Source: Chthoniobacteraceae bacterium
GTDB lineage: Bacteria; Verrucomicrobiota; Verrucomicrobiia; Chthoniobacterales; Chthoniobacteraceae
Assembly: GCA_947471505.1 (NCBI GenBank)
Contig: CANIWM010000030.1
Location: 1-59,725 of the forward strand
DNA length: 59,725 bases
Reading direction: 5' to 3'
Below, in pieces: positions 1 to 59,725 of this stretch (the stretch's first letter is position 1; every line of letters starts with the position of its first letter). A program made the translations under genes and the position numbers. The notes below the pieces were generated by a model. It had not been told where the DNA came from and made no database searches. It worked only from the letters and a program-made list of their open reading frames with translations.

Positions 1-139
1 AAAAACGGCAGTTGACCCCGTTTTTGAGGCCGAAAAATAGGGTATTTTACTCTGGAAATTGCCAACTGCGGAGCAGTTGAAAATCACTCACCCGTCCAAG
101 GCTCATTTTTCTCTGAAAATCCGTTCAACTGCCGTTTTT
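1..139. repeat. Inverted-repeat (MITE-like) element at window edge
   Basis: Bases 1-15 (AAAAACGGCAGTTGA) are the exact reverse complement of bases 125-139, giving a 139-bp unit with perfect 15-bp terminal inverted repeats. The inside is AT-richer than the neighbourhood and has no credible ORF; shorter CAACTGC/GCAGTTG motifs recur inside (about 61-80). Because it starts at base 1, the true left end may lie outside the window. It could be a non-autonomous transposon remnant or a long hairpin. Confidence 0.55.
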
Positions 140-141
140 AG

Positions 142-234
142 GTTAAATCGGGACTGCGCGGGGTGAAGGACACGGAGTTCGACATCTTCCACGGCGACAC
201 CCTGACCAACGATTGGGACATCCTGCGCGAGCTG
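142..234 (+). pseudogene. Relic of type I restriction methylase (HsdM) fragment
   Basis: About 30 codons in frame with 163 read VKDTEFDIFHGDTLTNDWDI and then LREL. This resembles the segment of N6-adenine methylase subunits (HsdM) just upstream of the NPPF catalytic motif, where a GVKDTEF-type stretch is followed by HGDTL. The frame is closed by a stop at 139-141 and the match ends near 234, so only a sliver of the gene survives. Neither the SAM-binding region nor the NPPF motif is present. The family call is from memory of the motif, without a database search. Confidence 0.45.
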
Positions 235-236
235 CT

Positions 237-350
237 GACGGCGATGACGACCATGACTATCGGCGGGATGAGCGTGCTGACGACTTGCACTTGCGTGTCG
301 AGTTCGCGCTCATACACGTCGGCGATGAGGTTCATCGTGTCGGAGAATGA
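237..350 (-). pseudogene. Relic of type II secretion GspF/PilC C-terminus
   Basis: On the minus strand from about 350 to 237 the translation includes IADVYERELDTQVQVVSTLI followed by PPIVMVVIAV. This matches the C-terminal region of GspF/PilC inner-membrane platform proteins, in which an (A/I)xxYExExD motif is followed by a hydrophobic helix. Similarity stops abruptly at about 237, next to the opposite-strand methylase relic, and no upstream gspF sequence precedes it. It appears to be a displaced fragment and not a functional gene. Confidence 0.45.
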
Positions 351-421
351 GAAAAAGTAACCTGGCAAAGTGGGAGCGAAGAGGCAAAGCGTGTCGCCGC
401 TCCGATGCGCGCGCGGCTCCG

Positions 422-601
422 TCAATCCCGCTTTGGAGAGGCTGTTGCGCCGGGCGGGTTTTTCTCGGGGGGCGTGGGGTTTTTCTTGCCCCGTGGCCAT
501 AGGACGATGGCGAAGAAGATGAGGTTGAGCGCCGCCAGGAAGAGGAAGCCGTTGCGGACTTTCTGGGCGGCGCGTTTGGCTTCGGGGCTGTTGGGTTCCA
601 T
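422..601 (-). CDS. Small single-pass membrane protein downstream of ispH
   Basis: This 59-codon ORF starts with ATG at 601 and ends with TGA at 424-422. It begins only six bases after the ispH stop, on the same strand, so it is probably translationally coupled to ispH. The N-terminus is charged (MEPNSPEAKRAAQKVRNG), followed by one hydrophobic segment (FLFLAALNLIFFAIVLW, roughly residues 19-35) and a lysine- and proline-rich tail. That is the layout of a small inner-membrane protein with one helix. I recognise no family and no catalytic motif. The call rests on spacing, strand and the clean membrane helix. Confidence 0.5.
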   Translation of the reverse strand: MEPNSPEAKRAAQKVRNGFLFLAALNLIFFAIVLWPRGKKNPTPPEKNPPGATASPKRD

Positions 602-607
602 GGCGCG

Positions 608-1828
608 TCAGGCGAGGACTTGCTCGCGCGCGATGCCGTAGAGGTCGAAGACGCGGACGATGGTTTCTTCGATGAGATTGTTCGGGCAGCTCGCGCCTGC
701 GGTGACGCCGATGACGACGGGCGCGGCGGGCAGCCAGTCGGCAGAGACGACTTCCTCTTTCTTGTGCTGGTCGAAATGGACGATGCGCTGGCCGCTCTCC
801 ATTTTCCCCGCGTTGCGGATGAAGTAAGTGGGCAAGACAGCCTCACCCATTTCCGCGAGGTGCGAGGTGTTCGAGCTGTTGTAGCCGCCGACGACGAGGA
901 GGAGGCTCATCTTTTCTACGAGCATGTCGTTGAGGGCGTCTTGGCGTTCTTGCGTGGCTCCGCAAATGGTGTCGAAAAAGCGGAAGTTCGTCGTGGCTCC
1001 GGCGTCGCGGTCTTTGATTGCGGCGAGGATGCGGCGCTGCACCTCCTCGGTCTCGCCGCGCATCATGGTGGTCTGGTTGGCGACGCCTACGCGCTTGAGG
1101 TGTTGGTCGGGATCAAATGCGTCGCTCATCGCGCCGTCGAAGCGTGCGAGGAATGCGGCGCGGTCGCCGCCGTTGCGGATGTAGTCGCACACGAAGTCGG
1201 TGTCTGCGAGCGAGAGGACGATGAGGTAGTGGCCCTTCCCGCCGATGACTGCGCGGCTGGCGGTGGCGCGGGTTTCTTCGTGGGAGGCTTTGCCGTGGAT
1301 GATGCTGGTCATGTCCTCGGTGGCGTTTTGTTTCACGCGCTTCCAGACGCTCATCACGTCGCCGCACGTGGTGTCCACGATCTGCACGCCGCTTTCTTTT
1401 AAGCGAGCGAGCGTGCCGACATCAGTGCCGAATGCGGGGACGATGACGACGTCGTCGGGCGTGAGGCCATCGACGTGGGCGGTGCGGTCGTGGCCGACGA
1501 TGTTGACGATGCCCATGTCGGCGATCTGGCGGTTCACCTCCGGGTTGTGGATGATTTCGCCGAGGATGAAGACGCGCTTGTCGGCGAAGACTTTGCGCGC
1601 CGCGTAGGCGAGGTCTATGGCGCGCTCGACGCCGTAGCAAAAGCCGAACTGCTTCGCGAGTTTCACGGTGACGCCGCCTACGGAAAGGACGCCGCCATTT
1701 GCGCGCACGCGCTCTACGACTTCGCTGCGGTAATGCGTCTCGACCTGCGCTTGCACGGCGGCCATGACATCGGGCGTGCGCAGGTTCACTCGTTTTGGCG
1801 TCGGTGGATTGGCTGTTGTCTCGGACAT
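608..1828 (-). CDS. ispH: 4-hydroxy-3-methylbut-2-enyl diphosphate reductase (IspH/LytB)
   Basis: IspH catalyses the last step of the MEP isoprenoid pathway, converting HMBPP to IPP and DMAPP with a [4Fe-4S] cluster in the cytoplasm. The protein is about 406 residues with the ATG at 1828 (MSETTANPPT), longer than the roughly 316-residue enterobacterial enzyme and close to the cyanobacterial/plastid type. Three cysteines sit in the expected contexts: C64 (FGFCYGVERAID), C155 (VDTTCGDVMS) and C289 (FDTICGATQ). The GYNSSNTSHLAEMGE stretch matches the substrate-binding S-N motif. The frame stays open to 1885, but the internal ATG fits the family N-terminus better. It is divergent from purD, with 87 bases between the starts. 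Confidence 0.95.
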   Translation of the reverse strand: MSETTANPPTPKRVNLRTPDVMAAVQAQVETHYRSEVVERVRANGGVLSVGGVTVKLAKQFGFCYGVERAIDLAYAARKVFADKRVFILGEIIHNPEVNRQIADMGIVNIVGHDRTAHVDGLTPDDVVIVPAFGTDVGTLARLKESGVQIVDTTCGDVMSVWKRVKQNATEDMTSIIHGKASHEETRATASRAVIGGKGHYLIVLSLADTDFVCDYIRNGGDRAAFLARFDGAMSDAFDPDQHLKRVGVANQTTMMRGETEEVQRRILAAIKDRDAGATTNFRFFDTICGATQERQDALNDMLVEKMSLLLVVGGYNSSNTSHLAEMGEAVLPTYFIRNAGKMESGQRIVHFDQHKKEEVVSADWLPAAPVVIGVTAGASCPNNLIEETIVRVFDLYGIAREQVLA

Positions 1829-1915
1829 GATGCGGGGACTGTGGGCGATACGCTGCGCAGGCGCAACCTTCCGCGTGCTTGCCAAGCTGCGCGCGTTCCC
1901 GTTCCCTCCGCGCGC

Positions 1916-3175
1916 ATGAAAGTCCTAGTCATCGGTAGCGGTGGGCGCGAACACGCGCTCGTGTGGAAATTACGGCAGTCGCCGCGCGTCTCGGCGGTTT
2001 TTTGCGCGCCGGGAAATGGCGGCATCGCGGAGCTGGCGACGTGCATGCCCATTAAGATCACGGAGCACGATGCGCTCGTGCAGTTTGCGAAAGGGGAGGG
2101 GATCGGGCTGACGGTCGTGGGGCCGGATGATGCGCTGGCGGCGGGAATCGTGGACCGTTTCGATGCGGAAGGGTTGCGCATTTTCGGCGTGAACCAATCG
2201 TCGGCGCGGTTGGAGTCGTCGAAGGTCTTCGCGAAGGAGTTCATGTTCCGCCACGGTATCCCGACGGCGGCGAGCGGGCAGTTTTCCGATGCGAATGCGG
2301 CGCGTGTTTTCGCTGCGAAAATGAAGACGCCCATCGTGGTGAAGGCGAGCGGCCTCGCGCTGGGAAAGGGCGTGATCATCGCCGAGACGCACGCAGAGGC
2401 GGAGACGGCGATTCGCGAGATTATGGAGGAGCGCAAGTTTGGCGAAGCGGGCGCGGAGGTGGTGATCGAGGAGTTCCTCGAAGGCGAGGAGTGCAGCATC
2501 CACGCGCTCGTGGACGGCGAGAGCTATCTCCTTTTCCCCAGCGCGCAGGACCACAAGCGTGCGCTAGATGGCGACAAGGGGCTGAACACCGGCGGCATGG
2601 GTACGTTCAGCCCGGCGGATAAAGTGCTGCCGCCCGAACTGGAGGCGCGCGTGCGGACGGAAGTGCTGGATCGGTTTATCGCGGGCGTGAAAGCGGACGG
2701 GCTGGATTTTCGCGGGATGCTTTTCCCCGGCCTCATGGTGACGAGCGACGGGCCGAGGGTGCTGGAGTTTAACTGCCGCTTCGGCGACCCGGAGACGCAA
2801 GTGCTCCTCACACGGCTCGACAGCGACTTGCTCGAACTGCTGGAGGCGACCATTGACAAGCGGCTCGCCACGGTCGCTCCCACATGGTGCGCGGATGCCG
2901 CCGTATGCGTCATCATGGCGAGCGGCGGCTATCCAGGAGCTTACGCAGGCGGGAAAGAAATCACCGGGCTCGCCGAGGCGCAGGCGACGGTTTTCCATGC
3001 GGGGACGAGGCGTGAGGGCGAGCGCATCGTCACGGCTGGTGGGCGGGTGCTCGGCGTCACGACCCTCGCGCCGACGCTGGCGGAGGCGCGCGCTAAAGCC
3101 TACGCAGCGGTGAGCGGGATTGCGTTCGAGGGCGCGCAGTTTCGCACGGACATCGGGGCGAAAGGCGTGGCGTAA
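1916..3175 (+). CDS. purD: Phosphoribosylamine-glycine ligase (GAR synthetase)
   Basis: PurD joins phosphoribosylamine and glycine using ATP, the second step of de novo purine synthesis. The 419-residue protein has the usual length. It opens with MKVLVIGSGGREHAL, the N-domain nucleotide-binding loop, and carries ATP-grasp motifs (VVKASGLALGKGV, LNTGGMGTFSPA, EFNCRFGDPETQ). The frame extends upstream to 1475, but that part is antisense to ispH, so ATG 1916 is the start. The gene ends three bases from the convergent msrB stop. Confidence 0.97.
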   Translation: MKVLVIGSGGREHALVWKLRQSPRVSAVFCAPGNGGIAELATCMPIKITEHDALVQFAKGEGIGLTVVGPDDALAAGIVDRFDAEGLRIFGVNQSSARLESSKVFAKEFMFRHGIPTAASGQFSDANAARVFAAKMKTPIVVKASGLALGKGVIIAETHAEAETAIREIMEERKFGEAGAEVVIEEFLEGEECSIHALVDGESYLLFPSAQDHKRALDGDKGLNTGGMGTFSPADKVLPPELEARVRTEVLDRFIAGVKADGLDFRGMLFPGLMVTSDGPRVLEFNCRFGDPETQVLLTRLDSDLLELLEATIDKRLATVAPTWCADAAVCVIMASGGYPGAYAGGKEITGLAEAQATVFHAGTRREGERIVTAGGRVLGVTTLAPTLAEARAKAYAAVSGIAFEGAQFRTDIGAKGVA

Positions 3176-3178
3176 AGC

Positions 3179-3739
3179 CTACTTCTTTTCCTTGGGCTGC
3201 TCGGGGCCGAAGAGGTTCGCGTATTTTTCGAGCCCCTCAGCCTTGAGCTGCGAGAGCGGGACGAATTTGAGCGCGGCGCTGTTGATGCAGTAGCGTTTGC
3301 CGGTGGGCTTTGGGCCGTCGTCGAAGACGTGGCCGAGGTGGGCGTTGCTGGTTTTGGCGACAACTTCGACGCGGATCATACCGTGTTTGGTGTCTTTTTT
3401 CTCGAGGACTTCGTCTTTATCTACGGGCTGGAAAAAGCTGGGCCAGCCGGTGCCGGAGTCGAACTTCGTGGTGCTGGCGAAGAGGGGCTTTTTGCTGATG
3501 ACGTCGAGGTAGAGCCCTTGCTCGTGGTTGTTCCAATACTTGTTGGCGAAGGGTTTCTCGGTGCCGCCCATGATGCAGACGTTGTAGGCTTCTGGGTCGA
3601 GGTGCTTGGCGAGTTCCTCTTTGCTGAGTTTGGAGAGGTCTTTAGTGGAGTCTGTGTTCACGGTTTTTGGTGGTTCGGCGTTGCAGGCGGCGGCGATGAG
3701 TGTGATGGCTGCGGCGGTGAATCGGATGATACGTTTCAT
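3179..3739 (-). CDS. msrB: Peptide-methionine (R)-S-oxide reductase MsrB, probable lipoprotein
   Basis: MsrB reduces methionine-R-sulfoxide in damaged proteins. The 186-residue product has an N-terminal hydrophobic stretch ending in a lipobox-like AAAC (C19), so it is probably an exported lipoprotein acting outside the cytoplasm. The catalytic domain covers about residues 38-160, with GTEKPFANKYWNNHEQGLY, GTGWPSF (97-103), NAHLGHVFDDGP and the catalytic cysteine C151 in RYCINSAALKF. The two CxxC zinc-binding pairs of many MsrBs are absent. It stands alone, convergent with purD. Confidence 0.93.
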   Translation of the reverse strand: MKRIIRFTAAAITLIAAACNAEPPKTVNTDSTKDLSKLSKEELAKHLDPEAYNVCIMGGTEKPFANKYWNNHEQGLYLDVISKKPLFASTTKFDSGTGWPSFFQPVDKDEVLEKKDTKHGMIRVEVVAKTSNAHLGHVFDDGPKPTGKRYCINSAALKFVPLSQLKAEGLEKYANLFGPEQPKEKK

Positions 3740-3801
3740 GGTTCGTAGGAGCGGAGACTAGCGATGTTTATTCCCGTGGGAAGCGGGTATTGATGAGAAT
3801 A

Positions 3802-4059
3802 TCATGCCCCAAATTTTCGAATGGAGAGGATGTGGATCTCGCTCACGGGCTCATCCACCCACCATACGATTTGCCAGCGCCCAAAAGTCTTTTCCCGAAT
3901 CAAATCACGGCGGTCAGCACGGATGAAGCGGTCCGGATCAAGGTGAGGAAACTTTGCGAGATGCCGGATCAAATCGAGCACGATCAGCTTTTGGGTGCGG
4001 GACAGTTGAAGGAATGACTCCGTGGCATCCTCGCCAAGAAACCACGCGCAGGGATTCAC
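3802..4059 (-). CDS. RelE/ParE-superfamily toxin-like protein
   Basis: The 85-residue product starts with GTG at 4059, which overlaps the TGA of the upstream antitoxin-like gene (GTGA), a typical coupled arrangement. The second half (LIREKTFGRWQIVWWVDEPV followed by SEIHILSIRKF) has the alternating hydrophobic strands and terminal RKF of ParE/RelE-fold toxins, which either poison gyrase or cleave mRNA on ribosomes. The assignment rests on size, the last strands and the gene pairing. I cannot say which target it has. Upstream partner: 4056-4253. Confidence 0.6.
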   Translation of the reverse strand: MNPCAWFLGEDATESFLQLSRTQKLIVLDLIRHLAKFPHLDPDRFIRADRRDLIREKTFGRWQIVWWVDEPVSEIHILSIRKFGA

Positions 4060-4253
4060 TCAATTCCTGCCCGCTTGAGCAGTTCCTGTTCGCCGACTTT
4101 TTTCCCGTTCAGCATTTCCGCATGGCGATGGCGCAATTCTTCGTCCCAGTTCTTCTCACGCTCGGCAGCGAGGCTTGCCAGCATGGCGAGCAGGCGCTCT
4201 TGCTGTGCCGCACTGAACTTTGGGATTTCGGCTTCGGCTTGTGCAAAACTCAT
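4056..4253 (-). CDS. Antitoxin-like small protein
   Basis: This 65-residue protein begins with ATG at 4253 (MSFAQAEAEIPKFSAAQQER) and is followed directly by the toxin-like gene. The N-terminal half (EIPKFSAAQQERLLAMLASL) has the heptad-like helix seen in many RelB/addiction-module antitoxins, and the rest is charged (KNWDEELRHRHAEMLNGKK). The open frame continues upstream to 4394, into the beta-propeller gene, but the short start gives the usual antitoxin size. It likely neutralises the product of 3802-4059 and may repress its own promoter. The beta-propeller gene ends 41 bases upstream. Confidence 0.55.
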   Translation of the reverse strand: MSFAQAEAEIPKFSAAQQERLLAMLASLAAEREKNWDEELRHRHAEMLNGKKVGEQELLKRAGIE

Positions 4254-4294
4254 GTTCGTATCATGCGCAGATGGATGCCAAACGCAAGATGGCG

Positions 4295-7200
4295 TTATCT
4301 GTTCGGCGGGGCGATGTAGCGCACACCGTAGTCGCCCTCGGGGAGCCAGAAGCCGGTGGTGAGGTCGCCGATGATGCTGCTCGGGCTGCTCCACCAGTTG
4401 TTGCCGCCGTAGGTGCCGACGATTTCGAGTTGCGATGGGTTCGCGATATTCACGATGCCGAGGGCGACGCCTCCGCTGCGATAGAAGGCGAGGTCGCCGA
4501 CGATGCTCCAGTCGTAGATGTAGGAGGTGTTGGAGGGGAAGATGAGTGTGTCGCGAAGGGTGAATTTACCTTCGTCGGTGAGGGTCCACGCGTCGAGAGT
4601 GGGGACGAGTTTAGCGAGCGGGCCGGTGGTGTCGGTTTCGTTGTGATGGATGTAGGCGGTGCCGCGATCGAAGCGGAAGGTGCTGCCGCTCCAGCGTTGG
4701 CCGAGCGGGATGCTGTCCACGAGATGCGCTGTGCCGTCGAAGGCGGCGGCGTGGATGTATTGCTGGGAGTTATCGGCGTGACCGCTGGCGTCGTAGCCGG
4801 GGCCGACGACGTAAAGGAGTTCGCCTTTGCGGTCGATGGCGCGGAGTTCGCCGGGGAGGCTGATGGGCGAGGAGACGACTGGCGCGGCGGGGTCGGCGTA
4901 ATCAACCACATCGAGGAAGTGGCGGTTGTCGTCGGCGGGTTCGCCCGTCGTGTCGTCGAGGGTGTAGTAGTAGCGGTAGCTGTTGTTGAAATGGCTGGCG
5001 AGGACCTTGCCGTTGGCGGCGAAGGCGTCGCTGAAAGTAGAGTTCGCTTTGCGCTCCACTTTTGTGGTGTTCAGAAATTGCGGGCTGCGGGGATTGGTGA
5101 TGTCGAAGGCGTGAAGGGTGAGCATGGAGGAGCCGCCCCAGCCCCAGCGGACACAACCACCGTCCCCGGCGACTATGTTGGACACGGACAAAGAGCCTCC
5201 GACGTTGCTTGTGGTAAGTTGCGCGGAGTCGCTGCTGGCGACAGCAGCCCTGAGCGGCACCGCCGAGGTTGTCGCACTGAGTGCGGGAGCTTCCACCAGC
5301 ACGGCGGAGCGCCTCACGACGGTGGCAGAGCCCGCCGAGAGTGTGAGCGTCCCTGAGTTGGCAAACACGATCCCGCCGCCATACCAGCCGCCGTAGTAAG
5401 TGTTCTTTTGCGCGATGACTGCGGTGGTGTCGGTGGGGAAAAGGAGCGACATATTTCCGTAGGAAAGGCCGTCCGTTGCAGTGGTTTCGCCGAGTTTCAC
5501 GATTTGCGGGAGTGAGGCGATGGAGAAGACGGAGAGCTTCACGGGGCCAGTCGCGCCGTTGCCGTAGTAATAGGGAGCCATTATCGTAGCCGCGCCGTCT
5601 GGCACGACTGCGGTGGTGGATTGCACGACATAGAGCATGTCGCCTTTTAGCTCCGCCGCTTGCACGGCGCCGTCCCCGAGGTCGAGGGTGCTGAGGGTGT
5701 CGTCGGTGTTTTCCTGCGTGGAGACGGAGAGGACGGGCCTTCGGTCGCTGAGGTGCTGGCCGAGCTGGAGGAGGTGCTTGCCCGCGACCCACACGCGGTT
5801 GACGTTCCATGCAAGCTCGACGTCCGCTTTCACCACAGGCACGTCGCGGTCGGAGATGTCCACGGTGAGTAGATCTGCTTGGCTGATCGCCAGCACGGTG
5901 TCGTCTTTTACGGCGGTGCGGCGGGGGACGAAGCCGTGCTTAATTACGCCACGCAGCGCGAGGCTGTCGCGGTTCAAATCCACGAGTTGCACGCCGCCTT
6001 GGCCGGAGCCCCACCACCACCAGCCTTCGCTGTAGGGGAGCATGATGAGCCCGGCTTCGGGCAGGACGGTGAAGGCTTTGTCGTCCCACTCCGCCTCGCT
6101 GTACGTCCAGTTCGTGCCGACGGGGAGTTGGGAAAGTTGGACGGGCTTTGTCGCATCGGCGACATCGTAAAGGGAGACGGTGACGCGGTTTTGGCCATCG
6201 TCCGTGCGCAGTCTGCCGACGGTGACGAGGCGGTCGCCGAGCGGCTCGATGTAGCTGGAGAAGCCGGGGACGTGCAGCTCGCCGCTGAGTGTGGGCTTGG
6301 CGGGGTCCGTGTTGTCCACGATCCAGAGCGGGTCTTGCTGGACGGCGGTGACGATATACACGCGGTCGCCGTCGAAGCGCACGGCGCGGGTGATTTCGTT
6401 GTCGCCGACGTTGATGGAGCCGACCGGCGTCGGATTGGAGAGGTCTGCGGCGTCGAAGTTTTCGAGGTGCGTGTAGCTGCTCCGGCCCGGCCGGTTTGCC
6501 CACCAGTTTTCGTTCACGGACGAGACAACGCTCAGGACGCCGTTGCGCTCGTGCAGCTTAAACTTATCATACACGCTGCCCTGCACGGTCACGGTGCCTC
6601 CGCCTCCAACGGTGCCATCGGGGGTGCTGACATCAACAAGATGGACGTTCGTTTTGTACCCGCCAGAGGAGCCGGACGTGTAGTCGTAATTCGGCTCCGC
6701 GACCATGAAGCACCGGTTGCTCGCCTGGACCGCGCTGGCCCAGTTGTATCCGCTGCCGGAGAGCGTCACCGTGTTGCGCACGACAGGCGCGGTGGGCGTC
6801 GAGAAATCGTAGCCCGTCACTTCCAAGTTCGTCTGCCAGCCCCAATTATCCGTGCCCGCCGCGGGCACCGTCTTCGCGATGATGAGCGACGTGCCGATGA
6901 GGCGGCTATTATTGATCCACCCGGTAAAAGGCACACGCGCCACGATGGTCGGCTCGCCCGTGCTCACATCGCAGACGAGCAGTTCTCCGCTTTGATCAAT
7001 CTGGTCGAAAGACGGCGAGCCGCTCGTCCACCCGAGTTCCTTTGGCGTGCGCTTGATGAGCAAAACGTGCGTCGCATCGAGCTGGTAAAGGTCTTCGCCC
7101 ACGCCCGGCATCCGCAGCGTGCCGAGCAGCGCGGGCTTTGCCGTATCCGCGATGTCGATGTTTTGCAGGCCGCGATACTGGTTGTAAAAATACAGGTGAT

Positions 7201-7747
7201 CGCCATCGAGCGTCCAGATGTCGCTCTCCGTCACCGTCCGTGCCGGGGCCGTGCTGTCTTTCCCGCCGATCGAGGGGGTTCCTGCCGAGTTCCCCGCAAA
7301 CGTCGTCACCACCCCCGAACTTGTCCCGAGCGATAGATTTCCCCCCGGCTGTGCGGCGACTTGCTCGCCGAGAAAGTTTGTCGTCCCCGTATAGAACGCA
7401 TGCGGCAGAGCCCCCGCCTGCCGCCCGAAGACGCGCAGGTAGCGCTTCGAGACTCGCGAGCGCATCGTGAAGACGACCTCTTTCGCCCCCCCGTCCAAGG
7501 TGCTGGAGGACACCGTCGCCCACGGCTGCTTCTTCTGCGCCGTCTTCCGCTGGAGCGTCACCTCCCGGAAGCCCGCAGGCACGCGCACCCGCACCTTGCG
7601 CCCCGAGATCGCCGCGATCACGGGTTCCGTATCCGGCGTGATGCTGTGGCGGAGGTTAGTCCCCCCAATCGCAGGCAGCGCCAGCAGCGCGGCGACGGCG
7701 GTTGTGAGAATGTAGGGCCTGAAGGTCTGTGAAGTCATGGTGTGCAT
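4295..7747 (-). CDS. Large secreted beta-propeller protein
   Basis: This 1150-residue protein has an N-terminal signal sequence (YILTTAVAALLALPAIGG) and is predicted to be exported. After about 150 residues of N-terminal domain there is a long run of propeller blades, with phrases such as ESDIWTLDGDHLYFYNQYRG, LQNIDIADTAKPALLGTL and VDNTDPAKPTLSGELHVPG. This fits the beta-propeller-domain family of secreted bacterial and archaeal proteins (I recall Pfam Beta_propel). No catalytic residues are recognisable, so a binding or scaffold role is the best guess. The start could also be the ATG at 7738, three codons in. It is transcribed toward the toxin-antitoxin pair. Confidence 0.8.
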   Translation of the reverse strand: MHTMTSQTFRPYILTTAVAALLALPAIGGTNLRHSITPDTEPVIAAISGRKVRVRVPAGFREVTLQRKTAQKKQPWATVSSSTLDGGAKEVVFTMRSRVSKRYLRVFGRQAGALPHAFYTGTTNFLGEQVAAQPGGNLSLGTSSGVVTTFAGNSAGTPSIGGKDSTAPARTVTESDIWTLDGDHLYFYNQYRGLQNIDIADTAKPALLGTLRMPGVGEDLYQLDATHVLLIKRTPKELGWTSGSPSFDQIDQSGELLVCDVSTGEPTIVARVPFTGWINNSRLIGTSLIIAKTVPAAGTDNWGWQTNLEVTGYDFSTPTAPVVRNTVTLSGSGYNWASAVQASNRCFMVAEPNYDYTSGSSGGYKTNVHLVDVSTPDGTVGGGGTVTVQGSVYDKFKLHERNGVLSVVSSVNENWWANRPGRSSYTHLENFDAADLSNPTPVGSINVGDNEITRAVRFDGDRVYIVTAVQQDPLWIVDNTDPAKPTLSGELHVPGFSSYIEPLGDRLVTVGRLRTDDGQNRVTVSLYDVADATKPVQLSQLPVGTNWTYSEAEWDDKAFTVLPEAGLIMLPYSEGWWWWGSGQGGVQLVDLNRDSLALRGVIKHGFVPRRTAVKDDTVLAISQADLLTVDISDRDVPVVKADVELAWNVNRVWVAGKHLLQLGQHLSDRRPVLSVSTQENTDDTLSTLDLGDGAVQAAELKGDMLYVVQSTTAVVPDGAATIMAPYYYGNGATGPVKLSVFSIASLPQIVKLGETTATDGLSYGNMSLLFPTDTTAVIAQKNTYYGGWYGGGIVFANSGTLTLSAGSATVVRRSAVLVEAPALSATTSAVPLRAAVASSDSAQLTTSNVGGSLSVSNIVAGDGGCVRWGWGGSSMLTLHAFDITNPRSPQFLNTTKVERKANSTFSDAFAANGKVLASHFNNSYRYYYTLDDTTGEPADDNRHFLDVVDYADPAAPVVSSPISLPGELRAIDRKGELLYVVGPGYDASGHADNSQQYIHAAAFDGTAHLVDSIPLGQRWSGSTFRFDRGTAYIHHNETDTTGPLAKLVPTLDAWTLTDEGKFTLRDTLIFPSNTSYIYDWSIVGDLAFYRSGGVALGIVNIANPSQLEIVGTYGGNNWWSSPSSIIGDLTTGFWLPEGDYGVRYIAPPNR

Positions 7748-7851
7748 GGATGATTACGCCGTGTAGTCGCACGTGAAAAGAAGAGTCTTAGCGGCCTGTT
7801 CAAAAAATACTTGGCAACGAGGAGCAGGCGCTCATTCTCGCTACCAACCCG

Positions 7852-8580
7852 ATGAACACATCCAAGTCGTTGCTAGAATCACACAGACGCAAATTCACGC
7901 CCCACCCCCGCGCAAAACGCACCACCGGAGTCCTCCTCACACTTGCCGTCGCCACGCTCACCTGCTTCACCAGTAGTTGCACCAGCGAGCCCATCATCTG
8001 CCGCAACGGAGTTTCCGGTGTCGCCCTAGGCGAAGTCGGTATCGAAGCGCTCCTCGCCGCCTCTGCGGTCGGCGGCGGCGGCTCCACACCCAAACACCTA
8101 GGCAACTTTGAAACCTCCGACACCACCTACCTCGGCGGCTTCATCCCCATCAAACAATCGCACGGCTCCGACCGCAGCATCGACAACGGCACCAAATTCT
8201 TCGTGGACGGGCGCAAGCGTGGCTGCCTCCCTAGAGTCCTCGAAGTCGCCAAACCCGGCCCCCACGTCATCCGCCTAGAGATACCCGCATTTCAGCCCTA
8301 CGAGCTCACGCTCTCCGAGACCATTCAGATAAAAGTCGGACAACACAGCGTAGAAGCATGGCCCCCCGTTATCGTCGATTGCCTCAGCGGCGAAATCTTC
8401 ACCACTCGCGAAACCGCCACCGTCAACCCAGACCGCAACAGCGGCAAACGGCGCCCGACCGACCTCACGAAAAAAGTCGGCGATACCCCCATCCTCATCG
8501 TCACCACTACAGAAAAACAGCAACCCGGCTGGCGAAAAATCGGCCAACTCCATCCCTCATGGCGCAACGGGGCACGCTGA
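7852..8580 (+). CDS. Lipoprotein with PEGA-like domain
   Basis: The 242-residue product has a basic N-terminus, a hydrophobic segment (TGVLLTLAVATLTCF) and a possible lipobox at TSSC, so it is probably a lipoprotein. The stretch TKFFVDGRKRGCLPRVLEVA continuing GPHVIRLEIPAFQPYEL matches the pattern of PEGA domains (short beta-rich surface domains, roughly residues 125-160). The C-terminus is polar. The 104 bases before it separate it from the divergent beta-propeller gene, and its 3' end faces the LamG/dehydrogenase gene. The role is unknown; cell-surface attachment is an inference. Confidence 0.65.
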   Translation: MNTSKSLLESHRRKFTPHPRAKRTTGVLLTLAVATLTCFTSSCTSEPIICRNGVSGVALGEVGIEALLAASAVGGGGSTPKHLGNFETSDTTYLGGFIPIKQSHGSDRSIDNGTKFFVDGRKRGCLPRVLEVAKPGPHVIRLEIPAFQPYELTLSETIQIKVGQHSVEAWPPVIVDCLSGEIFTTRETATVNPDRNSGKRRPTDLTKKVGDTPILIVTTTEKQQPGWRKIGQLHPSWRNGAR

Positions 8581-8628
8581 ACTGAGGCCCCGCTGTTGAA
8601 TCGAAGATAGCCGAGGAGCCCGATCGCC

Positions 8629-11600
8629 TCAATTTTCCACCAACCGCACGCGGTAGAAGCTCTGGGCGGTGGTCATGAGGACGGTCATGGCGACGGTCCC
8701 GGCAGGGCGGGGGATGCCGTTGTTTTCTGGCGAATCAAGCGGGTGCCACGAGGTGAGGTCGGCGGATTCTTCGATGATGAAGCTGCGGTTTTCCGGCAGC
8801 GGGAAGTTGAAGGTTAGGTCGTTGCCCACTCGTGTCGGTGTGATGCGGAAGGCGCTGGAGCTTTGCAGCGGGTTGGTTGCGGCGAGGAACTCGGCGGCGT
8901 TGGTGTTGCCGTCGCCATCGGCGTCCGCGGTGGACTCGCCGTCGGGGCTGGTTGTGTTGCCGAAATGGGTCTGCCGCCACTGCGTGTAAGTCTGCTGTGC
9001 GGGGAGCGCGCCGATCCATTCGGTGAGCAGCGCGATGCCCGTGGCGTCGAGTTCGCTGCTGCCGAGGGGCGGCATCCGCGTGAAGCCATTGGTCACGGCG
9101 ACGCGGTTGAGCACGATGCTGTGCGCGGTGTCGCCGGGGACGATGAGGCGGTTTGCCGGGTTGCCGCCGTTTTGCGTGGCGGTGCCGTTTATGAGCAGCG
9201 TGTCGGCGAGGGTGAGGTGGGCGCGTCCGTCCCACGAGGTGCCGGCTTGGTGGCAGTTGGCGCAGTTCACGGCGAGGTAGCTGCGGGCGCGGGCTTCGAG
9301 GGAAAACTGCGTCTCATCGGCGCGGACGTGGCGCGGTAGGAGGTTGGGTGAATCGGGCGTGTTGGTGAAATATCCCGCGCTGTGCAGGAGCGAGAGTTGG
9401 TTGCCGGTGAAGCCGTTCGTCGTCGTGCTCCAGTTGAGCTGGCGCGTGTTAAATGAGAGCGCGTGTCCGGCCTGCGGAGTGTGGCAGGCGATGCATTCGG
9501 CGCGGCTCGGGATGCGGTAGTGTTGCACGCGCGGGTTGCCGTTTTCGATAACGTTAATGTCGAACGCCTCGCCGCCATCTGCGACGAGCGTGGCCTCGGT
9601 CTGCGCGGGGTTCCAGCGGTAGCTCACGCCGTAGCTGCCCGATGCGTTTTTCACCAGCAAGCGCGTCTCGATGCGCTGCGAGGTGGCGGGGTTTCCGCGT
9701 GTGGTTTCGAGGTCGAAGTGCTTCACCCAGATGGTGCCGTTGGGGAACGTCCACACGCCGTCGCGGCTCCACGTCATGTCGCTGGAATCGGGCACGGTGA
9801 ACCAGCGGCGCTTGTTCGCGAAGTCGCTCCAAAACGAGACGTTGGGCGAGTAAGGCAGCACGCCGGGCGCGGGCGCGAGGTCGGTAAGGTCGGCGAAAAG
9901 TCCGGTGTCGCTGAGCGTCTGCGGGAAGCTGCTGCTGGTGCCGGCGACGAGGCGCTGGATGCGGCCTTCGCCGATGTCCACCATGAGCACGTCGCCGTTC
10001 GATGGGTCCGCGCCGAATGCGACTTGCCCGGCATTCCCGGTGATGCGCGTGACGCTCACGCTCGGCGTCCGGCGCATGGCCCAGATGTGGCCGTCCACGT
10101 AATCGCCGAAGATGTAAGCGCCGGTGAGGTCGGGCAAATTCGCGCCGCGATACACGATGCCGCCGGTGATGCTGTGGCCCTGCAACTCGCCGTTGCCGAT
10201 GGCGTATTCGTAGAGCGGATTCGTGTAAGTGAACCCCGGCAAAGCCTCGCCAGCATTGGGCCCAGCGATGGTGCCCTCGCGCCACGACCAGCCGAAGTTC
10301 GCGCCGTTTGCCGCAAGGTTCACCTCCTCGCGAGCGTCCTGCCCGACATCGCCGATGAGGATTTCCCCCGTCGGTGCATCCACGGAAAATCGGAAGGGAT
10401 TGCGCAAGCCGACGCTGAAAAATTCGGTGCGCACATTCGCCGCCGGGAGGTTCACGCCGTTGAAAGGAACGGTCGGATTTGCGGTGACGAACGGATTGTT
10501 CGCCGGGACTTTGTATGCCGCGAAACCGGAGTAAAGCGGGACGGAGGCGTGCGCGTTTGGCTCTACGTTTGCTGGCAGGCGGTCCACGTCTAAGCGCAGG
10601 AGTGCGCAGTGGAAATTGAGGTCAATGCGCTGGCCGTATCGCCGGGAATCGTTCTGCCCGCCACCGTCGCCCGCCGAGACGTAGAGGTAGCCGTCATTGC
10701 CAAAGTGCATGTCCGTCCCGAGGTGAAAGCCGTTCGGTTCGAGCTGCTGGATCAAGACGACTTCCGAGGCGGTGTCCGCGAGGTTCGGGTTCCCCGCCTG
10801 CACGTTGAAGCGCGAGATCCGGTAGTAACTCTGCCCGGCGACTTGCACGGAATACCACGCGAAGAATCGCCCGTTTGCCGTGTGCTGCGGATGAAACGCC
10901 ATGCTCATCAAGCCACGGTCCACATTCGTCAGCAAAGTCTCTCCGCGCGAAGTGCAAAGCGCCGCGAGGTCCAGGAAAACAACCGATGTCGGGGCGTTGA
11001 CGTTGGCAATCATGCGGATGATGCCGCCGCGCTGCACGACGAAAAGCCGCTGCGCATCGCCCGGTACCGTCGCCATATTGATCGGCTGCGAAAAGGTGAG
11101 CGCGCCAAATGCGGGCGTCGTCGCGTAGGTCGTCACGGGCGGCGTGGCTGGCACGGTGAGAGTGGCATTTTCAATACGCAGCCCGCCCGCAAACGTGAGC
11201 GAAACCGTGACGGGCGCGGAGAAGCCGTTCGCGCTGTTTGCGCGATACGTGAAGCTGTCGCTCGCCGGAGTCCCCGTCGTGTGCGTGTAGAGAATGCGCC
11301 CATTCGCATCTGGCACCGCTGTCCCGCTGGTGGGCGGCGCGACCACTTCGACGGTCGCGGCGTTTGTCCCCGCGCCATCGTTCGACAACACGGCGATGCG
11401 CACTTTTTGCAGATGATGCAGCGTCGCGGAATCCGGCTGAAGCACGGGCGGCGCAAACACCGCATTTTGCCCCGCCGCGAAGCTCGCGGTGATCTCGCTG
11501 GGCGTGAGCGCGTGGTTGTAAATCCGCACTTCGTCGTAGGCCGCATTCGCGACGGCGAGCGTGTTCCACTGCGAGCGCCCGAGCCAGTTGTTCACGTCCT

Positions 11601-12267
11601 CAATGTCAGCGAGATGAAAGGCCACGCTGCCCGTGGCGGCGAGCACGCCGTTGCGATACCACGATACGGTGCCGCCGCCGGGCGTGTCCTGAAACGTGAA
11701 GACGTAATGGTAAGTCGTGCCCGCCGTCGTCGCCAAATTCGAGTCGAGATACAGCGGAGTGCCGCCGTTGATCGTCGAGCCTTGGCGCTGCGTGTTGAGG
11801 TTTGTGTCGCGATTGATGAGCAGCGCGACGCCGTCGCTCGTCTGGGAACTCGGCACATTCGCGCCCGTCGTCCCCGTCCACTCGCCCGCCGCGCCCGCGC
11901 CGTCGCCCGCTATATTCATCCGCCCAAAGTCGAAAAGCGGCTGGAAGAACCGCGCAACAATCGGCGCTGCCCAAATTTCAACGGTGAGATTCGTCTTTGA
12001 GGAAACGATGCCATTCGGGAGATTCAGATATGCCGAAATCGTGGAATCCGGCAGGTCGCAATTCGTCGTCCCCGGAAGCGTGATGCGCACGCCATTGAGC
12101 GTCGCCCCATTTCCGCGGACCTGGAGCGGAGTCGCTGAGATGGCGTCGGTAAAAACGGTGCCACTCGTCGCTGCACCAGCCGCGCCATTAAAAGACCAGC
12201 GGTTCACAAGAGCAGCCTGCGCAGTAGCTGCGATAGCGATGAGCGCGATGAGAAGACGTGTTTTCAT
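8629..12267 (-). CDS. Secreted LamG / glucose-sorbosone dehydrogenase / di-heme protein
   Basis: This 1212-residue exported protein starts with MKTRLLIALIAIAATAQA, a clear signal peptide. Domains in order: a LamG/concanavalin-like sandwich (about 20-275); an Ig- or cadherin-like module (about 280-385, SNDG motif); a glucose/sorbosone dehydrogenase-type propeller (about 386-776, with GLRNPFRFSVDAPTG and IGDVGQDAREEVN); a beta-rich region (about 790-910, SFWSDFANKRRWF); two heme-c sites, CIACH (about 924) and CANCH (about 1003); and a calcium-loop-like DADGDGNTNAAEFL near the end. It likely oxidises sugars outside the cell and passes electrons to c-type hemes. The open frame continues to 12936, but that extension is antisense to the ABC permease gene. 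Confidence 0.85.
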   Translation of the reverse strand: MKTRLLIALIAIAATAQAALVNRWSFNGAAGAATSGTVFTDAISATPLQVRGNGATLNGVRITLPGTTNCDLPDSTISAYLNLPNGIVSSKTNLTVEIWAAPIVARFFQPLFDFGRMNIAGDGAGAAGEWTGTTGANVPSSQTSDGVALLINRDTNLNTQRQGSTINGGTPLYLDSNLATTAGTTYHYVFTFQDTPGGGTVSWYRNGVLAATGSVAFHLADIEDVNNWLGRSQWNTLAVANAAYDEVRIYNHALTPSEITASFAAGQNAVFAPPVLQPDSATLHHLQKVRIAVLSNDGAGTNAATVEVVAPPTSGTAVPDANGRILYTHTTGTPASDSFTYRANSANGFSAPVTVSLTFAGGLRIENATLTVPATPPVTTYATTPAFGALTFSQPINMATVPGDAQRLFVVQRGGIIRMIANVNAPTSVVFLDLAALCTSRGETLLTNVDRGLMSMAFHPQHTANGRFFAWYSVQVAGQSYYRISRFNVQAGNPNLADTASEVVLIQQLEPNGFHLGTDMHFGNDGYLYVSAGDGGGQNDSRRYGQRIDLNFHCALLRLDVDRLPANVEPNAHASVPLYSGFAAYKVPANNPFVTANPTVPFNGVNLPAANVRTEFFSVGLRNPFRFSVDAPTGEILIGDVGQDAREEVNLAANGANFGWSWREGTIAGPNAGEALPGFTYTNPLYEYAIGNGELQGHSITGGIVYRGANLPDLTGAYIFGDYVDGHIWAMRRTPSVSVTRITGNAGQVAFGADPSNGDVLMVDIGEGRIQRLVAGTSSSFPQTLSDTGLFADLTDLAPAPGVLPYSPNVSFWSDFANKRRWFTVPDSSDMTWSRDGVWTFPNGTIWVKHFDLETTRGNPATSQRIETRLLVKNASGSYGVSYRWNPAQTEATLVADGGEAFDINVIENGNPRVQHYRIPSRAECIACHTPQAGHALSFNTRQLNWSTTTNGFTGNQLSLLHSAGYFTNTPDSPNLLPRHVRADETQFSLEARARSYLAVNCANCHQAGTSWDGRAHLTLADTLLINGTATQNGGNPANRLIVPGDTAHSIVLNRVAVTNGFTRMPPLGSSELDATGIALLTEWIGALPAQQTYTQWRQTHFGNTTSPDGESTADADGDGNTNAAEFLAATNPLQSSSAFRITPTRVGNDLTFNFPLPENRSFIIEESADLTSWHPLDSPENNGIPRPAGTVAMTVLMTTAQSFYRVRLVEN

Positions 12268-12528
12268 TTGCAGTGTATTGGGAAGCGACGGGTGGATGTT
12301 ACAGTGTTCGTGCAGAATTTTGAACGGGAGATTTTGGGCGAGGCGGAAAACTTTTCTGCCGTCGTCCGCTGTGGTGGTTGCGCTCACGGTGCGGCGTCGT
12401 GTATCTCTTTCGCTGCTCCGCCCGGCGCGCTCACACATGAAACTACGATGGCATCTATCCGCCACGGGTCTCGTTTTCATAAAACGGAAGCGACCGACCG
12501 ATGGCGGCAGCTTGCCTAAATTTCCCCG
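12268..12528. other. Divergent intergenic region upstream of the glycan operon
   Basis: These 261 bases separate the divergent LamG/dehydrogenase gene and the ABC permease gene, so promoters for both, including the long glycan operon, should lie here. I see no convincing sigma-70 boxes, riboswitch or operator palindrome. Confidence 0.4.
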
Positions 12529-13431
12529 ATGACTCCGAGCACAACAGAGATAGAGCGGTGGGACAAAGAGATCGTCCCGAAACGTCGCCTGCTCGACATC
12601 CCGTGGCGGGAGTTGTGGCGCTACCGGGATTTGATCCGGCTGCTGGCGTTGCGCGACCTCACGGCGCAGTTCAAACAGACGGTGCTCGGACCGATGTGGT
12701 TCGTCATCCAGCCGTTGCTGGCGACGGTGGTTTTCAGTCTGATCTTCGGGCAACTCCTCAGCGGAAAGGATCAGAAGAACACGGACTCCACGCCGCACTT
12801 TATCTTCTATATGAGCGCGCTGATTATCTGGGGATTCTTCTCCGATTGCGTGACGAAGACGGCGAACACCTTCACGAAAAACGCGCAGTTGTTTGGGAAG
12901 GTCTATTTTCCCAGGCTGGCGGTGCCCATCGGCCAAGTGCTGACGAATCTCGCCAGCTTCACGATTCAGCTCTGTGTGCTGTTAGTGGGCGTGGGTTTTT
13001 ACTGCGCGAAAAAGAAGTGGTTCCCCGATGCGGCGCACCCCATCCACCTCGACCCAAATTGGCGCGTGCTGCTGCTGCCGATCTTCCTTTTACAAGCGGC
13101 GATGCTAGGGCTGGGCCTCGGGCTCATCGTATCGGCGCTGAGCACGCGCTACCGCGATCTGGCGATGGCGACGGGCTTCGGGATGCAGCTCCTCATGTAC
13201 GGCAGCTCGGTGGCGTTCCCGGTGGGGCGGCTGGATAATGCGCTCGTGGCAAAGGTGCTGATGCTGAATCCGATGGTGCCGATTGTGGAGGCGATGCGCC
13301 TCGCTTTTACGGGCAAGGGGACGGTGACGAAGGAGTATCTGGCGGTCAGTTTCGCCGTCTCGCTGGTGGTCATGCTGGTGGGCGTGATGTCGTTTAATCG
13401 CACGGAGCAAAACGTGATGGACACTGTGTAA
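12529..13431 (+). CDS. ABC-2 polysaccharide export permease (Wzm-like)
   Basis: The 300-residue membrane protein has the hydrophobic segments and length of Wzm/KpsM-type permeases, which move a finished lipid-linked polysaccharide across the inner membrane. The N-terminal cytoplasmic part contains LRDLTAQFKQTVLGPMWFVI followed by a membrane segment, a hallmark of this family (RYRDL...LxxRDLxxRYxxxxLGxxW). About six membrane helices follow. It begins at ATG 12529 and ends one base before the ATPase gene, so the two form a transporter pair and head the glycan operon. Confidence 0.92.
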   Translation: MTPSTTEIERWDKEIVPKRRLLDIPWRELWRYRDLIRLLALRDLTAQFKQTVLGPMWFVIQPLLATVVFSLIFGQLLSGKDQKNTDSTPHFIFYMSALIIWGFFSDCVTKTANTFTKNAQLFGKVYFPRLAVPIGQVLTNLASFTIQLCVLLVGVGFYCAKKKWFPDAAHPIHLDPNWRVLLLPIFLLQAAMLGLGLGLIVSALSTRYRDLAMATGFGMQLLMYGSSVAFPVGRLDNALVAKVLMLNPMVPIVEAMRLAFTGKGTVTKEYLAVSFAVSLVVMLVGVMSFNRTEQNVMDTV

Positions 13432-13432
13432 A

Positions 13433-14677
13433 ATGGGCGTTGTCGTAAGAGTCGAGAACCTCGCCAAGCGTTACCAGCTCGGCGAACTGAGCCGGAAGAC
13501 GTTCGTCGCCGACTGGCGGCGGAAGCTCTCGGGTGGGGTGGAAGCGGAGGATGCGCCGGGGGTTTATTGGGCGCTGCGGGATGTGAGTTTCGATGTGGAG
13601 CAGGGCGAGGTTATCGGCATTCTTGGACGCAATGGCGCGGGGAAATCTACGCTGCTGAAAATACTGAGTTCCATCACGGCTCCGACGCGCGGCTCCATCA
13701 AGCTGAAGGGCCGCATCGCGTCGCTGCTGGAGGTCGGCACGGGCTTTCACCAAGAGCTTTCCGGGCGCGACAATGTGTTTTTGAACGGCGCGATTCTCGG
13801 CATGTCGAATCGCGAAGTGGCGTCGAAGTTCGACGAGATCGTCGCTTTCTCCGGCGTGGAGCAGTTCCTCGATACGCCGGTGAAACGATACTCGTCCGGG
13901 ATGCGCGTGCGGCTGGCATTTGCGGTGGCAGCCCACTTGGACGCGGAACTGCTGATGATCGATGAGGTGTTGGCGGTCGGTGACGCAGCTTTCCAGGCAA
14001 AGTGCCTTGGCAAAATCGGTGAAGTGGCCGGCTCCGGGCGGACGGTTCTTTTTGTGAGTCACAATGCCGCGACCGTGGAATCGCTTTGCAAACGAGGAAT
14101 CGTGTTAAGGTCGGGCAGGGTGGCTTTCGACGGCACCCAGTCCGAAGCGTTGCGCTTCTATGCAGAGCAAAATTCAGTTGTTGGCGTCAGCATGAGGGAA
14201 AGCGCTGACCGCGTCGGCAGTGGAGAGATCCGAGTTGTAGAAGTGGAGTTCCGCAATCGGTTGGGGCGCGTCGTACAAACGGTGAACTCTGGCGACGACC
14301 TTTCTGTGTGGCTTCACTTTGAGAACCCTCGAGAGGTTCAGTTCCCGCAATTAAACGCGCGGATTAATGTCCACACGCAACTGGGTGTTCCGGTCTTCAC
14401 CCAGTCGAATCAACTTGTTGGCAAAGGCTTCGGAAAGCTTCCCGCTCGGGGAGCGTTTGTTTGCAAGATTCCGCGTCTGCCTGTGCCCGCATCGACCTAT
14501 CGAGTCACCTTTCAAATCTCCACCAGCTACCGACAGGCGGAGATGATTGATTCCGTGGAGGATGCCACGGAACTCACGGTGGAAACCGGAGACTTCTTCG
14601 GAACCGGCATGGTTCCCGCGCTTCCCTCCGGAACCTCACTGGTGCCCGCACAGTGGGAAATGGAGTCCGATGTTTGA
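13433..14677 (+). CDS. ABC polysaccharide export ATPase with Wzt-type C-terminal domain
   Basis: This is the ATPase partner of the upstream permease. Walker A is GRNGAGKST (65-73), the signature is YSSGMRVRLAFA (153-164), Walker B is LLMIDEVLAVGD (173-184) and the switch histidine is in VLFVSHN. Beyond about residue 245 a beta-rich domain of about 170 residues follows (SGEIRVVEVEFRNRLGRVVQ). Such C-terminal domains in Wzt recognise the modified non-reducing end of the polysaccharide, so the glycan is probably end-capped. The gene overlaps the next one by 8 bases. Confidence 0.92.
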   Translation: MGVVVRVENLAKRYQLGELSRKTFVADWRRKLSGGVEAEDAPGVYWALRDVSFDVEQGEVIGILGRNGAGKSTLLKILSSITAPTRGSIKLKGRIASLLEVGTGFHQELSGRDNVFLNGAILGMSNREVASKFDEIVAFSGVEQFLDTPVKRYSSGMRVRLAFAVAAHLDAELLMIDEVLAVGDAAFQAKCLGKIGEVAGSGRTVLFVSHNAATVESLCKRGIVLRSGRVAFDGTQSEALRFYAEQNSVVGVSMRESADRVGSGEIRVVEVEFRNRLGRVVQTVNSGDDLSVWLHFENPREVQFPQLNARINVHTQLGVPVFTQSNQLVGKGFGKLPARGAFVCKIPRLPVPASTYRVTFQISTSYRQAEMIDSVEDATELTVETGDFFGTGMVPALPSGTSLVPAQWEMESDV

Positions 14678-15152
14678 GACTTCGATTCGCCCTCTAAATG
14701 CCGGCGACGCGCCTGCGCTTGCGAAGCTCCTCGCGAAACAGCGCGCGGATTACGTCGCTCATTTTTCGCCGTTCGAATTTGATGAACGCACAGTTGCAGA
14801 AGTGTTGTCCGCCGCGCGCCGCGATCGCTTTTGGGCGCTTTGCACCGATGGAGAGATCGCAGGATTCTTCATGTTGCGGGGTTTTGATGCGGGATATGCG
14901 AGGCCGAGTTACGGCGTCTTCCTCGCAGCGCATGCAGCGGGTCGTGGGCTCGCGCGGGAGTCTTTGCGTTTCGCCCTCGAGTGGTGCGCCGAAAATGGCG
15001 TGGAAAGTGTCCTTTTGAAAGTCGCGCGGGAGAATCAGCGGGCCCGCGGAATCTACATTGCCGCAGGGTTTGAGTTTGTGGGAATCTGTCCTGCAACCGG
15101 GCACGAGATGCTCGAAAAGAGAATGCAGCCAGCCGAAAAATCATGTCCGTAG
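14670..15152 (+). CDS. GNAT-family N-acetyltransferase
   Basis: The 160-residue protein starts with ATG at 14670 inside the end of the ATPase gene. It has the GNAT layout: an N-terminal strand-helix (SIRPLNAGDAPALAKLLAKQ), an acetyl-CoA-binding motif A region (YGVFLAAHAAGRGLARESLR) and a motif B tail (VARENQRARGIYIAAGFEFVG). It likely acetylates an amino-sugar intermediate or the glycan, as similar enzymes do in nonulosonic-acid and bacillosamine pathways. The substrate is inferred from context only. An alternative start further upstream in this frame lies inside the ATPase gene and is unlikely. Confidence 0.8.
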   Translation: MFETSIRPLNAGDAPALAKLLAKQRADYVAHFSPFEFDERTVAEVLSAARRDRFWALCTDGEIAGFFMLRGFDAGYARPSYGVFLAAHAAGRGLARESLRFALEWCAENGVESVLLKVARENQRARGIYIAAGFEFVGICPATGHEMLEKRMQPAEKSCP

Positions 15153-16624
15153 AAGCAAAGCCAAAGCCTGTTTTTCAGCTCCGCGACGGACTGTGGCATC
15201 AGGGCGCGTTTGCCGATGACGAGGCGGGATTGCTCGCAGAGGCGGAGAAGGACCCGAAAGCCGTCGGATTGCGGCTCCTCGCGCAGAAGCGCTACCAACC
15301 GGCAGCGCCCTTTTTGGAACTGGCCGTCGCGCAAATGCCCGACGACTTTGATGTGCGTTTGGCGCTCGGTCGCGCGCTCTCGATGGGCAGTCGCTGGCCC
15401 GCAGCAGAGGAGCACCTCGCGCATGCCGTCAAGCTGGACCCTCGCTCGCAGGAGGCCCGCTACCACTACGGCGAAGTGCTGCTGAAAGTCGGACGGTTTC
15501 CTGCCGCAGAAGAGCAATTCCAAGCGGCGCAGAAATTACGTCCTCTTTGGAAAAAAGTGACGACCATGATCCGTTCGTGGTTCCAGCCGCCGCCAAAATT
15601 TCCGCCGCACGTCAACCCGGCGACTTACGACCCGGCGGCGAAGCTGCATTTCGCAACATCCCGGCGCGAGGCCCTTGCGCGGGCTGCGAAAGCGGCGAAT
15701 GTCGGCGAGCCGAATCGCGCATGGAAGAGTGCCGAACGAGGCCGGAAATTCACGGTGCGTAACGTGCCGCTCATTCGAAAAGACACTAAGATTTTTGCCA
15801 TTGGAAGCTGCTTCGCGCTCGAGATTCGGCATGAACTGATGCGGCGGGGCTTTGACGTGTTTCCAAAGTATCACGCGATCGATTTCGACCCGGAAACGCA
15901 AATCCTGAATTCGCTTCCGGACCGCGATAACATCAACCACTACGACACGTTCACGATTCGCCAGGAGTTTGAGCAGGCCTTTTCCGGAACGCACTTCAAT
16001 GCGGATGATTTCTGGACGGTGCAGGGCCGTGGAATCAACCGGGTGATGAAGCGCGAGACGGTGTGGCAGGACCCGTATCGGAAAAACATGTATGCCGCGG
16101 ACGAGGCTGGAATCCGCAGCCTGAGCGAGAAAGTGGATCAGTGTATCGCCGAGGGAATCATGGCGGCGGATGTTTACATCATCACACTGGGCCTCATTGA
16201 GACATGGCTGAATAAAGCGAACGGCCTCCACGCATGCACATATCCCGGCGTGGGTGGCGGGGGTGGCGCAGCGTACGTGGAGCTTCACGTCGCAGGATTC
16301 AAAGAAAACTACGAGAACCTCCGCCGCATTTGTGAGCTGCTCTTCGAGCGGTTTCCCGAAAAACATCTCATTTTGACGGTCTCGCCAGTGGCGCTGGAAA
16401 GCACCTTCCGCGATATCGATGTGGTGCTCGCAAACATGGAGAGCAAGGCGACTTTGCGCGCGGTTGCGGGCCAGATTTGCCGTGAGTTTCCGAACGTCCA
16501 CTACCTACCCAGCTACGAGTTGTTCATGTATCACGACTTGCATCACGATAACGGCCGCCACGCGACTCGCGACGGAGTAGGTATCGTCCTCGATCTTTTC
16601 GCAAAATGCTTCATCGCTCCGTAG
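15143..16624 (+). CDS. TPR + GSCFA domain protein
   Basis: The 493-residue protein overlaps the acetyltransferase gene by 10 bases. Residues about 45-135 form TPR-like helical repeats (APFLELAVAQMPDDFDVRLA and EEHLAHAVKLDPRSQEARYH). From about 215 the GSCFA domain starts with the name-giving motif FAIGSCFALEIRHELMRRGF (GSCFA at 221-225). GSCFA proteins are SGNH-hydrolase-like and often sit in polysaccharide clusters. Here the late HDLHHDNGRHATRDG stretch may supply the catalytic His/Asp of such a fold. A role as glycan O-acyl transferase or esterase is an inference. Confidence 0.8.
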   Translation: MSVEAKPKPVFQLRDGLWHQGAFADDEAGLLAEAEKDPKAVGLRLLAQKRYQPAAPFLELAVAQMPDDFDVRLALGRALSMGSRWPAAEEHLAHAVKLDPRSQEARYHYGEVLLKVGRFPAAEEQFQAAQKLRPLWKKVTTMIRSWFQPPPKFPPHVNPATYDPAAKLHFATSRREALARAAKAANVGEPNRAWKSAERGRKFTVRNVPLIRKDTKIFAIGSCFALEIRHELMRRGFDVFPKYHAIDFDPETQILNSLPDRDNINHYDTFTIRQEFEQAFSGTHFNADDFWTVQGRGINRVMKRETVWQDPYRKNMYAADEAGIRSLSEKVDQCIAEGIMAADVYIITLGLIETWLNKANGLHACTYPGVGGGGGAAYVELHVAGFKENYENLRRICELLFERFPEKHLILTVSPVALESTFRDIDVVLANMESKATLRAVAGQICREFPNVHYLPSYELFMYHDLHHDNGRHATRDGVGIVLDLFAKCFIAP

Positions 16625-16646
16625 CCGGAGTCTAAATAATCGCGAC

Positions 16647-17675
16647 ATGGAAAAAACAACCAACGTCCAGACGGGTTATCTCTGCCACTGCCTGCGGATC
16701 ACGGCGGAGCGCTACGAGCACATGCTCGACGAAATGGCGTGCCCGAATTTTCCCGACATGAAAAAGGAGCACGGCATCGGCAGCCTTTGCAGCTCGTGTG
16801 AATACGAGGCGAAAGGAGTTTTGCAGGAATACATGCTCCTTCATCCCGAAAAAACGGTCGCCAAGGCAAAGCGTCCCGAAGGCCTTCGAGAGGAACTGGG
16901 ATTCGCATGGGGCGAAATCAAAAAGCGCCTGCGCCCCGCGAAGAAAAAGCGCGTGCTCGACCACTCGCAGTCCACCGGCGCGAAGGTGTATCACACGGGG
17001 GTATTCTTCATGCGGCGCGGAGGTATGGAGTCGCATCTTGTGGTGTCGAACCTCGCGTTCCCCGAGCATCCGGCGAACGTAAACGGAGCGTCCGCTTCGT
17101 TTCGTGCGACGCTTTATGGCCACGACGGGCAAAAGCTCTCGACGTCACGCCCGATCGCGGTCGCAGACAATCAGACGCTTGAACTGTCTCCGTCCGACCT
17201 CTTTCCGGATGTGAAAGGTGACTTCACCGGCGGCTTGTATGTGGACTATCAGGAACTCACTCAGACGGGCTCGCTCCGGCCTTATGGAGTGATGGTGAGC
17301 ACGGTCCCGGATTTTCGCGCCCGGTGCCACTATCACGACAAGTTTGGCCTCTTTCGTGAACCGGGATTCTTCCAGAACACTTCTCCGTTTGAACCCGGCC
17401 AGAAATGCTGGATGGCTCTCGCGAACTGCCAACGGCTGCAATACGACACGGAGGTTCACGCGAAAGTCGATGGTCGCAAATTTACGGCAAAATTGAGCAT
17501 CCCGCCGATGGGAGCCGCGTGGTTGAAGCTGGAGGATTTATTTCCCGAAGTGGCGCACATCCCCGCCGAGAAGCGTTCCCCTGCGCTCTTCTGGCTGGAG
17601 AATCCGCAGCACGTCATGCTCTATTTTTATTGGTTCAACGAAGTGTCCCGGACCTGGATGGGACAGCATCATTAA
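16647..17675 (+). CDS. Bfd-like [2Fe-2S] protein with C-terminal unknown domain
   Basis: The first 60 residues carry C13-x-C15 and C48-x-x-C51 in the contexts GYLCHCLRIT and IGSLCSSCEYEAK. Spacing and flanks closely resemble bacterioferritin-associated ferredoxin (CxC, about 32 residues, then CxxC followed by AA-like helix), so a [2Fe-2S] cluster is predicted. Residues about 105-342 form a beta-rich domain (VVSNLAFPEHPANVNGASAS, LYVDYQELTQTGSLRPYGVM) that I do not recognise. The gene sits 22 bases after the GSCFA gene and 4 bases before the next unknown gene. A redox or regulatory role in glycan assembly is possible but unproven. Confidence 0.6.
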   Translation: MEKTTNVQTGYLCHCLRITAERYEHMLDEMACPNFPDMKKEHGIGSLCSSCEYEAKGVLQEYMLLHPEKTVAKAKRPEGLREELGFAWGEIKKRLRPAKKKRVLDHSQSTGAKVYHTGVFFMRRGGMESHLVVSNLAFPEHPANVNGASASFRATLYGHDGQKLSTSRPIAVADNQTLELSPSDLFPDVKGDFTGGLYVDYQELTQTGSLRPYGVMVSTVPDFRARCHYHDKFGLFREPGFFQNTSPFEPGQKCWMALANCQRLQYDTEVHAKVDGRKFTAKLSIPPMGAAWLKLEDLFPEVAHIPAEKRSPALFWLENPQHVMLYFYWFNEVSRTWMGQHH

Positions 17676-17679
17676 TCCT

Positions 17680-18444
17680 ATGGCAAAATCCACAAAACCG
17701 GTCCGTGAATGGGTGCCGTCGTGCTTCCTCGTGATGCACGACAAGAACGTATCGACGTCGATTCGATACTCGCCAATGCACATCCAGCGGGCGGATGTGA
17801 CGTATTTTTCCTCCATCAAGATTTACGGTCGCAATCCGGTGAACCCCGTCTGGAGCGCAGACAGCGGCGCGATGCATATCGACGATGTTTTCAATATCGA
17901 CAGCGCAAAAATCGCCGCCGACCTCGGTGTGGAAAAGCTGCTCGCATACGGCGAGGCTTTTAACCACACGCCCGACATGGCGCCGCCCACACCAAACGTC
18001 GCGATGCCCGTGCATATGCACTTTTCGTCCACCGACGGGAGCATGTTCGGCCACCTCGCGAGCTTCTTCATTTTCGGCGCACCGCGGAGTGTTCAGCGCG
18101 GAGATTTTTATTACGAAAATTTCCCCGGCGCTCGCGTCGATGAGGACCATCACATCTCCGCATTCGTCATCAATCCGTTCGTCCGCACGGGGCGTTTCCG
18201 TGTCATTATCGTGGATGCGGAATTCGGTCGTTGGGAATCGCCCGAGATGACGGTGAAAGGGAAGAACGTCGCTGAGTGGACGAGCATCGGGAGCGATTGC
18301 CCGCGCTCGAAGAACCCAATCGGAATCATCGTGAAAGCCGACCTTAAAACGTCCGCATTTTTCGCCACTCGCGCAGCCGATGGAATGATGATCGGACTCG
18401 ATCACGGCCATCCATTTCTCGCGCAGGTTCTCGATCACCAGTGA
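17680..18444 (+). CDS. Unknown protein of the glycan operon
   Basis: The 254-residue soluble-looking protein has no signal peptide or membrane helix. It is rich in histidine and aromatic residues (VAMPVHMHFSSTDGSMFGHL, EDHHISAFVINPFVRTGRFR) and predicted to be mostly beta strand. I recognise no family. It begins 4 bases after the Bfd-like gene, and its TGA overlaps the GTG of the neuB gene, so it is surely co-expressed with them. Its beta-rich make-up is loosely similar to the C-terminal half of its upstream neighbour, which suggests the two act together, but I could not align them convincingly. Confidence 0.55.
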   Translation: MAKSTKPVREWVPSCFLVMHDKNVSTSIRYSPMHIQRADVTYFSSIKIYGRNPVNPVWSADSGAMHIDDVFNIDSAKIAADLGVEKLLAYGEAFNHTPDMAPPTPNVAMPVHMHFSSTDGSMFGHLASFFIFGAPRSVQRGDFYYENFPGARVDEDHHISAFVINPFVRTGRFRVIIVDAEFGRWESPEMTVKGKNVAEWTSIGSDCPRSKNPIGIIVKADLKTSAFFATRAADGMMIGLDHGHPFLAQVLDHQ

Positions 18445-19466
18445 GCTTCATCCACACCAATCGCGCCTACGTCATCGCGGAGGCCGGCGTGAATCATAAC
18501 GGTTCGCTAGACCTCGCCCGGAAGCTCGTGCTCGCAGCGAAAGAAGCGGGCGCGGATGCGGTGAAGTTTCAGACTTTCAAAGCCGAACGCGTGGCGCAGG
18601 CCAACGCACCTAAGGCGGATTATCAGCTCCGCAATACCGACCGCGGCGAATCGCAAATCGAAATGCTGCGAAAATTGGAACTGCCCGATTCCGCTCACGC
18701 AGAATTGATCGCGCTGTGCCGCGAAGTGGGCATCGAGTTTCTCTCCACGCCCTACAACGAAGAGGATATCGACTTTCTCCAAGGACTGGGAGTGCGCGCG
18801 TTCAAGCTCGCGAGCATCCACTGTGTCGAGCCGCACATTCTGCGCTACGCAGCGCGGACAGGGCGGCATCTCATCGTCTCCACCGGCATGGCGACGCTCG
18901 CGGAAGTCGGCGCTGCGGTCGCGGCGATGCGTGGCGTGGGGCACGAAGATTTTACGCTTCTTCAATGCACGACGAACTATCCGTCCGCCGTCGCCGATGC
19001 GAACCTGCGGGTGATTCCGCTGCTCCGCGAGGAATTTGGATGCGCGGTCGGATACAGCGACCACACGCAGAGCGATGTGTCGTCCATCGCCGCCGTCGCG
19101 CTTGGGGCTACGATGATCGAGAAGCATTTCACGCTCGATAATTCGATGCCCGGCCCCGATCACACGAGCGCCGCCGAGCCTGCCGAATTTGCCGCGCTTG
19201 TGGAGAAAATCCGCGCGACGGAATCTGCGCTCGGCAGTGGAGTAAAAAAGCCGTGCGCCGCCGAAATGGCGAACGCCGCGAACATGCGCCGCAGTCTCGT
19301 GGCCCGCCGTAACATCGCGCTCGGCGAAGTCATCACGGAGGGCCATCTCACCTGCCAGCGCCCGGCGACTGGAATCAGCCCGCTGCGAGTCGATGAAATC
19401 ACAGGACGCATCGCCGATGCCGATATCGCCGCCGGGACACGTATCGAGTTCGCAATGATCGTGTGA
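18441..19466 (+). CDS. neuB: N-acetylneuraminate/nonulosonic acid synthase (NeuB family)
   Basis: NeuB condenses phosphoenolpyruvate with a 6-carbon amino sugar to make a nonulosonic acid (sialic, legionaminic or pseudaminic type). The 341-residue protein starts with GTG 18441, overlapping the upstream TGA. It has the TIM-barrel motifs AEAGVNHNG, AVKFQTFKAE, IVSTGMATLAEV, TLLQCTTNYPS, GYSDHTQSDVSS (Mn-binding His) and MIEKHFTLD (second Mn-binding His), then a C-terminal SAF/antifreeze-like domain (about 275-341, SLVARRNIALGEVITEGHL). Which sugar is used cannot be decided from the sequence alone. Confidence 0.93.
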   Translation: MSFIHTNRAYVIAEAGVNHNGSLDLARKLVLAAKEAGADAVKFQTFKAERVAQANAPKADYQLRNTDRGESQIEMLRKLELPDSAHAELIALCREVGIEFLSTPYNEEDIDFLQGLGVRAFKLASIHCVEPHILRYAARTGRHLIVSTGMATLAEVGAAVAAMRGVGHEDFTLLQCTTNYPSAVADANLRVIPLLREEFGCAVGYSDHTQSDVSSIAAVALGATMIEKHFTLDNSMPGPDHTSAAEPAEFAALVEKIRATESALGSGVKKPCAAEMANAANMRRSLVARRNIALGEVITEGHLTCQRPATGISPLRVDEITGRIADADIAAGTRIEFAMIV

Positions 19467-19490
19467 GCCTAACGCCGAAGGCTCTGGAGT

Positions 19491-19507
19491 GCGGCGAGAA
19501 TCGCCGC
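19491..19507. repeat. Short perfect hairpin between neuB and isomerase gene
   Basis: GCGGCGA-GAA-TCGCCGC forms a 7-bp perfect stem with a 3-base loop in the 76-base gap after neuB, within a stretch GGCTCTGGAGTGCGGCGAGA that looks like a dispersed GC-rich repeat. There is no T-run after it, so it is not a classical intrinsic terminator. It could attenuate or stabilise the operon mRNA. Confidence 0.45.
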
Positions 19508-19542
19508 TCTGAGCACCCTCGACTTTCATCTAGAACACTCAT

Positions 19543-20406
19543 TTGCCAATCTTCCTTTCCAGCGGAGCATTCGCCAGCCATTCGCCAGTCGAGATCGCAG
19601 CGGAGTGCGAGACTCTCGGTGTGGGACTGGAATTCACTTCGAGCTTTCCGTTTCGCGCACACCTCGAGTCGGAAGTGCGGCAACTTCGCGCTCCATCTCT
19701 GCTGATTCACAATTACTTCCCTACGCCGGAAATCCCGTTCGTGCTAAATCTTGCCGCCACCGACCCGCAAATCCGGACAGAGAGCCATGCCCTTTGCCGT
19801 CGTGCGATTGAGCTGACCGCGGCAATAGGCGCTCCGTTTTACAGCGTCCACAGCGGCTTCGCGATGAACCTGACCGCCGAACAACTCGGCCAGCCCGCGC
19901 AGCAAGCGGCGCTCGGTGCGGACCGCTGCATCGACCATGAAACTGCAAATCATGCTTTTCGGGATTCGGTCGCGGAACTCTCGTCATTCGCCAAATCACG
20001 CGGCGTCGGTTTGCTTTTGGAAAACAACGTCATCACCCGCAAGCAAATCGCCGCTGGTCGCGCCGACTCGCTGCTGATGACCGCGCCGTCCGAGTGCCGC
20101 CAATTTCTAGACGATCTTGCCGATCCAAATGTCGGGCTGCTTCTCGACGTGGCTCACGCGAAAGTCTCCGCAGGTGCGCTGGGCTTCGATCCCGCCGGGT
20201 TCTTTCAAATCGGCAAACACCTCCGCGCGCTACATCTGAGCGACAACGACGGCGAGGCCGACACGAACCAGCCCGTGACCCGCGACTCGTGGTTTGTTCC
20301 GCATCTCCGCGACTGCCGTGAGTTGCCGATGGTCGTCGAGGTTTACCGTCTCACGACGGAGACTCGCCAGCAGCAGCGCGATGTGGTGCGCTCTTTCTTT
20401 TCATGA
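19543..20406 (+). CDS. Sugar phosphate isomerase/epimerase-like TIM barrel protein
   Basis: The 287-residue protein belongs by pattern to the xylose-isomerase/AP-endonuclease-2 TIM-barrel family. Typical signs are YSVHSGFAMN, GLLLENNVITRK (metal-ligand Glu), LLLDVAHAKVSA (Asp/His), LRALHLSDNDGEAD (His, Asp) and VVEVYRL (Glu) at the ends of successive strands. It probably isomerises or epimerises a sugar intermediate of the neighbouring nonulosonate pathway. I chose the TTG at 19543 (LPIFLSSGAF) as start because it lies right before the first predicted strand. The 3' end overlaps the aminotransferase gene by 4 bases. Confidence 0.75.
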   Translation: MPIFLSSGAFASHSPVEIAAECETLGVGLEFTSSFPFRAHLESEVRQLRAPSLLIHNYFPTPEIPFVLNLAATDPQIRTESHALCRRAIELTAAIGAPFYSVHSGFAMNLTAEQLGQPAQQAALGADRCIDHETANHAFRDSVAELSSFAKSRGVGLLLENNVITRKQIAAGRADSLLMTAPSECRQFLDDLADPNVGLLLDVAHAKVSAGALGFDPAGFFQIGKHLRALHLSDNDGEADTNQPVTRDSWFVPHLRDCRELPMVVEVYRLTTETRQQQRDVVRSFFS

Positions 20407-21875
20407 TCCAACGCCGCGATATTTCCGAAAACATCCTGCCGGGCAGCGCCTCGCTGAAAGACGTCCTCATGGCGCTCAACCGCGGGATCCAAGGCGTGGT
20501 CTTCATCGTCGATGACGCAGGCGCGATGATCGGACTCTTTACCGACGGCGACGCCCGCCGCGCGCTGCTGGGTGATGGCCAGCTCGGCGACTCCGCAGCG
20601 AAGCACATGAATCGGAAATTCACCGTGGGAAAAGCGGCAGATTCCCGGCAGGAAAACCTCAAACTCCTCAACGAACGCGTGCGTCATTTGCCGCTGCTCG
20701 ACGAAGCAGGACGGCCGGTGGAGATGATCACTTGGGCGGAAATGTGGAGGCTCCCGATCATGGAGCCGTCGCTCGGCGGGAACGAGTTGAAGTATGTAAG
20801 CGACTGCCTCGTATCCGGCTGGATTTCCTCGCAGGGACCGTACGTTCGCCGATTCGAGGAAGCGTTCGCCGCATTTCACGGCGTTCCGCATGCGCTCACA
20901 GTGTCAAACGGAACGACCGCACTCCACCTCGCGCTCGTCGCACTCGGCATAGGCCCGGGCGACGAAGTCATCGTGCCCGATCTCACGTTCGCCGCTTCCG
21001 CAAATGTCGTCATCCACTGCGGTGCGATACCTGTGCTTGCAGACGTTACACCCGATACCTGGACGCTCGATCCCGCGGACGTCGCGCGCAAAATCACGCC
21101 GCGTACTCGCGCCATCATGCCGGTGCATCTCTACGGGCACCCGTGCGATATGGACCCGCTCATGGCGCTTGCGAAACAGCACAATCTCTTCGTAGTCGAG
21201 GACAACGCCGAGGCGCTCGGAGCAGAGTATCGCGGGGTAAAGACCGGCACGATCGGCGAGGTGGGCTGCTTCAGCTTTTTCGCCAACAAAGTCATCACAA
21301 CCGGTGAGGGCGGAATGGTGATTTGCCGAGACCCTGTGCTATTTCAGAAGATGCAGGTCCTCCGCGACCACGGCATGGAAAAGAGCCGCCGCTACTGGCA
21401 TCTCGTCCCCGGCTTCAACTATCGGCTCACGAGCATGCAGGCGGCCATCGGCCTCGCGCAGATGGAGCGGCTCGAACACTTCCTCACGCGACGCGACGAA
21501 ATCGTTGCCCGCTACGATGCCGTTCTTTCCAAAGTGCCCGGAATCGTCCTGCCGCCGCGCGCATCGTGGGCGCGCAATATCCACTGGCTCTACTCGATTC
21601 TCGTCGAACCGACGCTCGCGGGCATCGATCGCGACGCTCTCGCATCGAGGCTCGGCGAGTTGGGAATCGAAACACGCGGATTCTTTTTCCCGCTCCACAT
21701 CATGCCGCCCTACGCAAGCGCGGAGGCGTTCCCGGTGACCACGGATGTTTCTTCACGCGGACTTTCGCTTCCCACGGCGAACGATATTCGCCTCGAGGAT
21801 GTGGACCGTGTTTGCGCGGCGATTGCCGACATCGTCCGCACCGCCCAAACGCTGAAAAACCACACGGTTGCGTAG
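20403..21875 (+). CDS. CBS-domain / DegT-type aminotransferase fusion
   Basis: The 490-residue protein joins two parts. Residues 1-118 look like a CBS pair (VFIVDDAGAMIGLFTDGDAR, then LPLLDEAGRPVEMITWAEMW), the kind of unit that binds adenine nucleotides and regulates enzymes. Residues about 120-485 are a DegT/DnrJ/EryC1 PLP aminotransferase: SNGTTALHLALVAL, VEDNAEALGAEYRG (Asp 267) and the Schiff-base lysine K296 in FANKVITTGEGG. It would transfer an amino group to a keto-sugar, as in legionaminic or pseudaminic acid synthesis. CBS pairs are better known on the nucleotidyltransferase PtmE of that pathway, so this fusion is unusual. Confidence 0.85.
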   Translation: MIQRRDISENILPGSASLKDVLMALNRGIQGVVFIVDDAGAMIGLFTDGDARRALLGDGQLGDSAAKHMNRKFTVGKAADSRQENLKLLNERVRHLPLLDEAGRPVEMITWAEMWRLPIMEPSLGGNELKYVSDCLVSGWISSQGPYVRRFEEAFAAFHGVPHALTVSNGTTALHLALVALGIGPGDEVIVPDLTFAASANVVIHCGAIPVLADVTPDTWTLDPADVARKITPRTRAIMPVHLYGHPCDMDPLMALAKQHNLFVVEDNAEALGAEYRGVKTGTIGEVGCFSFFANKVITTGEGGMVICRDPVLFQKMQVLRDHGMEKSRRYWHLVPGFNYRLTSMQAAIGLAQMERLEHFLTRRDEIVARYDAVLSKVPGIVLPPRASWARNIHWLYSILVEPTLAGIDRDALASRLGELGIETRGFFFPLHIMPPYASAEAFPVTTDVSSRGLSLPTANDIRLEDVDRVCAAIADIVRTAQTLKNHTVA

Positions 21876-23106
21876 TCTTTCGTCCTTGGAACTCTGGAAA
21901 AAACTCACCGACCGTGTTCTTGAGGACACGTCCACAAGCGGCACAAAGTTCTCGCCTCTTGATGGCTTGCGCGGCATCGCAGTGCTGGTCGTTTTCCTCA
22001 GCCACAGCTCCGGCTTTCGCCAACGACTCACGCCGTGGACGAGCTTTCACGGCACCGGGCACCTCGGCGTTTACCTCTTTTTTGTCCTTAGTGGATTCCT
22101 CCTCACGTGGTCGCTCCTCGCCGCCCCGCGCATTAACTTCACTGGGTTCTATCTCCGGCGCTTTTTCCGCATCGCGCCGCTCTTCTACCTCGTCGTTTCC
22201 GTAGTCTTCGCTGTCCAGCTTTGGAGTGGGCGTGTCGATCTCTTCAACCTCCACATCAAGGACGGGTGGCCCGGCTACATCCGGCATCTGTTCTTTTATC
22301 AGGGCGACAGCGTTTTTTGGACGATTGCTGCGGAGTTCGAGTTTTACATCATCCTTCCGTTTTTCGTTCTCGCGCTCGTGCGTGGCGGCGGAAAAGTGGC
22401 GGCGTTCTTTGCCGTCACCGCGATCGCATACGGCATTTGGTATTTGCTTATCGAGGTCGGGAAAGTGGACGCGCGCTACTCGCTGAAGGTTGCCAGAATC
22501 GTTCACCATTCGCAGTATCTCGACGTCTTTATTTACGGCATCCTCTCCGCATGGATTTTCCGCAGGCCGGAGTTTAATGCGCAGATGCAAAAAGACAGCT
22601 CCGTGCTCCACATGTTCGCGACATTGATGGTCGTCAGTATCCTGTCCGTTTCGCTCCTCCTCGTGTCGGAAAACTTCTTTGGATTCGGACGCTTTTGGCG
22701 CAACGAGCAACTGTGGTGGCAGATCATGAAATTGCCGGAGAAATTCGGTCCGCAATCTTGGTCGCTCTTTTATGGGCCTGCATTTGCGATCGTAGCGCTC
22801 GCCACGCTCACCGGGCATCGGGCGTTGCAGCGGCTTTGCGACTGGCGTCCGCTGCGGCTCGTCGGTGTCACCGGTTTTAGCTGGTATCTCATCCACTTCC
22901 CGATCCTTCGAATGGTCAATGCACTCTACGGCTTCAAATCGGTCGCCGGTGGCGAAGTTGCCTGGACACTGCGTGAACCTCTCGCGCTGGTCACGAGTTT
23001 CGTCGTTACATCCGCTGCGGCCGTGCTGCTTTATCTCAGCATCGAAAAGCCGTTCATGATGCTTTCGCGCAATCTTCTCCGCCGGTCGAAGGCGGTCGCT
23101 GTATGA
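21868..23106 (+). CDS. Acyltransferase 3 family membrane O-acyltransferase (OafA-like)
   Basis: This integral membrane protein has about ten helices over 412 residues. It carries the family hallmarks LDGLRGIAVLVVFLSHSSGF, GVYLFFVLSGFLLT and FYLRRFFRIAPLFYL, which mark acyltransferase-3 enzymes that O-acetylate surface glycans (OafA/YrhL type). The catalytic-type histidine is in FLSHSSG. It starts at TTG 21868, overlapping the aminotransferase stop; a second TTG at 21886 is also possible. It likely adds acetyl groups to the lipid-linked or exported glycan. Confidence 0.85.
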   Translation: MRSLSSLELWKKLTDRVLEDTSTSGTKFSPLDGLRGIAVLVVFLSHSSGFRQRLTPWTSFHGTGHLGVYLFFVLSGFLLTWSLLAAPRINFTGFYLRRFFRIAPLFYLVVSVVFAVQLWSGRVDLFNLHIKDGWPGYIRHLFFYQGDSVFWTIAAEFEFYIILPFFVLALVRGGGKVAAFFAVTAIAYGIWYLLIEVGKVDARYSLKVARIVHHSQYLDVFIYGILSAWIFRRPEFNAQMQKDSSVLHMFATLMVVSILSVSLLLVSENFFGFGRFWRNEQLWWQIMKLPEKFGPQSWSLFYGPAFAIVALATLTGHRALQRLCDWRPLRLVGVTGFSWYLIHFPILRMVNALYGFKSVAGGEVAWTLREPLALVTSFVVTSAAAVLLYLSIEKPFMMLSRNLLRRSKAVAV

Positions 23107-23789
23107 CGCTCTGCTTCATTCCAGCACGGGGCGGTTCGAAGCGGATCCCCGGAAAAAACATCCGCTCACTCGCCGGACGTCCGCTCATCGAATGGACGAT
23201 TGCCGCCGCGAAAGACAGCCGTTGTTTTGACAGTGTCGTGGTCTCCTCTGATGACGAAGATATTCTCCGAATCGCGAACGGAGCGGGAGCGATCGCGGAT
23301 CGACGCTCACCGGAACTCAGCGGTGATCGCGTTCGTTTTGTCGAAGTGCTGGAGGAGTTCCTCAATCGCCCGGAAAATACGGGGAAATATACTACAGTCA
23401 CCGCGTTGCTCCCGACATGTCCTTTTCGCAATGCGGTGGACATTCGTGCAGCGGTGGAACTACACACGCTCGACGGCGAGACCTTTGTTGTAAGCATCAG
23501 CGCATACGAGTTTCCACCTGAATTTGCGTGTGATTTCGATGTCGCGAGTGGAGCGTTGAATCTGCGGCAACCCGAAATCTATGCGCGAAGCACCCAGAGC
23601 CAGTCGGTGAAGCCGGCGTTTCATCCGAACGGGGCCATCTACGTAGGGTCGGTGGAGCGATTTCTCACGACGCGTTCGTTCTTCGCATCGCCGATTATCG
23701 GCACCCTGCTCCCGCCGGAACGCGCTCTCGATCTCGATCATCCACACCAATGGGAGATCGCCGAGGCACTTGCCCTAAAGCACCTATGA
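23103..23789 (+). CDS. neuA: CMP-nonulosonate (acylneuraminate) cytidylyltransferase
   Basis: NeuA-type enzymes activate a nonulosonic acid with CTP to CMP-sugar, ready for transfer. The 228-residue protein opens with the diagnostic FIPARGGSKRIPGKNI nucleotide-binding loop, followed by GRPLIEWTIAAA, VVSSDDEDILRIA, ALLPTCPFRN and the late NGAIYVGS and LDLDHPHQWEIAEAL segments, all typical. The length matches single-domain bacterial CMP-NeuAc/CMP-legionaminate synthetases. ATGA overlaps join it to both neighbours. Confidence 0.92.
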   Translation: MTLCFIPARGGSKRIPGKNIRSLAGRPLIEWTIAAAKDSRCFDSVVVSSDDEDILRIANGAGAIADRRSPELSGDRVRFVEVLEEFLNRPENTGKYTTVTALLPTCPFRNAVDIRAAVELHTLDGETFVVSISAYEFPPEFACDFDVASGALNLRQPEIYARSTQSQSVKPAFHPNGAIYVGSVERFLTTRSFFASPIIGTLLPPERALDLDHPHQWEIAEALALKHL

Positions 23790-24835
23790 AAACCGTCCAC
23801 ATCGGAAAAGTCCCCGTCGGCGATGAACATCCCGTCGCACTCGCTGCGGAAATCGGCACATACTTTAATCAGGACATCGCGCTCGCTCGCGACTACCTCG
23901 CGCAAGTGGTCGAGGCCGGGGTGCCGCTGTTTAAGACAGAGATCCTCCACAACGCTGATGTCTGTCTCCGGGCGAGCGGACTGAATATTACGTTCAACCA
24001 CGCGACGGGAAAACAAGTGGAGTCGTATCGCGCACTCATTGAGCGAAAGACCGTCCCGCTCGCGGATTACGGGAAGCTCTTCGCGGAGTGCCGCACGCTC
24101 GGAATCCCGTTCATTGCATCGGTTTATGATCGGGAAGGCGTGGACTTCTTCGTCCAGGAAGGCGGTGCGGCGCTGAAAATCGCGCGCCATAATATGGCAC
24201 ATCTGCCGCTCATCGAATCCTGCGCGAAGACCGGACTGCCGGTGATTTTCGATGCGGGCCTCGTTTATCTCGATGAACTCGCGCGCGCTGTGCGTATTGC
24301 TCAAACGGCGGGTGCTCCGGTGATCATCAATCACCATCCCGGTCCGAACCCGACGCCAGCCGATCGGCAAAATCTGCGCGTGATTCAAACGTGGAAGCAG
24401 ACCTTCGAAGTACCGGTGGGAATTTCGTGTCACTATCGCGGCGACGAGATTCTTTACGCCGCAGTCGGGCTCGGCGCGAATCTCATTGAGAAGGGTGTCG
24501 TCGATGACAACACCCGAGTGGAACAGGACGTGGTATCGGCGCTCAATTTGTCTGAGGTCAAATCGTTCAACCAAAAGCTGCTCAATTGCTCCGCCGCGCT
24601 CGGCTCGCGATTCCCGCAAATTGCCGAGCCGCGTGACCTGAACACCCGCAAAGGACTTGTTGCCACTCGCGACATCGCCGGCGGTGAAAAGCTCGGCCCG
24701 ACAAATGTTGACTTCGCCTGGCCGCCGCTCGGTGTGAAGTCCGAGGACTGGGCGCTCGTCGCCGGACAATCCGCGGCGCGGTCGATCGCGCAAGGCGAGC
24801 CGATCCGGATGGAGGACATTCAATTTGGAAACTAA
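23786..24835 (+). CDS. Divergent NeuB-like protein with SAF domain
   Basis: The 349-residue protein starts at ATG 23786 inside the neuA stop codon. It keeps the overall NeuB plan: TIM barrel from AAEIGTYFNQDIALARDYLA, a barrel strand GISCHYRGDEILYAAVGLGA and a C-terminal SAF-like domain (DLNTRKGLVATRDIAGGEKL). Several signature residues differ from NeuB at 18441. KFQTF is replaced by LFKTEIL, the TTxYP motif by NHHPGPNP, and MIEKHFTLD by LIEKGVVDD, so one of the two Mn-binding histidines is missing. It may use another substrate, lack a metal, or have lost activity. Confidence 0.8.
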   Translation: MKTVHIGKVPVGDEHPVALAAEIGTYFNQDIALARDYLAQVVEAGVPLFKTEILHNADVCLRASGLNITFNHATGKQVESYRALIERKTVPLADYGKLFAECRTLGIPFIASVYDREGVDFFVQEGGAALKIARHNMAHLPLIESCAKTGLPVIFDAGLVYLDELARAVRIAQTAGAPVIINHHPGPNPTPADRQNLRVIQTWKQTFEVPVGISCHYRGDEILYAAVGLGANLIEKGVVDDNTRVEQDVVSALNLSEVKSFNQKLLNCSAALGSRFPQIAEPRDLNTRKGLVATRDIAGGEKLGPTNVDFAWPPLGVKSEDWALVAGQSAARSIAQGEPIRMEDIQFGN

Positions 24836-25883
24836 ACCACCACGTGCGGAATTTGGCTGGCCCGGCGGGGATCGTCCGGGAGAGCTGGTTTTTCGTACGC
24901 CGGTCGAACCTTACGTGCGCGCTGTGATCGTGAAAACGGTCGCCGCAGTGCTGCCCGAGTTTGGTGAGAATGCGGAACTGCACGCGCTGACTCCGCCCGA
25001 TGGTGCTATCGGACGCTACCGTCTCGCGACCGCGCGCAACGCATGCTTTGTCCGGGTGAGTGCCCGCATTGGCGATGCGAAGCTGGAGCAGTCCCTTACG
25101 GCGTGGCTCGGAGGTCACGGACTGCCGGTGAGTCATTTGGAATTTGCCGGCCTTTCGCTCGCATTTGGCGGACACAACTTGCGGCTCGATATCCGCGAGC
25201 TTCTGGATGCGCGCCATGATGATGGATCGCTCGAAGACCTCCGCAAAGTCGCGACTGCGCTGGCCACCTGTCATCGATTTCTCCGCGAATTTCCCGGCGC
25301 AGCTGAAGTGCGCGGGCACGCAGCGCAGCGCTTTACCCATCTCGCAGCGGTGCGCGACACGATCGCGACGGCGCTGGGTCGGCAGGAATGGGGCGTATTT
25401 TCGGAGGATGCCGACTGGGCGCGGAACAATGGCGAGTGGCTGGGGGAAATGGTGGACGGTTATCAGCCGCGGTTCGATCTGATGCCGGACGCGCATTGCC
25501 TTCATGCGCAGGTGCATCGGGCCAATGTGCTTTTCCGTCACAGCGACGATGCTGCGGTGCTGCTGGACTTCGAGGAAGCGGTGCAGACGTTTGCGCCCAT
25601 CGCTTGGGATCTTGCGTATTTTGTCCAGCGTTTCTGCCTCGCAGACGCGCCGAAGACGGACGTGCTCCGCGAACGGCTCGCGACTGTTCGTGGTGCGTAC
25701 GGAGCGCCTGCGCCGGGACTCGCCAATATGATGCAACAGACGGCATGGTTTTCCATGGCGATTCTCGTCGATTACCAGCACCGTGGAATTGTGAGCCCGC
25801 GCAGTGAATACGACAAATTCGTCCGCCTTGAAAAACAGGCGCGAGGGTTGGCGCCGATTCTGGGAGAGTTTTTTGATGACTGA
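24825..25883 (+). CDS. Aminoglycoside-phosphotransferase-like protein, probable pseudokinase
   Basis: The 352-residue protein starts at TTG 24825 within the upstream gene's end. Its C-terminal half resembles APH/choline-kinase-fold enzymes: HAQVHRANVLF (227-237) aligns with the HGDxHxxN catalytic loop, and AVLLDFEEA (D248) with the metal-binding loop, followed by APIAWDLAYFVQRF. The catalytic aspartate position is Gln229 (HAQ instead of HGD), so phosphotransfer is doubtful. Asn234 and Asp248 of the metal site are kept. It may bind a sugar or nucleotide without catalysis, or use another base. Confidence 0.65.
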   Translation: METKPPRAEFGWPGGDRPGELVFRTPVEPYVRAVIVKTVAAVLPEFGENAELHALTPPDGAIGRYRLATARNACFVRVSARIGDAKLEQSLTAWLGGHGLPVSHLEFAGLSLAFGGHNLRLDIRELLDARHDDGSLEDLRKVATALATCHRFLREFPGAAEVRGHAAQRFTHLAAVRDTIATALGRQEWGVFSEDADWARNNGEWLGEMVDGYQPRFDLMPDAHCLHAQVHRANVLFRHSDDAAVLLDFEEAVQTFAPIAWDLAYFVQRFCLADAPKTDVLRERLATVRGAYGAPAPGLANMMQQTAWFSMAILVDYQHRGIVSPRSEYDKFVRLEKQARGLAPILGEFFDD

Positions 25884-27402
25884 TTTTTTCGAAACATTGC
25901 GCAACCTGTTTTCGCCCGCGAAGCGAAAGCGATATGAGCCGTTCCTTGATCTCGTGGAGGCCTTTCGCGAACGCACCGCGGAATGGCCCGGCATCATCCC
26001 GACAAGCGGCGCGCGCGTGGGCATTCTGGTCACGCCATGGCTTTCCACCGCAGTTCCATTCTTTGCGCTGGAGTGTGCCGAAATGGTTCGGCGATCCGGA
26101 CGGATTCCGGTGCTTCTGTTTGACGCCACGGACTTGATTCAAAACTCGAGCGACGAAACGCATTCGGAGGCGCTGGCCCGTTTGCTCGCGGAGCGCTTCC
26201 GCAACTTCGAAGTCTGCGACATCACGAAAGCGGTGTCGCAGTCCGGCGGCGGCGACGCCTCACTCGCCGAGCCAATATTTCGGGAGAACTCCATCTGGCG
26301 TTCGCGTGGCGAGGTTCGGGCGGATGATTACATGGCGGAAAACAGAGCGGCACTTGCGAAAATTGCCGCGCACATCGCGCGAGTTCGTGGATTTCTCGCG
26401 GCGGCTCGGGTGGAGCGGTTGCTCGTTCCCGGTGGGATTTTTGGGCTCAGTGGACTCTACGTAGCAATCGCCCGGGAGATGGCTCTCTCGTTCGCGACGT
26501 TCGACGGGAGTGCGGGCGTCGTACGTCTCACCCAACAAGGAATCGCGGCGCATCTCGCGGATGTGCCGAGCGCATTTCGGAGCCTCCGTGAAAGACTCGC
26601 GCCGGCGGAACGCGAGACCGTTCTGGCGATGGGACGGGCGGAGCTCGACGACCGATTCAACGCGCGGGACTTCCGGCATTTCCAAGTTACTCCGGCAACC
26701 GGGCGCGATGATCTTCGATACGACATTTTTGTGCCGCTCAATATCCGGTGGGATTCCGCAGCGTTGGGGCGTCAGCGAGCATTTCCGTCCGTCGCTGACT
26801 GGCTCGACGCCGTGTTGACCTGGGTCGGGACCAAGCCCGGCGTGACCATCTGTATCCGGCAGCATCCGCGAGAGCGCCTGGATTTTGCAAAGGGCAGTGA
26901 TAACCTCGCGCCGCTTTTGCAGCGTCACGCTGCCCTCGGCGAGCGGTTGCGATTTGTTGCGGCGGATGAACCGCTTAACAGCTACGATCTCCTTCGGCAT
27001 GCTCGGGTCGTTCTTCCGCACACTTCGACCGTGGGAATCGAGGCGGCGCTCCTCGGGCTTCCGGTGATTCTCGGCACAGCGGTCTATTACGAAGACCTCG
27101 GTTTTTGTCACAAGGCGTCCACACGTGATGAATACTTCGCGCTGCTCGATTCCGCGCTTTCCGGAGACACGAAGCCGTCGCTCGAACAGCGGGACGATGC
27201 AGCGCTGGCCTACTATCTTACGCAGCGTTGCGCATTCATGCAGACGATTTTCACCGCGCATCCGGATGATTTTCGGACCTGGGTGAAGCTCCCGCACGAA
27301 GACCTGTGGGCGCAACCCGAGGCGGCGGATTTCCGCAGCGCGTTTTTGAGCGGCGATCCGCTTTCGCTGGTTCGTCACAACCGCCTTTCCAATGCCCGTT
27401 GA
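25876..27402 (+). CDS. Capsule-polysaccharide-type GT-B-like protein
   Basis: The 508-residue protein starts at ATG 25876 (MTDFFETLRNLFSPAKRKRY), overlapping its neighbour by 8 bases. The C-terminal half looks like surface-carbohydrate or capsule synthesis/export GT-B folds: VTICIRQHPRERLDF, LNSYDLLRHARVVLPHTSTV and GIEAALLGLPVILGTAVYYE, where the HTSTVGIEA stretch normally contacts the nucleotide sugar. The N-terminal half (VGILVTPWLSTAVPFFALEC) is Rossmann-like. It probably transfers a sugar to the growing chain; donor and acceptor are unknown. Confidence 0.6.
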   Translation: MTDFFETLRNLFSPAKRKRYEPFLDLVEAFRERTAEWPGIIPTSGARVGILVTPWLSTAVPFFALECAEMVRRSGRIPVLLFDATDLIQNSSDETHSEALARLLAERFRNFEVCDITKAVSQSGGGDASLAEPIFRENSIWRSRGEVRADDYMAENRAALAKIAAHIARVRGFLAAARVERLLVPGGIFGLSGLYVAIAREMALSFATFDGSAGVVRLTQQGIAAHLADVPSAFRSLRERLAPAERETVLAMGRAELDDRFNARDFRHFQVTPATGRDDLRYDIFVPLNIRWDSAALGRQRAFPSVADWLDAVLTWVGTKPGVTICIRQHPRERLDFAKGSDNLAPLLQRHAALGERLRFVAADEPLNSYDLLRHARVVLPHTSTVGIEAALLGLPVILGTAVYYEDLGFCHKASTRDEYFALLDSALSGDTKPSLEQRDDAALAYYLTQRCAFMQTIFTAHPDDFRTWVKLPHEDLWAQPEAADFRSAFLSGDPLSLVRHNRLSNAR

Positions 27403-28036
27403 TCGCGATCATGCCTTCGCCGATGGGCTGGCCTTTGCCCGTCCGAAAAAGCGGCCGTTCTTTGAGAAGCCATGGACCCCGGAGGGCCGGGCCGCGGCGG
27501 CATGGGTGCAGTTCGACCGCAGCGCGCAGATAGGAAAAGGATGCCTGCTCGGGCCCAATGCATGGTGTGTAAACAGTGCGGGTGATCCAGCCCGACTCGT
27601 CCTCGGGGCGGGGGTGGTCTGCCGGGGATTGCTGCGGATTGAAAAATTCGGCGCAGGCCGGATCGAAATAAGCGCGAGCGCTTACATTGGCGACGATTGC
27701 CTGTTGAGTTCGTCCGCGGGCATTTTCATCGGCGAACACGTCCTGCTCGCGCATGGTGTGCAGATTTTTGACAATGACAGTCATCCGCTCGATCCCGCAG
27801 CGCGGGTCGCTGACTACGCATCCGTGCATGCGCACGGAGACCGCGGACAAATCGCGGCGAAGCCTGTGAAGATTGGCGCCAAGGCGTGGGTCGGGTTTGG
27901 CGTCATCATTATGAAAGGCGTGACCATCGGGGAAAACAGCGTCGTCGCAGCGGGGAGCGTCGTGACGCGCGATGTCCCGCCGAACACCGTCGTGGCTGGC
28001 AATCCCGCTGCGATCGTGAAAACCATCGAATCATGA
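27392..28036 (+). CDS. Hexapeptide-repeat acyltransferase (acetyltransferase)
   Basis: The 214-residue protein carries left-handed beta-helix repeats ([LIV]-G-x-x-x), e.g. IGKGCLLGPNAW, IGDDCLLSSSAGIFIGEHVLL and the end IGAKAWVGFGVIIMKGVTIG, closing with VVAAGSVVTRDVPPNTVVAGN and PAAIV. The NDSHPLD stretch contains the catalytic-type histidine of the maltose/galactoside acetyltransferase-like group. It would O- or N-acetylate a sugar with acetyl-CoA. It overlaps both neighbours (11 bases upstream, ATGA downstream). Confidence 0.85.
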   Translation: MPVDRDHAFADGLAFARPKKRPFFEKPWTPEGRAAAAWVQFDRSAQIGKGCLLGPNAWCVNSAGDPARLVLGAGVVCRGLLRIEKFGAGRIEISASAYIGDDCLLSSSAGIFIGEHVLLAHGVQIFDNDSHPLDPAARVADYASVHAHGDRGQIAAKPVKIGAKAWVGFGVIIMKGVTIGENSVVAAGSVVTRDVPPNTVVAGNPAAIVKTIES

Positions 28037-28935
28037 ATTTGCTCGAACCATTCCAGCGCGCGATGAAGCGGCTGAATTCCATTTGGAAAAGCATCGGCCA
28101 TCTTTCGCGCGACGCTGCGTTGATTCGAGAGGCACTCGGACGAATCGAGGCGAGGCAAACCGCGACGGCGGGAGCGAGTTTCGCCGAGCAGGAATTCCGT
28201 GTGTTCTCGCAGTGGGGCGAAGATGGGATTCTCGCGCATTTGCTGCGCCATGTAAAAGTCCCGCGGAAGATTTTCGTGGAGTTTGGCGTTGAGACGTACG
28301 TGGAGGCAAACACGCGCTGGCTGCTGGTGAATGATGGCTGGACTGGACTCGTGCTCGACGGAAGCGAGGACAACATCGCGACGATTCGACGCGACCCGGT
28401 TTACTGGCAGCATCCGCTGAAAGCCGCACAAGCATTCATCACGCGGGAGAATATCAACGATCTCCTCACGGCGCAGGGACTCAGCGGTGAAATCGGGATT
28501 TTGAGCGTCGATATCGATGGCGTGGACTATTGGGTTTGGGAGGCCATCTCATCCGTTCAGCCGGCTATCGTGGTAGCTGAATACAATTCGCTGCTCGGCT
28601 CCGAGCGCGCGGTGACCGTGCCCTACGATCCAGAATTTCAGCGGGCGAAAGCGCATCATTCACACAGCTACTACGGCGCATCGCTCGCCGCGCTCGTGGC
28701 TCTCGGAAAACGGAAAGGTATGGCGTTTGTCGGCTCGAACACCGCAGGCAATAATGCGTTCTTTGTCCGCCGCGATTTGCTCACAGGCCCGTTGCGCGAG
28801 TTGACTGCGGCGGAAGGCTACGTGCGCCGCGGTTTCCGCGAAGCGCGTGATACGGAGGGCAAGTTGGTGTTTCCGAATTTTGAGGAAGAAGCGGCGCTGG
28901 TGAACGCGCTGCCTTGGGTGGAGGTGGAGAAATGA
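28033..28935 (+). CDS. FkbM-like SAM-dependent methyltransferase-type protein
   Basis: The 300-residue protein starts at ATG 28033. Residues about 55-200 resemble FkbM-type methyltransferases: EFRVFSQWGEDGILAHLL, KIFVEFGVETYVEANTRWLL (glycine-poor SAM motif I), GLVLDGSEDNIATIR and ILSVDIDGVDYWVWEAI. It might methylate a sugar hydroxyl in the glycan. The final third (SYYGASLAALVALGKRKGMA) is common in this subgroup. An upstream in-frame extension overlaps the acetyltransferase gene and was rejected in favour of the ATGA-coupled start. Confidence 0.7.
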   Translation: MNLLEPFQRAMKRLNSIWKSIGHLSRDAALIREALGRIEARQTATAGASFAEQEFRVFSQWGEDGILAHLLRHVKVPRKIFVEFGVETYVEANTRWLLVNDGWTGLVLDGSEDNIATIRRDPVYWQHPLKAAQAFITRENINDLLTAQGLSGEIGILSVDIDGVDYWVWEAISSVQPAIVVAEYNSLLGSERAVTVPYDPEFQRAKAHHSHSYYGASLAALVALGKRKGMAFVGSNTAGNNAFFVRRDLLTGPLRELTAAEGYVRRGFREARDTEGKLVFPNFEEEAALVNALPWVEVEK

Positions 28936-29852
28936 AAACGGTGCTAATTACAGGAATCGCTGGATTTCTCGGTCGCCATATCGCGCGGCATTTTGCGAGC
29001 GCGGGCTGGCGTGTCGTGGGCGTGGATTCCCTCGCGCCGGAGAACGTACAGCTTGGCGCTGGCGTGCGTTACGCGCGGATGAAACTGCCGTCGCCGGAGT
29101 TTGGCGCGTTGCTCGCGGACGCAAAGCCGGACGTTTTGCTCCACTGCGCCGGTCGTGCCTCGGTGCCCCTTTCAATGCAGGATCCGGCAGCGGATTTTCA
29201 CGACAATACGGTGCTGACTTTCGAACTGCTCGATTCGGTGCGGCGCAACGCTGCCGGTTGCCGTTTTATCCTGCTCTCCAGTGCTGCGGTCTATGGGAAC
29301 CCGAAGGCGCTGCCGGTTTCCGAAAACACTCACGTCGCGCCACTGTCTCCGTATGGCTTCCACAAGCGCCAGTGCGAATTGGTGTGTCAGGAGTTCGCGC
29401 GCATCTACTCGGTGCCGACCGTTTCGGTTCGCATTTTCTCGGCATACGGCGCTGGTCTGCGGCGTCAAGTGGTGTGGGATATTTGCGAGCGGTTGCTCAC
29501 GAACGGTGCGCTGGCGCTGAGCGGAACGGGAAACGAAAGCCGCGACTTCATCCACGCGACAGACATTGCGCGTGCTCTTGCTCTACTTTCTGAGAAAGCG
29601 CCAGCCGAGGGAGAAATCTACAATCTGTCCACGGGACGTGAGACGACGATTGCCGAGCTGGCCGGACATTTGATCGCGGCGCTCGGGATGAATGTCGCGC
29701 CGGCATTCGATGGGAAAACGCGCGCTGGCGATCCCCTGAATTGGCGGGCTGATGTGAGCAAGCTCACGGCACTTGGATTTCAGCCGACGGTCGCGCTGGA
29801 GCAGGGGCTCACGCAGGTCGCATCGTGGGCGCGCGCGGAACTTGGTCTTTAA
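28932..29852 (+). CDS. NAD-dependent nucleotide-sugar epimerase/dehydratase (extended SDR)
   Basis: The 306-residue protein starts at ATG 28932, overlapping the upstream stop. It has a Rossmann TGxxGxxG motif (LITGIAGFLGRHIA, 5-18), the catalytic YxxxK (Y141-K145 in SPYGFHKRQCE) and the serine of LLSSAAVYG. DFIHATDIARAL and YNLSTGRETTIAEL are typical of the C-terminal substrate half. It would epimerise, dehydrate or reduce an NDP-sugar for the glycan. The precise reaction cannot be told; it could supply a sugar other than the nonulosonate. Confidence 0.88.
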   Translation: MKTVLITGIAGFLGRHIARHFASAGWRVVGVDSLAPENVQLGAGVRYARMKLPSPEFGALLADAKPDVLLHCAGRASVPLSMQDPAADFHDNTVLTFELLDSVRRNAAGCRFILLSSAAVYGNPKALPVSENTHVAPLSPYGFHKRQCELVCQEFARIYSVPTVSVRIFSAYGAGLRRQVVWDICERLLTNGALALSGTGNESRDFIHATDIARALALLSEKAPAEGEIYNLSTGRETTIAELAGHLIAALGMNVAPAFDGKTRAGDPLNWRADVSKLTALGFQPTVALEQGLTQVASWARAELGL

Positions 29853-29856
29853 GCGA

Positions 29857-31008
29857 ATGCACGTCGGTTTGATAGCGCAAGGCGGTGCCGGCTGGGCGGG
29901 CGGCTCGGAGTACGTCCGCAATCTGGCGCGGGCGATTCGCGCGACGGGCGAGCCTGCGCGAATCACGTTGTTTTGCGGCGAGCCTCAACGGCCCGAGTGG
30001 GAGAAGCACGAAGCCCATTTCGATTCGGTGGTTACGGTTCCTGTCCGTAAGAAGCGTGGTATTTTGCAGCGATTTCGTGCGCAGAATAAGGATTTCACGC
30101 GTGCCGTCACGGGGAGCGGGGTGGAGTTCCTTTATCCGTTCACTTACGACAATGATTACAATGTCGGCGTGAGTCTTCCCATCGGTGACATCGGCTGCCG
30201 TTGGGCGGCTTGGATTCCGGATTTTCAGCACAGACACCTGCCGCAGTTGTTCACACAAAAAGAAATCGGAAAACGTGACCGGGGCATTCAGGCGGTCGTC
30301 GCCGAAGCGAAAAAAGTTGTGATGAGTAGCGAAAGCGCAGCAACGGACTTCCGCAACTTTTATCCGGCCCACTCCGCGAAGGCCGAAGTGCTGCGGTTTG
30401 CGACGTTTCCGGATGCAAACTGGTATGAACCGTTCGAAGCCGAGAATCTTGACTGGCTGCCGAAACGCTACTTCGTGGTGTGCAACCAGTTTTGGTCCCA
30501 CAAAAACCACGCGCTCGTTTTTAAAGCGCTGGAAATCCTGGCCGCCCGCGGGATCCGCCCGATGGTCGTCTGCACCGGAGCGCTCGTTGATTTCCGCCAG
30601 CCGGAACACACCGAGGGACTGCTCCAGCAAATGCACCGTGCAGGAGTCGGCGCTCAAGTGATGCTCCTCGGCCTCGTGCCGCGGCGACTGCAAATCGAAA
30701 TCATCCGCCGCAGTCTCGCCGTGGTGCAGCCGTCGCTCTTCGAGGGTTGGAGCACAGTCGTGGAGGACGCGAGAGTCCTCGGGAAGCCGACGTTGCTCAG
30801 CGACCTCGCAGTGCATCTGGAGCAAAATCCCCCAGGCGCACGTTTCTTCCCCGGCAGTGACGCCGAGGAGCTCGCAAATCTTCTCGAAGAGGCGTGGAGC
30901 AATTTCAGCCCGGGCCCCAATTCAGTCGCTGAGGTCAATGCCCGTGAATGGGCCGATGCGCGTATCGTCGAAGTCGGGCGAGAGATGCTCCGGATAATCC
31001 GAAAGTGA
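29857..31008 (+). CDS. GT-B glycosyltransferase (GT4-like)
   Basis: The 383-residue protein opens with MHVGLIAQGGAGWAGGSEYV (glycine-rich N-terminal loop) and has the GT4-type donor site FEGWSTVVEDARVLGKPTLL, i.e. the E-x7-E motif, near residue 290. The middle segment RYFVVCNQFWSHKNHALVFK is the usual start of the nucleotide-sugar domain. It transfers a sugar from an NDP donor to the chain, in the cytoplasm or at the inner membrane. It starts 4 bases after the epimerase gene and is coupled to the next transferase by a GTGA overlap. Confidence 0.85.
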   Translation: MHVGLIAQGGAGWAGGSEYVRNLARAIRATGEPARITLFCGEPQRPEWEKHEAHFDSVVTVPVRKKRGILQRFRAQNKDFTRAVTGSGVEFLYPFTYDNDYNVGVSLPIGDIGCRWAAWIPDFQHRHLPQLFTQKEIGKRDRGIQAVVAEAKKVVMSSESAATDFRNFYPAHSAKAEVLRFATFPDANWYEPFEAENLDWLPKRYFVVCNQFWSHKNHALVFKALEILAARGIRPMVVCTGALVDFRQPEHTEGLLQQMHRAGVGAQVMLLGLVPRRLQIEIIRRSLAVVQPSLFEGWSTVVEDARVLGKPTLLSDLAVHLEQNPPGARFFPGSDAEELANLLEEAWSNFSPGPNSVAEVNAREWADARIVEVGREMLRIIRK

Positions 31009-31841
31009 CGCCGCTCCTTTCCATCGTGGTCCCCACGTTGAACCAGTCACGGTTCATCGGGCAGACGCTCGATTCGATCATTGGGCAGGGCTGGCCGCGC
31101 ACGGAAATTATCGTCATCGATGGCGGCTCGACCGACGGAACGCGCGAGGTGGTAGAGCGATTTGGAAGCGCGGTGACGCATTTTGTCTCCGAGCCGGACC
31201 GAGGTCAGGCGGATGCGATCAACAAAGGCTTTCGATTGGCGAAAGGTGACCTGCTCGCATGGCTCAATAGCGATGACTTTTATCTGCCGGGAGTTATCGA
31301 GAAGATCGCGCCGTTGCTCGGTGATGGTACCGAGCCACGACTGGTGTTTGGCGGGACGCGTGTCTTACAGGAGGCGAGCGGCAAGACGCATGACTGGCAT
31401 GCACCACTCTTTGATCGCGAGGCGCTGAAGACCAAGGCGCTCATCTACCAGCCCAGCGCATTTTGGACGCGAGCGCTGTGGAAGAAAACCGGCGAGCTTG
31501 ATATTGGGCAGCATTTCACGCTCGATTGGGATTGGTTTCTTCGAGCATCGATGCACTGCGATTTTTTGCGCGTGGACGACATCTTATCAACGTATCGATT
31601 CCATGAAGGTCACAAAACCGGCAGTGGAAGTCCGAAGCGCGCTGCGGAGATTTGCGCATTCGTGGAGAAGCACGCCGGACCTGAATGGGGGACGGCATTC
31701 CGCGAAGTCGCGCCCCGAGTTTCCGGCTTCTCGCTGCTCAAGCGGCTCGGGCTTTGGAGGCTGCGCACCTTGCTTCATCGGGGACTCTACAAGCGCCATG
31801 GGGGCAAGGTTAAGGTTGCCCTCTCGCAATTGCTCACATAG
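31005..31841 (+). CDS. Family 2 glycosyltransferase
   Basis: The 278-residue protein begins with GTG 31005 (VTPLLSIVVPTLNQSRFIGQ). GT-A landmarks are present: VIDGGSTDGTREV (UDP-binding Asp), DRGQADAINKGF and the DxD-type AWLNSDDFYLPG. The WLNSDD variant and length match the small cytoplasmic GT2 enzymes repeated later in this cluster (32666, 35796). It adds one sugar of the repeat unit. It overlaps the upstream gene by 4 bases, and a secreted protein gene follows. Confidence 0.88.
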   Translation: MTPLLSIVVPTLNQSRFIGQTLDSIIGQGWPRTEIIVIDGGSTDGTREVVERFGSAVTHFVSEPDRGQADAINKGFRLAKGDLLAWLNSDDFYLPGVIEKIAPLLGDGTEPRLVFGGTRVLQEASGKTHDWHAPLFDREALKTKALIYQPSAFWTRALWKKTGELDIGQHFTLDWDWFLRASMHCDFLRVDDILSTYRFHEGHKTGSGSPKRAAEICAFVEKHAGPEWGTAFREVAPRVSGFSLLKRLGLWRLRTLLHRGLYKRHGGKVKVALSQLLT

Positions 31842-31850
31842 TTGCCTTCA

Positions 31851-32669
31851 ATGCTCACCAGATTTCTCTTCGTTTTTCTTGCCAGCGTTGTCTTCGTTAC
31901 TGGGGTTCCTGCGCATGCTGACGATACAATTACAATCGGAGGACGATCGATCGCCATCCCATTGCCGGAGGGTTTCGTCCGAATTGACGGCAAGGATTCC
32001 GCGTTAGATGCGTCTCTGAAGAGCTTTGTCCCGGCGATGAATGAAGGGCTCGCCGTCTTTGCCCTGCCTAATGAAGCTGCCGCGCTCCTCTCCGGGAAAG
32101 GCGAAGGGATGACCCGCTATTTCATGCACCAGACGCTGCGGTCTGCGACGGGTAAAACGATAACGCTTTCAGACTTCAAATCGCTCCGTGGCGAGGTCCG
32201 CAAGCTTCTCGGCGATGGTGCGTCGGCGGATGGAATCAAGAAAGAAGCCAACGACGCGCTTAAGAAAAGTGGCAACGCGGATATTTCAATCGGCAAACTC
32301 AAGCCCCTCGGCGTCGTGGAAGAGGGCGACGAATTCATAGAGGCGGCGATGATCCTTGAAGCAGGGACTGAAAACGCGATGGCGCACGTTAGCAGCAGCA
32401 TTGTCGCAAATGGGAAACTCCTCTATGCGTATGGTTACAGTCAGCACAAAGGCGATGCAGATGTCGCCTGGACAAAATCCGCGGTGAAAGACTGGCGCAC
32501 AGCGATCCTCTCGGCGAACGCCGGAGGCACGGAAAAAGGCGGCATTTCGCTTGCCGGACTCTTCCCTCCCGGTGCCAGCCAGGAGGAGCGAGTCGGACGA
32601 ATTGTAGGTGCCGTGCTTGGTGTCGGGATCGTCCTATTTGTCGTTGCTAGAATTAAGAAGAGTCGGTGA
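31851..32669 (+). CDS. Exported/membrane protein of unknown function inside the glycan operon
   Basis: The 272-residue protein has a signal peptide (MLTRFLFVFLASVVFVTGVP then AHADD), an extracytoplasmic region of about 215 residues and one C-terminal membrane helix (IVGAVLGVGIVLFVVARIK) with a basic tail. That gives a periplasm-facing protein anchored by its C-terminus. I recognise no family. It is sandwiched between two cytoplasmic glycosyltransferases with 9-base and 4-base junctions, so it belongs to the operon. TTG at 31842 is an alternative start three codons upstream. Confidence 0.6.
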   Translation: MLTRFLFVFLASVVFVTGVPAHADDTITIGGRSIAIPLPEGFVRIDGKDSALDASLKSFVPAMNEGLAVFALPNEAAALLSGKGEGMTRYFMHQTLRSATGKTITLSDFKSLRGEVRKLLGDGASADGIKKEANDALKKSGNADISIGKLKPLGVVEEGDEFIEAAMILEAGTENAMAHVSSSIVANGKLLYAYGYSQHKGDADVAWTKSAVKDWRTAILSANAGGTEKGGISLAGLFPPGASQEERVGRIVGAVLGVGIVLFVVARIKKSR

Positions 32670-33490
32670 AGTTTTCCATCGTCACCCCCTCGTTTAACCA
32701 AGCTCGATTCCTCGATGCTGCGATCCTGAGCGTGCTCACGCAGCCCGGTGAGATCGAATACATCGTGATGGACGGCGGCTCGACCGACGGGAGCCGCGAG
32801 ATCATTGAGCGTCATGCACCGCGACTGGCGCACTGGCAGAGCGAACGCGATGGTGGTCAATACGATGCAATCACGCGTGGCTTTGCGCGAACGACTGGCG
32901 ATGTGATGGCTTGGCTGAACAGCGATGATATGTATGCGCCCGGCGCGTTTGCGACCGCGGCGGAGATTTTTGCGCAGTTCCCCGCAGTGCAATGGCTCAC
33001 GACGACGGCACAGATTCGGTGGGATACGGACGGACGTATGGCGCGGATTTTGAATGTTCCCGGCTATTCGCGCGACGCATATTTCGCGGGCGAGCATCTT
33101 CCGGCTGGGAAGCACTTTTCGCTCGGCTGGATTCAACAGGAGAGCACGTTTTGGCGTCGCTCACTTTGGGAAAAGGCGGGCGCGCAAATTGGCGCTGGTT
33201 TTCCGTTGGCGGGTGATTTCGAATTGTGGGCGCGGTTTTTCAAACACGCCGAACTTTACGCCGTCGAGGTGCCGCTCGGTGGATTTCGATTCCACGGCGA
33301 TCAAAAGACCGGCGGCGACCGGGCGGAATACATGGCGGAGGCCGAACGCGCACTTGCAGCACACGGCGGCGGGCGACCGAGTGCATTGGCGCAGTGGAAA
33401 AGGCGGCATCGGTTCGCAATGCGTGCGGTGAAAGTGGTGCGCCACAACCGGCATTCGGGGAAATGGGAACTGAAGACAGTTCACGTATGA
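32666..33490 (+). CDS. Family 2 glycosyltransferase
   Basis: The 274-residue GT-A enzyme starts with GTG 32666 (VKFSIVTPSFNQARFLDAAI). It has VMDGGSTDGSREI, DGGQYDAITRGFA and the metal-binding AWLNSDDMYAPGA, all close to the 31005 enzyme, so the two are probable paralogues using different donors or acceptors. QQESTFWRRSLWEKAG is the acceptor-side region conserved in this group. Its stop overlaps an ATG at 33487 that seems to start a further, destroyed gene. Confidence 0.88.
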   Translation: MKFSIVTPSFNQARFLDAAILSVLTQPGEIEYIVMDGGSTDGSREIIERHAPRLAHWQSERDGGQYDAITRGFARTTGDVMAWLNSDDMYAPGAFATAAEIFAQFPAVQWLTTTAQIRWDTDGRMARILNVPGYSRDAYFAGEHLPAGKHFSLGWIQQESTFWRRSLWEKAGAQIGAGFPLAGDFELWARFFKHAELYAVEVPLGGFRFHGDQKTGGDRAEYMAEAERALAAHGGGRPSALAQWKRRHRFAMRAVKVVRHNRHSGKWELKTVHV

Positions 33491-33535
33491 TCAGTGCGCC
33501 GCATTTCGATAACGCCGCCGAAGCACGCCTGCCTA
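33487..33535 (+). pseudogene. Start of a glycan-operon gene truncated by the IS element
   Basis: An ATG at 33487 overlaps the TGA of the preceding transferase (ATGA), the same coupling used throughout this operon. It opens MISAPHFDNAAEARLP before the IS element begins at about 33536. After the IS and the 135-bp repeat, a frame ends with TGA overlapping the next gene's ATG at 34879. The likely explanation is that a small gene stood here and was interrupted and mostly lost. Its identity is not recoverable. Confidence 0.35.
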
Positions 33536-34716
33536 GGGAACCGCTGAATAAATCGAAGAACCCTCTAAAACAGAGGGACAGCGGGCGGAAAAGGTGATAG
33601 CAAAGGTGATGGAAAAGCAAACGAGCTTCGCGGCGGCGGAGTACAGCGAAAAAAAGAAAACCACTCGGCGGGAGAAGTTCCTTTTTGAAATGGAAAAAGT
33701 CGTCCCCTGGGCAAGGCTCATCGCCATCATCGAGCCGCACTACCCCAAGGGAAAACGCGGGCGACCGCCCATCGGCGTGGAGAGGATGCTGAGGCTCTAC
33801 TTCCTCCAGAACTGGTATTCACTGGCCGACGAAGCAATGGAGGACGCCATTTACGACAGCCACGCGTTGCGCAACTTTGCCGGGATCGACCTTGGGGCGG
33901 ACGCCGTGCCCGACGCGACGACCCTGCTCAACTTCCGCCATCTGCTGGAAACCCACAGCCTGACCGAAGCCATCTTCGAAGAAATCAACGCCATGCTGCG
34001 CGAACGCAACATCCAGATGCGCGAAGGGACGATGGTGGACGCGACCATCATCGCGGCCCCGCCCTCAACCAAGAACCAGAGCGGCAAGCGCGACCCCGAC
34101 ATGCACCAGACCAGGAAAGGCAACCAGTGGTATTTCGGCATGAAAGCGCACACCGGCACGGACGTGCAAAGCGGCGCGGTGCACTCGCTGCACAGCACGG
34201 CGGCGAACGTCTCGGACCTCACACCCGCGCACCAAGTGCTGCACGGCGAAGAAAAAGCCGTCTTCATGGACGCCGGATATACCGGAGCGCAAAAGCGCCC
34301 CGAGATCGTAGAAAAAGCCCCGGGTGCGGAGTTCCACATCGCCACCAAAAGGAGCAAACTCAAAGCGATGGCGGAAGGCCTCTACAAAGATCTGGCACAA
34401 GGCCTGGAGCGGCTCAAAGCGCAAGTGCGTGCGCGAGTCGAACACCCGTTCCACGTCATAAAGAATCTCTTCCAGCACCGCAAAACCCGATACCGAGGAC
34501 TGCCCAAAAACGACGCACACCTGCATACATTGTTCGCATTAGCCAACCTCTTCATAGCCAAGCGCCGATTACTCGCCCCCGCAGCTTGACCCTGCCCGCA
34601 TCGCGCCAAAACGCACCAAAAACAGCGATTTCCCAATGATTTTCCACCCTGGAACGCACACCTCAACCACCCCTCGTTTCACAACCAGCCTCAACTCGCT
34701 TTATTCAGCGTTTCCC
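33536..34716 (+). mobile_element. IS5-family insertion sequence
   Basis: The element is bounded by imperfect 17-bp inverted repeats: left GGGAACCGCTGAATAAA at 33536, right the reverse complement of GGGAAACGCTGAATAAA ending at 34716 (16 of 17 match). TA flanks both ends, perhaps a short target duplication. It encodes one DDE transposase. Its size of about 1.18 kb is normal for IS5. A related element starts at about 59580. It separates the two halves of the glycan cluster. Confidence 0.85.
33609..34589 (+). CDS. IS5-family DDE transposase
   Basis: The 326-residue transposase starts at ATG 33609 (a GTG at 33594 is an alternative). The DDE triad is visible as D144 (GTMVDATIIAAPPS), D221 (VFMDAGYTGAQKRPE) and E278 (RARVEHPFHVIKNLF). 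The N-terminal HTH-containing part (GVERMLRLYFLQNWYSLADE) and the C-terminal end HTLFALANLFIAKRRLL are standard IS5. The frame is intact, so the copy may be active. The protein would cut and paste the flanking inverted repeats. Confidence 0.95.
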   Translation: MEKQTSFAAAEYSEKKKTTRREKFLFEMEKVVPWARLIAIIEPHYPKGKRGRPPIGVERMLRLYFLQNWYSLADEAMEDAIYDSHALRNFAGIDLGADAVPDATTLLNFRHLLETHSLTEAIFEEINAMLRERNIQMREGTMVDATIIAAPPSTKNQSGKRDPDMHQTRKGNQWYFGMKAHTGTDVQSGAVHSLHSTAANVSDLTPAHQVLHGEEKAVFMDAGYTGAQKRPEIVEKAPGAEFHIATKRSKLKAMAEGLYKDLAQGLERLKAQVRARVEHPFHVIKNLFQHRKTRYRGLPKNDAHLHTLFALANLFIAKRRLLAPAA

Positions 34717-34717
34717 T

Positions 34718-34852
34718 AAAGTAGTCAGCGACTTCAGTCGGCACGGCGTAGCTTTGCAGCGCAGCGCGGGAGCTTGTGTCCACGGACTTTTTTCGAAGCG
34801 TCCCGGTGTTCTCTTCTCAATAGTGTTCCCGACAAAAGTCGCTGACTACTTT
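34718..34852. repeat. 135-bp terminal-inverted-repeat (MITE-like) element
   Basis: AAAGTAGTCAGCGACTT at 34718-34734 is the perfect reverse complement of 34836-34852, a 17-bp terminal inverted repeat enclosing 101 bases without an ORF. It directly abuts the right end of the IS5 element, so one of the two inserted next to the other. It resembles a non-autonomous transposon or a REP-type hairpin. Confidence 0.7.
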
Positions 34853-34878
34853 CGCAAGTGCAGCTCGGAGAATTCTCG

Positions 34879-35799
34879 ATGAGCGCCGCAATCATCATTC
34901 CCGCTTACAATGCTGCGGCATTTCTCGCTGAGGCGATTAAAAGCGCGCTGGTGCAGACGCATCCGGCTGCGCAAGTCATCGTCGTGGACGATGGCAGCAC
35001 GGACGAAACGGCGACGGTGGCTAAGGAATTCGGCGACGCTGTGATGCTGCTGCGCCAGCCCAATGCGGGTGTATCCGCAGCCCGCAACTTCGGCGCGGCG
35101 CAGACGTCCGCCGACTGGTTGCTGTTCCTCGATGCGGACGATCGTTTGCGGCCTTATGCTTTGAAAACGCTCCTGGCGCGCGCCGCTGAATCGCCGCTCG
35201 GGTGCATTTACGGGCAAAGCGTGGACTTCACTGCGAACGGCCGCTTTGAAATGGAACACGGCTCGTGTGCGATGCAAGGTGCGGTGCCGCTCGGCGCGCG
35301 GGTGGCATTCTGGAAAGCCCCAATCGCCACGCCGGGCGCGGCGATCATTCTACGGGATGTAATTGAGCGCGTCGGCGGATGGAACCCACTGTTCAACACG
35401 ACTGCCGATCGGGACCTGTGGTGCCGCATCGGGACGGTTATGGAGTTCGGATTTGTCCATGATGTCGTCGTCGAACGCCGAATTCACGAGACAAACATGT
35501 CGTCGGACAAGAATCGCGGGAGGCGTCAGGCTGTGGAGGTGCAACTCGCCTTTCTAGAGTGGTGCTCGGCGCGTGGCGTGGACACGGCATTTCTCGAAAC
35601 CTCCGAGCCGGAGATTTTTGAGCGAAATGCAAATCGAGCGATTGAAGAACGTGCATTCGAGGCTGCGGCGTGGATTGCCGATGAAGCGGAGCAGCGCGGC
35701 ATTCAATCGGATGCGCTCTCCCGCGCACGGAGACTCGCTGGGATGCCCGGACTCGCCCGCGACATGGAGCTCAGGGTGAGGGAATTCATCGGCTTGTGA
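34879..35799 (+). CDS. Family 2 glycosyltransferase
   Basis: The 306-residue GT-A enzyme starts at ATG 34879 with a GGAG ribosome-binding site about 9 bases upstream. Motifs: AIIIPAYNAAAFLAEAI, VVDDGSTDETATV, NAGVSAARNFGAA and the metal site LLFLDADDRLRP. AIILRDVIERVGGWNPLF is the acceptor-side region. A helical tail of about 100 residues follows, unlike its neighbours. It probably adds one sugar of the repeat unit. It is the first intact gene after the IS and MITE insertion and overlaps the next gene by 4 bases. Confidence 0.88.
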   Translation: MSAAIIIPAYNAAAFLAEAIKSALVQTHPAAQVIVVDDGSTDETATVAKEFGDAVMLLRQPNAGVSAARNFGAAQTSADWLLFLDADDRLRPYALKTLLARAAESPLGCIYGQSVDFTANGRFEMEHGSCAMQGAVPLGARVAFWKAPIATPGAAIILRDVIERVGGWNPLFNTTADRDLWCRIGTVMEFGFVHDVVVERRIHETNMSSDKNRGRRQAVEVQLAFLEWCSARGVDTAFLETSEPEIFERNANRAIEERAFEAAAWIADEAEQRGIQSDALSRARRLAGMPGLARDMELRVREFIGL

Positions 35800-36707
35800 G
35801 TGCACCATTTTTCAGCGTGGTGACGCCTTCGTGGAATCAGGGCGACTGGATCGAAGGCTGCATCCAGAGCGTTCTGGCACAGGGCTCGGCGGATTTTGAG
35901 CACATCGTTTTCGACAATTGCTCGACCGATTCCACTGCGTCCGTCCTCGCTCGGCATTCGCATCTCATCACTCGTGTGGAAAAGGATGGTGGGCAGTCCA
36001 ACGCGCTCAACAAAGCTTTCGCCCTCGCGCGCGGGGAAATCATCTGCTGGCTGAATGCCGACGACCAATATTTGCCAGGCGCGTTCGACATCGTACGGCG
36101 GGAATTCGCAAATCCAGGCGTCGATGTGATCTTCGGCGATTGCGAGGAAGACCTCTGCGACGGCAAACCACCGCGAATCCGCCACGCCCGATTTGAGCAC
36201 CGCGAGGACATGCTCATTTGGTGGGAAAAGCGCACCGACCTTCTCCAGCCCGCTGTCTTTTTTCGTCGTAGCCTGCTCGCCGAAGTCGGTCCGCTCCGCG
36301 AAGACCTGCACCTCATCATGGACACCGAATTGTGGTGGCGCATGAGCGAGCGTCATCGTTTCCACCATGTGGACGCCGCGCTCGCACGACAACAGCGCCA
36401 GCCCGATTCCAAGACGGTGAAAACCGTCGCGCGCATCTACGAGGAGAAAGACCGCCTCTTCACGCCATTGCTCGCCGATGCCGAACCAAACCGCATCACC
36501 GCCAACCGCCGCGCCCGCCGTGACGGGATGGCCCGCCGCTGGCTGGGGCTGGCACAATCCGCCCTTACAAAGAACCGCGGAATTGCGAAAGATTTTCTTT
36601 GGCGCGCATTTCGCGAGAACCGCTTCGTGGTTGCCTGGCCGTCTTGGTGGAAAGCATGGCTTTTAGCTGTGTGGCCAATCGTCGGTGCGCCGGAGGACTT
36701 TGAATAG
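35796..36707 (+). CDS. Family 2 glycosyltransferase
   Basis: The 303-residue protein begins with GTG 35796 (VSAPFFSVVTPSWNQGDWIE). GT2 landmarks are IVFDNCSTDSTASV, DGGQSNALNKAFA and CWLNADDQYLPGA, placing it in the same WLN(S/A)DD subgroup as the enzymes at 31005 and 32666. The C-terminus has an amphipathic to hydrophobic stretch (VVAWPSWWKAWLLAVWPIVG) that could touch the membrane. It is followed after 42 bases by another GT2-like gene. Confidence 0.87.
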   Translation: MSAPFFSVVTPSWNQGDWIEGCIQSVLAQGSADFEHIVFDNCSTDSTASVLARHSHLITRVEKDGGQSNALNKAFALARGEIICWLNADDQYLPGAFDIVRREFANPGVDVIFGDCEEDLCDGKPPRIRHARFEHREDMLIWWEKRTDLLQPAVFFRRSLLAEVGPLREDLHLIMDTELWWRMSERHRFHHVDAALARQQRQPDSKTVKTVARIYEEKDRLFTPLLADAEPNRITANRRARRDGMARRWLGLAQSALTKNRGIAKDFLWRAFRENRFVVAWPSWWKAWLLAVWPIVGAPEDFE

Positions 36708-36749
36708 TTGAATTGAAATGACGTTTTTCCATTCGGCGCCATTCCTCGA

Positions 36750-37541
36750 ATGATAACCAACCCACAAATTGTCGCCATCATGCTCGTGCGCAACGAGGAC
36801 AAGTTCCTCCGGCGGGCTGCGCTCAATATCCTCGGCTTTTGCGACCGCATTTTAATTGCGGATCATCAGTCGCAAGATGGAACGGCGGAGATTTGCGAGG
36901 AACTCGCGCGCACTTCGCCGAAGTTTGAGATTTACCGCATTCGCGATCCTCGGGAGTCCCACGAGATGCTCGTCCCGCTTGCGAATACCAAGACGTGGGT
37001 GTTTGGCGTGGACGGCGATGAAATCTACGATCCAGCCGGACTCACGAAAGTGCGCGCACGTCTTCACGCGGGCGAGTGGGACAATTGGTGGGTCGTCTTT
37101 GGCAATGTGCTGAATTGCGACGTGCTCGATGAATCCGCGCGGACCGCGAGCGGCTGGTTTGCGCCGCCGTGCCGGAGCATGACGAAGCTCTACAATTTCG
37201 CCGCGGTCGAGCGTCTCGATCCCGCGACAAAGCATCGGCTGCACGGGAAAAACAACGTCTTTAATCCCGGGTGGGACGGAGTGAAATCGCGCTGGGAAAT
37301 GTACAAGGAAGTCGCGTGGGACGACTCTGAGTTTCGAGCGCTGCACACGTGCTGGATGCCGCGCAGTTCGCTCGACGAGAACACTTCGCGCCGCAACGTG
37401 ACCGAAAGCCTCGGCCTGCGAAACCGCTTGCGCGCAGCGTTTGCGCGGCTGACGGGGCAGAAGAGCGAGTCCGACTACAAAGCGGAAAAATACAGACGTG
37501 GCGAATACGCCACGGTCGATGCATCGCCGTTTTTGAAATGA
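36750..37541 (+). CDS. Family 2-like glycosyltransferase
   Basis: The 263-residue protein has a GT-A core: IVAIMLVRNEDKFLRRAALN, ILIADHQSQDGTAEI and WVFGVDGDEIYDPAG, where DGDE serves as the metal-binding motif. This RNE-type N-terminus is found in LPS core-type transferases such as WaaE relatives. RALHTCWMPRSS and the basic tail are subgroup features I cannot interpret. It likely adds a sugar to the glycan. Confidence 0.75.
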   Translation: MITNPQIVAIMLVRNEDKFLRRAALNILGFCDRILIADHQSQDGTAEICEELARTSPKFEIYRIRDPRESHEMLVPLANTKTWVFGVDGDEIYDPAGLTKVRARLHAGEWDNWWVVFGNVLNCDVLDESARTASGWFAPPCRSMTKLYNFAAVERLDPATKHRLHGKNNVFNPGWDGVKSRWEMYKEVAWDDSEFRALHTCWMPRSSLDENTSRRNVTESLGLRNRLRAAFARLTGQKSESDYKAEKYRRGEYATVDASPFLK

Positions 37542-37583
37542 ATTACCAGGCGCGCTTGAATTTGAGCGTGTTTCGCCATTCGT

Positions 37584-37599
37584 TCCCGATTAATCGGGA
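37584..37599. promoter_or_regulatory. 16-bp perfect palindrome upstream of methyltransferase gene
   Basis: TCCCGATTAATCGGGA is a perfect palindrome centred 27 bases before the ATG at 37618. Such a site could bind a dimeric regulator; alternatively it is a short hairpin ending the preceding transcript. No second copy was noticed in this window. Confidence 0.35.
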
Positions 37600-37617
37600 T
37601 CATTCGTCATTCCACAC

Positions 37618-38199
37618 ATGCCCATCGACCTGAACCAATTTGCCATGAATCCCGAGGAGACGGCTCTTTTGAAAGAGCTCGTCGGCTCGGCACAACCGAA
37701 ACGCATCGCCGAGTTCGGCAGCGGACTCACCACGCGTTTTTGGGCCGAACTTGCTCCGGAAGCGCGCATCACGACTTGGGATAATTACCCCGAGTGGATC
37801 GCGGAGCTGAAGACGGCATTTGCCGATGCGCCGTGGCTGCCGCGCGTGGATTGGCGGGAATATAGTGTCACGCCGGAAGGCCCGCGCAGTGTGGAGAAAG
37901 ACGCCGTGCCTTGGGATGGCGAGCCCTTCGATTTCCTCTTCCTCGATGGCCCGCGCTCGGCGCATCCGCAAAACTTCGGTCGCACCGGCACTTTCCGCTT
38001 CGCCACGAAATACGCTGCGCCCGGCGCGCTCATCGTCTGGCACGACGCCCACCGCCCGCACGAACGCGAAATCGCAAAGAAATACTTCGGCCACTGCGCG
38101 CGGAGACGTCGCAATAGTGTTGGGTGGTGCAAATGGGAAAAGCCGTGCTGTGTCGGAGGAATGTCCGCCGCTCTGCGCCGGATGAATCCCTTTGCGTGA
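37618..38199 (+). CDS. Class I SAM-dependent methyltransferase-like protein
   Basis: The 193-residue protein has a SAM motif I (RIAEFGSGLTTRFWAEL), a motif II-like acidic residue (ITTWDNYPEWIAEL) and a motif around FDFLFLDGPRSAHP, in the order of class I methyltransferases. GALIVWHDAHRPHEREIAKK follows. It may methylate a glycan sugar, in line with neighbouring transferases, or be a small unassigned methyltransferase. It has its own upstream region and ends the first glycan block before the toxin-antitoxin-rich island. Confidence 0.65.
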   Translation: MPIDLNQFAMNPEETALLKELVGSAQPKRIAEFGSGLTTRFWAELAPEARITTWDNYPEWIAELKTAFADAPWLPRVDWREYSVTPEGPRSVEKDAVPWDGEPFDFLFLDGPRSAHPQNFGRTGTFRFATKYAAPGALIVWHDAHRPHEREIAKKYFGHCARRRRNSVGWCKWEKPCCVGGMSAALRRMNPFA

Positions 38200-38236
38200 G
38201 TGTTGCGGCAGGATTGATTTTGAGTAACGTCCAAGT

Positions 38237-38557
38237 GTGATTTTCACCCATCCGCATCAACGAAACGACTGGATCGCACTCGCGATGGCGATGAAAATTG
38301 CCGAGCGGTTACGACACGAGGCGACGCTCGTGAAGAAGGCCCAAGCGTGGATTGTTGGATTGCAACAAAAAGGGCGCGATTATGCTGCGCACCGCGAGTG
38401 GGAAGAGATTTTGAATACGCGGTCTGCTGCCGAAATCGCGAACATACTCGTTATGGAAAACGAGGAAGGACAACGGCTGCGGAGCTCCCATCCGTTTAAG
38501 GGAGTTATCACGGAGGCTGAACGACTCGCGATCATTGAAGACGCTTACGCTAGCTGA
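38237..38557 (+). CDS. Unnamed module, small partner protein (copy A)
   Basis: The 106-residue protein starts with GTG 38237 and is a clear paralogue of 40860-41186. Both start IFTHPH/TFTHPH-RNDWIALAMA and end with EEGQRLRSSxPF and a short helix (ERLAIIEDAY, ERRAILESAF). I recall similar small proteins next to nucleotidyltransferase genes, but no function. The gene overlaps its nucleotidyltransferase partner by 23 bases, exactly as in copy B. An antitoxin-like role is inferred from this arrangement. Confidence 0.6.
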   Translation: MIFTHPHQRNDWIALAMAMKIAERLRHEATLVKKAQAWIVGLQQKGRDYAAHREWEEILNTRSAAEIANILVMENEEGQRLRSSHPFKGVITEAERLAIIEDAYAS

Positions 38558-38837
38558 ACTGCACGACGCGCTCGACCGATGCCGAGAATTGACGGGCATC
38601 GTCGATTTTATCGTGGTTGGTAGCCAGGCGATTCTCGGGTCGTTTGAAGACGCGCCGAGCAAGCTACGGACTTCGCAAGACATCGACTTGTTCCCAAGGA
38701 GTGGCGCGACTGCCGAAATCAATCGACGTATTCTTGGCGCTGTCGGGCCGGAGTCCGACTTTGAAACCGAGCACGGATTTTACATCGAGCCCGTCGGCGA
38801 GTGGACGGTGATGCGGAAAATTATCCCGTTCGGATGA
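38535..38837 (+). pseudogene. Truncated nucleotidyltransferase-like partner (copy A)
   Basis: The TTG start at 38535 and the N-terminal 90 residues match the first half of the 182-residue protein at 41164: FIVVGSQAILGSF versus FVVVGSVAIVGSF, the DIDLF/DIDVF motif, and HGFYIEPVGEWT versus HDFYIEPVGEWT. The copy then diverges and stops at 100 residues, so the C-terminal half is missing. GSxAI with DIDxF is the metal-binding core of a minimal nucleotidyltransferase (MNT-like) fold. It is probably non-functional. Confidence 0.6.
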
Positions 38838-39106
38838 GTGTGTTCTCGAAAGTTTGGTTTGCTGGTTGGATGCTCACGGTGGCTGTGTGGGGAGTGTTCG
38901 TGTTTCGTGATAATCGGAGTAGTGCTCAATCTAGTGGGCGCGAATCGAAGTTGCAGCGTTCCGTATTCGGGATGCTTTCATATGTCGGAAGTCGAGCTAT
39001 TTTACTTTTCGGACTATGGCCGATTGTTCCATTCATCGGAGTGTGGCTATTGAGCACAGCATCAACCAATCGCACTGAGAAGAAGTCCGGCCCCGAGTCG
39101 CAATAG
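38834..39106 (+). CDS. Small two-helix membrane protein
   Basis: The 90-residue ORF starts at ATG 38834, overlapping the stop of the truncated partner gene (ATGA). It has two hydrophobic helices (VWFAGWMLTVAVWGVFVF and AILLFGLWPIVPFIGVWLL) separated by a polar loop, and a charged C-terminus. No family is recognised. It lies four bases before the toroid-like gene at 39111 and may be part of the same transcript. Confidence 0.45.
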   Translation: MSVFSKVWFAGWMLTVAVWGVFVFRDNRSSAQSSGRESKLQRSVFGMLSYVGSRAILLFGLWPIVPFIGVWLLSTASTNRTEKKSGPESQ

Positions 39107-39110
39107 ATCC

Positions 39111-40217
39111 ATGACCCTCGACCTCTCCACCTACCGCGCGATCGAAGACAGCGTTCCGCAGTTTCTCAAATCGCTCAAGCTCGGCGAGCAAGCTGGGCGG
39201 TATCTGCTTTGCAAGCGCGGCGCTACGCAGCTCGGGCGCGAGATGGGGCTGGGGTGGAGCTGTTTTGTGCTAAAGACGCTCCACATGCTCGGGCGGTGGG
39301 ATTTGCTGGAGCGCGAGGAGCGCGAGTATTGGGTCGAGTTCATTCAGGACTACCAGCGCACGGATGGCGACGGCTTCTTTGAGGACCCGCCGGAAATCGC
39401 CTATCTCCGCAAGCCTCCCGCGATTTCCGCGCGGCTGCTCGGGCTCATCGGCAAAGCGCCGTATCGTCCCGATCCGCAGAGCATCCTGCTCGCGGAGACA
39501 AAGCAGGCCATCGCCACGCTTGCGGAAGTCGGCGGAGAGGCGCGCAGGCCGTTTCGCGGATTCCCGCAAAAGCCCGAGCGCGTGCAGCAGTGGCTGGAAT
39601 CGCAAGACTGGTCGCGCCCGTGGGGAGCGGGCGGGCAGAGCGCGGGGATGGTTGTCTTTATAAAGACGCAGGCTCCCGCGTTCATGCCACAGCGCGATGT
39701 GGACGATCTGCTCGACGTCTGCCGCGATTTCTATGCCGGCCTCGCGGACCCGGCCACGGGCGCGTATTTCCGTGGGTCCGTGCCCGAGCATGGCGAGTTG
39801 GTGAACGGCGCGATGAAAGTGCTCATGGCGCTCGACTGGCTCGACATGCCCATCCACTACCCCGACCGCCTCGCCGCCACCGTCCTCGCCGCGCCGCCCG
39901 CGCAGACCGGGTGTCACCTCGTCGATGCCATCTACGTCATCCACCGCGCCTTGTGCGGACACGGAGGCGAGTTCAAGGCCGACGCCGCCACCGTGGCGTT
40001 TTGCAAAAATACCGCCGCCCAATTCGCCGCGCACGCCAACGAAGACGGCGGTTTCTCCTTCTACGCCCGCAAAGCGCAGACCAACTACTACGGCGTCCCC
40101 GTCTCGCGCGGCCTGGAGGAAAGCGACGTGCAAGGCACCTGTCTCCTCGTATGGGCGCTCTCGATGATGGCGCAGATGTGCGGCGTTGATGCACGTTGGA
40201 AGACGATGCGGCCATAA
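39111..40217 (+). CDS. Alpha/alpha-toroid-like protein of unknown function
   Basis: The 368-residue protein contains several helix-turn units like terpene-cyclase or prenyltransferase (squalene-hopene type) toroids: GRYLLCKRGATQLGREMGLG, WVEFIQDYQRTDGDGFFEDP, FYAGLADPATGAYFRGSVPE and FAAHANEDGGFSFYARKAQT. Each DxxGxF-like turn resembles the repeat of six-hairpin alpha barrels. No obvious DxDD or metal site is present. The gene is flanked by toxin-antitoxin-like genes but also resembles glycan-cluster enzymes; its role is unknown. Confidence 0.55.
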   Translation: MTLDLSTYRAIEDSVPQFLKSLKLGEQAGRYLLCKRGATQLGREMGLGWSCFVLKTLHMLGRWDLLEREEREYWVEFIQDYQRTDGDGFFEDPPEIAYLRKPPAISARLLGLIGKAPYRPDPQSILLAETKQAIATLAEVGGEARRPFRGFPQKPERVQQWLESQDWSRPWGAGGQSAGMVVFIKTQAPAFMPQRDVDDLLDVCRDFYAGLADPATGAYFRGSVPEHGELVNGAMKVLMALDWLDMPIHYPDRLAATVLAAPPAQTGCHLVDAIYVIHRALCGHGGEFKADAATVAFCKNTAAQFAAHANEDGGFSFYARKAQTNYYGVPVSRGLEESDVQGTCLLVWALSMMAQMCGVDARWKTMRP

Positions 40218-40266
40218 GCCCAACCAACGTCTTGCCCAAACACGCCCCCCAAAATACACTCACACC

Positions 40267-40863
40267 ATGACTGCGACACTCACACGTTCACAAAACCGTG
40301 CAGACACCGGGCCGAAGCGAATGCGCTGCACCGTGCGCGACTATTACCGCATGGGCGAGGCCGGAGTTTTCCACCCCGAACGTCGCTACGAGCTGCTCGA
40401 CGGCGACATCATCCTTATGCAACCCATCGGAGAATCTCACGCTGACAGCCACGACTGGCTCAACGAAGCACTCATCACCCGACTCCACGGCCAATACCGC
40501 CTCCGCACACAAAACCCCGTCCGCCTCGACAACTATTCCGAGCCTCAGCCCGACTTCGCCGTGCTCAAGCTCCGCAAAGACGGCTACCGCACCGCCCACC
40601 CCGGCCCCGGCGACACCTTGCTTGTCATCGAACTCGCCGCCTCCAGCCTCGCCTACGACATTGGCAAAAAACAACGCGCCTACGCAAAAGCAGGCATCCC
40701 CGAGTATTGGGTCGTGGACCTCGCCGGCAAGCAACTCCACGTCTTCCGCAAGCCCGCCACCATCGGCTACGCCCAAGTGCAAGTGCTCGATGAAAACGAC
40801 GAGATCGAATCCACGATGGCAAAAGGACTGCGCTTCACCGTGCGCGAGATGGTGGGCAAATGA
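40267..40863 (+). CDS. Uma2-family PD-(D/E)XK nuclease-like protein
   Basis: The 198-residue protein starts at ATG 40267 (MTATLTRSQNRADTGPKRMR). The Uma2 pattern is visible: YELLDGDIILMQPIGESHAD, EPQPDFAVLK, TLLVIELAASSLAYDIGKKQ and AYAKAGIPEYWVVDLAGKQL, i.e. the D, ExA/K and helix of the restriction-endonuclease-like fold. This family is greatly expanded in filamentous cyanobacteria and PVC genomes, with poorly known function. It overlaps the next gene by 4 bases. Confidence 0.88.
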   Translation: MTATLTRSQNRADTGPKRMRCTVRDYYRMGEAGVFHPERRYELLDGDIILMQPIGESHADSHDWLNEALITRLHGQYRLRTQNPVRLDNYSEPQPDFAVLKLRKDGYRTAHPGPGDTLLVIELAASSLAYDIGKKQRAYAKAGIPEYWVVDLAGKQLHVFRKPATIGYAQVQVLDENDEIESTMAKGLRFTVREMVGK

Positions 40864-41186
40864 CCTTCACCCATCCACACGAACGCAACGACTGGATCGC
40901 CCTCGCGATGGCGCGGATCGTCGCGCGGAGGCTTCGCGAGAATCCCGCGCTCGTGGAAAAAGGCCGCGAGCGAATCCTTGCTTCGCGCGAACGAGGACGA
41001 GATTTCTCTGCTTATAATGAGTGGGAGGAAATCATTCGGAAACTTCCCGTCGCCGCGATTGCCGAATTGCTTGAAGCGCAAACCGAGGAAGGGCAGCGAC
41101 TGCGTTCCTCGCGTCCGTTCATAGGACCACCGTTTATCTTGGACGAGGAAAGGAGAGCGATACTTGAAAGCGCTTTCGCTGAGTGA
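40860..41186 (+). CDS. Unnamed module, small partner protein (copy B)
   Basis: The 108-residue protein starts at ATG 40860 (ATGA overlap with the Uma2 gene) and is the paralogue of 38237-38557. The conserved body reads WIALAMARIVARRLRENPAL, ..YNEWEEIIRKLPVAAI.., EGQRLRSSRPF. It forms a two-gene module with the nucleotidyltransferase at 41164, overlapping by 23 bases in both copies. Its role is unknown; by position it is antitoxin-like. Confidence 0.6.
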   Translation: MTFTHPHERNDWIALAMARIVARRLRENPALVEKGRERILASRERGRDFSAYNEWEEIIRKLPVAAIAELLEAQTEEGQRLRSSRPFIGPPFILDEERRAILESAFAE

Positions 41187-41712
41187 CCTTCTCCTCGCGC
41201 TCGGCGAATGCGCGACGCTTACTGGCGACTCCGAGTTTGTCGTAGTTGGAAGCGTCGCGATTGTCGGCTCGTTTCCCGCCGCCCCGTCTGCCCTCCGGGT
41301 ATCCCATGACATCGACGTTTTTTCGATGCCAACCGTCACCCTCAAAAAGAATGAACTCATTTACGAACGGTTCGGGCCGGATAGCGAATTTGCCCGAGAG
41401 CACGATTTCTACATCGAGCCCGTCGGCGAATGGACGATGCTCACCTCGCTCCCCGGCTGGCAGGAGCGATTGGTAAAAGTCGTCGCTCCCGGCGCAATCG
41501 GCTGGTGCCTCTCGCCCCTCGACATCGCCTACAACAAAGCCGAAGCGGGCCGCGAAAAAGACATCGCGTATCTCGCCGAGCTTTTTAAAGCGGGCTACGT
41601 GCGGCCCTCGGAACTCAAAACCGCAATGGAAGCAGCGAACATCGCCCCCGAAGTCGCAGCCGTGGTGAATGGGCGTGTGAAAGCGGCCATCCAGCGCAAC
41701 ATCACCGCTTGA
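41164..41712 (+). CDS. Nucleotidyltransferase-like protein (DUF6036-type), copy B
   Basis: The 182-residue protein starts at TTG 41164. It has VVVGSVAIVGSFPAAPSALR followed by SHDIDVFSM, the G-S plus D-x-D pattern of minimal nucleotidyltransferases, then EHDFYIEPVGEWTML and the C-terminal helix LDIAYNKAEAGREKDIAYLA. Related proteins act as toxins or antitoxin-modifying enzymes in MNT systems, or are unassigned. It is full length, in contrast to copy A. The family name is from memory of the pattern. Confidence 0.65.
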   Translation: MKALSLSDLLLALGECATLTGDSEFVVVGSVAIVGSFPAAPSALRVSHDIDVFSMPTVTLKKNELIYERFGPDSEFAREHDFYIEPVGEWTMLTSLPGWQERLVKVVAPGAIGWCLSPLDIAYNKAEAGREKDIAYLAELFKAGYVRPSELKTAMEAANIAPEVAAVVNGRVKAAIQRNITA

Positions 41713-41743
41713 CCACACGATGCCCCGAGCAAACATTCGACGT

Positions 41744-41977
41744 ATGCAGACTTTACATTTTCACATCCCTGAACACTTCGTTTGGAGCGATCCCGAGCGC
41801 ATGGGGGGCAAACTCTGTTTTCGCGGCACTCGCGTTCCTGTCGATGCGCTCTTTGGCAATATGGAAGACGGAATGAGCCTTGATGAATTTCTCGATGCGT
41901 TTGAAGGCGTCACTCGCGAGCAAGCAGTCGGCACCTTGGAAGCCGCCCGCCTCGCAGTCCACGACGCAGCGGCATGA
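41744..41977 (+). CDS. DUF433-family antitoxin-like protein
   Basis: The ATG at 41744 (MQTLHFHIPEHFVWSDPERM) gives a 77-residue DUF433 protein; an ATG at 41720 would add eight residues. The diagnostic segment is GGKLCFRGTRVPVDALFGNM then GMSLDEFLDAFEGVTREQAV, a winged-helix type antitoxin. The next gene starts inside its stop (ATGA) and is a PIN-like toxin, the standard partner. Confidence 0.85.
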   Translation: MQTLHFHIPEHFVWSDPERMGGKLCFRGTRVPVDALFGNMEDGMSLDEFLDAFEGVTREQAVGTLEAARLAVHDAAA

Positions 41978-42297
41978 CTCGCGTCTTGTTCGACCACTGC
42001 GTTCCGAAACCCCTCCGCATCCAACTTCCAGGATTCGAAATTCGCACATGTTTCGAGGAAGGCTGGGAAGCTCTTCGCAACGGAGAACTCCTCGCTGCCG
42101 CTGAATCCGCCGGGTTCCAAGTTTTCGTCACAGCGGACAGAAACCTCCGCTACCAACAAAACCTAGCCAACCGGAGCATCGCAATCATCGAACTCCCTCG
42201 CAACCGCTTGAGCCTCCTCATCAGCCTCACCCCCGCAATCACTCAAGCACTCACTTCTATCGCTCCCGGCGGATACCTTGAGATTCCGATGCCTTGA
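41974..42297 (+). CDS. DUF5615 PIN-like toxin
   Basis: The 107-residue protein opens VLFDHCVPKPLRIQLPGFEI (acidic residue D of the PIN-like fold), with VFVTADRNLRYQQNLANRSI as the second acidic site and a C-terminal hydrophobic helix. It is the toxin half of the DUF433/DUF5615 pair, a VapBC-like module thought to cleave RNA. It is coupled by ATGA to the antitoxin gene. The NRxxxxxL-type helix at about 70-95 fits the family. Confidence 0.85.
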   Translation: MTRVLFDHCVPKPLRIQLPGFEIRTCFEEGWEALRNGELLAAAESAGFQVFVTADRNLRYQQNLANRSIAIIELPRNRLSLLISLTPAITQALTSIAPGGYLEIPMP

Positions 42298-42380
42298 TCG
42301 TGATCGAATCTCCCCCATACTTTCCCCTCGCCATCCCGCGATAAAGTGGCAGCGTCCCCGTCGCAAAACGCAACATCCTT

Positions 42381-43091
42381 ATGAAAGACGAATTCTCCAA
42401 CCGGCTCACTATGTTCAAAACCGCCCGCGACCTCCTCAATCTCCCCGAGAGGAAAGCAGTGTGGCTCAACGTCAACCCCACCATCTTCACCACCAAAGTC
42501 GCCGCGCTCGACCCCGCTATCGCCGCGCTGGAAGCCTTCTGCCAAGCGCACGGCGTGGACATCACCGGCGCTGCGGTGGACAAAGACAAAGAGGAAACCG
42601 ATGTCGAAAACGTCGCCTACAAACTCGGTCGCCTAAACGTCCAATGGTTCCGCGACCAAGGCGACGAGACGAACGCCGCAAAGTGCGACCTCAGCCTCAG
42701 CCAATGGCGCGGCCTCCGCGACCAGACCCTCATCCTCAAAGCCCGCGAAATCCGCGACCTCGCCCTCCCCATCGCCGCCACCCAGCAAGGCTTCGCCTAC
42801 GGCATCACCAGCTCCCTCGTCCAACAGTTCACCACGGAAGTGAACGAATACGAAGCAGTCGCCAACGCCCCCGCCGTCAGCATCGCCCAGCGCAAAGCCC
42901 GCACGCTCGGCCTCCGCGCCGAGTTCAAAAAAGTGGAAGCCAAGTTTGAAGGGCTCGACGACCTCATCCTCGCCTTCAACGAAACCGAAGCCGGACGCTC
43001 CCTCATCGCCGCGTATAAAGAAGCCCGCATCATTCGCGATGCGGGTCATGGGGCGAAGAAGCCGGTGGTGGTGACGCCGCCCGCCGCATAG
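42381..43091 (+). CDS. Hypothetical helical protein
   Basis: The 236-residue protein is predicted to be almost entirely helical and acidic or basic mixed, with no signal peptide and no cysteine cluster. It has segments such as ALDPAIAALEAFCQAHGVDI and VQWFRDQGDETNAAKCDLSL. I do not recognise a family. It stands alone 83 bases after the PIN-like toxin. Confidence 0.6.
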   Translation: MKDEFSNRLTMFKTARDLLNLPERKAVWLNVNPTIFTTKVAALDPAIAALEAFCQAHGVDITGAAVDKDKEETDVENVAYKLGRLNVQWFRDQGDETNAAKCDLSLSQWRGLRDQTLILKAREIRDLALPIAATQQGFAYGITSSLVQQFTTEVNEYEAVANAPAVSIAQRKARTLGLRAEFKKVEAKFEGLDDLILAFNETEAGRSLIAAYKEARIIRDAGHGAKKPVVVTPPAA

Positions 43092-43110
43092 CGCTGGGGA
43101 AAAGTCATCG

Positions 43111-43359
43111 TTGTCCCGGCCTTCACCTTCAACTAAAGTCTCCGCCAAGAGTGACCGAGACGTAGTTATAGACCTCGTAAAGAAGCTTCCCGAAGACGCA
43201 TCGCTCCACGAGTTTGCCCGTGAGATTGAGCTGCTCGCCGGTATCCAAACAGCGCGAGAAGAGGCGGAGCGCGGCGAAGGCGTGCCTGCCGAGAATGCGT
43301 TTCAGCTCATCGACACATCCGTTCGGGACACCGCACTGAGCGGGATACGCGCAATGTAG
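43111..43359 (+). CDS. Antitoxin-like small ORF ending in a palindromic element
   Basis: This 82-residue TTG-initiated ORF contains DVVIDLVKKLPEDASLHEFA and REIELLAGIQTAREEAERGE, the pattern of small acidic antitoxins (LPEDAxLxEI...I.....) paired with RelE/ParE-type toxins. No toxin ORF follows. The stop codon TAG (43357-43359) lies inside the left arm of the inverted repeat starting at 43356, so the element may have cut the natural end of the gene. Confidence 0.4.
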   Translation: MSRPSPSTKVSAKSDRDVVIDLVKKLPEDASLHEFAREIELLAGIQTAREEAERGEGVPAENAFQLIDTSVRDTALSGIRAM

Positions 43360-43457
43360 GCGAGATTTGTAATCTCGCTCCGCGCGTGTAGTTCTCACAG
43401 AATGGGGCAGGATTACGAACCGCCACGTCGCCAAGCGAGATTGCAAATCTCGCCTAC
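43356..43457. repeat. 102-bp palindromic element (GTAGGCGAGATTTGTAATCT type)
   Basis: The 24-bp arm at 43356-43379 and the reverse complement at 43434-43457 match in 23 of 24 positions (only a T/C change). This makes a near-perfect terminal inverted repeat around 54 unpaired bases. Each arm is itself partly palindromic (GCGAGATT.AATCTCGC). I recall similar GCGAGATTTG repeats being frequent in Verrucomicrobiota genomes. Confidence 0.65.
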
Positions 43458-43498
43458 GCTTTGCCCGCGCAAGCGGGCTTTCCACATTCTCGTGACGC

Positions 43499-43735
43499 CT
43501 ACAACGGCGCGTCGGTGCCAATGGTTTCCGTTGGGCATGAGTGAAGAGCTTCGTTAGCGAGGGCTTGTTCGGCTGTGGTCGCGGGTTGTTGCCAGACGTA
43601 TGAACTGCCGGTTTGGTCGTCGCGTTTGAAGACCAATGGGGCGATTTCGCGGCAGAGGTCGCAGTCGATGCAGGTGTCGTCGGTGAAGTAGAGTCCGGCG
43701 GCGGTCAGTGGATGTTTTTGGTTTTTGTCAGCCAT
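43499..43735 (-). CDS. Single [4Fe-4S] ferredoxin
   Basis: The 78-residue protein carries C22-x2-C25-x2-C28 (TCIDCDLCREIAP) and C67-P (HSCPTETIG), the ligand set of a monocluster 4Fe-4S ferredoxin. It is an electron-transfer protein of the cytoplasm. It starts at ATG 43735, 70 bases from the divergently transcribed LysR gene, which could therefore regulate it. Confidence 0.88.
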   Translation of the reverse strand: MADKNQKHPLTAAGLYFTDDTCIDCDLCREIAPLVFKRDDQTGSSYVWQQPATTAEQALANEALHSCPTETIGTDAPL

Positions 43736-43805
43736 AGTAATTTTGTTTCGCCGGGAGTTTGCAGCTTGCGGTTTGTTTCGGGAAATTCATTAGTCGCATC
43801 CATTC

Positions 43806-44732
43806 ATGCAGGAAACACATCAATATCTCGCGACGGTTCCGTTCGATATTTACGAGCTGCATTTGCTGCAATTGGTGGCGGCTCACGGTTCGTTTACGAA
43901 GGCGGCGGCGGCGGCGGGGCTGACGCAGAGCGCGATCACGCGGCAGGTGCAGGGCGTGGAGGCGCGGCTTGGGCTGGCGCTTTTTGAGCGGACGACTCGG
44001 CAGGTGGTGGTGACGGATGCGGGGGCGTTTCTTTTGAAGGAGGGGGCGCGTCTCATCGGCGATGTGGATTCGGTGCTTCAGCAATTGCGGGCGCGGTTTT
44101 CGGATGTGGCGAAGGAGGTGCGGCTGGGAGTGTCGAAGACGATTTCGTTTTCGCATTTGCCGGGTATCGTGGCGGCGCAACGAAAACGGTGTCCTGATGT
44201 GGGGTTGCGGGTGATGCACGAAAGCTCGGAGGTTTTGCTGTCGAAGTTGGATGGGAACGCGATCGATGTGGCGGTGCTGTGTCCGCCGCGCCGGTTGCCG
44301 CCATCGCTGCGGGTGGTGCATCGGTTTTCGGATGTGTTTGAGCTGATTGTGCCGCCGGACCTTTTGCCGCCTTCGACAAGCCCGGATAAAAAACCGGCGC
44401 AGTGGAATGAGTGGTTGCGTTCGCAGAGCTGGCTGTTGATTCACGAGGGGTCGGAGACGGGGGCGCGGTTGCGGAGCTGGATGAAGCGGCGGGGCTGGCC
44501 GGGCGCGGTGGTGACGGAGTTGGATAGCTTTGATTTGATCGTGAATCTGGTGTCGCTGGGCCAAGGGGTGAGTCTCGTGCCGCAGCGCACTCTGGCGCTT
44601 TATGCGAGGCGGAGGCGGGTGCAGCGATTTGTGATGGGGGACAGATTTACTCGGGAACTTGTGGTGCTGACGCGGCGGAATCCGAAGCCGCCTGCGCATG
44701 TGCTGGAGTTTGTGGAGAATGTGCTGTTTTGA
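43806..44732 (+). CDS. LysR-family transcriptional regulator
   Basis: The 308-residue regulator starts with a winged HTH (about residues 14-75: LHLLQLVAAHGSFTKAAAAA, SAITRQVQGVEARLG, LFERTTRQVVVTDAG), followed by the periplasmic-binding-protein-like effector domain (about 95-300). LysR regulators usually control a divergent neighbour, here the ferredoxin gene, in response to a small molecule. The effector is unknown. Confidence 0.9.
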   Translation: MQETHQYLATVPFDIYELHLLQLVAAHGSFTKAAAAAGLTQSAITRQVQGVEARLGLALFERTTRQVVVTDAGAFLLKEGARLIGDVDSVLQQLRARFSDVAKEVRLGVSKTISFSHLPGIVAAQRKRCPDVGLRVMHESSEVLLSKLDGNAIDVAVLCPPRRLPPSLRVVHRFSDVFELIVPPDLLPPSTSPDKKPAQWNEWLRSQSWLLIHEGSETGARLRSWMKRRGWPGAVVTELDSFDLIVNLVSLGQGVSLVPQRTLALYARRRRVQRFVMGDRFTRELVVLTRRNPKPPAHVLEFVENVLF

Positions 44733-44783
44733 GGAAGGGGCGGCGTTGAGGGCGAAGCGGTATCGTCGTAAACCCTTGAAAAC

Positions 44784-45055
44784 GTGGAATTTAACTGTCC
44801 GACAGGGCGATTTAGAGGGCCGACCGGGCGGTTTTTGCTCACGACGGGGCGGCTTGGAACTCCGACGTGGCGATTTCTATACACGACGTGGGCGTTTCTC
44901 TGTCCGACGGCGCGATTTACAGAGGCACCCGGGGCGTTTGGGCGGGTGACGGAGGGGGTTGGTGGTTCGACCGGGCGATTTTGTGGGACGACTGGCGGGT
45001 TTATTGACCCGACTAGGGCGTTTCTCGGGGGGACGGGGCGGTTTTTTTGTCCGCA
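44784..45055 (+). repeat. Strictly phased 21-bp tandem repeat array (12 units)
   Basis: Twelve units of about CCGACxGGGCGxTTTxxxxx run from 44799 to 45052; the GAC (or equivalent) of each unit falls every 21 bases exactly (44801, 44822, 44843, 44864, 44885, 44906, 44927, 44948, 44969, 44990, 45011, 45032). Units share only a short core, so the array is old. In one frame (GTG at 44784, ORF to 45173) the units read as heptads such as PTGRFRG, PTGRFLL, TTGRLGT, PTWRFLY. In the opposite strand they read NRPVGxL heptads. The rest of the 433-base gap between 44733 and 45165 has no other gene. Confidence 0.7.
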
Positions 45056-45080
45056 GATTACGCAGATAGACGCAGATTTT
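45051..45080. repeat. Tandem CGCAGAT motif
   Basis: CCGCAGATTACGCAGATAGA continuing CGCAGATTTT holds three phased CGCAGAT motifs 10-11 bases apart immediately after the 21-bp array. A GCAGATTACGCAGAT-type phrase is a widespread dispersed repeat in PVC genomes, from memory. Confidence 0.4.
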
Positions 45081-45165
45081 TTCTCCTACACTCCTTTGCA
45101 AAAACCTGTGTGCATCGCGTTTGTTCGCTTGAGGGTTTTTGTAGGTGTGTGCCAGCCTCGCCTGT

Positions 45166-45381
45166 ATGAATAAGTTCGCTGAAATCGAATCGGCTGTGAA
45201 GGCGCTTCCTCGTCGGGAGAAGCAGAAGATTTTCAACTCGCTGGCGAAGGACCTCGCTGAGAAACCGAAGGCGAAGAAACTGAGTCTTCATGACCGGATG
45301 AAGGACTTGTGCGGCATTGTGGATTCGGGAGTCACGGACCTTGCCACCAATAAAAAGCACATGGAGGGCTTTGGCCGGTGA
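45166..45381 (+). CDS. Orphan VapB-type antitoxin-like protein
   Basis: The 71-residue protein starts at ATG 45166 (MNKFAEIESAVKALPRREKQ). After a helical segment it ends LHDRMKDLCGIVDSGVTDLA then TNKKHMEGFGR, the C-terminal pattern of antitoxins whose usual partner is a PIN-domain VapC toxin. No PIN gene follows; the next ORF belongs to another module. It may have lost its toxin or act in trans. Confidence 0.5.
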   Translation: MNKFAEIESAVKALPRREKQKIFNSLAKDLAEKPKAKKLSLHDRMKDLCGIVDSGVTDLATNKKHMEGFGR

Positions 45382-45424
45382 ACAGAAACTTGCGGCCCGC
45401 ATTTTCCGCCTCTATCCTGCGCCC

Positions 45425-45658
45425 ATGCCAATGACTGTCGAACAAATCACTGCCGAGGCGATGTCTCTCCCCGCGAGCACTCGCGCTGAACTGGCGGACC
45501 AACTTGTGGTGAGTCTGGGGGATGAGATGGATACGGAGCTCGAAAATTTGTGGGTGATGGAGGCGGAGCGGCGGTTTGCGGAACTCGTGGAGGGGAGTGC
45601 GAAGGGGGTGCCGCTGAATGATGGACTTGCTGCGGGGCGGCGGGCTCTTGCGGAATGA
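45425..45658 (+). CDS. Addiction module antitoxin (RelB/TIGR02574-like)
   Basis: The 77-residue protein (ATG 45425; ATG 45431 is also possible) reads VEQITAEAMSLPASTRAELA, DQLVVSLGDE and a charged C-terminus, matching addiction-module antitoxins. ATGA overlap with the toxin gene at 45655 and the small size support the pairing. It should bind and inhibit that toxin and autoregulate the promoter. Confidence 0.8.
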   Translation: MPMTVEQITAEAMSLPASTRAELADQLVVSLGDEMDTELENLWVMEAERRFAELVEGSAKGVPLNDGLAAGRRALAE

Positions 45659-45948
45659 TGCACCAGTTTCACGACGAGGCGCTGGAGGAGTATGTGGATG
45701 CGATTCGTTTTTATGCCCGTGCAAACCGTGCGGTGGGCGAATGCTTTGTGCGGGCGATTGAGCAGGCGATTGCGGACATCGTAGAGACTCCGCTGCGGTG
45801 GCGGGCTGTGCGGGGCGGGCTTCGGCGGCGGGTGATTCGGGGGTTTCCCTATATCGTTTTTTACCGCGTGCATGAGGGGTTTGTTTATCTTCTCGCGGTG
45901 GCCCATTGCTCGCGGAGACCGGGGTATTGGCGTTCGCGGTTGGAATAG
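45655..45948 (+). CDS. RelE/ParE-family toxin
   Basis: The 97-residue protein has the ParE-like pattern HDEALEEYVDAIRFYARANR, then AIADIVETPLRWRAVRGGLR and RVIRGFPYIVFYRVHEGFVY and LLAVAHCSRRPGYW, the four-stranded core of RelE/ParE toxins with a terminal RxP. It starts inside the antitoxin stop codon (ATGA). It would act on gyrase or on ribosome-bound mRNA. The sequence is distinct from the toxin at 3802. Confidence 0.85.
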   Translation: MMHQFHDEALEEYVDAIRFYARANRAVGECFVRAIEQAIADIVETPLRWRAVRGGLRRRVIRGFPYIVFYRVHEGFVYLLAVAHCSRRPGYWRSRLE

Positions 45949-45951
45949 GGG

Positions 45952-46908
45952 ATGCGTTTTATCGTGGCCAACTATGGTTCCCGTCATGCGGGGATGTTGC
46001 TTGCGCATTTGGAGTCGATCGCGCGGTCGCATCCGGGGGCGGGGGTGTCGGTTTACTGGCAGGATATGCCGGGGCGGCTCATCGGGGGGATTCGGGCGGC
46101 GTTTCCGGGGGTGGAGTTTGTGGAGACGCGGTTTGATTTTGCGGGGGATGCGTTGCAGCGGATTTCGTCGAAGGTGCTGTGCTGGGCGCGGGCGGCGGAG
46201 GAGCACTCGGGGGATTTGGTTTTTGCGGATGGGGATACGCTGGTGCGGCGGGATTTGACGTCTTTTTTTAACACGGATGCGGATGTGGTTTTCACGACGA
46301 AGCCGGAGGATGTGCCGCTGAATACGGGGGTGATTCTCACTCGCGGCGACGCGGGGCCTTTCATGCGGGCGTGGCGGGATGCGACGACGCGGATTTTGCG
46401 CACGCCGGAGTTGTTTGCGCAGGCGAACGATCAGTCGAAGCCCTACGGAGGGACGGACCAGATGTCGCTCTACCAGATGCTCGGCATGGAGAATCCGCGC
46501 GGGCTTTATGAAATCGAGTGCGAGGGGAGGAAGGTGCGGGTGCGCGCGGAGCCGTGTGCGCGGCTGAACGAGACAAATTCGCGTCCGCTGTCGGACGAGA
46601 TTTGCGTGGTGCACTACAAAGCGGGGTGGCAGCAGATTTTGCTAAACGGGCGTCCGTTCTCGAAGTGGAGGCCGCGCGAGGCGTCGTGGGAAATGCTCAC
46701 GTTTTTCCTGGAGACATTCCTCGCCGGTCTGAACCGCGTGAATGCGGCGACGGACGACGGGCTCACGGCGCACGATTTCGGAATCGCGTGGCCGTGGTAC
46801 TGGCAGGAGGGGAAATTCAGCCGCACGGCGTATGCGGCGTGGCGCGTGAATGCAGCGATGAAGCGCTGCTGGCTGATGCTTCGCGGGAAGCTGAAGCCGG
46901 GGATGTGA
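45952..46908 (+). CDS. GT-A fold glycosyltransferase-like protein
   Basis: The 318-residue protein starts MRFIVANYGSRHAGMLLAHL. It carries DLVFADGDTLVRRDLTSFF, whose DGD is a DxD metal site, and GGTDQMSLYQMLG, typical of nucleotide-diphospho-sugar transferases (GT8/GT24-like). Later segments (EICVVHYKAGWQQIL) resemble the acceptor region. It is the first gene of the second glycan block after the accessory island. Confidence 0.7.
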   Translation: MRFIVANYGSRHAGMLLAHLESIARSHPGAGVSVYWQDMPGRLIGGIRAAFPGVEFVETRFDFAGDALQRISSKVLCWARAAEEHSGDLVFADGDTLVRRDLTSFFNTDADVVFTTKPEDVPLNTGVILTRGDAGPFMRAWRDATTRILRTPELFAQANDQSKPYGGTDQMSLYQMLGMENPRGLYEIECEGRKVRVRAEPCARLNETNSRPLSDEICVVHYKAGWQQILLNGRPFSKWRPREASWEMLTFFLETFLAGLNRVNAATDDGLTAHDFGIAWPWYWQEGKFSRTAYAAWRVNAAMKRCWLMLRGKLKPGM

Positions 46909-46918
46909 GGGGCCTCTT

Positions 46919-47016
46919 TAACCGCTAATCTCCGCTCATCACCGCTTATTCATTTCAATAACGTGAGGCTTTCATTTTGGGAATCATCAGCTCAGATGAG
47001 CGCAGATAAGCGGTTA
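46919..47016. repeat. 98-bp imperfect terminal-inverted-repeat element
   Basis: TAACCGCTAATCTCCGCTCATC (46919-46940) pairs with 46995-47016 in 20 of 22 positions. The interior of 54 bases contains no ORF. It lies in the gap between two glycosyltransferase genes, ending 12 bases before the next ATG, and may be a dispersed repeat or a non-autonomous element. Confidence 0.55.
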
Positions 47017-47027
47017 AAAATTCTTCG

Positions 47028-48044
47028 ATGAAACTACTCACACAATTTCTCGGCGCACACCGCCTTCGCAAAGTCCGTCCACCCGTACCCGCGGTGGCAC
47101 GCATAGCGGTGACGACGCGGCCTATTTTCGGTCCGTGGGGCGGGGGAAACCAGTGGCTGCTCCAGTTTTCCCGCTACATGCACTACTCGGGTTACGAAGT
47201 GGTGCACGACCTCGGCGGTGGCGCGGATTGCGTGATCATCCAGCACAACGGCCTGACGGGCGGGATGAGCATCGGCTTTGACGAGCTCGCCGCGTGGCGC
47301 AAAGCGAACCCGCGCGGGCGCGTCGTCCACCGAATCAACGACAACGACGTGCGCAAAGGCACGGGCGAGATGGATGCGCTGATGGCGAAGTTCAACACGC
47401 TGGCGGACCACACGGTGTTCATCAGCGAATGGCTGCGCGACCATCACGCCGAGCGGTGGTTCGACCGCAGTCGTGCGCATTCGTGCATCCTCAACGGCGC
47501 GGACCCGAGCATCTTTCACCCGGTCGGCAGCGCGCATTGGAAAAGCGGCGAGCCGTTCCGCTTTGTCACGCACCATTGGGCGGACAATCGCATGAAGGGC
47601 TTCGATGAATACGCCGCGCTCGATTCGCTCATCGCCGACGGCACACTGCCCGGCGTGGAGCTGTGGATCATCGGTCGCTGGCCGAGCGACATCGTGTGGA
47701 AAAAGGCGCGCACGTTCGGACCATGCGCCGGGCCCGCGCTCGCGGATTTGCTGCGCCAATGCCACGGCTACATCACCGCATCGCGCTGGGAGCCGGGCGG
47801 CATGCACTTTATCGAAGGCGCGCAATGCGGGCTCCCGCTGCTCTTTCACGAAGACGGCGGCGGCATCCCGGAACTCGCACGCAAATTCGGCATCGGCTTC
47901 CGCGACAATCTCGCCGATGCGGCGAAGCAGTTCATCGCGAACTACAAACGGCACCGAAGCGAAGTCCTCACCGTTCCACCGAGCGGCGATGGGATGTGCC
48001 TCGCGTACCGCGAGATTATTCAGCGCGTGCTGGCGGAAAGGTAG
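47028..48044 (+). CDS. GT-B-like glycosyltransferase
   Basis: The 338-residue protein has the loop RPIFGPWGGGNQWLLQFSRY near its start, VFISEWLRDHHAERW and LNGADPSIFHPVGSAHW typical of GT4-like enzymes, and the E-x7-E-type donor motif EPGGMHFIEGAQCGLPLLFH. It transfers a sugar to the growing glycan. It is followed after four bases by another GT4-like gene. Confidence 0.78.
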   Translation: MKLLTQFLGAHRLRKVRPPVPAVARIAVTTRPIFGPWGGGNQWLLQFSRYMHYSGYEVVHDLGGGADCVIIQHNGLTGGMSIGFDELAAWRKANPRGRVVHRINDNDVRKGTGEMDALMAKFNTLADHTVFISEWLRDHHAERWFDRSRAHSCILNGADPSIFHPVGSAHWKSGEPFRFVTHHWADNRMKGFDEYAALDSLIADGTLPGVELWIIGRWPSDIVWKKARTFGPCAGPALADLLRQCHGYITASRWEPGGMHFIEGAQCGLPLLFHEDGGGIPELARKFGIGFRDNLADAAKQFIANYKRHRSEVLTVPPSGDGMCLAYREIIQRVLAER

Positions 48045-48048
48045 AACC

Positions 48049-49131
48049 ATGCTCCGCTTCACCATCCGCCAACTACTCGGAATCCCGGCGCTGCTCGCGG
48101 CGCGGCGCGAGATTGCGTCACGGAGTTTGCGGGTGCCGGCGGGCGCTCCGGTGCTGAACTACGGCAGCGTGCGGAATATCGGCGGGCTCATTGCCGGCGG
48201 GCGAGTAAAGCTCACGCACCTTGCCGAGCGGTGGCCGGAGTCAGATCCGTTCAATGTGCTCTACCTCGTCAGCAGCGCGCCGCCTCCGTTTGCTCGCGAA
48301 CTCGTCCGTTGGGCCAAGAAGCGCGGCGCGAGGTTTGTGTGGAATCAAAACGGCGTGGGCTTTCCGGCGTGGGCCGGCGTGCGGGCTTGGGAGACAAATC
48401 TTCCAATGCGCCGGTTGCTGCGGCTCGCGGACCATGTGGTCTATCAAAGCCACTTTTGCCGCGAGTCGGCGGACCGCTGGCTGGAGCCCGCCTCGTGTCC
48501 GTCGAGTGTGCTTATCAATCCGGTTGATACCGCATTTTTCAAACCCGCGCCCGCGCCACTCGATTCGTGGAAGCTGCTCGCGGCGGGAACGCACTACCAG
48601 CCGTTTCGCGTCATCGGTGCGCTGGAGACCCTGCGCGTGTTGCTCGATGCCGGGCACCGCGCCACGCTCACCGTCGCTGGTGAACTTCGCTGGCAAAATG
48701 CGGAGGCTGAAGTCCACGACGCCGTGACGCGATTGCGGCTTGCGGAGTGGGTGACGATGCGCCCTGCGTTTACTCAGGATGAAGCGGTGCGGCTCTACCA
48801 GGAGTCGCATATTTTGCTTCACTTAAAATATCACGATCCGTGTCCGACCGTGGCGATCGAGGCGCTCGCGTGTGGAGTGCCGGTGGTCTCCTCTGCGAGC
48901 GGCGGAATGCCGGAAATTGTCGGAGCCGACGGTGGCGAAATGCTCGATGTCACGTGTGACTGGTTCCGAGCCGACTACCCGCCAGCGCGGGCGATTGCAG
49001 CGGCGGTTGCCCGCGTCATGCGCGAATGGCCCCGGCGCTCCGAGGCTGCGCGCACGCGTGCGGAACGGCTGTTCCGCAAACAGGATTGGGTGGACGCACA
49101 CAGCCGGATTTTCGAGGGATTACTGAATTGA
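48049..49131 (+). CDS. GT-B glycosyltransferase (GT4-like)
   Basis: The 360-residue protein starts at ATG 48049. The nucleotide-sugar half shows WKLLAAGTHYQPFRVIGALE, and DPCPTVAIEALACGVPVVSS (D/E-x7-E). The first residue of that motif is Asp instead of Glu. It resembles the enzymes at 47028 and 50497, which suggests stepwise addition of related sugars. Its stop overlaps the TTG of the next gene (TTGA). Confidence 0.85.
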   Translation: MLRFTIRQLLGIPALLAARREIASRSLRVPAGAPVLNYGSVRNIGGLIAGGRVKLTHLAERWPESDPFNVLYLVSSAPPPFARELVRWAKKRGARFVWNQNGVGFPAWAGVRAWETNLPMRRLLRLADHVVYQSHFCRESADRWLEPASCPSSVLINPVDTAFFKPAPAPLDSWKLLAAGTHYQPFRVIGALETLRVLLDAGHRATLTVAGELRWQNAEAEVHDAVTRLRLAEWVTMRPAFTQDEAVRLYQESHILLHLKYHDPCPTVAIEALACGVPVVSSASGGMPEIVGADGGEMLDVTCDWFRADYPPARAIAAAVARVMREWPRRSEAARTRAERLFRKQDWVDAHSRIFEGLLN

Positions 49132-50168
49132 CGCCCGCCGTCACAGTTCTGATGTCGGTCCACAACGGACTGCCGTATCTCGCCGAGGCGGTCGCATCCA
49201 TCCTCGCACAGACGTTTCGTGACTTTGAGTTTCTCATCCTCGACGACGCATCTACGGACGGGACGCGCGACTTCCTCCGCACGCAAACGGACCCGCGCAT
49301 CCGCATCATCGAGCTGCCGCAAAACATCGGGCTCACCGCCGCGCTTAATGTCGGGCTGCGCGAAGCACGCGGCGAACTCATCGCGCGACAAGACGCCGAT
49401 GATGTTTCCGATCCGCGACGACTGGAGCTCCAGCTTGGTTTTCTCAGCGGGCATCCTTCGTGCGCAGTCATCGGTTCGCAAGCTTGGCTGGTGGATAAAG
49501 ACGGGCGCTCGCTGGGGAAGAAGAACTTCCCTCTCAGCTATCGCGGCATCGCATTCGCGCACCTCTTCGACAACGCGCTCGCACACTCTGCCGTGACTTT
49601 TCGGAACGCCGCAATCGCCGCGGCGGGCGGCTATGACGAAGCGTGGCCGGCCTCGCAGGACTACGAACTGTGGTCGCGAATGAGTGAGCGGCACGCGCTG
49701 GCAAATCTGCCGGAGCGGCTGATCACGCTGCGCGTCGTGAACACATCCATCACGCAAACGCACAAACGCCCCGAGCTGATCCGCCGGGTGCAAGCGCGGC
49801 ACTTCGAGCGGCTGTTTGGCAGTCCGGCGAGCGAGGCAGACCTCGATCTTATCGCGCTGTTCCGCTCTCGCGTCGTGCCAGAAAAGCTGCGCGCCTTCCG
49901 TGGGCTCTTGGATGAACTCGTCGCCCGCTCGGAGGCGACGTGGCCCGGCGTGAGTGGCACGCCGGATTTCCGCCGCACGCTCGCGGCGATTCACGAGCGG
50001 GTCGGCTACAATTTGCTCACGCTCTCTCGGAGCGCGGGTCTTGGGGAAATCGCGCGGGCGCTTAAAGCGTGGCCGCCGGCGATATTTGGAATCCCGTGGT
50101 GGCGCGTTGGCGCGCTCGCGGTGCTGGGCGATTCCGCCCGGCGGATGTACGACAAGGCGCGGAAGTAG
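49128..50168 (+). CDS. Family 2 glycosyltransferase
   Basis: The 346-residue enzyme begins with TTG 49128 (LTPAVTVLMSVHNGLPYLAE). GT-A motifs are FLILDDASTDGTRDF, NIGLTAALNVGLREARG and the DxD-type ARQDADDVSDP. AAAGGYDEAWPASQDYELWS is the acceptor-side region. About 90 extra C-terminal residues end in a possible amphipathic helix. It likely transfers a hexose in the same pathway. An in-frame extension to 49026 is antisense-free but overlaps the upstream gene and is less likely. Confidence 0.88.
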   Translation: MTPAVTVLMSVHNGLPYLAEAVASILAQTFRDFEFLILDDASTDGTRDFLRTQTDPRIRIIELPQNIGLTAALNVGLREARGELIARQDADDVSDPRRLELQLGFLSGHPSCAVIGSQAWLVDKDGRSLGKKNFPLSYRGIAFAHLFDNALAHSAVTFRNAAIAAAGGYDEAWPASQDYELWSRMSERHALANLPERLITLRVVNTSITQTHKRPELIRRVQARHFERLFGSPASEADLDLIALFRSRVVPEKLRAFRGLLDELVARSEATWPGVSGTPDFRRTLAAIHERVGYNLLTLSRSAGLGEIARALKAWPPAIFGIPWWRVGALAVLGDSARRMYDKARK

Positions 50169-50173
50169 GTCGG

Positions 50174-50478
50174 CTATTTCAGGAGGCCAAAGCGAGCGTT
50201 CACTCGTGTGAGGAACGCTTTGCCCCCGACTTTGTGCGGGCGGAAGAAGAGAGCCACTTCATCCCCAGCGGCGAGCGGAGTGATTGCATGCTCGCCCGCG
50301 TGGATTGGATAAAAAGCACAGATCGTCCGGTAGGTGTGTCTTGAGGAAATTGGACGCTGTTGAGGTCGATGGCGTTTTCCGTTTGAGAATAGCCGCCAAT
50401 TCCCTCCGTGCTCACTTCAACAAGGTAGTCTCCGGATTTCCGCGCGGTGAAGGTGCTTGGCGAATTCGCGACGCATGA
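50174..50478 (-). pseudogene. Decayed gene fragment with frameshift
   Basis: The 328-base gap between two plus-strand genes holds a minus-strand coding remnant. From about 50478 the frame reads STFTARKSGDYLVEVS then GGYSQTENAIDLNSVQFPQD. Around 50335 sense continues in another frame (AFYPIHAGEHAITPLAAGDE, VALFFRPHKVGGKAFLTRVN) to a stop at 50174. Both parts look protein-like and share the strand, so one frameshift probably broke one gene. No family is recognised. No other gene is seen in the gap. Confidence 0.35.
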
Positions 50479-50496
50479 TTACGAAGAGCCCTAGAA

Positions 50497-51606
50497 ATGC
50501 CTCAATCCAACCGCTATCGCGTGCTTCACGTTATCGACTCGCTCGATCTAGGCGGCGCACAGGTCGTGCTGGAAAATCTCATCCGGCATGGAGACGCGGA
50601 ACGGTTTGAATTTGAGGTCGCTGCGATGCACGGACGGGGACAGATGTGGGACCGATTGGCGGCGCTCGGTGTTCCGATGCATTCGCTTTCGCATCATCAC
50701 AAAGTTCCGTTTTATGTGCCGCGTCTCGCGTGGCGCTGCCTCACTCGGAGCTACGACGTCGTTCACACTCATCTCCTCGCCGCAAACGTTATCGCAAAGC
50801 CGATTGCCGCGATGTGCGGAGTGCGCGTGCGCATCAACCACGACCACTGCAACGACAAGCTGACGGACCCACGCGCTTGGGCGCTGCCGGCCGACACTTT
50901 TACCAACGCGCTTTCCACTCACATTGTCGCCGTTTCTGAGAGCACGCGCGAGTTTTTGTTGAGTCGCGAAGGGGTCGCGGAAGACCGTGTGACGACGATC
51001 CACAACGGCATCGACACCGGCATTTACCGGCCGCGTCCTGCGGAGCGTGCGGTTGCACGGGAGAAATGGAATCTGCCGGCTGAGGCGTTCATCGTCGGGG
51101 GAGTCGGCCGGCTCACGCATCAGAAGAACTTTGAATTGTTTCTCAATATAGCCGCGCAGATTCCCCATGCGTTTTTCGTAATCGGGGGGGCCGGAGAGGA
51201 TGAAACGGCTTTGCGGGCGCAGGTTGTCCGACTCGGACTCGAACGGAGGGTGAAATTCCTCGGCTATGTGGCGGACATGCCGTCTCTTTGGCCTGCCTTG
51301 GATTGTCTGCTACTCACCTCGCGCTACGAAGGGCTGCCCATCACCATTCTGGAGGCGATGGCGTGTGGTGTCCCGATTGTTGCGAGCAATCTCGACGGCA
51401 TGCGCGAGATTCTCCGAGATGGCGAAAACGCCGCTCTTGTCCCACCGGGAGAGACTGCACTCTTTGTCAACGCTGTCCGTGCCTTAATAGAACAGCCTGC
51501 GCACTCGGCGCGGCTTGCCGGTGCGGCGCTCGTTACGGTGCGCGAAGGATACTCGGCGGCGAAGATGGCGCGTGCGGTGGAGGGGATTTACCTGCGACAT
51601 TTATGA
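50497..51606 (+). CDS. GT-B glycosyltransferase (GT4-like)
   Basis: The 369-residue protein begins RVLHVIDSLDLGGAQVVLEN, the classical GT4 acceptor-side loop, continues with DVVHTHLLAANVIAKPI, and has the donor-side EGLPITILEAMACGVPIVAS (E-x7-E). It resembles PelF/WcaL-type enzymes of exopolysaccharide clusters. It is coupled by ATGA to a serine-acetyltransferase-like gene. Confidence 0.92.
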   Translation: MPQSNRYRVLHVIDSLDLGGAQVVLENLIRHGDAERFEFEVAAMHGRGQMWDRLAALGVPMHSLSHHHKVPFYVPRLAWRCLTRSYDVVHTHLLAANVIAKPIAAMCGVRVRINHDHCNDKLTDPRAWALPADTFTNALSTHIVAVSESTREFLLSREGVAEDRVTTIHNGIDTGIYRPRPAERAVAREKWNLPAEAFIVGGVGRLTHQKNFELFLNIAAQIPHAFFVIGGAGEDETALRAQVVRLGLERRVKFLGYVADMPSLWPALDCLLLTSRYEGLPITILEAMACGVPIVASNLDGMREILRDGENAALVPPGETALFVNAVRALIEQPAHSARLAGAALVTVREGYSAAKMARAVEGIYLRHL

Positions 51607-52097
51607 GCGATATTTTCTGCGATTGGGCGAATAACGAAGGAAACATCAAGGGCCGCGTGGTGATGATTCTTTTTCGGCTCGCGGCGTGGTGTCGCAGTTT
51701 GCCGTCGCCGTGGTGGATTCTGACGGTGCCGTATCTTGTGTGGTACGAGCTTACGGTGGTGTGGTCGCTCGGCATCGAGCTACGCTACCGCACGAAGATC
51801 GGGCCGGGCCTCGCGCTGTTTCACGGAGTCGCGCTCGTCGTCCACGAAGGCGCGGTGATTGGCGTGAATTGCACGCTGCGGCAAAGCACGACCATCGGCG
51901 CGAAACAGCTCGCCGACGGCACGCAAAGCGCCTGCCCCGTGCTGGGCGACGGCGTCGATGTCGGCGCGAACGTCGTCATCATCGGTCCCGTGAAAGTCGG
52001 TGACCGCGCGGTGATCGGCGCGGGCAGCGTAGTGGTGAAGGATGTCCCGGCTGGCGCTGTCGTGGCGGGGAATCCGGCGCGCGTCATCCGTGGGTAA
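51603..52097 (+). CDS. Serine O-acetyltransferase-like hexapeptide protein (WcaB type)
   Basis: The 164-residue protein has hexapeptide repeats (IGPGLALFHGVALVVHEGAV, IGVNCTLRQSTTIGA, IGPVKVGDRAVIGAGSVVVK) closing with DVPAGAVVAGNPARVI, close to CysE/WcaB. The catalytic histidine lies in LFHGVALVVHEGA. In this context it more likely O-acetylates a glycan than makes cysteine precursor. It ends right at the convergent stop of the BNR gene. Confidence 0.8.
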   Translation: MSDIFCDWANNEGNIKGRVVMILFRLAAWCRSLPSPWWILTVPYLVWYELTVVWSLGIELRYRTKIGPGLALFHGVALVVHEGAVIGVNCTLRQSTTIGAKQLADGTQSACPVLGDGVDVGANVVIIGPVKVGDRAVIGAGSVVVKDVPAGAVVAGNPARVIRG

Positions 52098-53042
52098 TCA
52101 ACGCGTTTTCGCGAACGTCGGCTTCATCATCGTGGAGGCGTAGAAGATGTTCGCTTTCGCATCCCACGCGTAGTTTGGGCCGACGCGATTAACAGTGAAG
52201 CCCGCAGGCAGCGGCGCGGCGAGTTGCCAGGTCTTACCGGCGTCGAGTGTCTCGTTGATGCCTCCTTTTCCCACGACGACAAACTGCGTGGCGTCCTTGC
52301 CAAAAAGCGGACCGTGTGTGCAATCCACCGTCGCAAGTGCGCTCCACGTTGCGCCTTTGTCGCGGGAAACGAGGAGCGACTTCCCGGCGGGCCAGTAGGC
52401 AACGCCTTCCAGAACTACGGGCACTCCGGCGAACGGTTTTTCCTCGGAAACTCTCGCCCATGTCGTGCCCGAATCGGTGGTGCGAAAAATACCGGGCTCC
52501 TTCTCTTTCGTTGCTACGAACGTGGAGTGGTCGAGCACGCCGCACGCGCTGAATCCCTTTTCCAGATCGTGCCAGGTGGCCCCTGCGTCCTCGCTCGTCG
52601 TTAGCATCCCGCCGCTCTCGTGGCGCAAGGCGAGAAGGCGTTTCCCCGTATCCGCCCAATCCACTGCGCCGAAGTCGAGGTGTGTCACTTTGAACTTCGT
52701 CCAAGTGGCCCCACCATCCGTCGTCATGGCGCTGCTTCCGTAGATCATGAAACACGCCAGTCGTTTCCCTGCCGGGTCTGCCTGTAGAGCCCAACCCGTC
52801 TCGCACCGCCCGCCGATGGCTCCGCCGTCGCAGCGTGCAAAAGTTGCACCGTGGTCACCGCTGCGCCACAGTCCCTGATCGCTCACCACCATGAAGACGT
52901 CGCCGCACGCGCGGTCCGTCACGACCCCGGCCGTCGGTCCAGCGTAGCCCGGTTTTACGGTAGCAGCGGTGGCGTCGGAGATGTTCGTCCAATCGCCAGC
53001 ACAGGCGGCGGCGGTGAGAGCGAGGAGCGCGAGTGTTTTCAT
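52098..53042 (-). CDS. Secreted BNR/VPS10-like repeat protein
   Basis: Start at ATG 53042 gives 314 residues with the signal peptide MKTLALLALTAAACAG. At least five BNR-type Asp-box repeats follow (SGDHGATF, TDGGATWTKF, SEDAGATWHDL, SRDKGATWSAL, LDAGKTWQLA), building a beta-propeller of the sialidase/photosystem-stability-factor type. Catalytic sialidase residues are not recognisable. It may bind carbohydrate or protein outside the cell. The frame continues to 53210, but the inner ATG with the signal sequence is preferred. Confidence 0.8.
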   Translation of the reverse strand: MKTLALLALTAAACAGDWTNISDATAATVKPGYAGPTAGVVTDRACGDVFMVVSDQGLWRSGDHGATFARCDGGAIGGRCETGWALQADPAGKRLACFMIYGSSAMTTDGGATWTKFKVTHLDFGAVDWADTGKRLLALRHESGGMLTTSEDAGATWHDLEKGFSACGVLDHSTFVATKEKEPGIFRTTDSGTTWARVSEEKPFAGVPVVLEGVAYWPAGKSLLVSRDKGATWSALATVDCTHGPLFGKDATQFVVVGKGGINETLDAGKTWQLAAPLPAGFTVNRVGPNYAWDAKANIFYASTMMKPTFAKTR

Positions 53043-53208
53043 AGGTGTAGGAGCTTCAACCTTCGCGGATAGTGTTTCCTTTGCCAGATGCGAGCGAACC
53101 GGGAGTTGCGGAGTATCTTGTGAGTCGCGGGTGTCATGCCAGCTATCGAGTTGTAAGTGGAGTGCTTTGCGACGTTGACGGAGCGCGTTCGTTCGCAAAA
53201 CTTGCGGC

Positions 53209-58277
<5,069 letters not shown>

Positions 58278-58307
58278 TAAGACGCACACCCAGTAGCCCA
58301 TTCCACT

Positions 58308-58643
58308 TTGAACGACCTCACTGAAGAGCTATCAAGTCCGAGAGAGACGATCTGGCCTAAGCTGAACCTTTTGTTCGGTGCCATGATCGTCGTCGTCGTC
58401 GGGATTACGCTCCTTTACCAGACGACTTCCGTCGTCGGTGATAATGGGGAGAAAGTGGGCCAGGATAAGCACATCAAAGCACTGCAACTGGCCATCGATG
58501 CGGCGGACCTCACGAACAAACGACTGGCGCGGGAAGTTACCGCTCTGCAACGAGATCCCGAATATGCCGGGATGATCGCTCGCGACCGGCTGGATCTCAT
58601 GAAGGAGGGGGAAACCATCCTTCGGCCCGAGGTGAAAAAGTAG
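58308..58643 (+). CDS. FtsB/DivIC-like septum formation initiator
   Basis: The 111-residue protein (TTG start at 58308) has a short cytoplasmic N-terminus, one membrane helix (LLFGAMIVVVVGITLLY) and a periplasmic coiled-coil region (KALQLAIDAADLTNKRLARE, DPEYAGMIARDRLDLMKEGE) ending with the LxLxxxGE-like motif of FtsB/DivIC. It belongs to the divisome scaffold FtsQLB. It lies directly after eno, the same neighbour as in many proteobacteria. Confidence 0.85.
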   Translation: MNDLTEELSSPRETIWPKLNLLFGAMIVVVVGITLLYQTTSVVGDNGEKVGQDKHIKALQLAIDAADLTNKRLAREVTALQRDPEYAGMIARDRLDLMKEGETILRPEVKK

Positions 58644-58667
58644 CCGCCTGAGGGAGACGTTCGTTTT

Positions 58668-59099
58668 ATGAAAGCAATCGCCTTGGTTTCTTCTCTCTGC
58701 CTGCTCGCCGCCTGCGAGCCGGTTGATTTCGCGAAGCGCAACGAGCTTTCTCTCGTAGAGCGCGCTGCAGCGGTGGACACGCTGCGGCTGAATGCGGCAG
58801 CGCTGAACGCTGGCGACCTCGATGCGCTGGAGCGGACGATTGACGAGAATTCGCCCCTATTTGAAGACGCCGTGCACAGTGCCCAGGCCACGATTGCCCG
58901 GTACGGGCCGACGGTGGGCATCCGCGACGTGCGCCTCGTCTCGGAGAAACGCGGGGAACTCGTTCTAGGCTATGTGCAGACGATTGCAGTGGCGCGCGGG
59001 CATTTGCCCTTTAGTGCAGCGCAGGTGGAGACCACGCTAGTCCGTGGCCGAACGGGATGGGCTGTCTCGTCCACGCGAGTGCTGAGTCTTAAGCCCTAG
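58668..59099 (+). CDS. Small lipoprotein with NTF2/SnoaL-like features
   Basis: The 143-residue product has a signal with lipobox LAAC (C16 in CLLAACEPVDF), so it is an exported lipoprotein. The mature part contains VDTLRLNAAALNAGDLDALE and RTIDENSPLFEDAV followed by strands, reminiscent of the NTF2/SnoaL-like fold with repeated helices and strands. It is 24 bases after the septum gene, likely in the same transcript. Confidence 0.65.
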   Translation: MKAIALVSSLCLLAACEPVDFAKRNELSLVERAAAVDTLRLNAAALNAGDLDALERTIDENSPLFEDAVHSAQATIARYGPTVGIRDVRLVSEKRGELVLGYVQTIAVARGHLPFSAAQVETTLVRGRTGWAVSSTRVLSLKP

Positions 59100-59105
59100 C
59101 TTTCT

Positions 59106-59579
59106 CTACGCTACGGATTGAGTGGCGCGGACTGTGGGGGTTTTTGCGATTGCGGTTTGCGTTGCGAGAGGGACGCTGAGGATGAAGGTCGCGCCTTTTC
59201 CCTCGCCGTCGCTGTGCGCGGTGAGTTGGCCGCCCATTTCCTTGGCGGCGTTGGCTCCGCTGTGGAGGCCGAATCCATGTCCGTCTTTCCGTGTGGTGAA
59301 GCCGTGGGTGAAGACTTTATTGAGGTTCTCGGGGCGGATGCCCATGCCGCTGTCGGAGATGGATACGCGGACGGTATCGGCTAATTTCTCGATGGAGATG
59401 GTGATGCGCCGGATCTCTGTGGAGGCGACGGCTTGCTTGGCGTTTTGTAGGAGGTTGATGAGGATTTGCAGGACTTTGTGTTTGTCCACGGCGACGGGCG
59501 GGACTTTATCGTAGCGCCGGACGACGTCCACGGCGTGTCGGTGAAATGCTCCGGCGTTCAGCTCTATCGCGTCTTCGAT
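59106..59579 (-). pseudogene. Histidine kinase C-terminal ATPase domain, truncated by IS
   Basis: The last roughly 157 codons of a sensor kinase are present on the minus strand: N box LQILINLLQNAKQAV, G1-like DSGMGI, and GFGLHSGANAAKEMGGQLTA, the HATPase domain of two-component kinases. Similarity to the kinase ends at about 59580, where the left inverted repeat of an IS5-type element begins. The sensor and phospho-acceptor parts are missing from the window, so the gene is interrupted. The frame itself continues into the element to 59657. Confidence 0.75.
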
Positions 59580-59725
59580 TAGGGAAAGGCTGAAGAAATC
59601 GGCTACGCCTGTAAAATAGCGGGACAGCGGGCGAAAATGCTGATCTAAGGAAAGCACAAACAGCGATGGACAAACAATTGAGCTTTGCAGCAGCCGAATA
59701 CGCCGGAAAAAAGAAAACCACGAGG
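59580..59725 (+). mobile_element. Second IS5-type element, left end only
   Basis: TAGGGAAAGGCTGAAGAAAT at 59580 aligns with the left inverted repeat of the element at 33536 (TAGGGAACCGCTGAATAAAT), followed by the shared GGGACAGCGGGCG stretch. A transposase start at ATG 59666 reads MDKQLSFAAAEYAGKKKTTR, close to MEKQTSFAAAEYSEKKKTTR of the first copy. The element continues beyond the window. It is a diverged relative and not a recent identical copy. Confidence 0.75.
59666..59725 (+). CDS. IS5-type transposase, N-terminal fragment (runs off window)
   Basis: Twenty codons of the transposase are visible from ATG 59666 (MDKQLSFAAAEYAGKKKTTR), matching the first 20 residues of the transposase at 33609 in about 16 positions. 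The rest lies outside the window. Whether it is intact cannot be seen. Confidence 0.7.
   Translation, partial: MDKQLSFAAAEYAGKKKTTR

Follow-up and report, generated by a model that had tools for sequence, protein, structure and literature searches.

A Bfd-like four-cysteine domain joined to predicted ASRAH-like beta-sandwiches beside a nonulosonate-type glycan cluster in Chthoniobacteraceae

Here we describe a protein, P0001, in which an N-terminal four-cysteine domain resembling bacterioferritin-associated ferredoxin (Bfd) is joined to predicted beta-sandwiches that resemble the ASRT/ASRAH fold, and which is encoded together with a partner, P0003, among genes for a nonulosonate-type surface glycan. 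The combination of a Bfd-like domain with ASRAH-like sandwiches in a glycan locus looks like a new and very rare architecture of known parts. P0001 and its relative P0002 make up a two-member family, and the gene pair is rare in soil Verrucomicrobia.

Results

A Bfd-like domain at the N terminus of P0001

The window referred to below is the whole stretch of DNA that was analysed, 59,725 nucleotides long; its features are collected in Table 1. A preliminary description of this DNA had pointed to four cysteines as a [2Fe-2S] motif, and these are present in P0001 as quoted, C13-x-C15 within GYLCHCLRIT and C48-x2-C51 within IGSLCSSCEYEAK. In Pfam, the Fer2_BFD profile (PF04324) matches residues 11 to 61 over its whole length (positions 1 to 50 of 50; E 0.0077). 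The comparison of the N terminus with this profile, which had been proposed as a check, thus gave a full-profile match, although its 17.0 bits fall short of the curated cut-off of 26 bits. When its genome (G000) is scanned in six frames, the same domain reaches 20.9 bits, again below the cut-off. Among solved structures, four chains are listed, all of them bacterioferritin-associated ferredoxin; the best has E 0.067 with the single P0001 sequence (limit E 10) and E 0.0017 with a two-sequence P0001/P0002 profile (limit E 1).

The cysteine spacing is itself uncommon. Only 1 of the 264 stop-to-stop frames of at least 100 amino acids in the window contains the pattern C.C.{28,36}C..C, and shuffling produced it in 9 of 20,000 sequences for P0001 and in 14 of 20,000 for P0002. 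AlphaFold2 predicts helices at residues 20-29, 35-41 and 49-65 of the domain, with pLDDT below 50 across residues 1 to 89; Bfd has helices at matching places. From motif and profile we assign to P0001 a four-cysteine Bfd-like domain, whose binding of a [2Fe-2S] cluster is putative.

Table 1. Features of the window (positions on the forward strand)
Feature	Position	Strand	Remarks
ABC-2 permease and ATPase with Wzt C-terminal domain (glycan export)	12529..14677	+	Pfam
GNAT acetyltransferase	14676..15152	+	ORF start inferred; also adjoins the pair in G411
TPR and GSCFA (SGNH-hydrolase clan)	15143..16624	+	GSCFA (PF08885) 123.9 bits
P0001, 342 aa	16647..17675	+	ATG start; Bfd-like domain, variable linker and two predicted beta-sandwich repeats
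Fer2_BFD-like four-Cys domain, P0001 residues 11-61 (C13, C15, C48, C51)	16677..16829	+	profile match
P0001 linker, residues 62-113	16830..16985	+	18% identity (8/44) between P0001 and P0002
Predicted beta-sandwich 1, P0001 residues 114-222	16986..17312	+	best structural match TM1070/ASRT, aligned span 114-237
Predicted beta-sandwich 2, P0001 residues 223-342, possible repeat of sandwich 1	17313..17672	+	
P0003, 254 aa	17680..18444	+	adjoins P0001 in both genomes; residues 136-249 predicted ASRT/ASRAH-like sandwich
NeuB-family synthase	18441..19466	+	GTG start overlaps P0003 stop
CBS and DegT aminotransferase, LegC/PseC-like	20403..21875	+	below NCBIfam cut-offs
PseF-like cytidylyltransferase (below cut-off), second NeuB-family protein, kinase-like protein without Pfam match	23103..25883	+	counterparts in G411

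One full-length relative, and a partner gene that accompanies both proteins

Among 213 genomes of the order, the sole other full-length relative of P0001 is P0002, 48% identical and encoded in G411, a genome of another genus in the same family (contig record JAJPJG010000009.1, a Spartobacteria MAG). P0002 matches the whole Fer2_BFD profile with 28.1 bits, above the 26-bit cut-off. Seven of the eight cysteines of P0001 are kept in it, namely the four of the motif together with C227, C254 and C261, the one lost being C32, which lies outside the motif. The motif cysteines are therefore conserved, as the preliminary description had expected of homologues, in the one relative available for comparison. 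Identity between the two proteins amounts to 51% (26/51) in the Bfd-like domain and 54% (123/227) in the beta region (linker in Table 1), so that, as far as two sequences tell, conservation of the Bfd-like domain is about equal to that of the rest of P0001.

Downstream of P0001, after a coding gap of 4 bp, lies P0003, and the arrangement recurs in G411, where P0004, a relative of P0003 with 55% identity, directly follows P0002 after 1 bp. Within the 213 genomes of the order, full-length P0001 and P0003 (profile, E ≤ 0.01) are each confined to G000 and G411. Pfam gives no match for P0003 or P0004, and the idea that P0001 and P0003 are paralogues was rejected, as they share no sequence similarity. 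No signal peptide is apparent by eye in P0001 or P0003, and no flavin, NAD or other redox domain was found with Pfam in P0001 to P0004. At 0.70, the GC3 of the P0001 and P0003 genes lies within the range of their neighbours (0.60-0.82).

Wider searches added no further member to the family. Genome contigs yielded no relative of P0001 with the single sequence and only the G411 record with the two-sequence profile; viral contigs yielded no P0001-type relative with either query. No match was obtained in plasmids for P0001 (E 1e-5) or P0003 (E 0.1), nor in PHROGs for either protein at E 1. In a sample of the phylum, P0001 was matched at E ≤ 0.001 in 1 of 387 genomes, the window's own; in a phylum sample of 150 genomes, the P0003 profile had matches in 2. 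At E ≤ 1, P0001 is matched in 22 of the 213 genomes of the order, full length in G000 and G411 only; the partial matches in the other 20 (22 places, E 0.036-0.81) were taken as chance. In a sample of the class, the A1 profile found 4 of 384 genomes at E ≤ 0.01. Two of these, G676 and G265, were not counted as carrying P0001 relatives, the weak matches covering only residues 9-70 and 8-70, respectively; these matches to the Bfd-like part lie in frames of 518 and 909 amino acids (L029, L030) in another family of the class. One of the P0003-profile matches in the phylum is weak, covering 77 positions (E 0.005) in a 485-residue frame of G047, from another class (L075, G047:C4:145488-145703).

The beta region resembles the ASRT/ASRAH fold in predicted structure

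The remainder of P0001 had been described as an unknown beta domain of 240 residues. This has to be revised in part: two sandwiches are predicted, covering residues 114-222 and 223-342 approximately, and the first of them best matches ASRT/ASRAH, a fold with an eight-stranded beta-sandwich. The underlying AlphaFold2 models were built on two-row alignments and are of low confidence. That of P0001 has a mean pLDDT of 54.6, with the ten-residue blocks between 131 and 200 at 66-85; that of P0003 has a mean of 48.3, with the blocks between 151 and 240 at 61-81 and residues 1-118 below 50. The best VIA-align match of the P0001 model is 1nc7 (Thermotoga TM1070; Z 9.4, rmsd 3.0, 106 of 117 residues aligned), the next match reaching Z 5.1. 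For P0003, 1nc7 again comes first (Z 8.0), ahead of four ASRT entries from Anabaena (Z 5.8-6.0). In Foldseek, the three best matches of P0003 are chains of 1nc7 (best E 7.9e-5, probability 1.00). 1nc7 is absent among the 50 Foldseek matches listed for P0001, whose top matches, transglutaminases among them (TM-score near 0.14, rmsd near 20), we disregarded as meaningless. Since a Z of 7 to 8 is the typical best VIA-align score for models without a clear match, the ASRAH case rests on the agreement of the two models and on the drop in score to the matches that follow. In these low-confidence models, sandwich 1 of P0001 and the sandwich of P0003 independently have ASRT/ASRAH as their best-matching fold. 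The two sandwiches of P0001 show local similarity only (hhalign P 0.0026, 23 columns).

Membership of ASRT (PF07100) by sequence was rejected. Pfam gave no ASRT match for P0001 to P0004, and hhalign of the beta regions with 23 ASRT sequences from the order lent no support (P 0.11-0.55). We therefore call the beta region ASRAH-like and not a member of ASRT/ASRAH. In the excerpts available of a 2009 study (PMC2739507), the only paper found that connects ASRT with carbohydrate, structures and gene neighbourhoods are used to argue that the ASRT/ASRAH superfamily, TM1070 included, binds sugars. The same excerpts note ASRAH domains as dyads and tetrads, point to a conserved Asn where strand 2 ends, and give SHEshChhN as the ligand signature of the ASRT-like subfamily. 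By eye, the His and Cys of this signature are absent from P0001 and P0003, and only an Asn stands at the expected place. The candidates, N135 and N260 in P0001 and N165 in P0003, all lie at a strand end before a turn and are conserved; they are weak evidence, as 9 of the 10 Asn residues of P0001 are conserved anyway. Sandwich 2 of P0001 holds the conserved residues C227, H228, H230, C254, C261, H271, H322, H341 and H342, and the conserved Cys/His set in this second repeat might form another metal site.

The pair lies in a glycan cluster of variable composition

Flanking GSCFA and NeuB genes had been named in the preliminary description, and both were confirmed: the pair lies between the GSCFA gene and a NeuB-family synthase that exceeds the NnaB cut-off of NCBIfam (402.9 against 399.65 bits). 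The genes are tightly spaced, with the P0003 stop overlapping the NeuB start. Besides the genes of Table 1, the cluster also holds a TIM-barrel protein and an acyltransferase 3. The kinase-like protein at 24825-25883, which we take to be APH-like, has no Pfam match at E 0.001, and its gene adjoins a NeuB-like gene in all four loci compared. Further downstream, a 300-residue protein (28033-28935) likewise has no Pfam match at E 0.001 and is 90% identical in G413, a genome of the same genus. No flavin or ferredoxin-reductase domain was found in the 14 window neighbours scanned. For the GSCFA family, a 2022 review (PMC9487903) states in the part available that it has no known activity.

A nonulosonate-type cluster stands beside the pair in both genomes, and hence in two genera, so that a glycan neighbourhood, which the preliminary description had proposed to look for among homologues, is present in both. 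Between the window and G411, identity is 57% for the second NeuB-like protein, 48% for the cytidylyltransferase, 44% for the APH-like protein and 41% for the GNAT acetyltransferase; the aminotransferase of G411 scores above the LegC cut-off (453.6 against 420), whereas its window counterpart stays below. In G411, counterparts of the second NeuB, APH-like, cytidylyltransferase and aminotransferase genes are present, followed on the opposite strand by GNAT, P0004, P0002 and genes that by eye are secDF/yajC-like. The G411 pair (L025 9373-14365) is located just downstream of the secDF/yajC-like genes. Because it stands there, on the strand opposite the glycan cluster, the link between pair and glycan in G411 is one of adjacency only. 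GSCFA was not found in G411, G413 or G390, and from its absence in G411 we take the P0001-P0003 pair to be the minimal unit.

Of the 213 genomes of the order, 4 carry the APH-like gene: the two with the pair, and G413 and G390, from which the pair is absent. G413 has a colinear cluster in which GNAT and NeuB are separated by 11 bp (about 5971-5983 of L038, G413:C6:1-20000). GSCFA, P0001 and P0003 are absent from these 20 kb save for a chance-level match of 55 residues (E 0.41), and neither P0001 nor P0003 has a match elsewhere in the G413 genome (86% complete). Matches of 16-55 residues at L038 and L039 (E 0.29-0.96), considered as remnants of the three genes, were taken as chance. Given the colinear cluster without them, we regard GSCFA, P0001 and P0003 as an optional cassette.

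Ferritin is not detected, and other Fer2_BFD domains belong to redox enzymes

The ferritin profile PF00210 has no match at E ≤ 0.01 in G000 (96.7% complete), although it matches 14 of 14 control genomes; G411 has one match, on another contig than the pair. The six-frame scan of G000 gave two Fer2_BFD matches at E ≤ 1, neither of which reaches the cut-off. P0001 is the better one; the other, in a 76-residue frame of G000:C53, is partial (profile positions 22-45, 14.5 bits). Across the order, Fer2_BFD is matched at E ≤ 0.01 in at least 5 of 213 genomes and above the cut-off in at least 3, with 30 first-look candidates scored in many of the genomes. Among the matches listed, those above the cut-off are P0002, a G405 reductase with NIR_SIR and pyridine-nucleotide reductase domains, presumably NirB-like, and a NO synthase of G586; those below are P0001 and a partial match (profile 24-49, 18.5 bits) in a 108-residue frame of G503:C146. 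No stand-alone Bfd above the cut-off is among the matches listed for the 213 genomes. The premise that Bfd normally serves iron release is hence too narrow, because Fer2_BFD is carried, among these matches, by a nitrite/sulfite-type reductase and a NO synthase. The G586 locus (L072, G586:C4), in a genome of 2.0 Mb, combines NO synthase oxygenase, Fer2_BFD and FAD/NAD domains; the stretch analysed ends within this gene.

Discussion

With bacterioferritin-associated ferredoxin, P0001 shares the C-x-C and C-x2-C pairs with their family flanks across the whole Fer2_BFD profile, and it differs from classical Bfd in carrying this domain at the N terminus of 342 residues, in a glycan context. Its likeness to ASRT/ASRAH (PF07100; TM1070, PDB 1nc7) lies in the top VIA-align match of both models, the candidate Asn residues and the glycan context, whereas profile support and the signature His and Cys are lacking and the fusion to a Bfd-like domain is a further difference. 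Titles and abstract openings of the papers listed yielded no description of a Bfd-like domain in a glycan locus, and Pfam, NCBIfam and PHROGs hold no family model for this architecture beyond the Bfd domain.

Rieske clusters are bound by two Cys and two His, and the Rieske protein CMAH (CMP-Neu5Ac hydroxylase) acts on a nonulosonate. The strongest claim of the preliminary description, that an Fe-S protein in glycan assembly would be new, falls in this general form, since Fe-S clusters are established in sugar-nucleotide chemistry. E1, E3 and SpnQ appear in excerpts of one paper (PMC8987622) as [2Fe-2S] proteins of nucleotide-sugar (deoxysugar) pathways, and CMAH in excerpts of another (PMC8227644) as a protein with an N-terminal Rieske Fe-S domain and a second domain. 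E1/E3 and SpnQ differ from P0001 as PMP- or flavin-dependent enzymes, and in E1 and SpnQ the PMP cofactor has four cysteines around it. CMAH shares with P0001 an N-terminal Fe-S-type domain joined to a second domain, but its domains are Rieske and beta-lactamase-like, neither Bfd nor ASRAH.

We tentatively favour a reading in which P0001 and P0003 would form an accessory, cytosolic module that binds glycan intermediates in a nonulosonate-type surface-glycan locus and is gated or powered by the Fe-S domain. The models suggest one well-matched ASRAH-like sandwich in each protein and probably two repeats in P0001. These sandwiches may assemble together, as proposed for ASRAH dyads and tetrads, and the assembly would hold an activated sugar or a lipid-linked glycan ahead of ABC export. 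The Bfd domain would carry a [2Fe-2S] cluster; through its redox or occupancy state this cluster might switch glycan binding, or it might pass electrons to a partner. Most likely the pair acts in the cytosol before export, given the Fe-S-type domain, the probable sugar-binding fold and the absence of an apparent signal peptide. With neither a flavin nor an NAD module detected in the pair, we prefer a redox- or iron-gated switch over catalysis. The elaborated version, a hetero-oligomer of sugar-binding ASRAH-like sandwiches and a Bfd-type [2Fe-2S] domain through which iron or redox state controls completion or export of a nonulosonate-type glycan, is a speculative one that we would not expect to hold in full.

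Alternatively, the Bfd domain could be an electron carrier that feeds oxidoreductive tailoring of a nonulosonate or another sugar in an E1/E3- or Rieske-like manner, with the step placed in a possible second metal site of P0001 (C227/H228/H230/C254/C261/H322) or in a partner enzyme. The two other Bfd domains above the cut-off among the matches listed (G405, G586) sit in redox enzymes, three more Cys and several His are conserved outside the motif, and the excerpts of PMC8987622 document Fe-S electron relays in sugar-nucleotide chemistry. However, the His/Cys conservation is weak, coming from two sequences that are 48% identical, and the missing flavin, NAD and other redox domains in P0001 to P0004 speak against such a relay. 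We prefer gated binding because neither the pair nor the 14 neighbours scanned contain a flavin or ferredoxin-reductase domain, and consider the electron carrier rather unlikely, the difference in likelihood between the two being modest. Also unlikely, in our estimate, is a structural site, with zinc or an inert cluster held by the four cysteines only to stabilise a glycan-binding scaffold. Four cysteines could hold another metal, and P0001 scores below the Fer2_BFD cut-off at 17 bits; against this, P0002 exceeds it over the whole profile, and the helices are predicted, with low confidence, at the places expected for Bfd.

The pair might instead be a mobile or stress-related unit that sits beside the glycan genes by chance, as its patchy presence in 2 of 213 genomes of the order, the absence of the cassette from the congener G413 and its place on the other strand beside secDF-like genes in G411 would suggest. 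Yet in both genera, different as the arrangements are, the pair stands near the same genes; the APH-like gene, present in so few genomes, is found in both pair-bearing ones; and the GC3 of the pair is that of its surroundings. We regard such a coincidence as quite improbable. Least probable by far is that P0001 acts as a classical Bfd and releases iron from bacterioferritin, a role for which the domain family alone speaks. Bacterioferritin was rejected as a partner since G000 has no PF00210 match, and the role is made unlikely by the lack, in that genome, of both a ferritin match and a Bfd domain above the cut-off. The single match in G411 is not on the contig of the pair, and in P0001 some 280 more residues are joined to the domain, in place of a short stand-alone protein.

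Should the gated binding module prove right, a single protein would link the assembly of surface glycans directly to iron or redox state. A Bfd-type domain would gain a role without ferritin and without a flavin enzyme, and the ASRAH fold, proposed to bind sugars, would acquire a partner open to testing and, in nonulosonate intermediates, a class of ligands.
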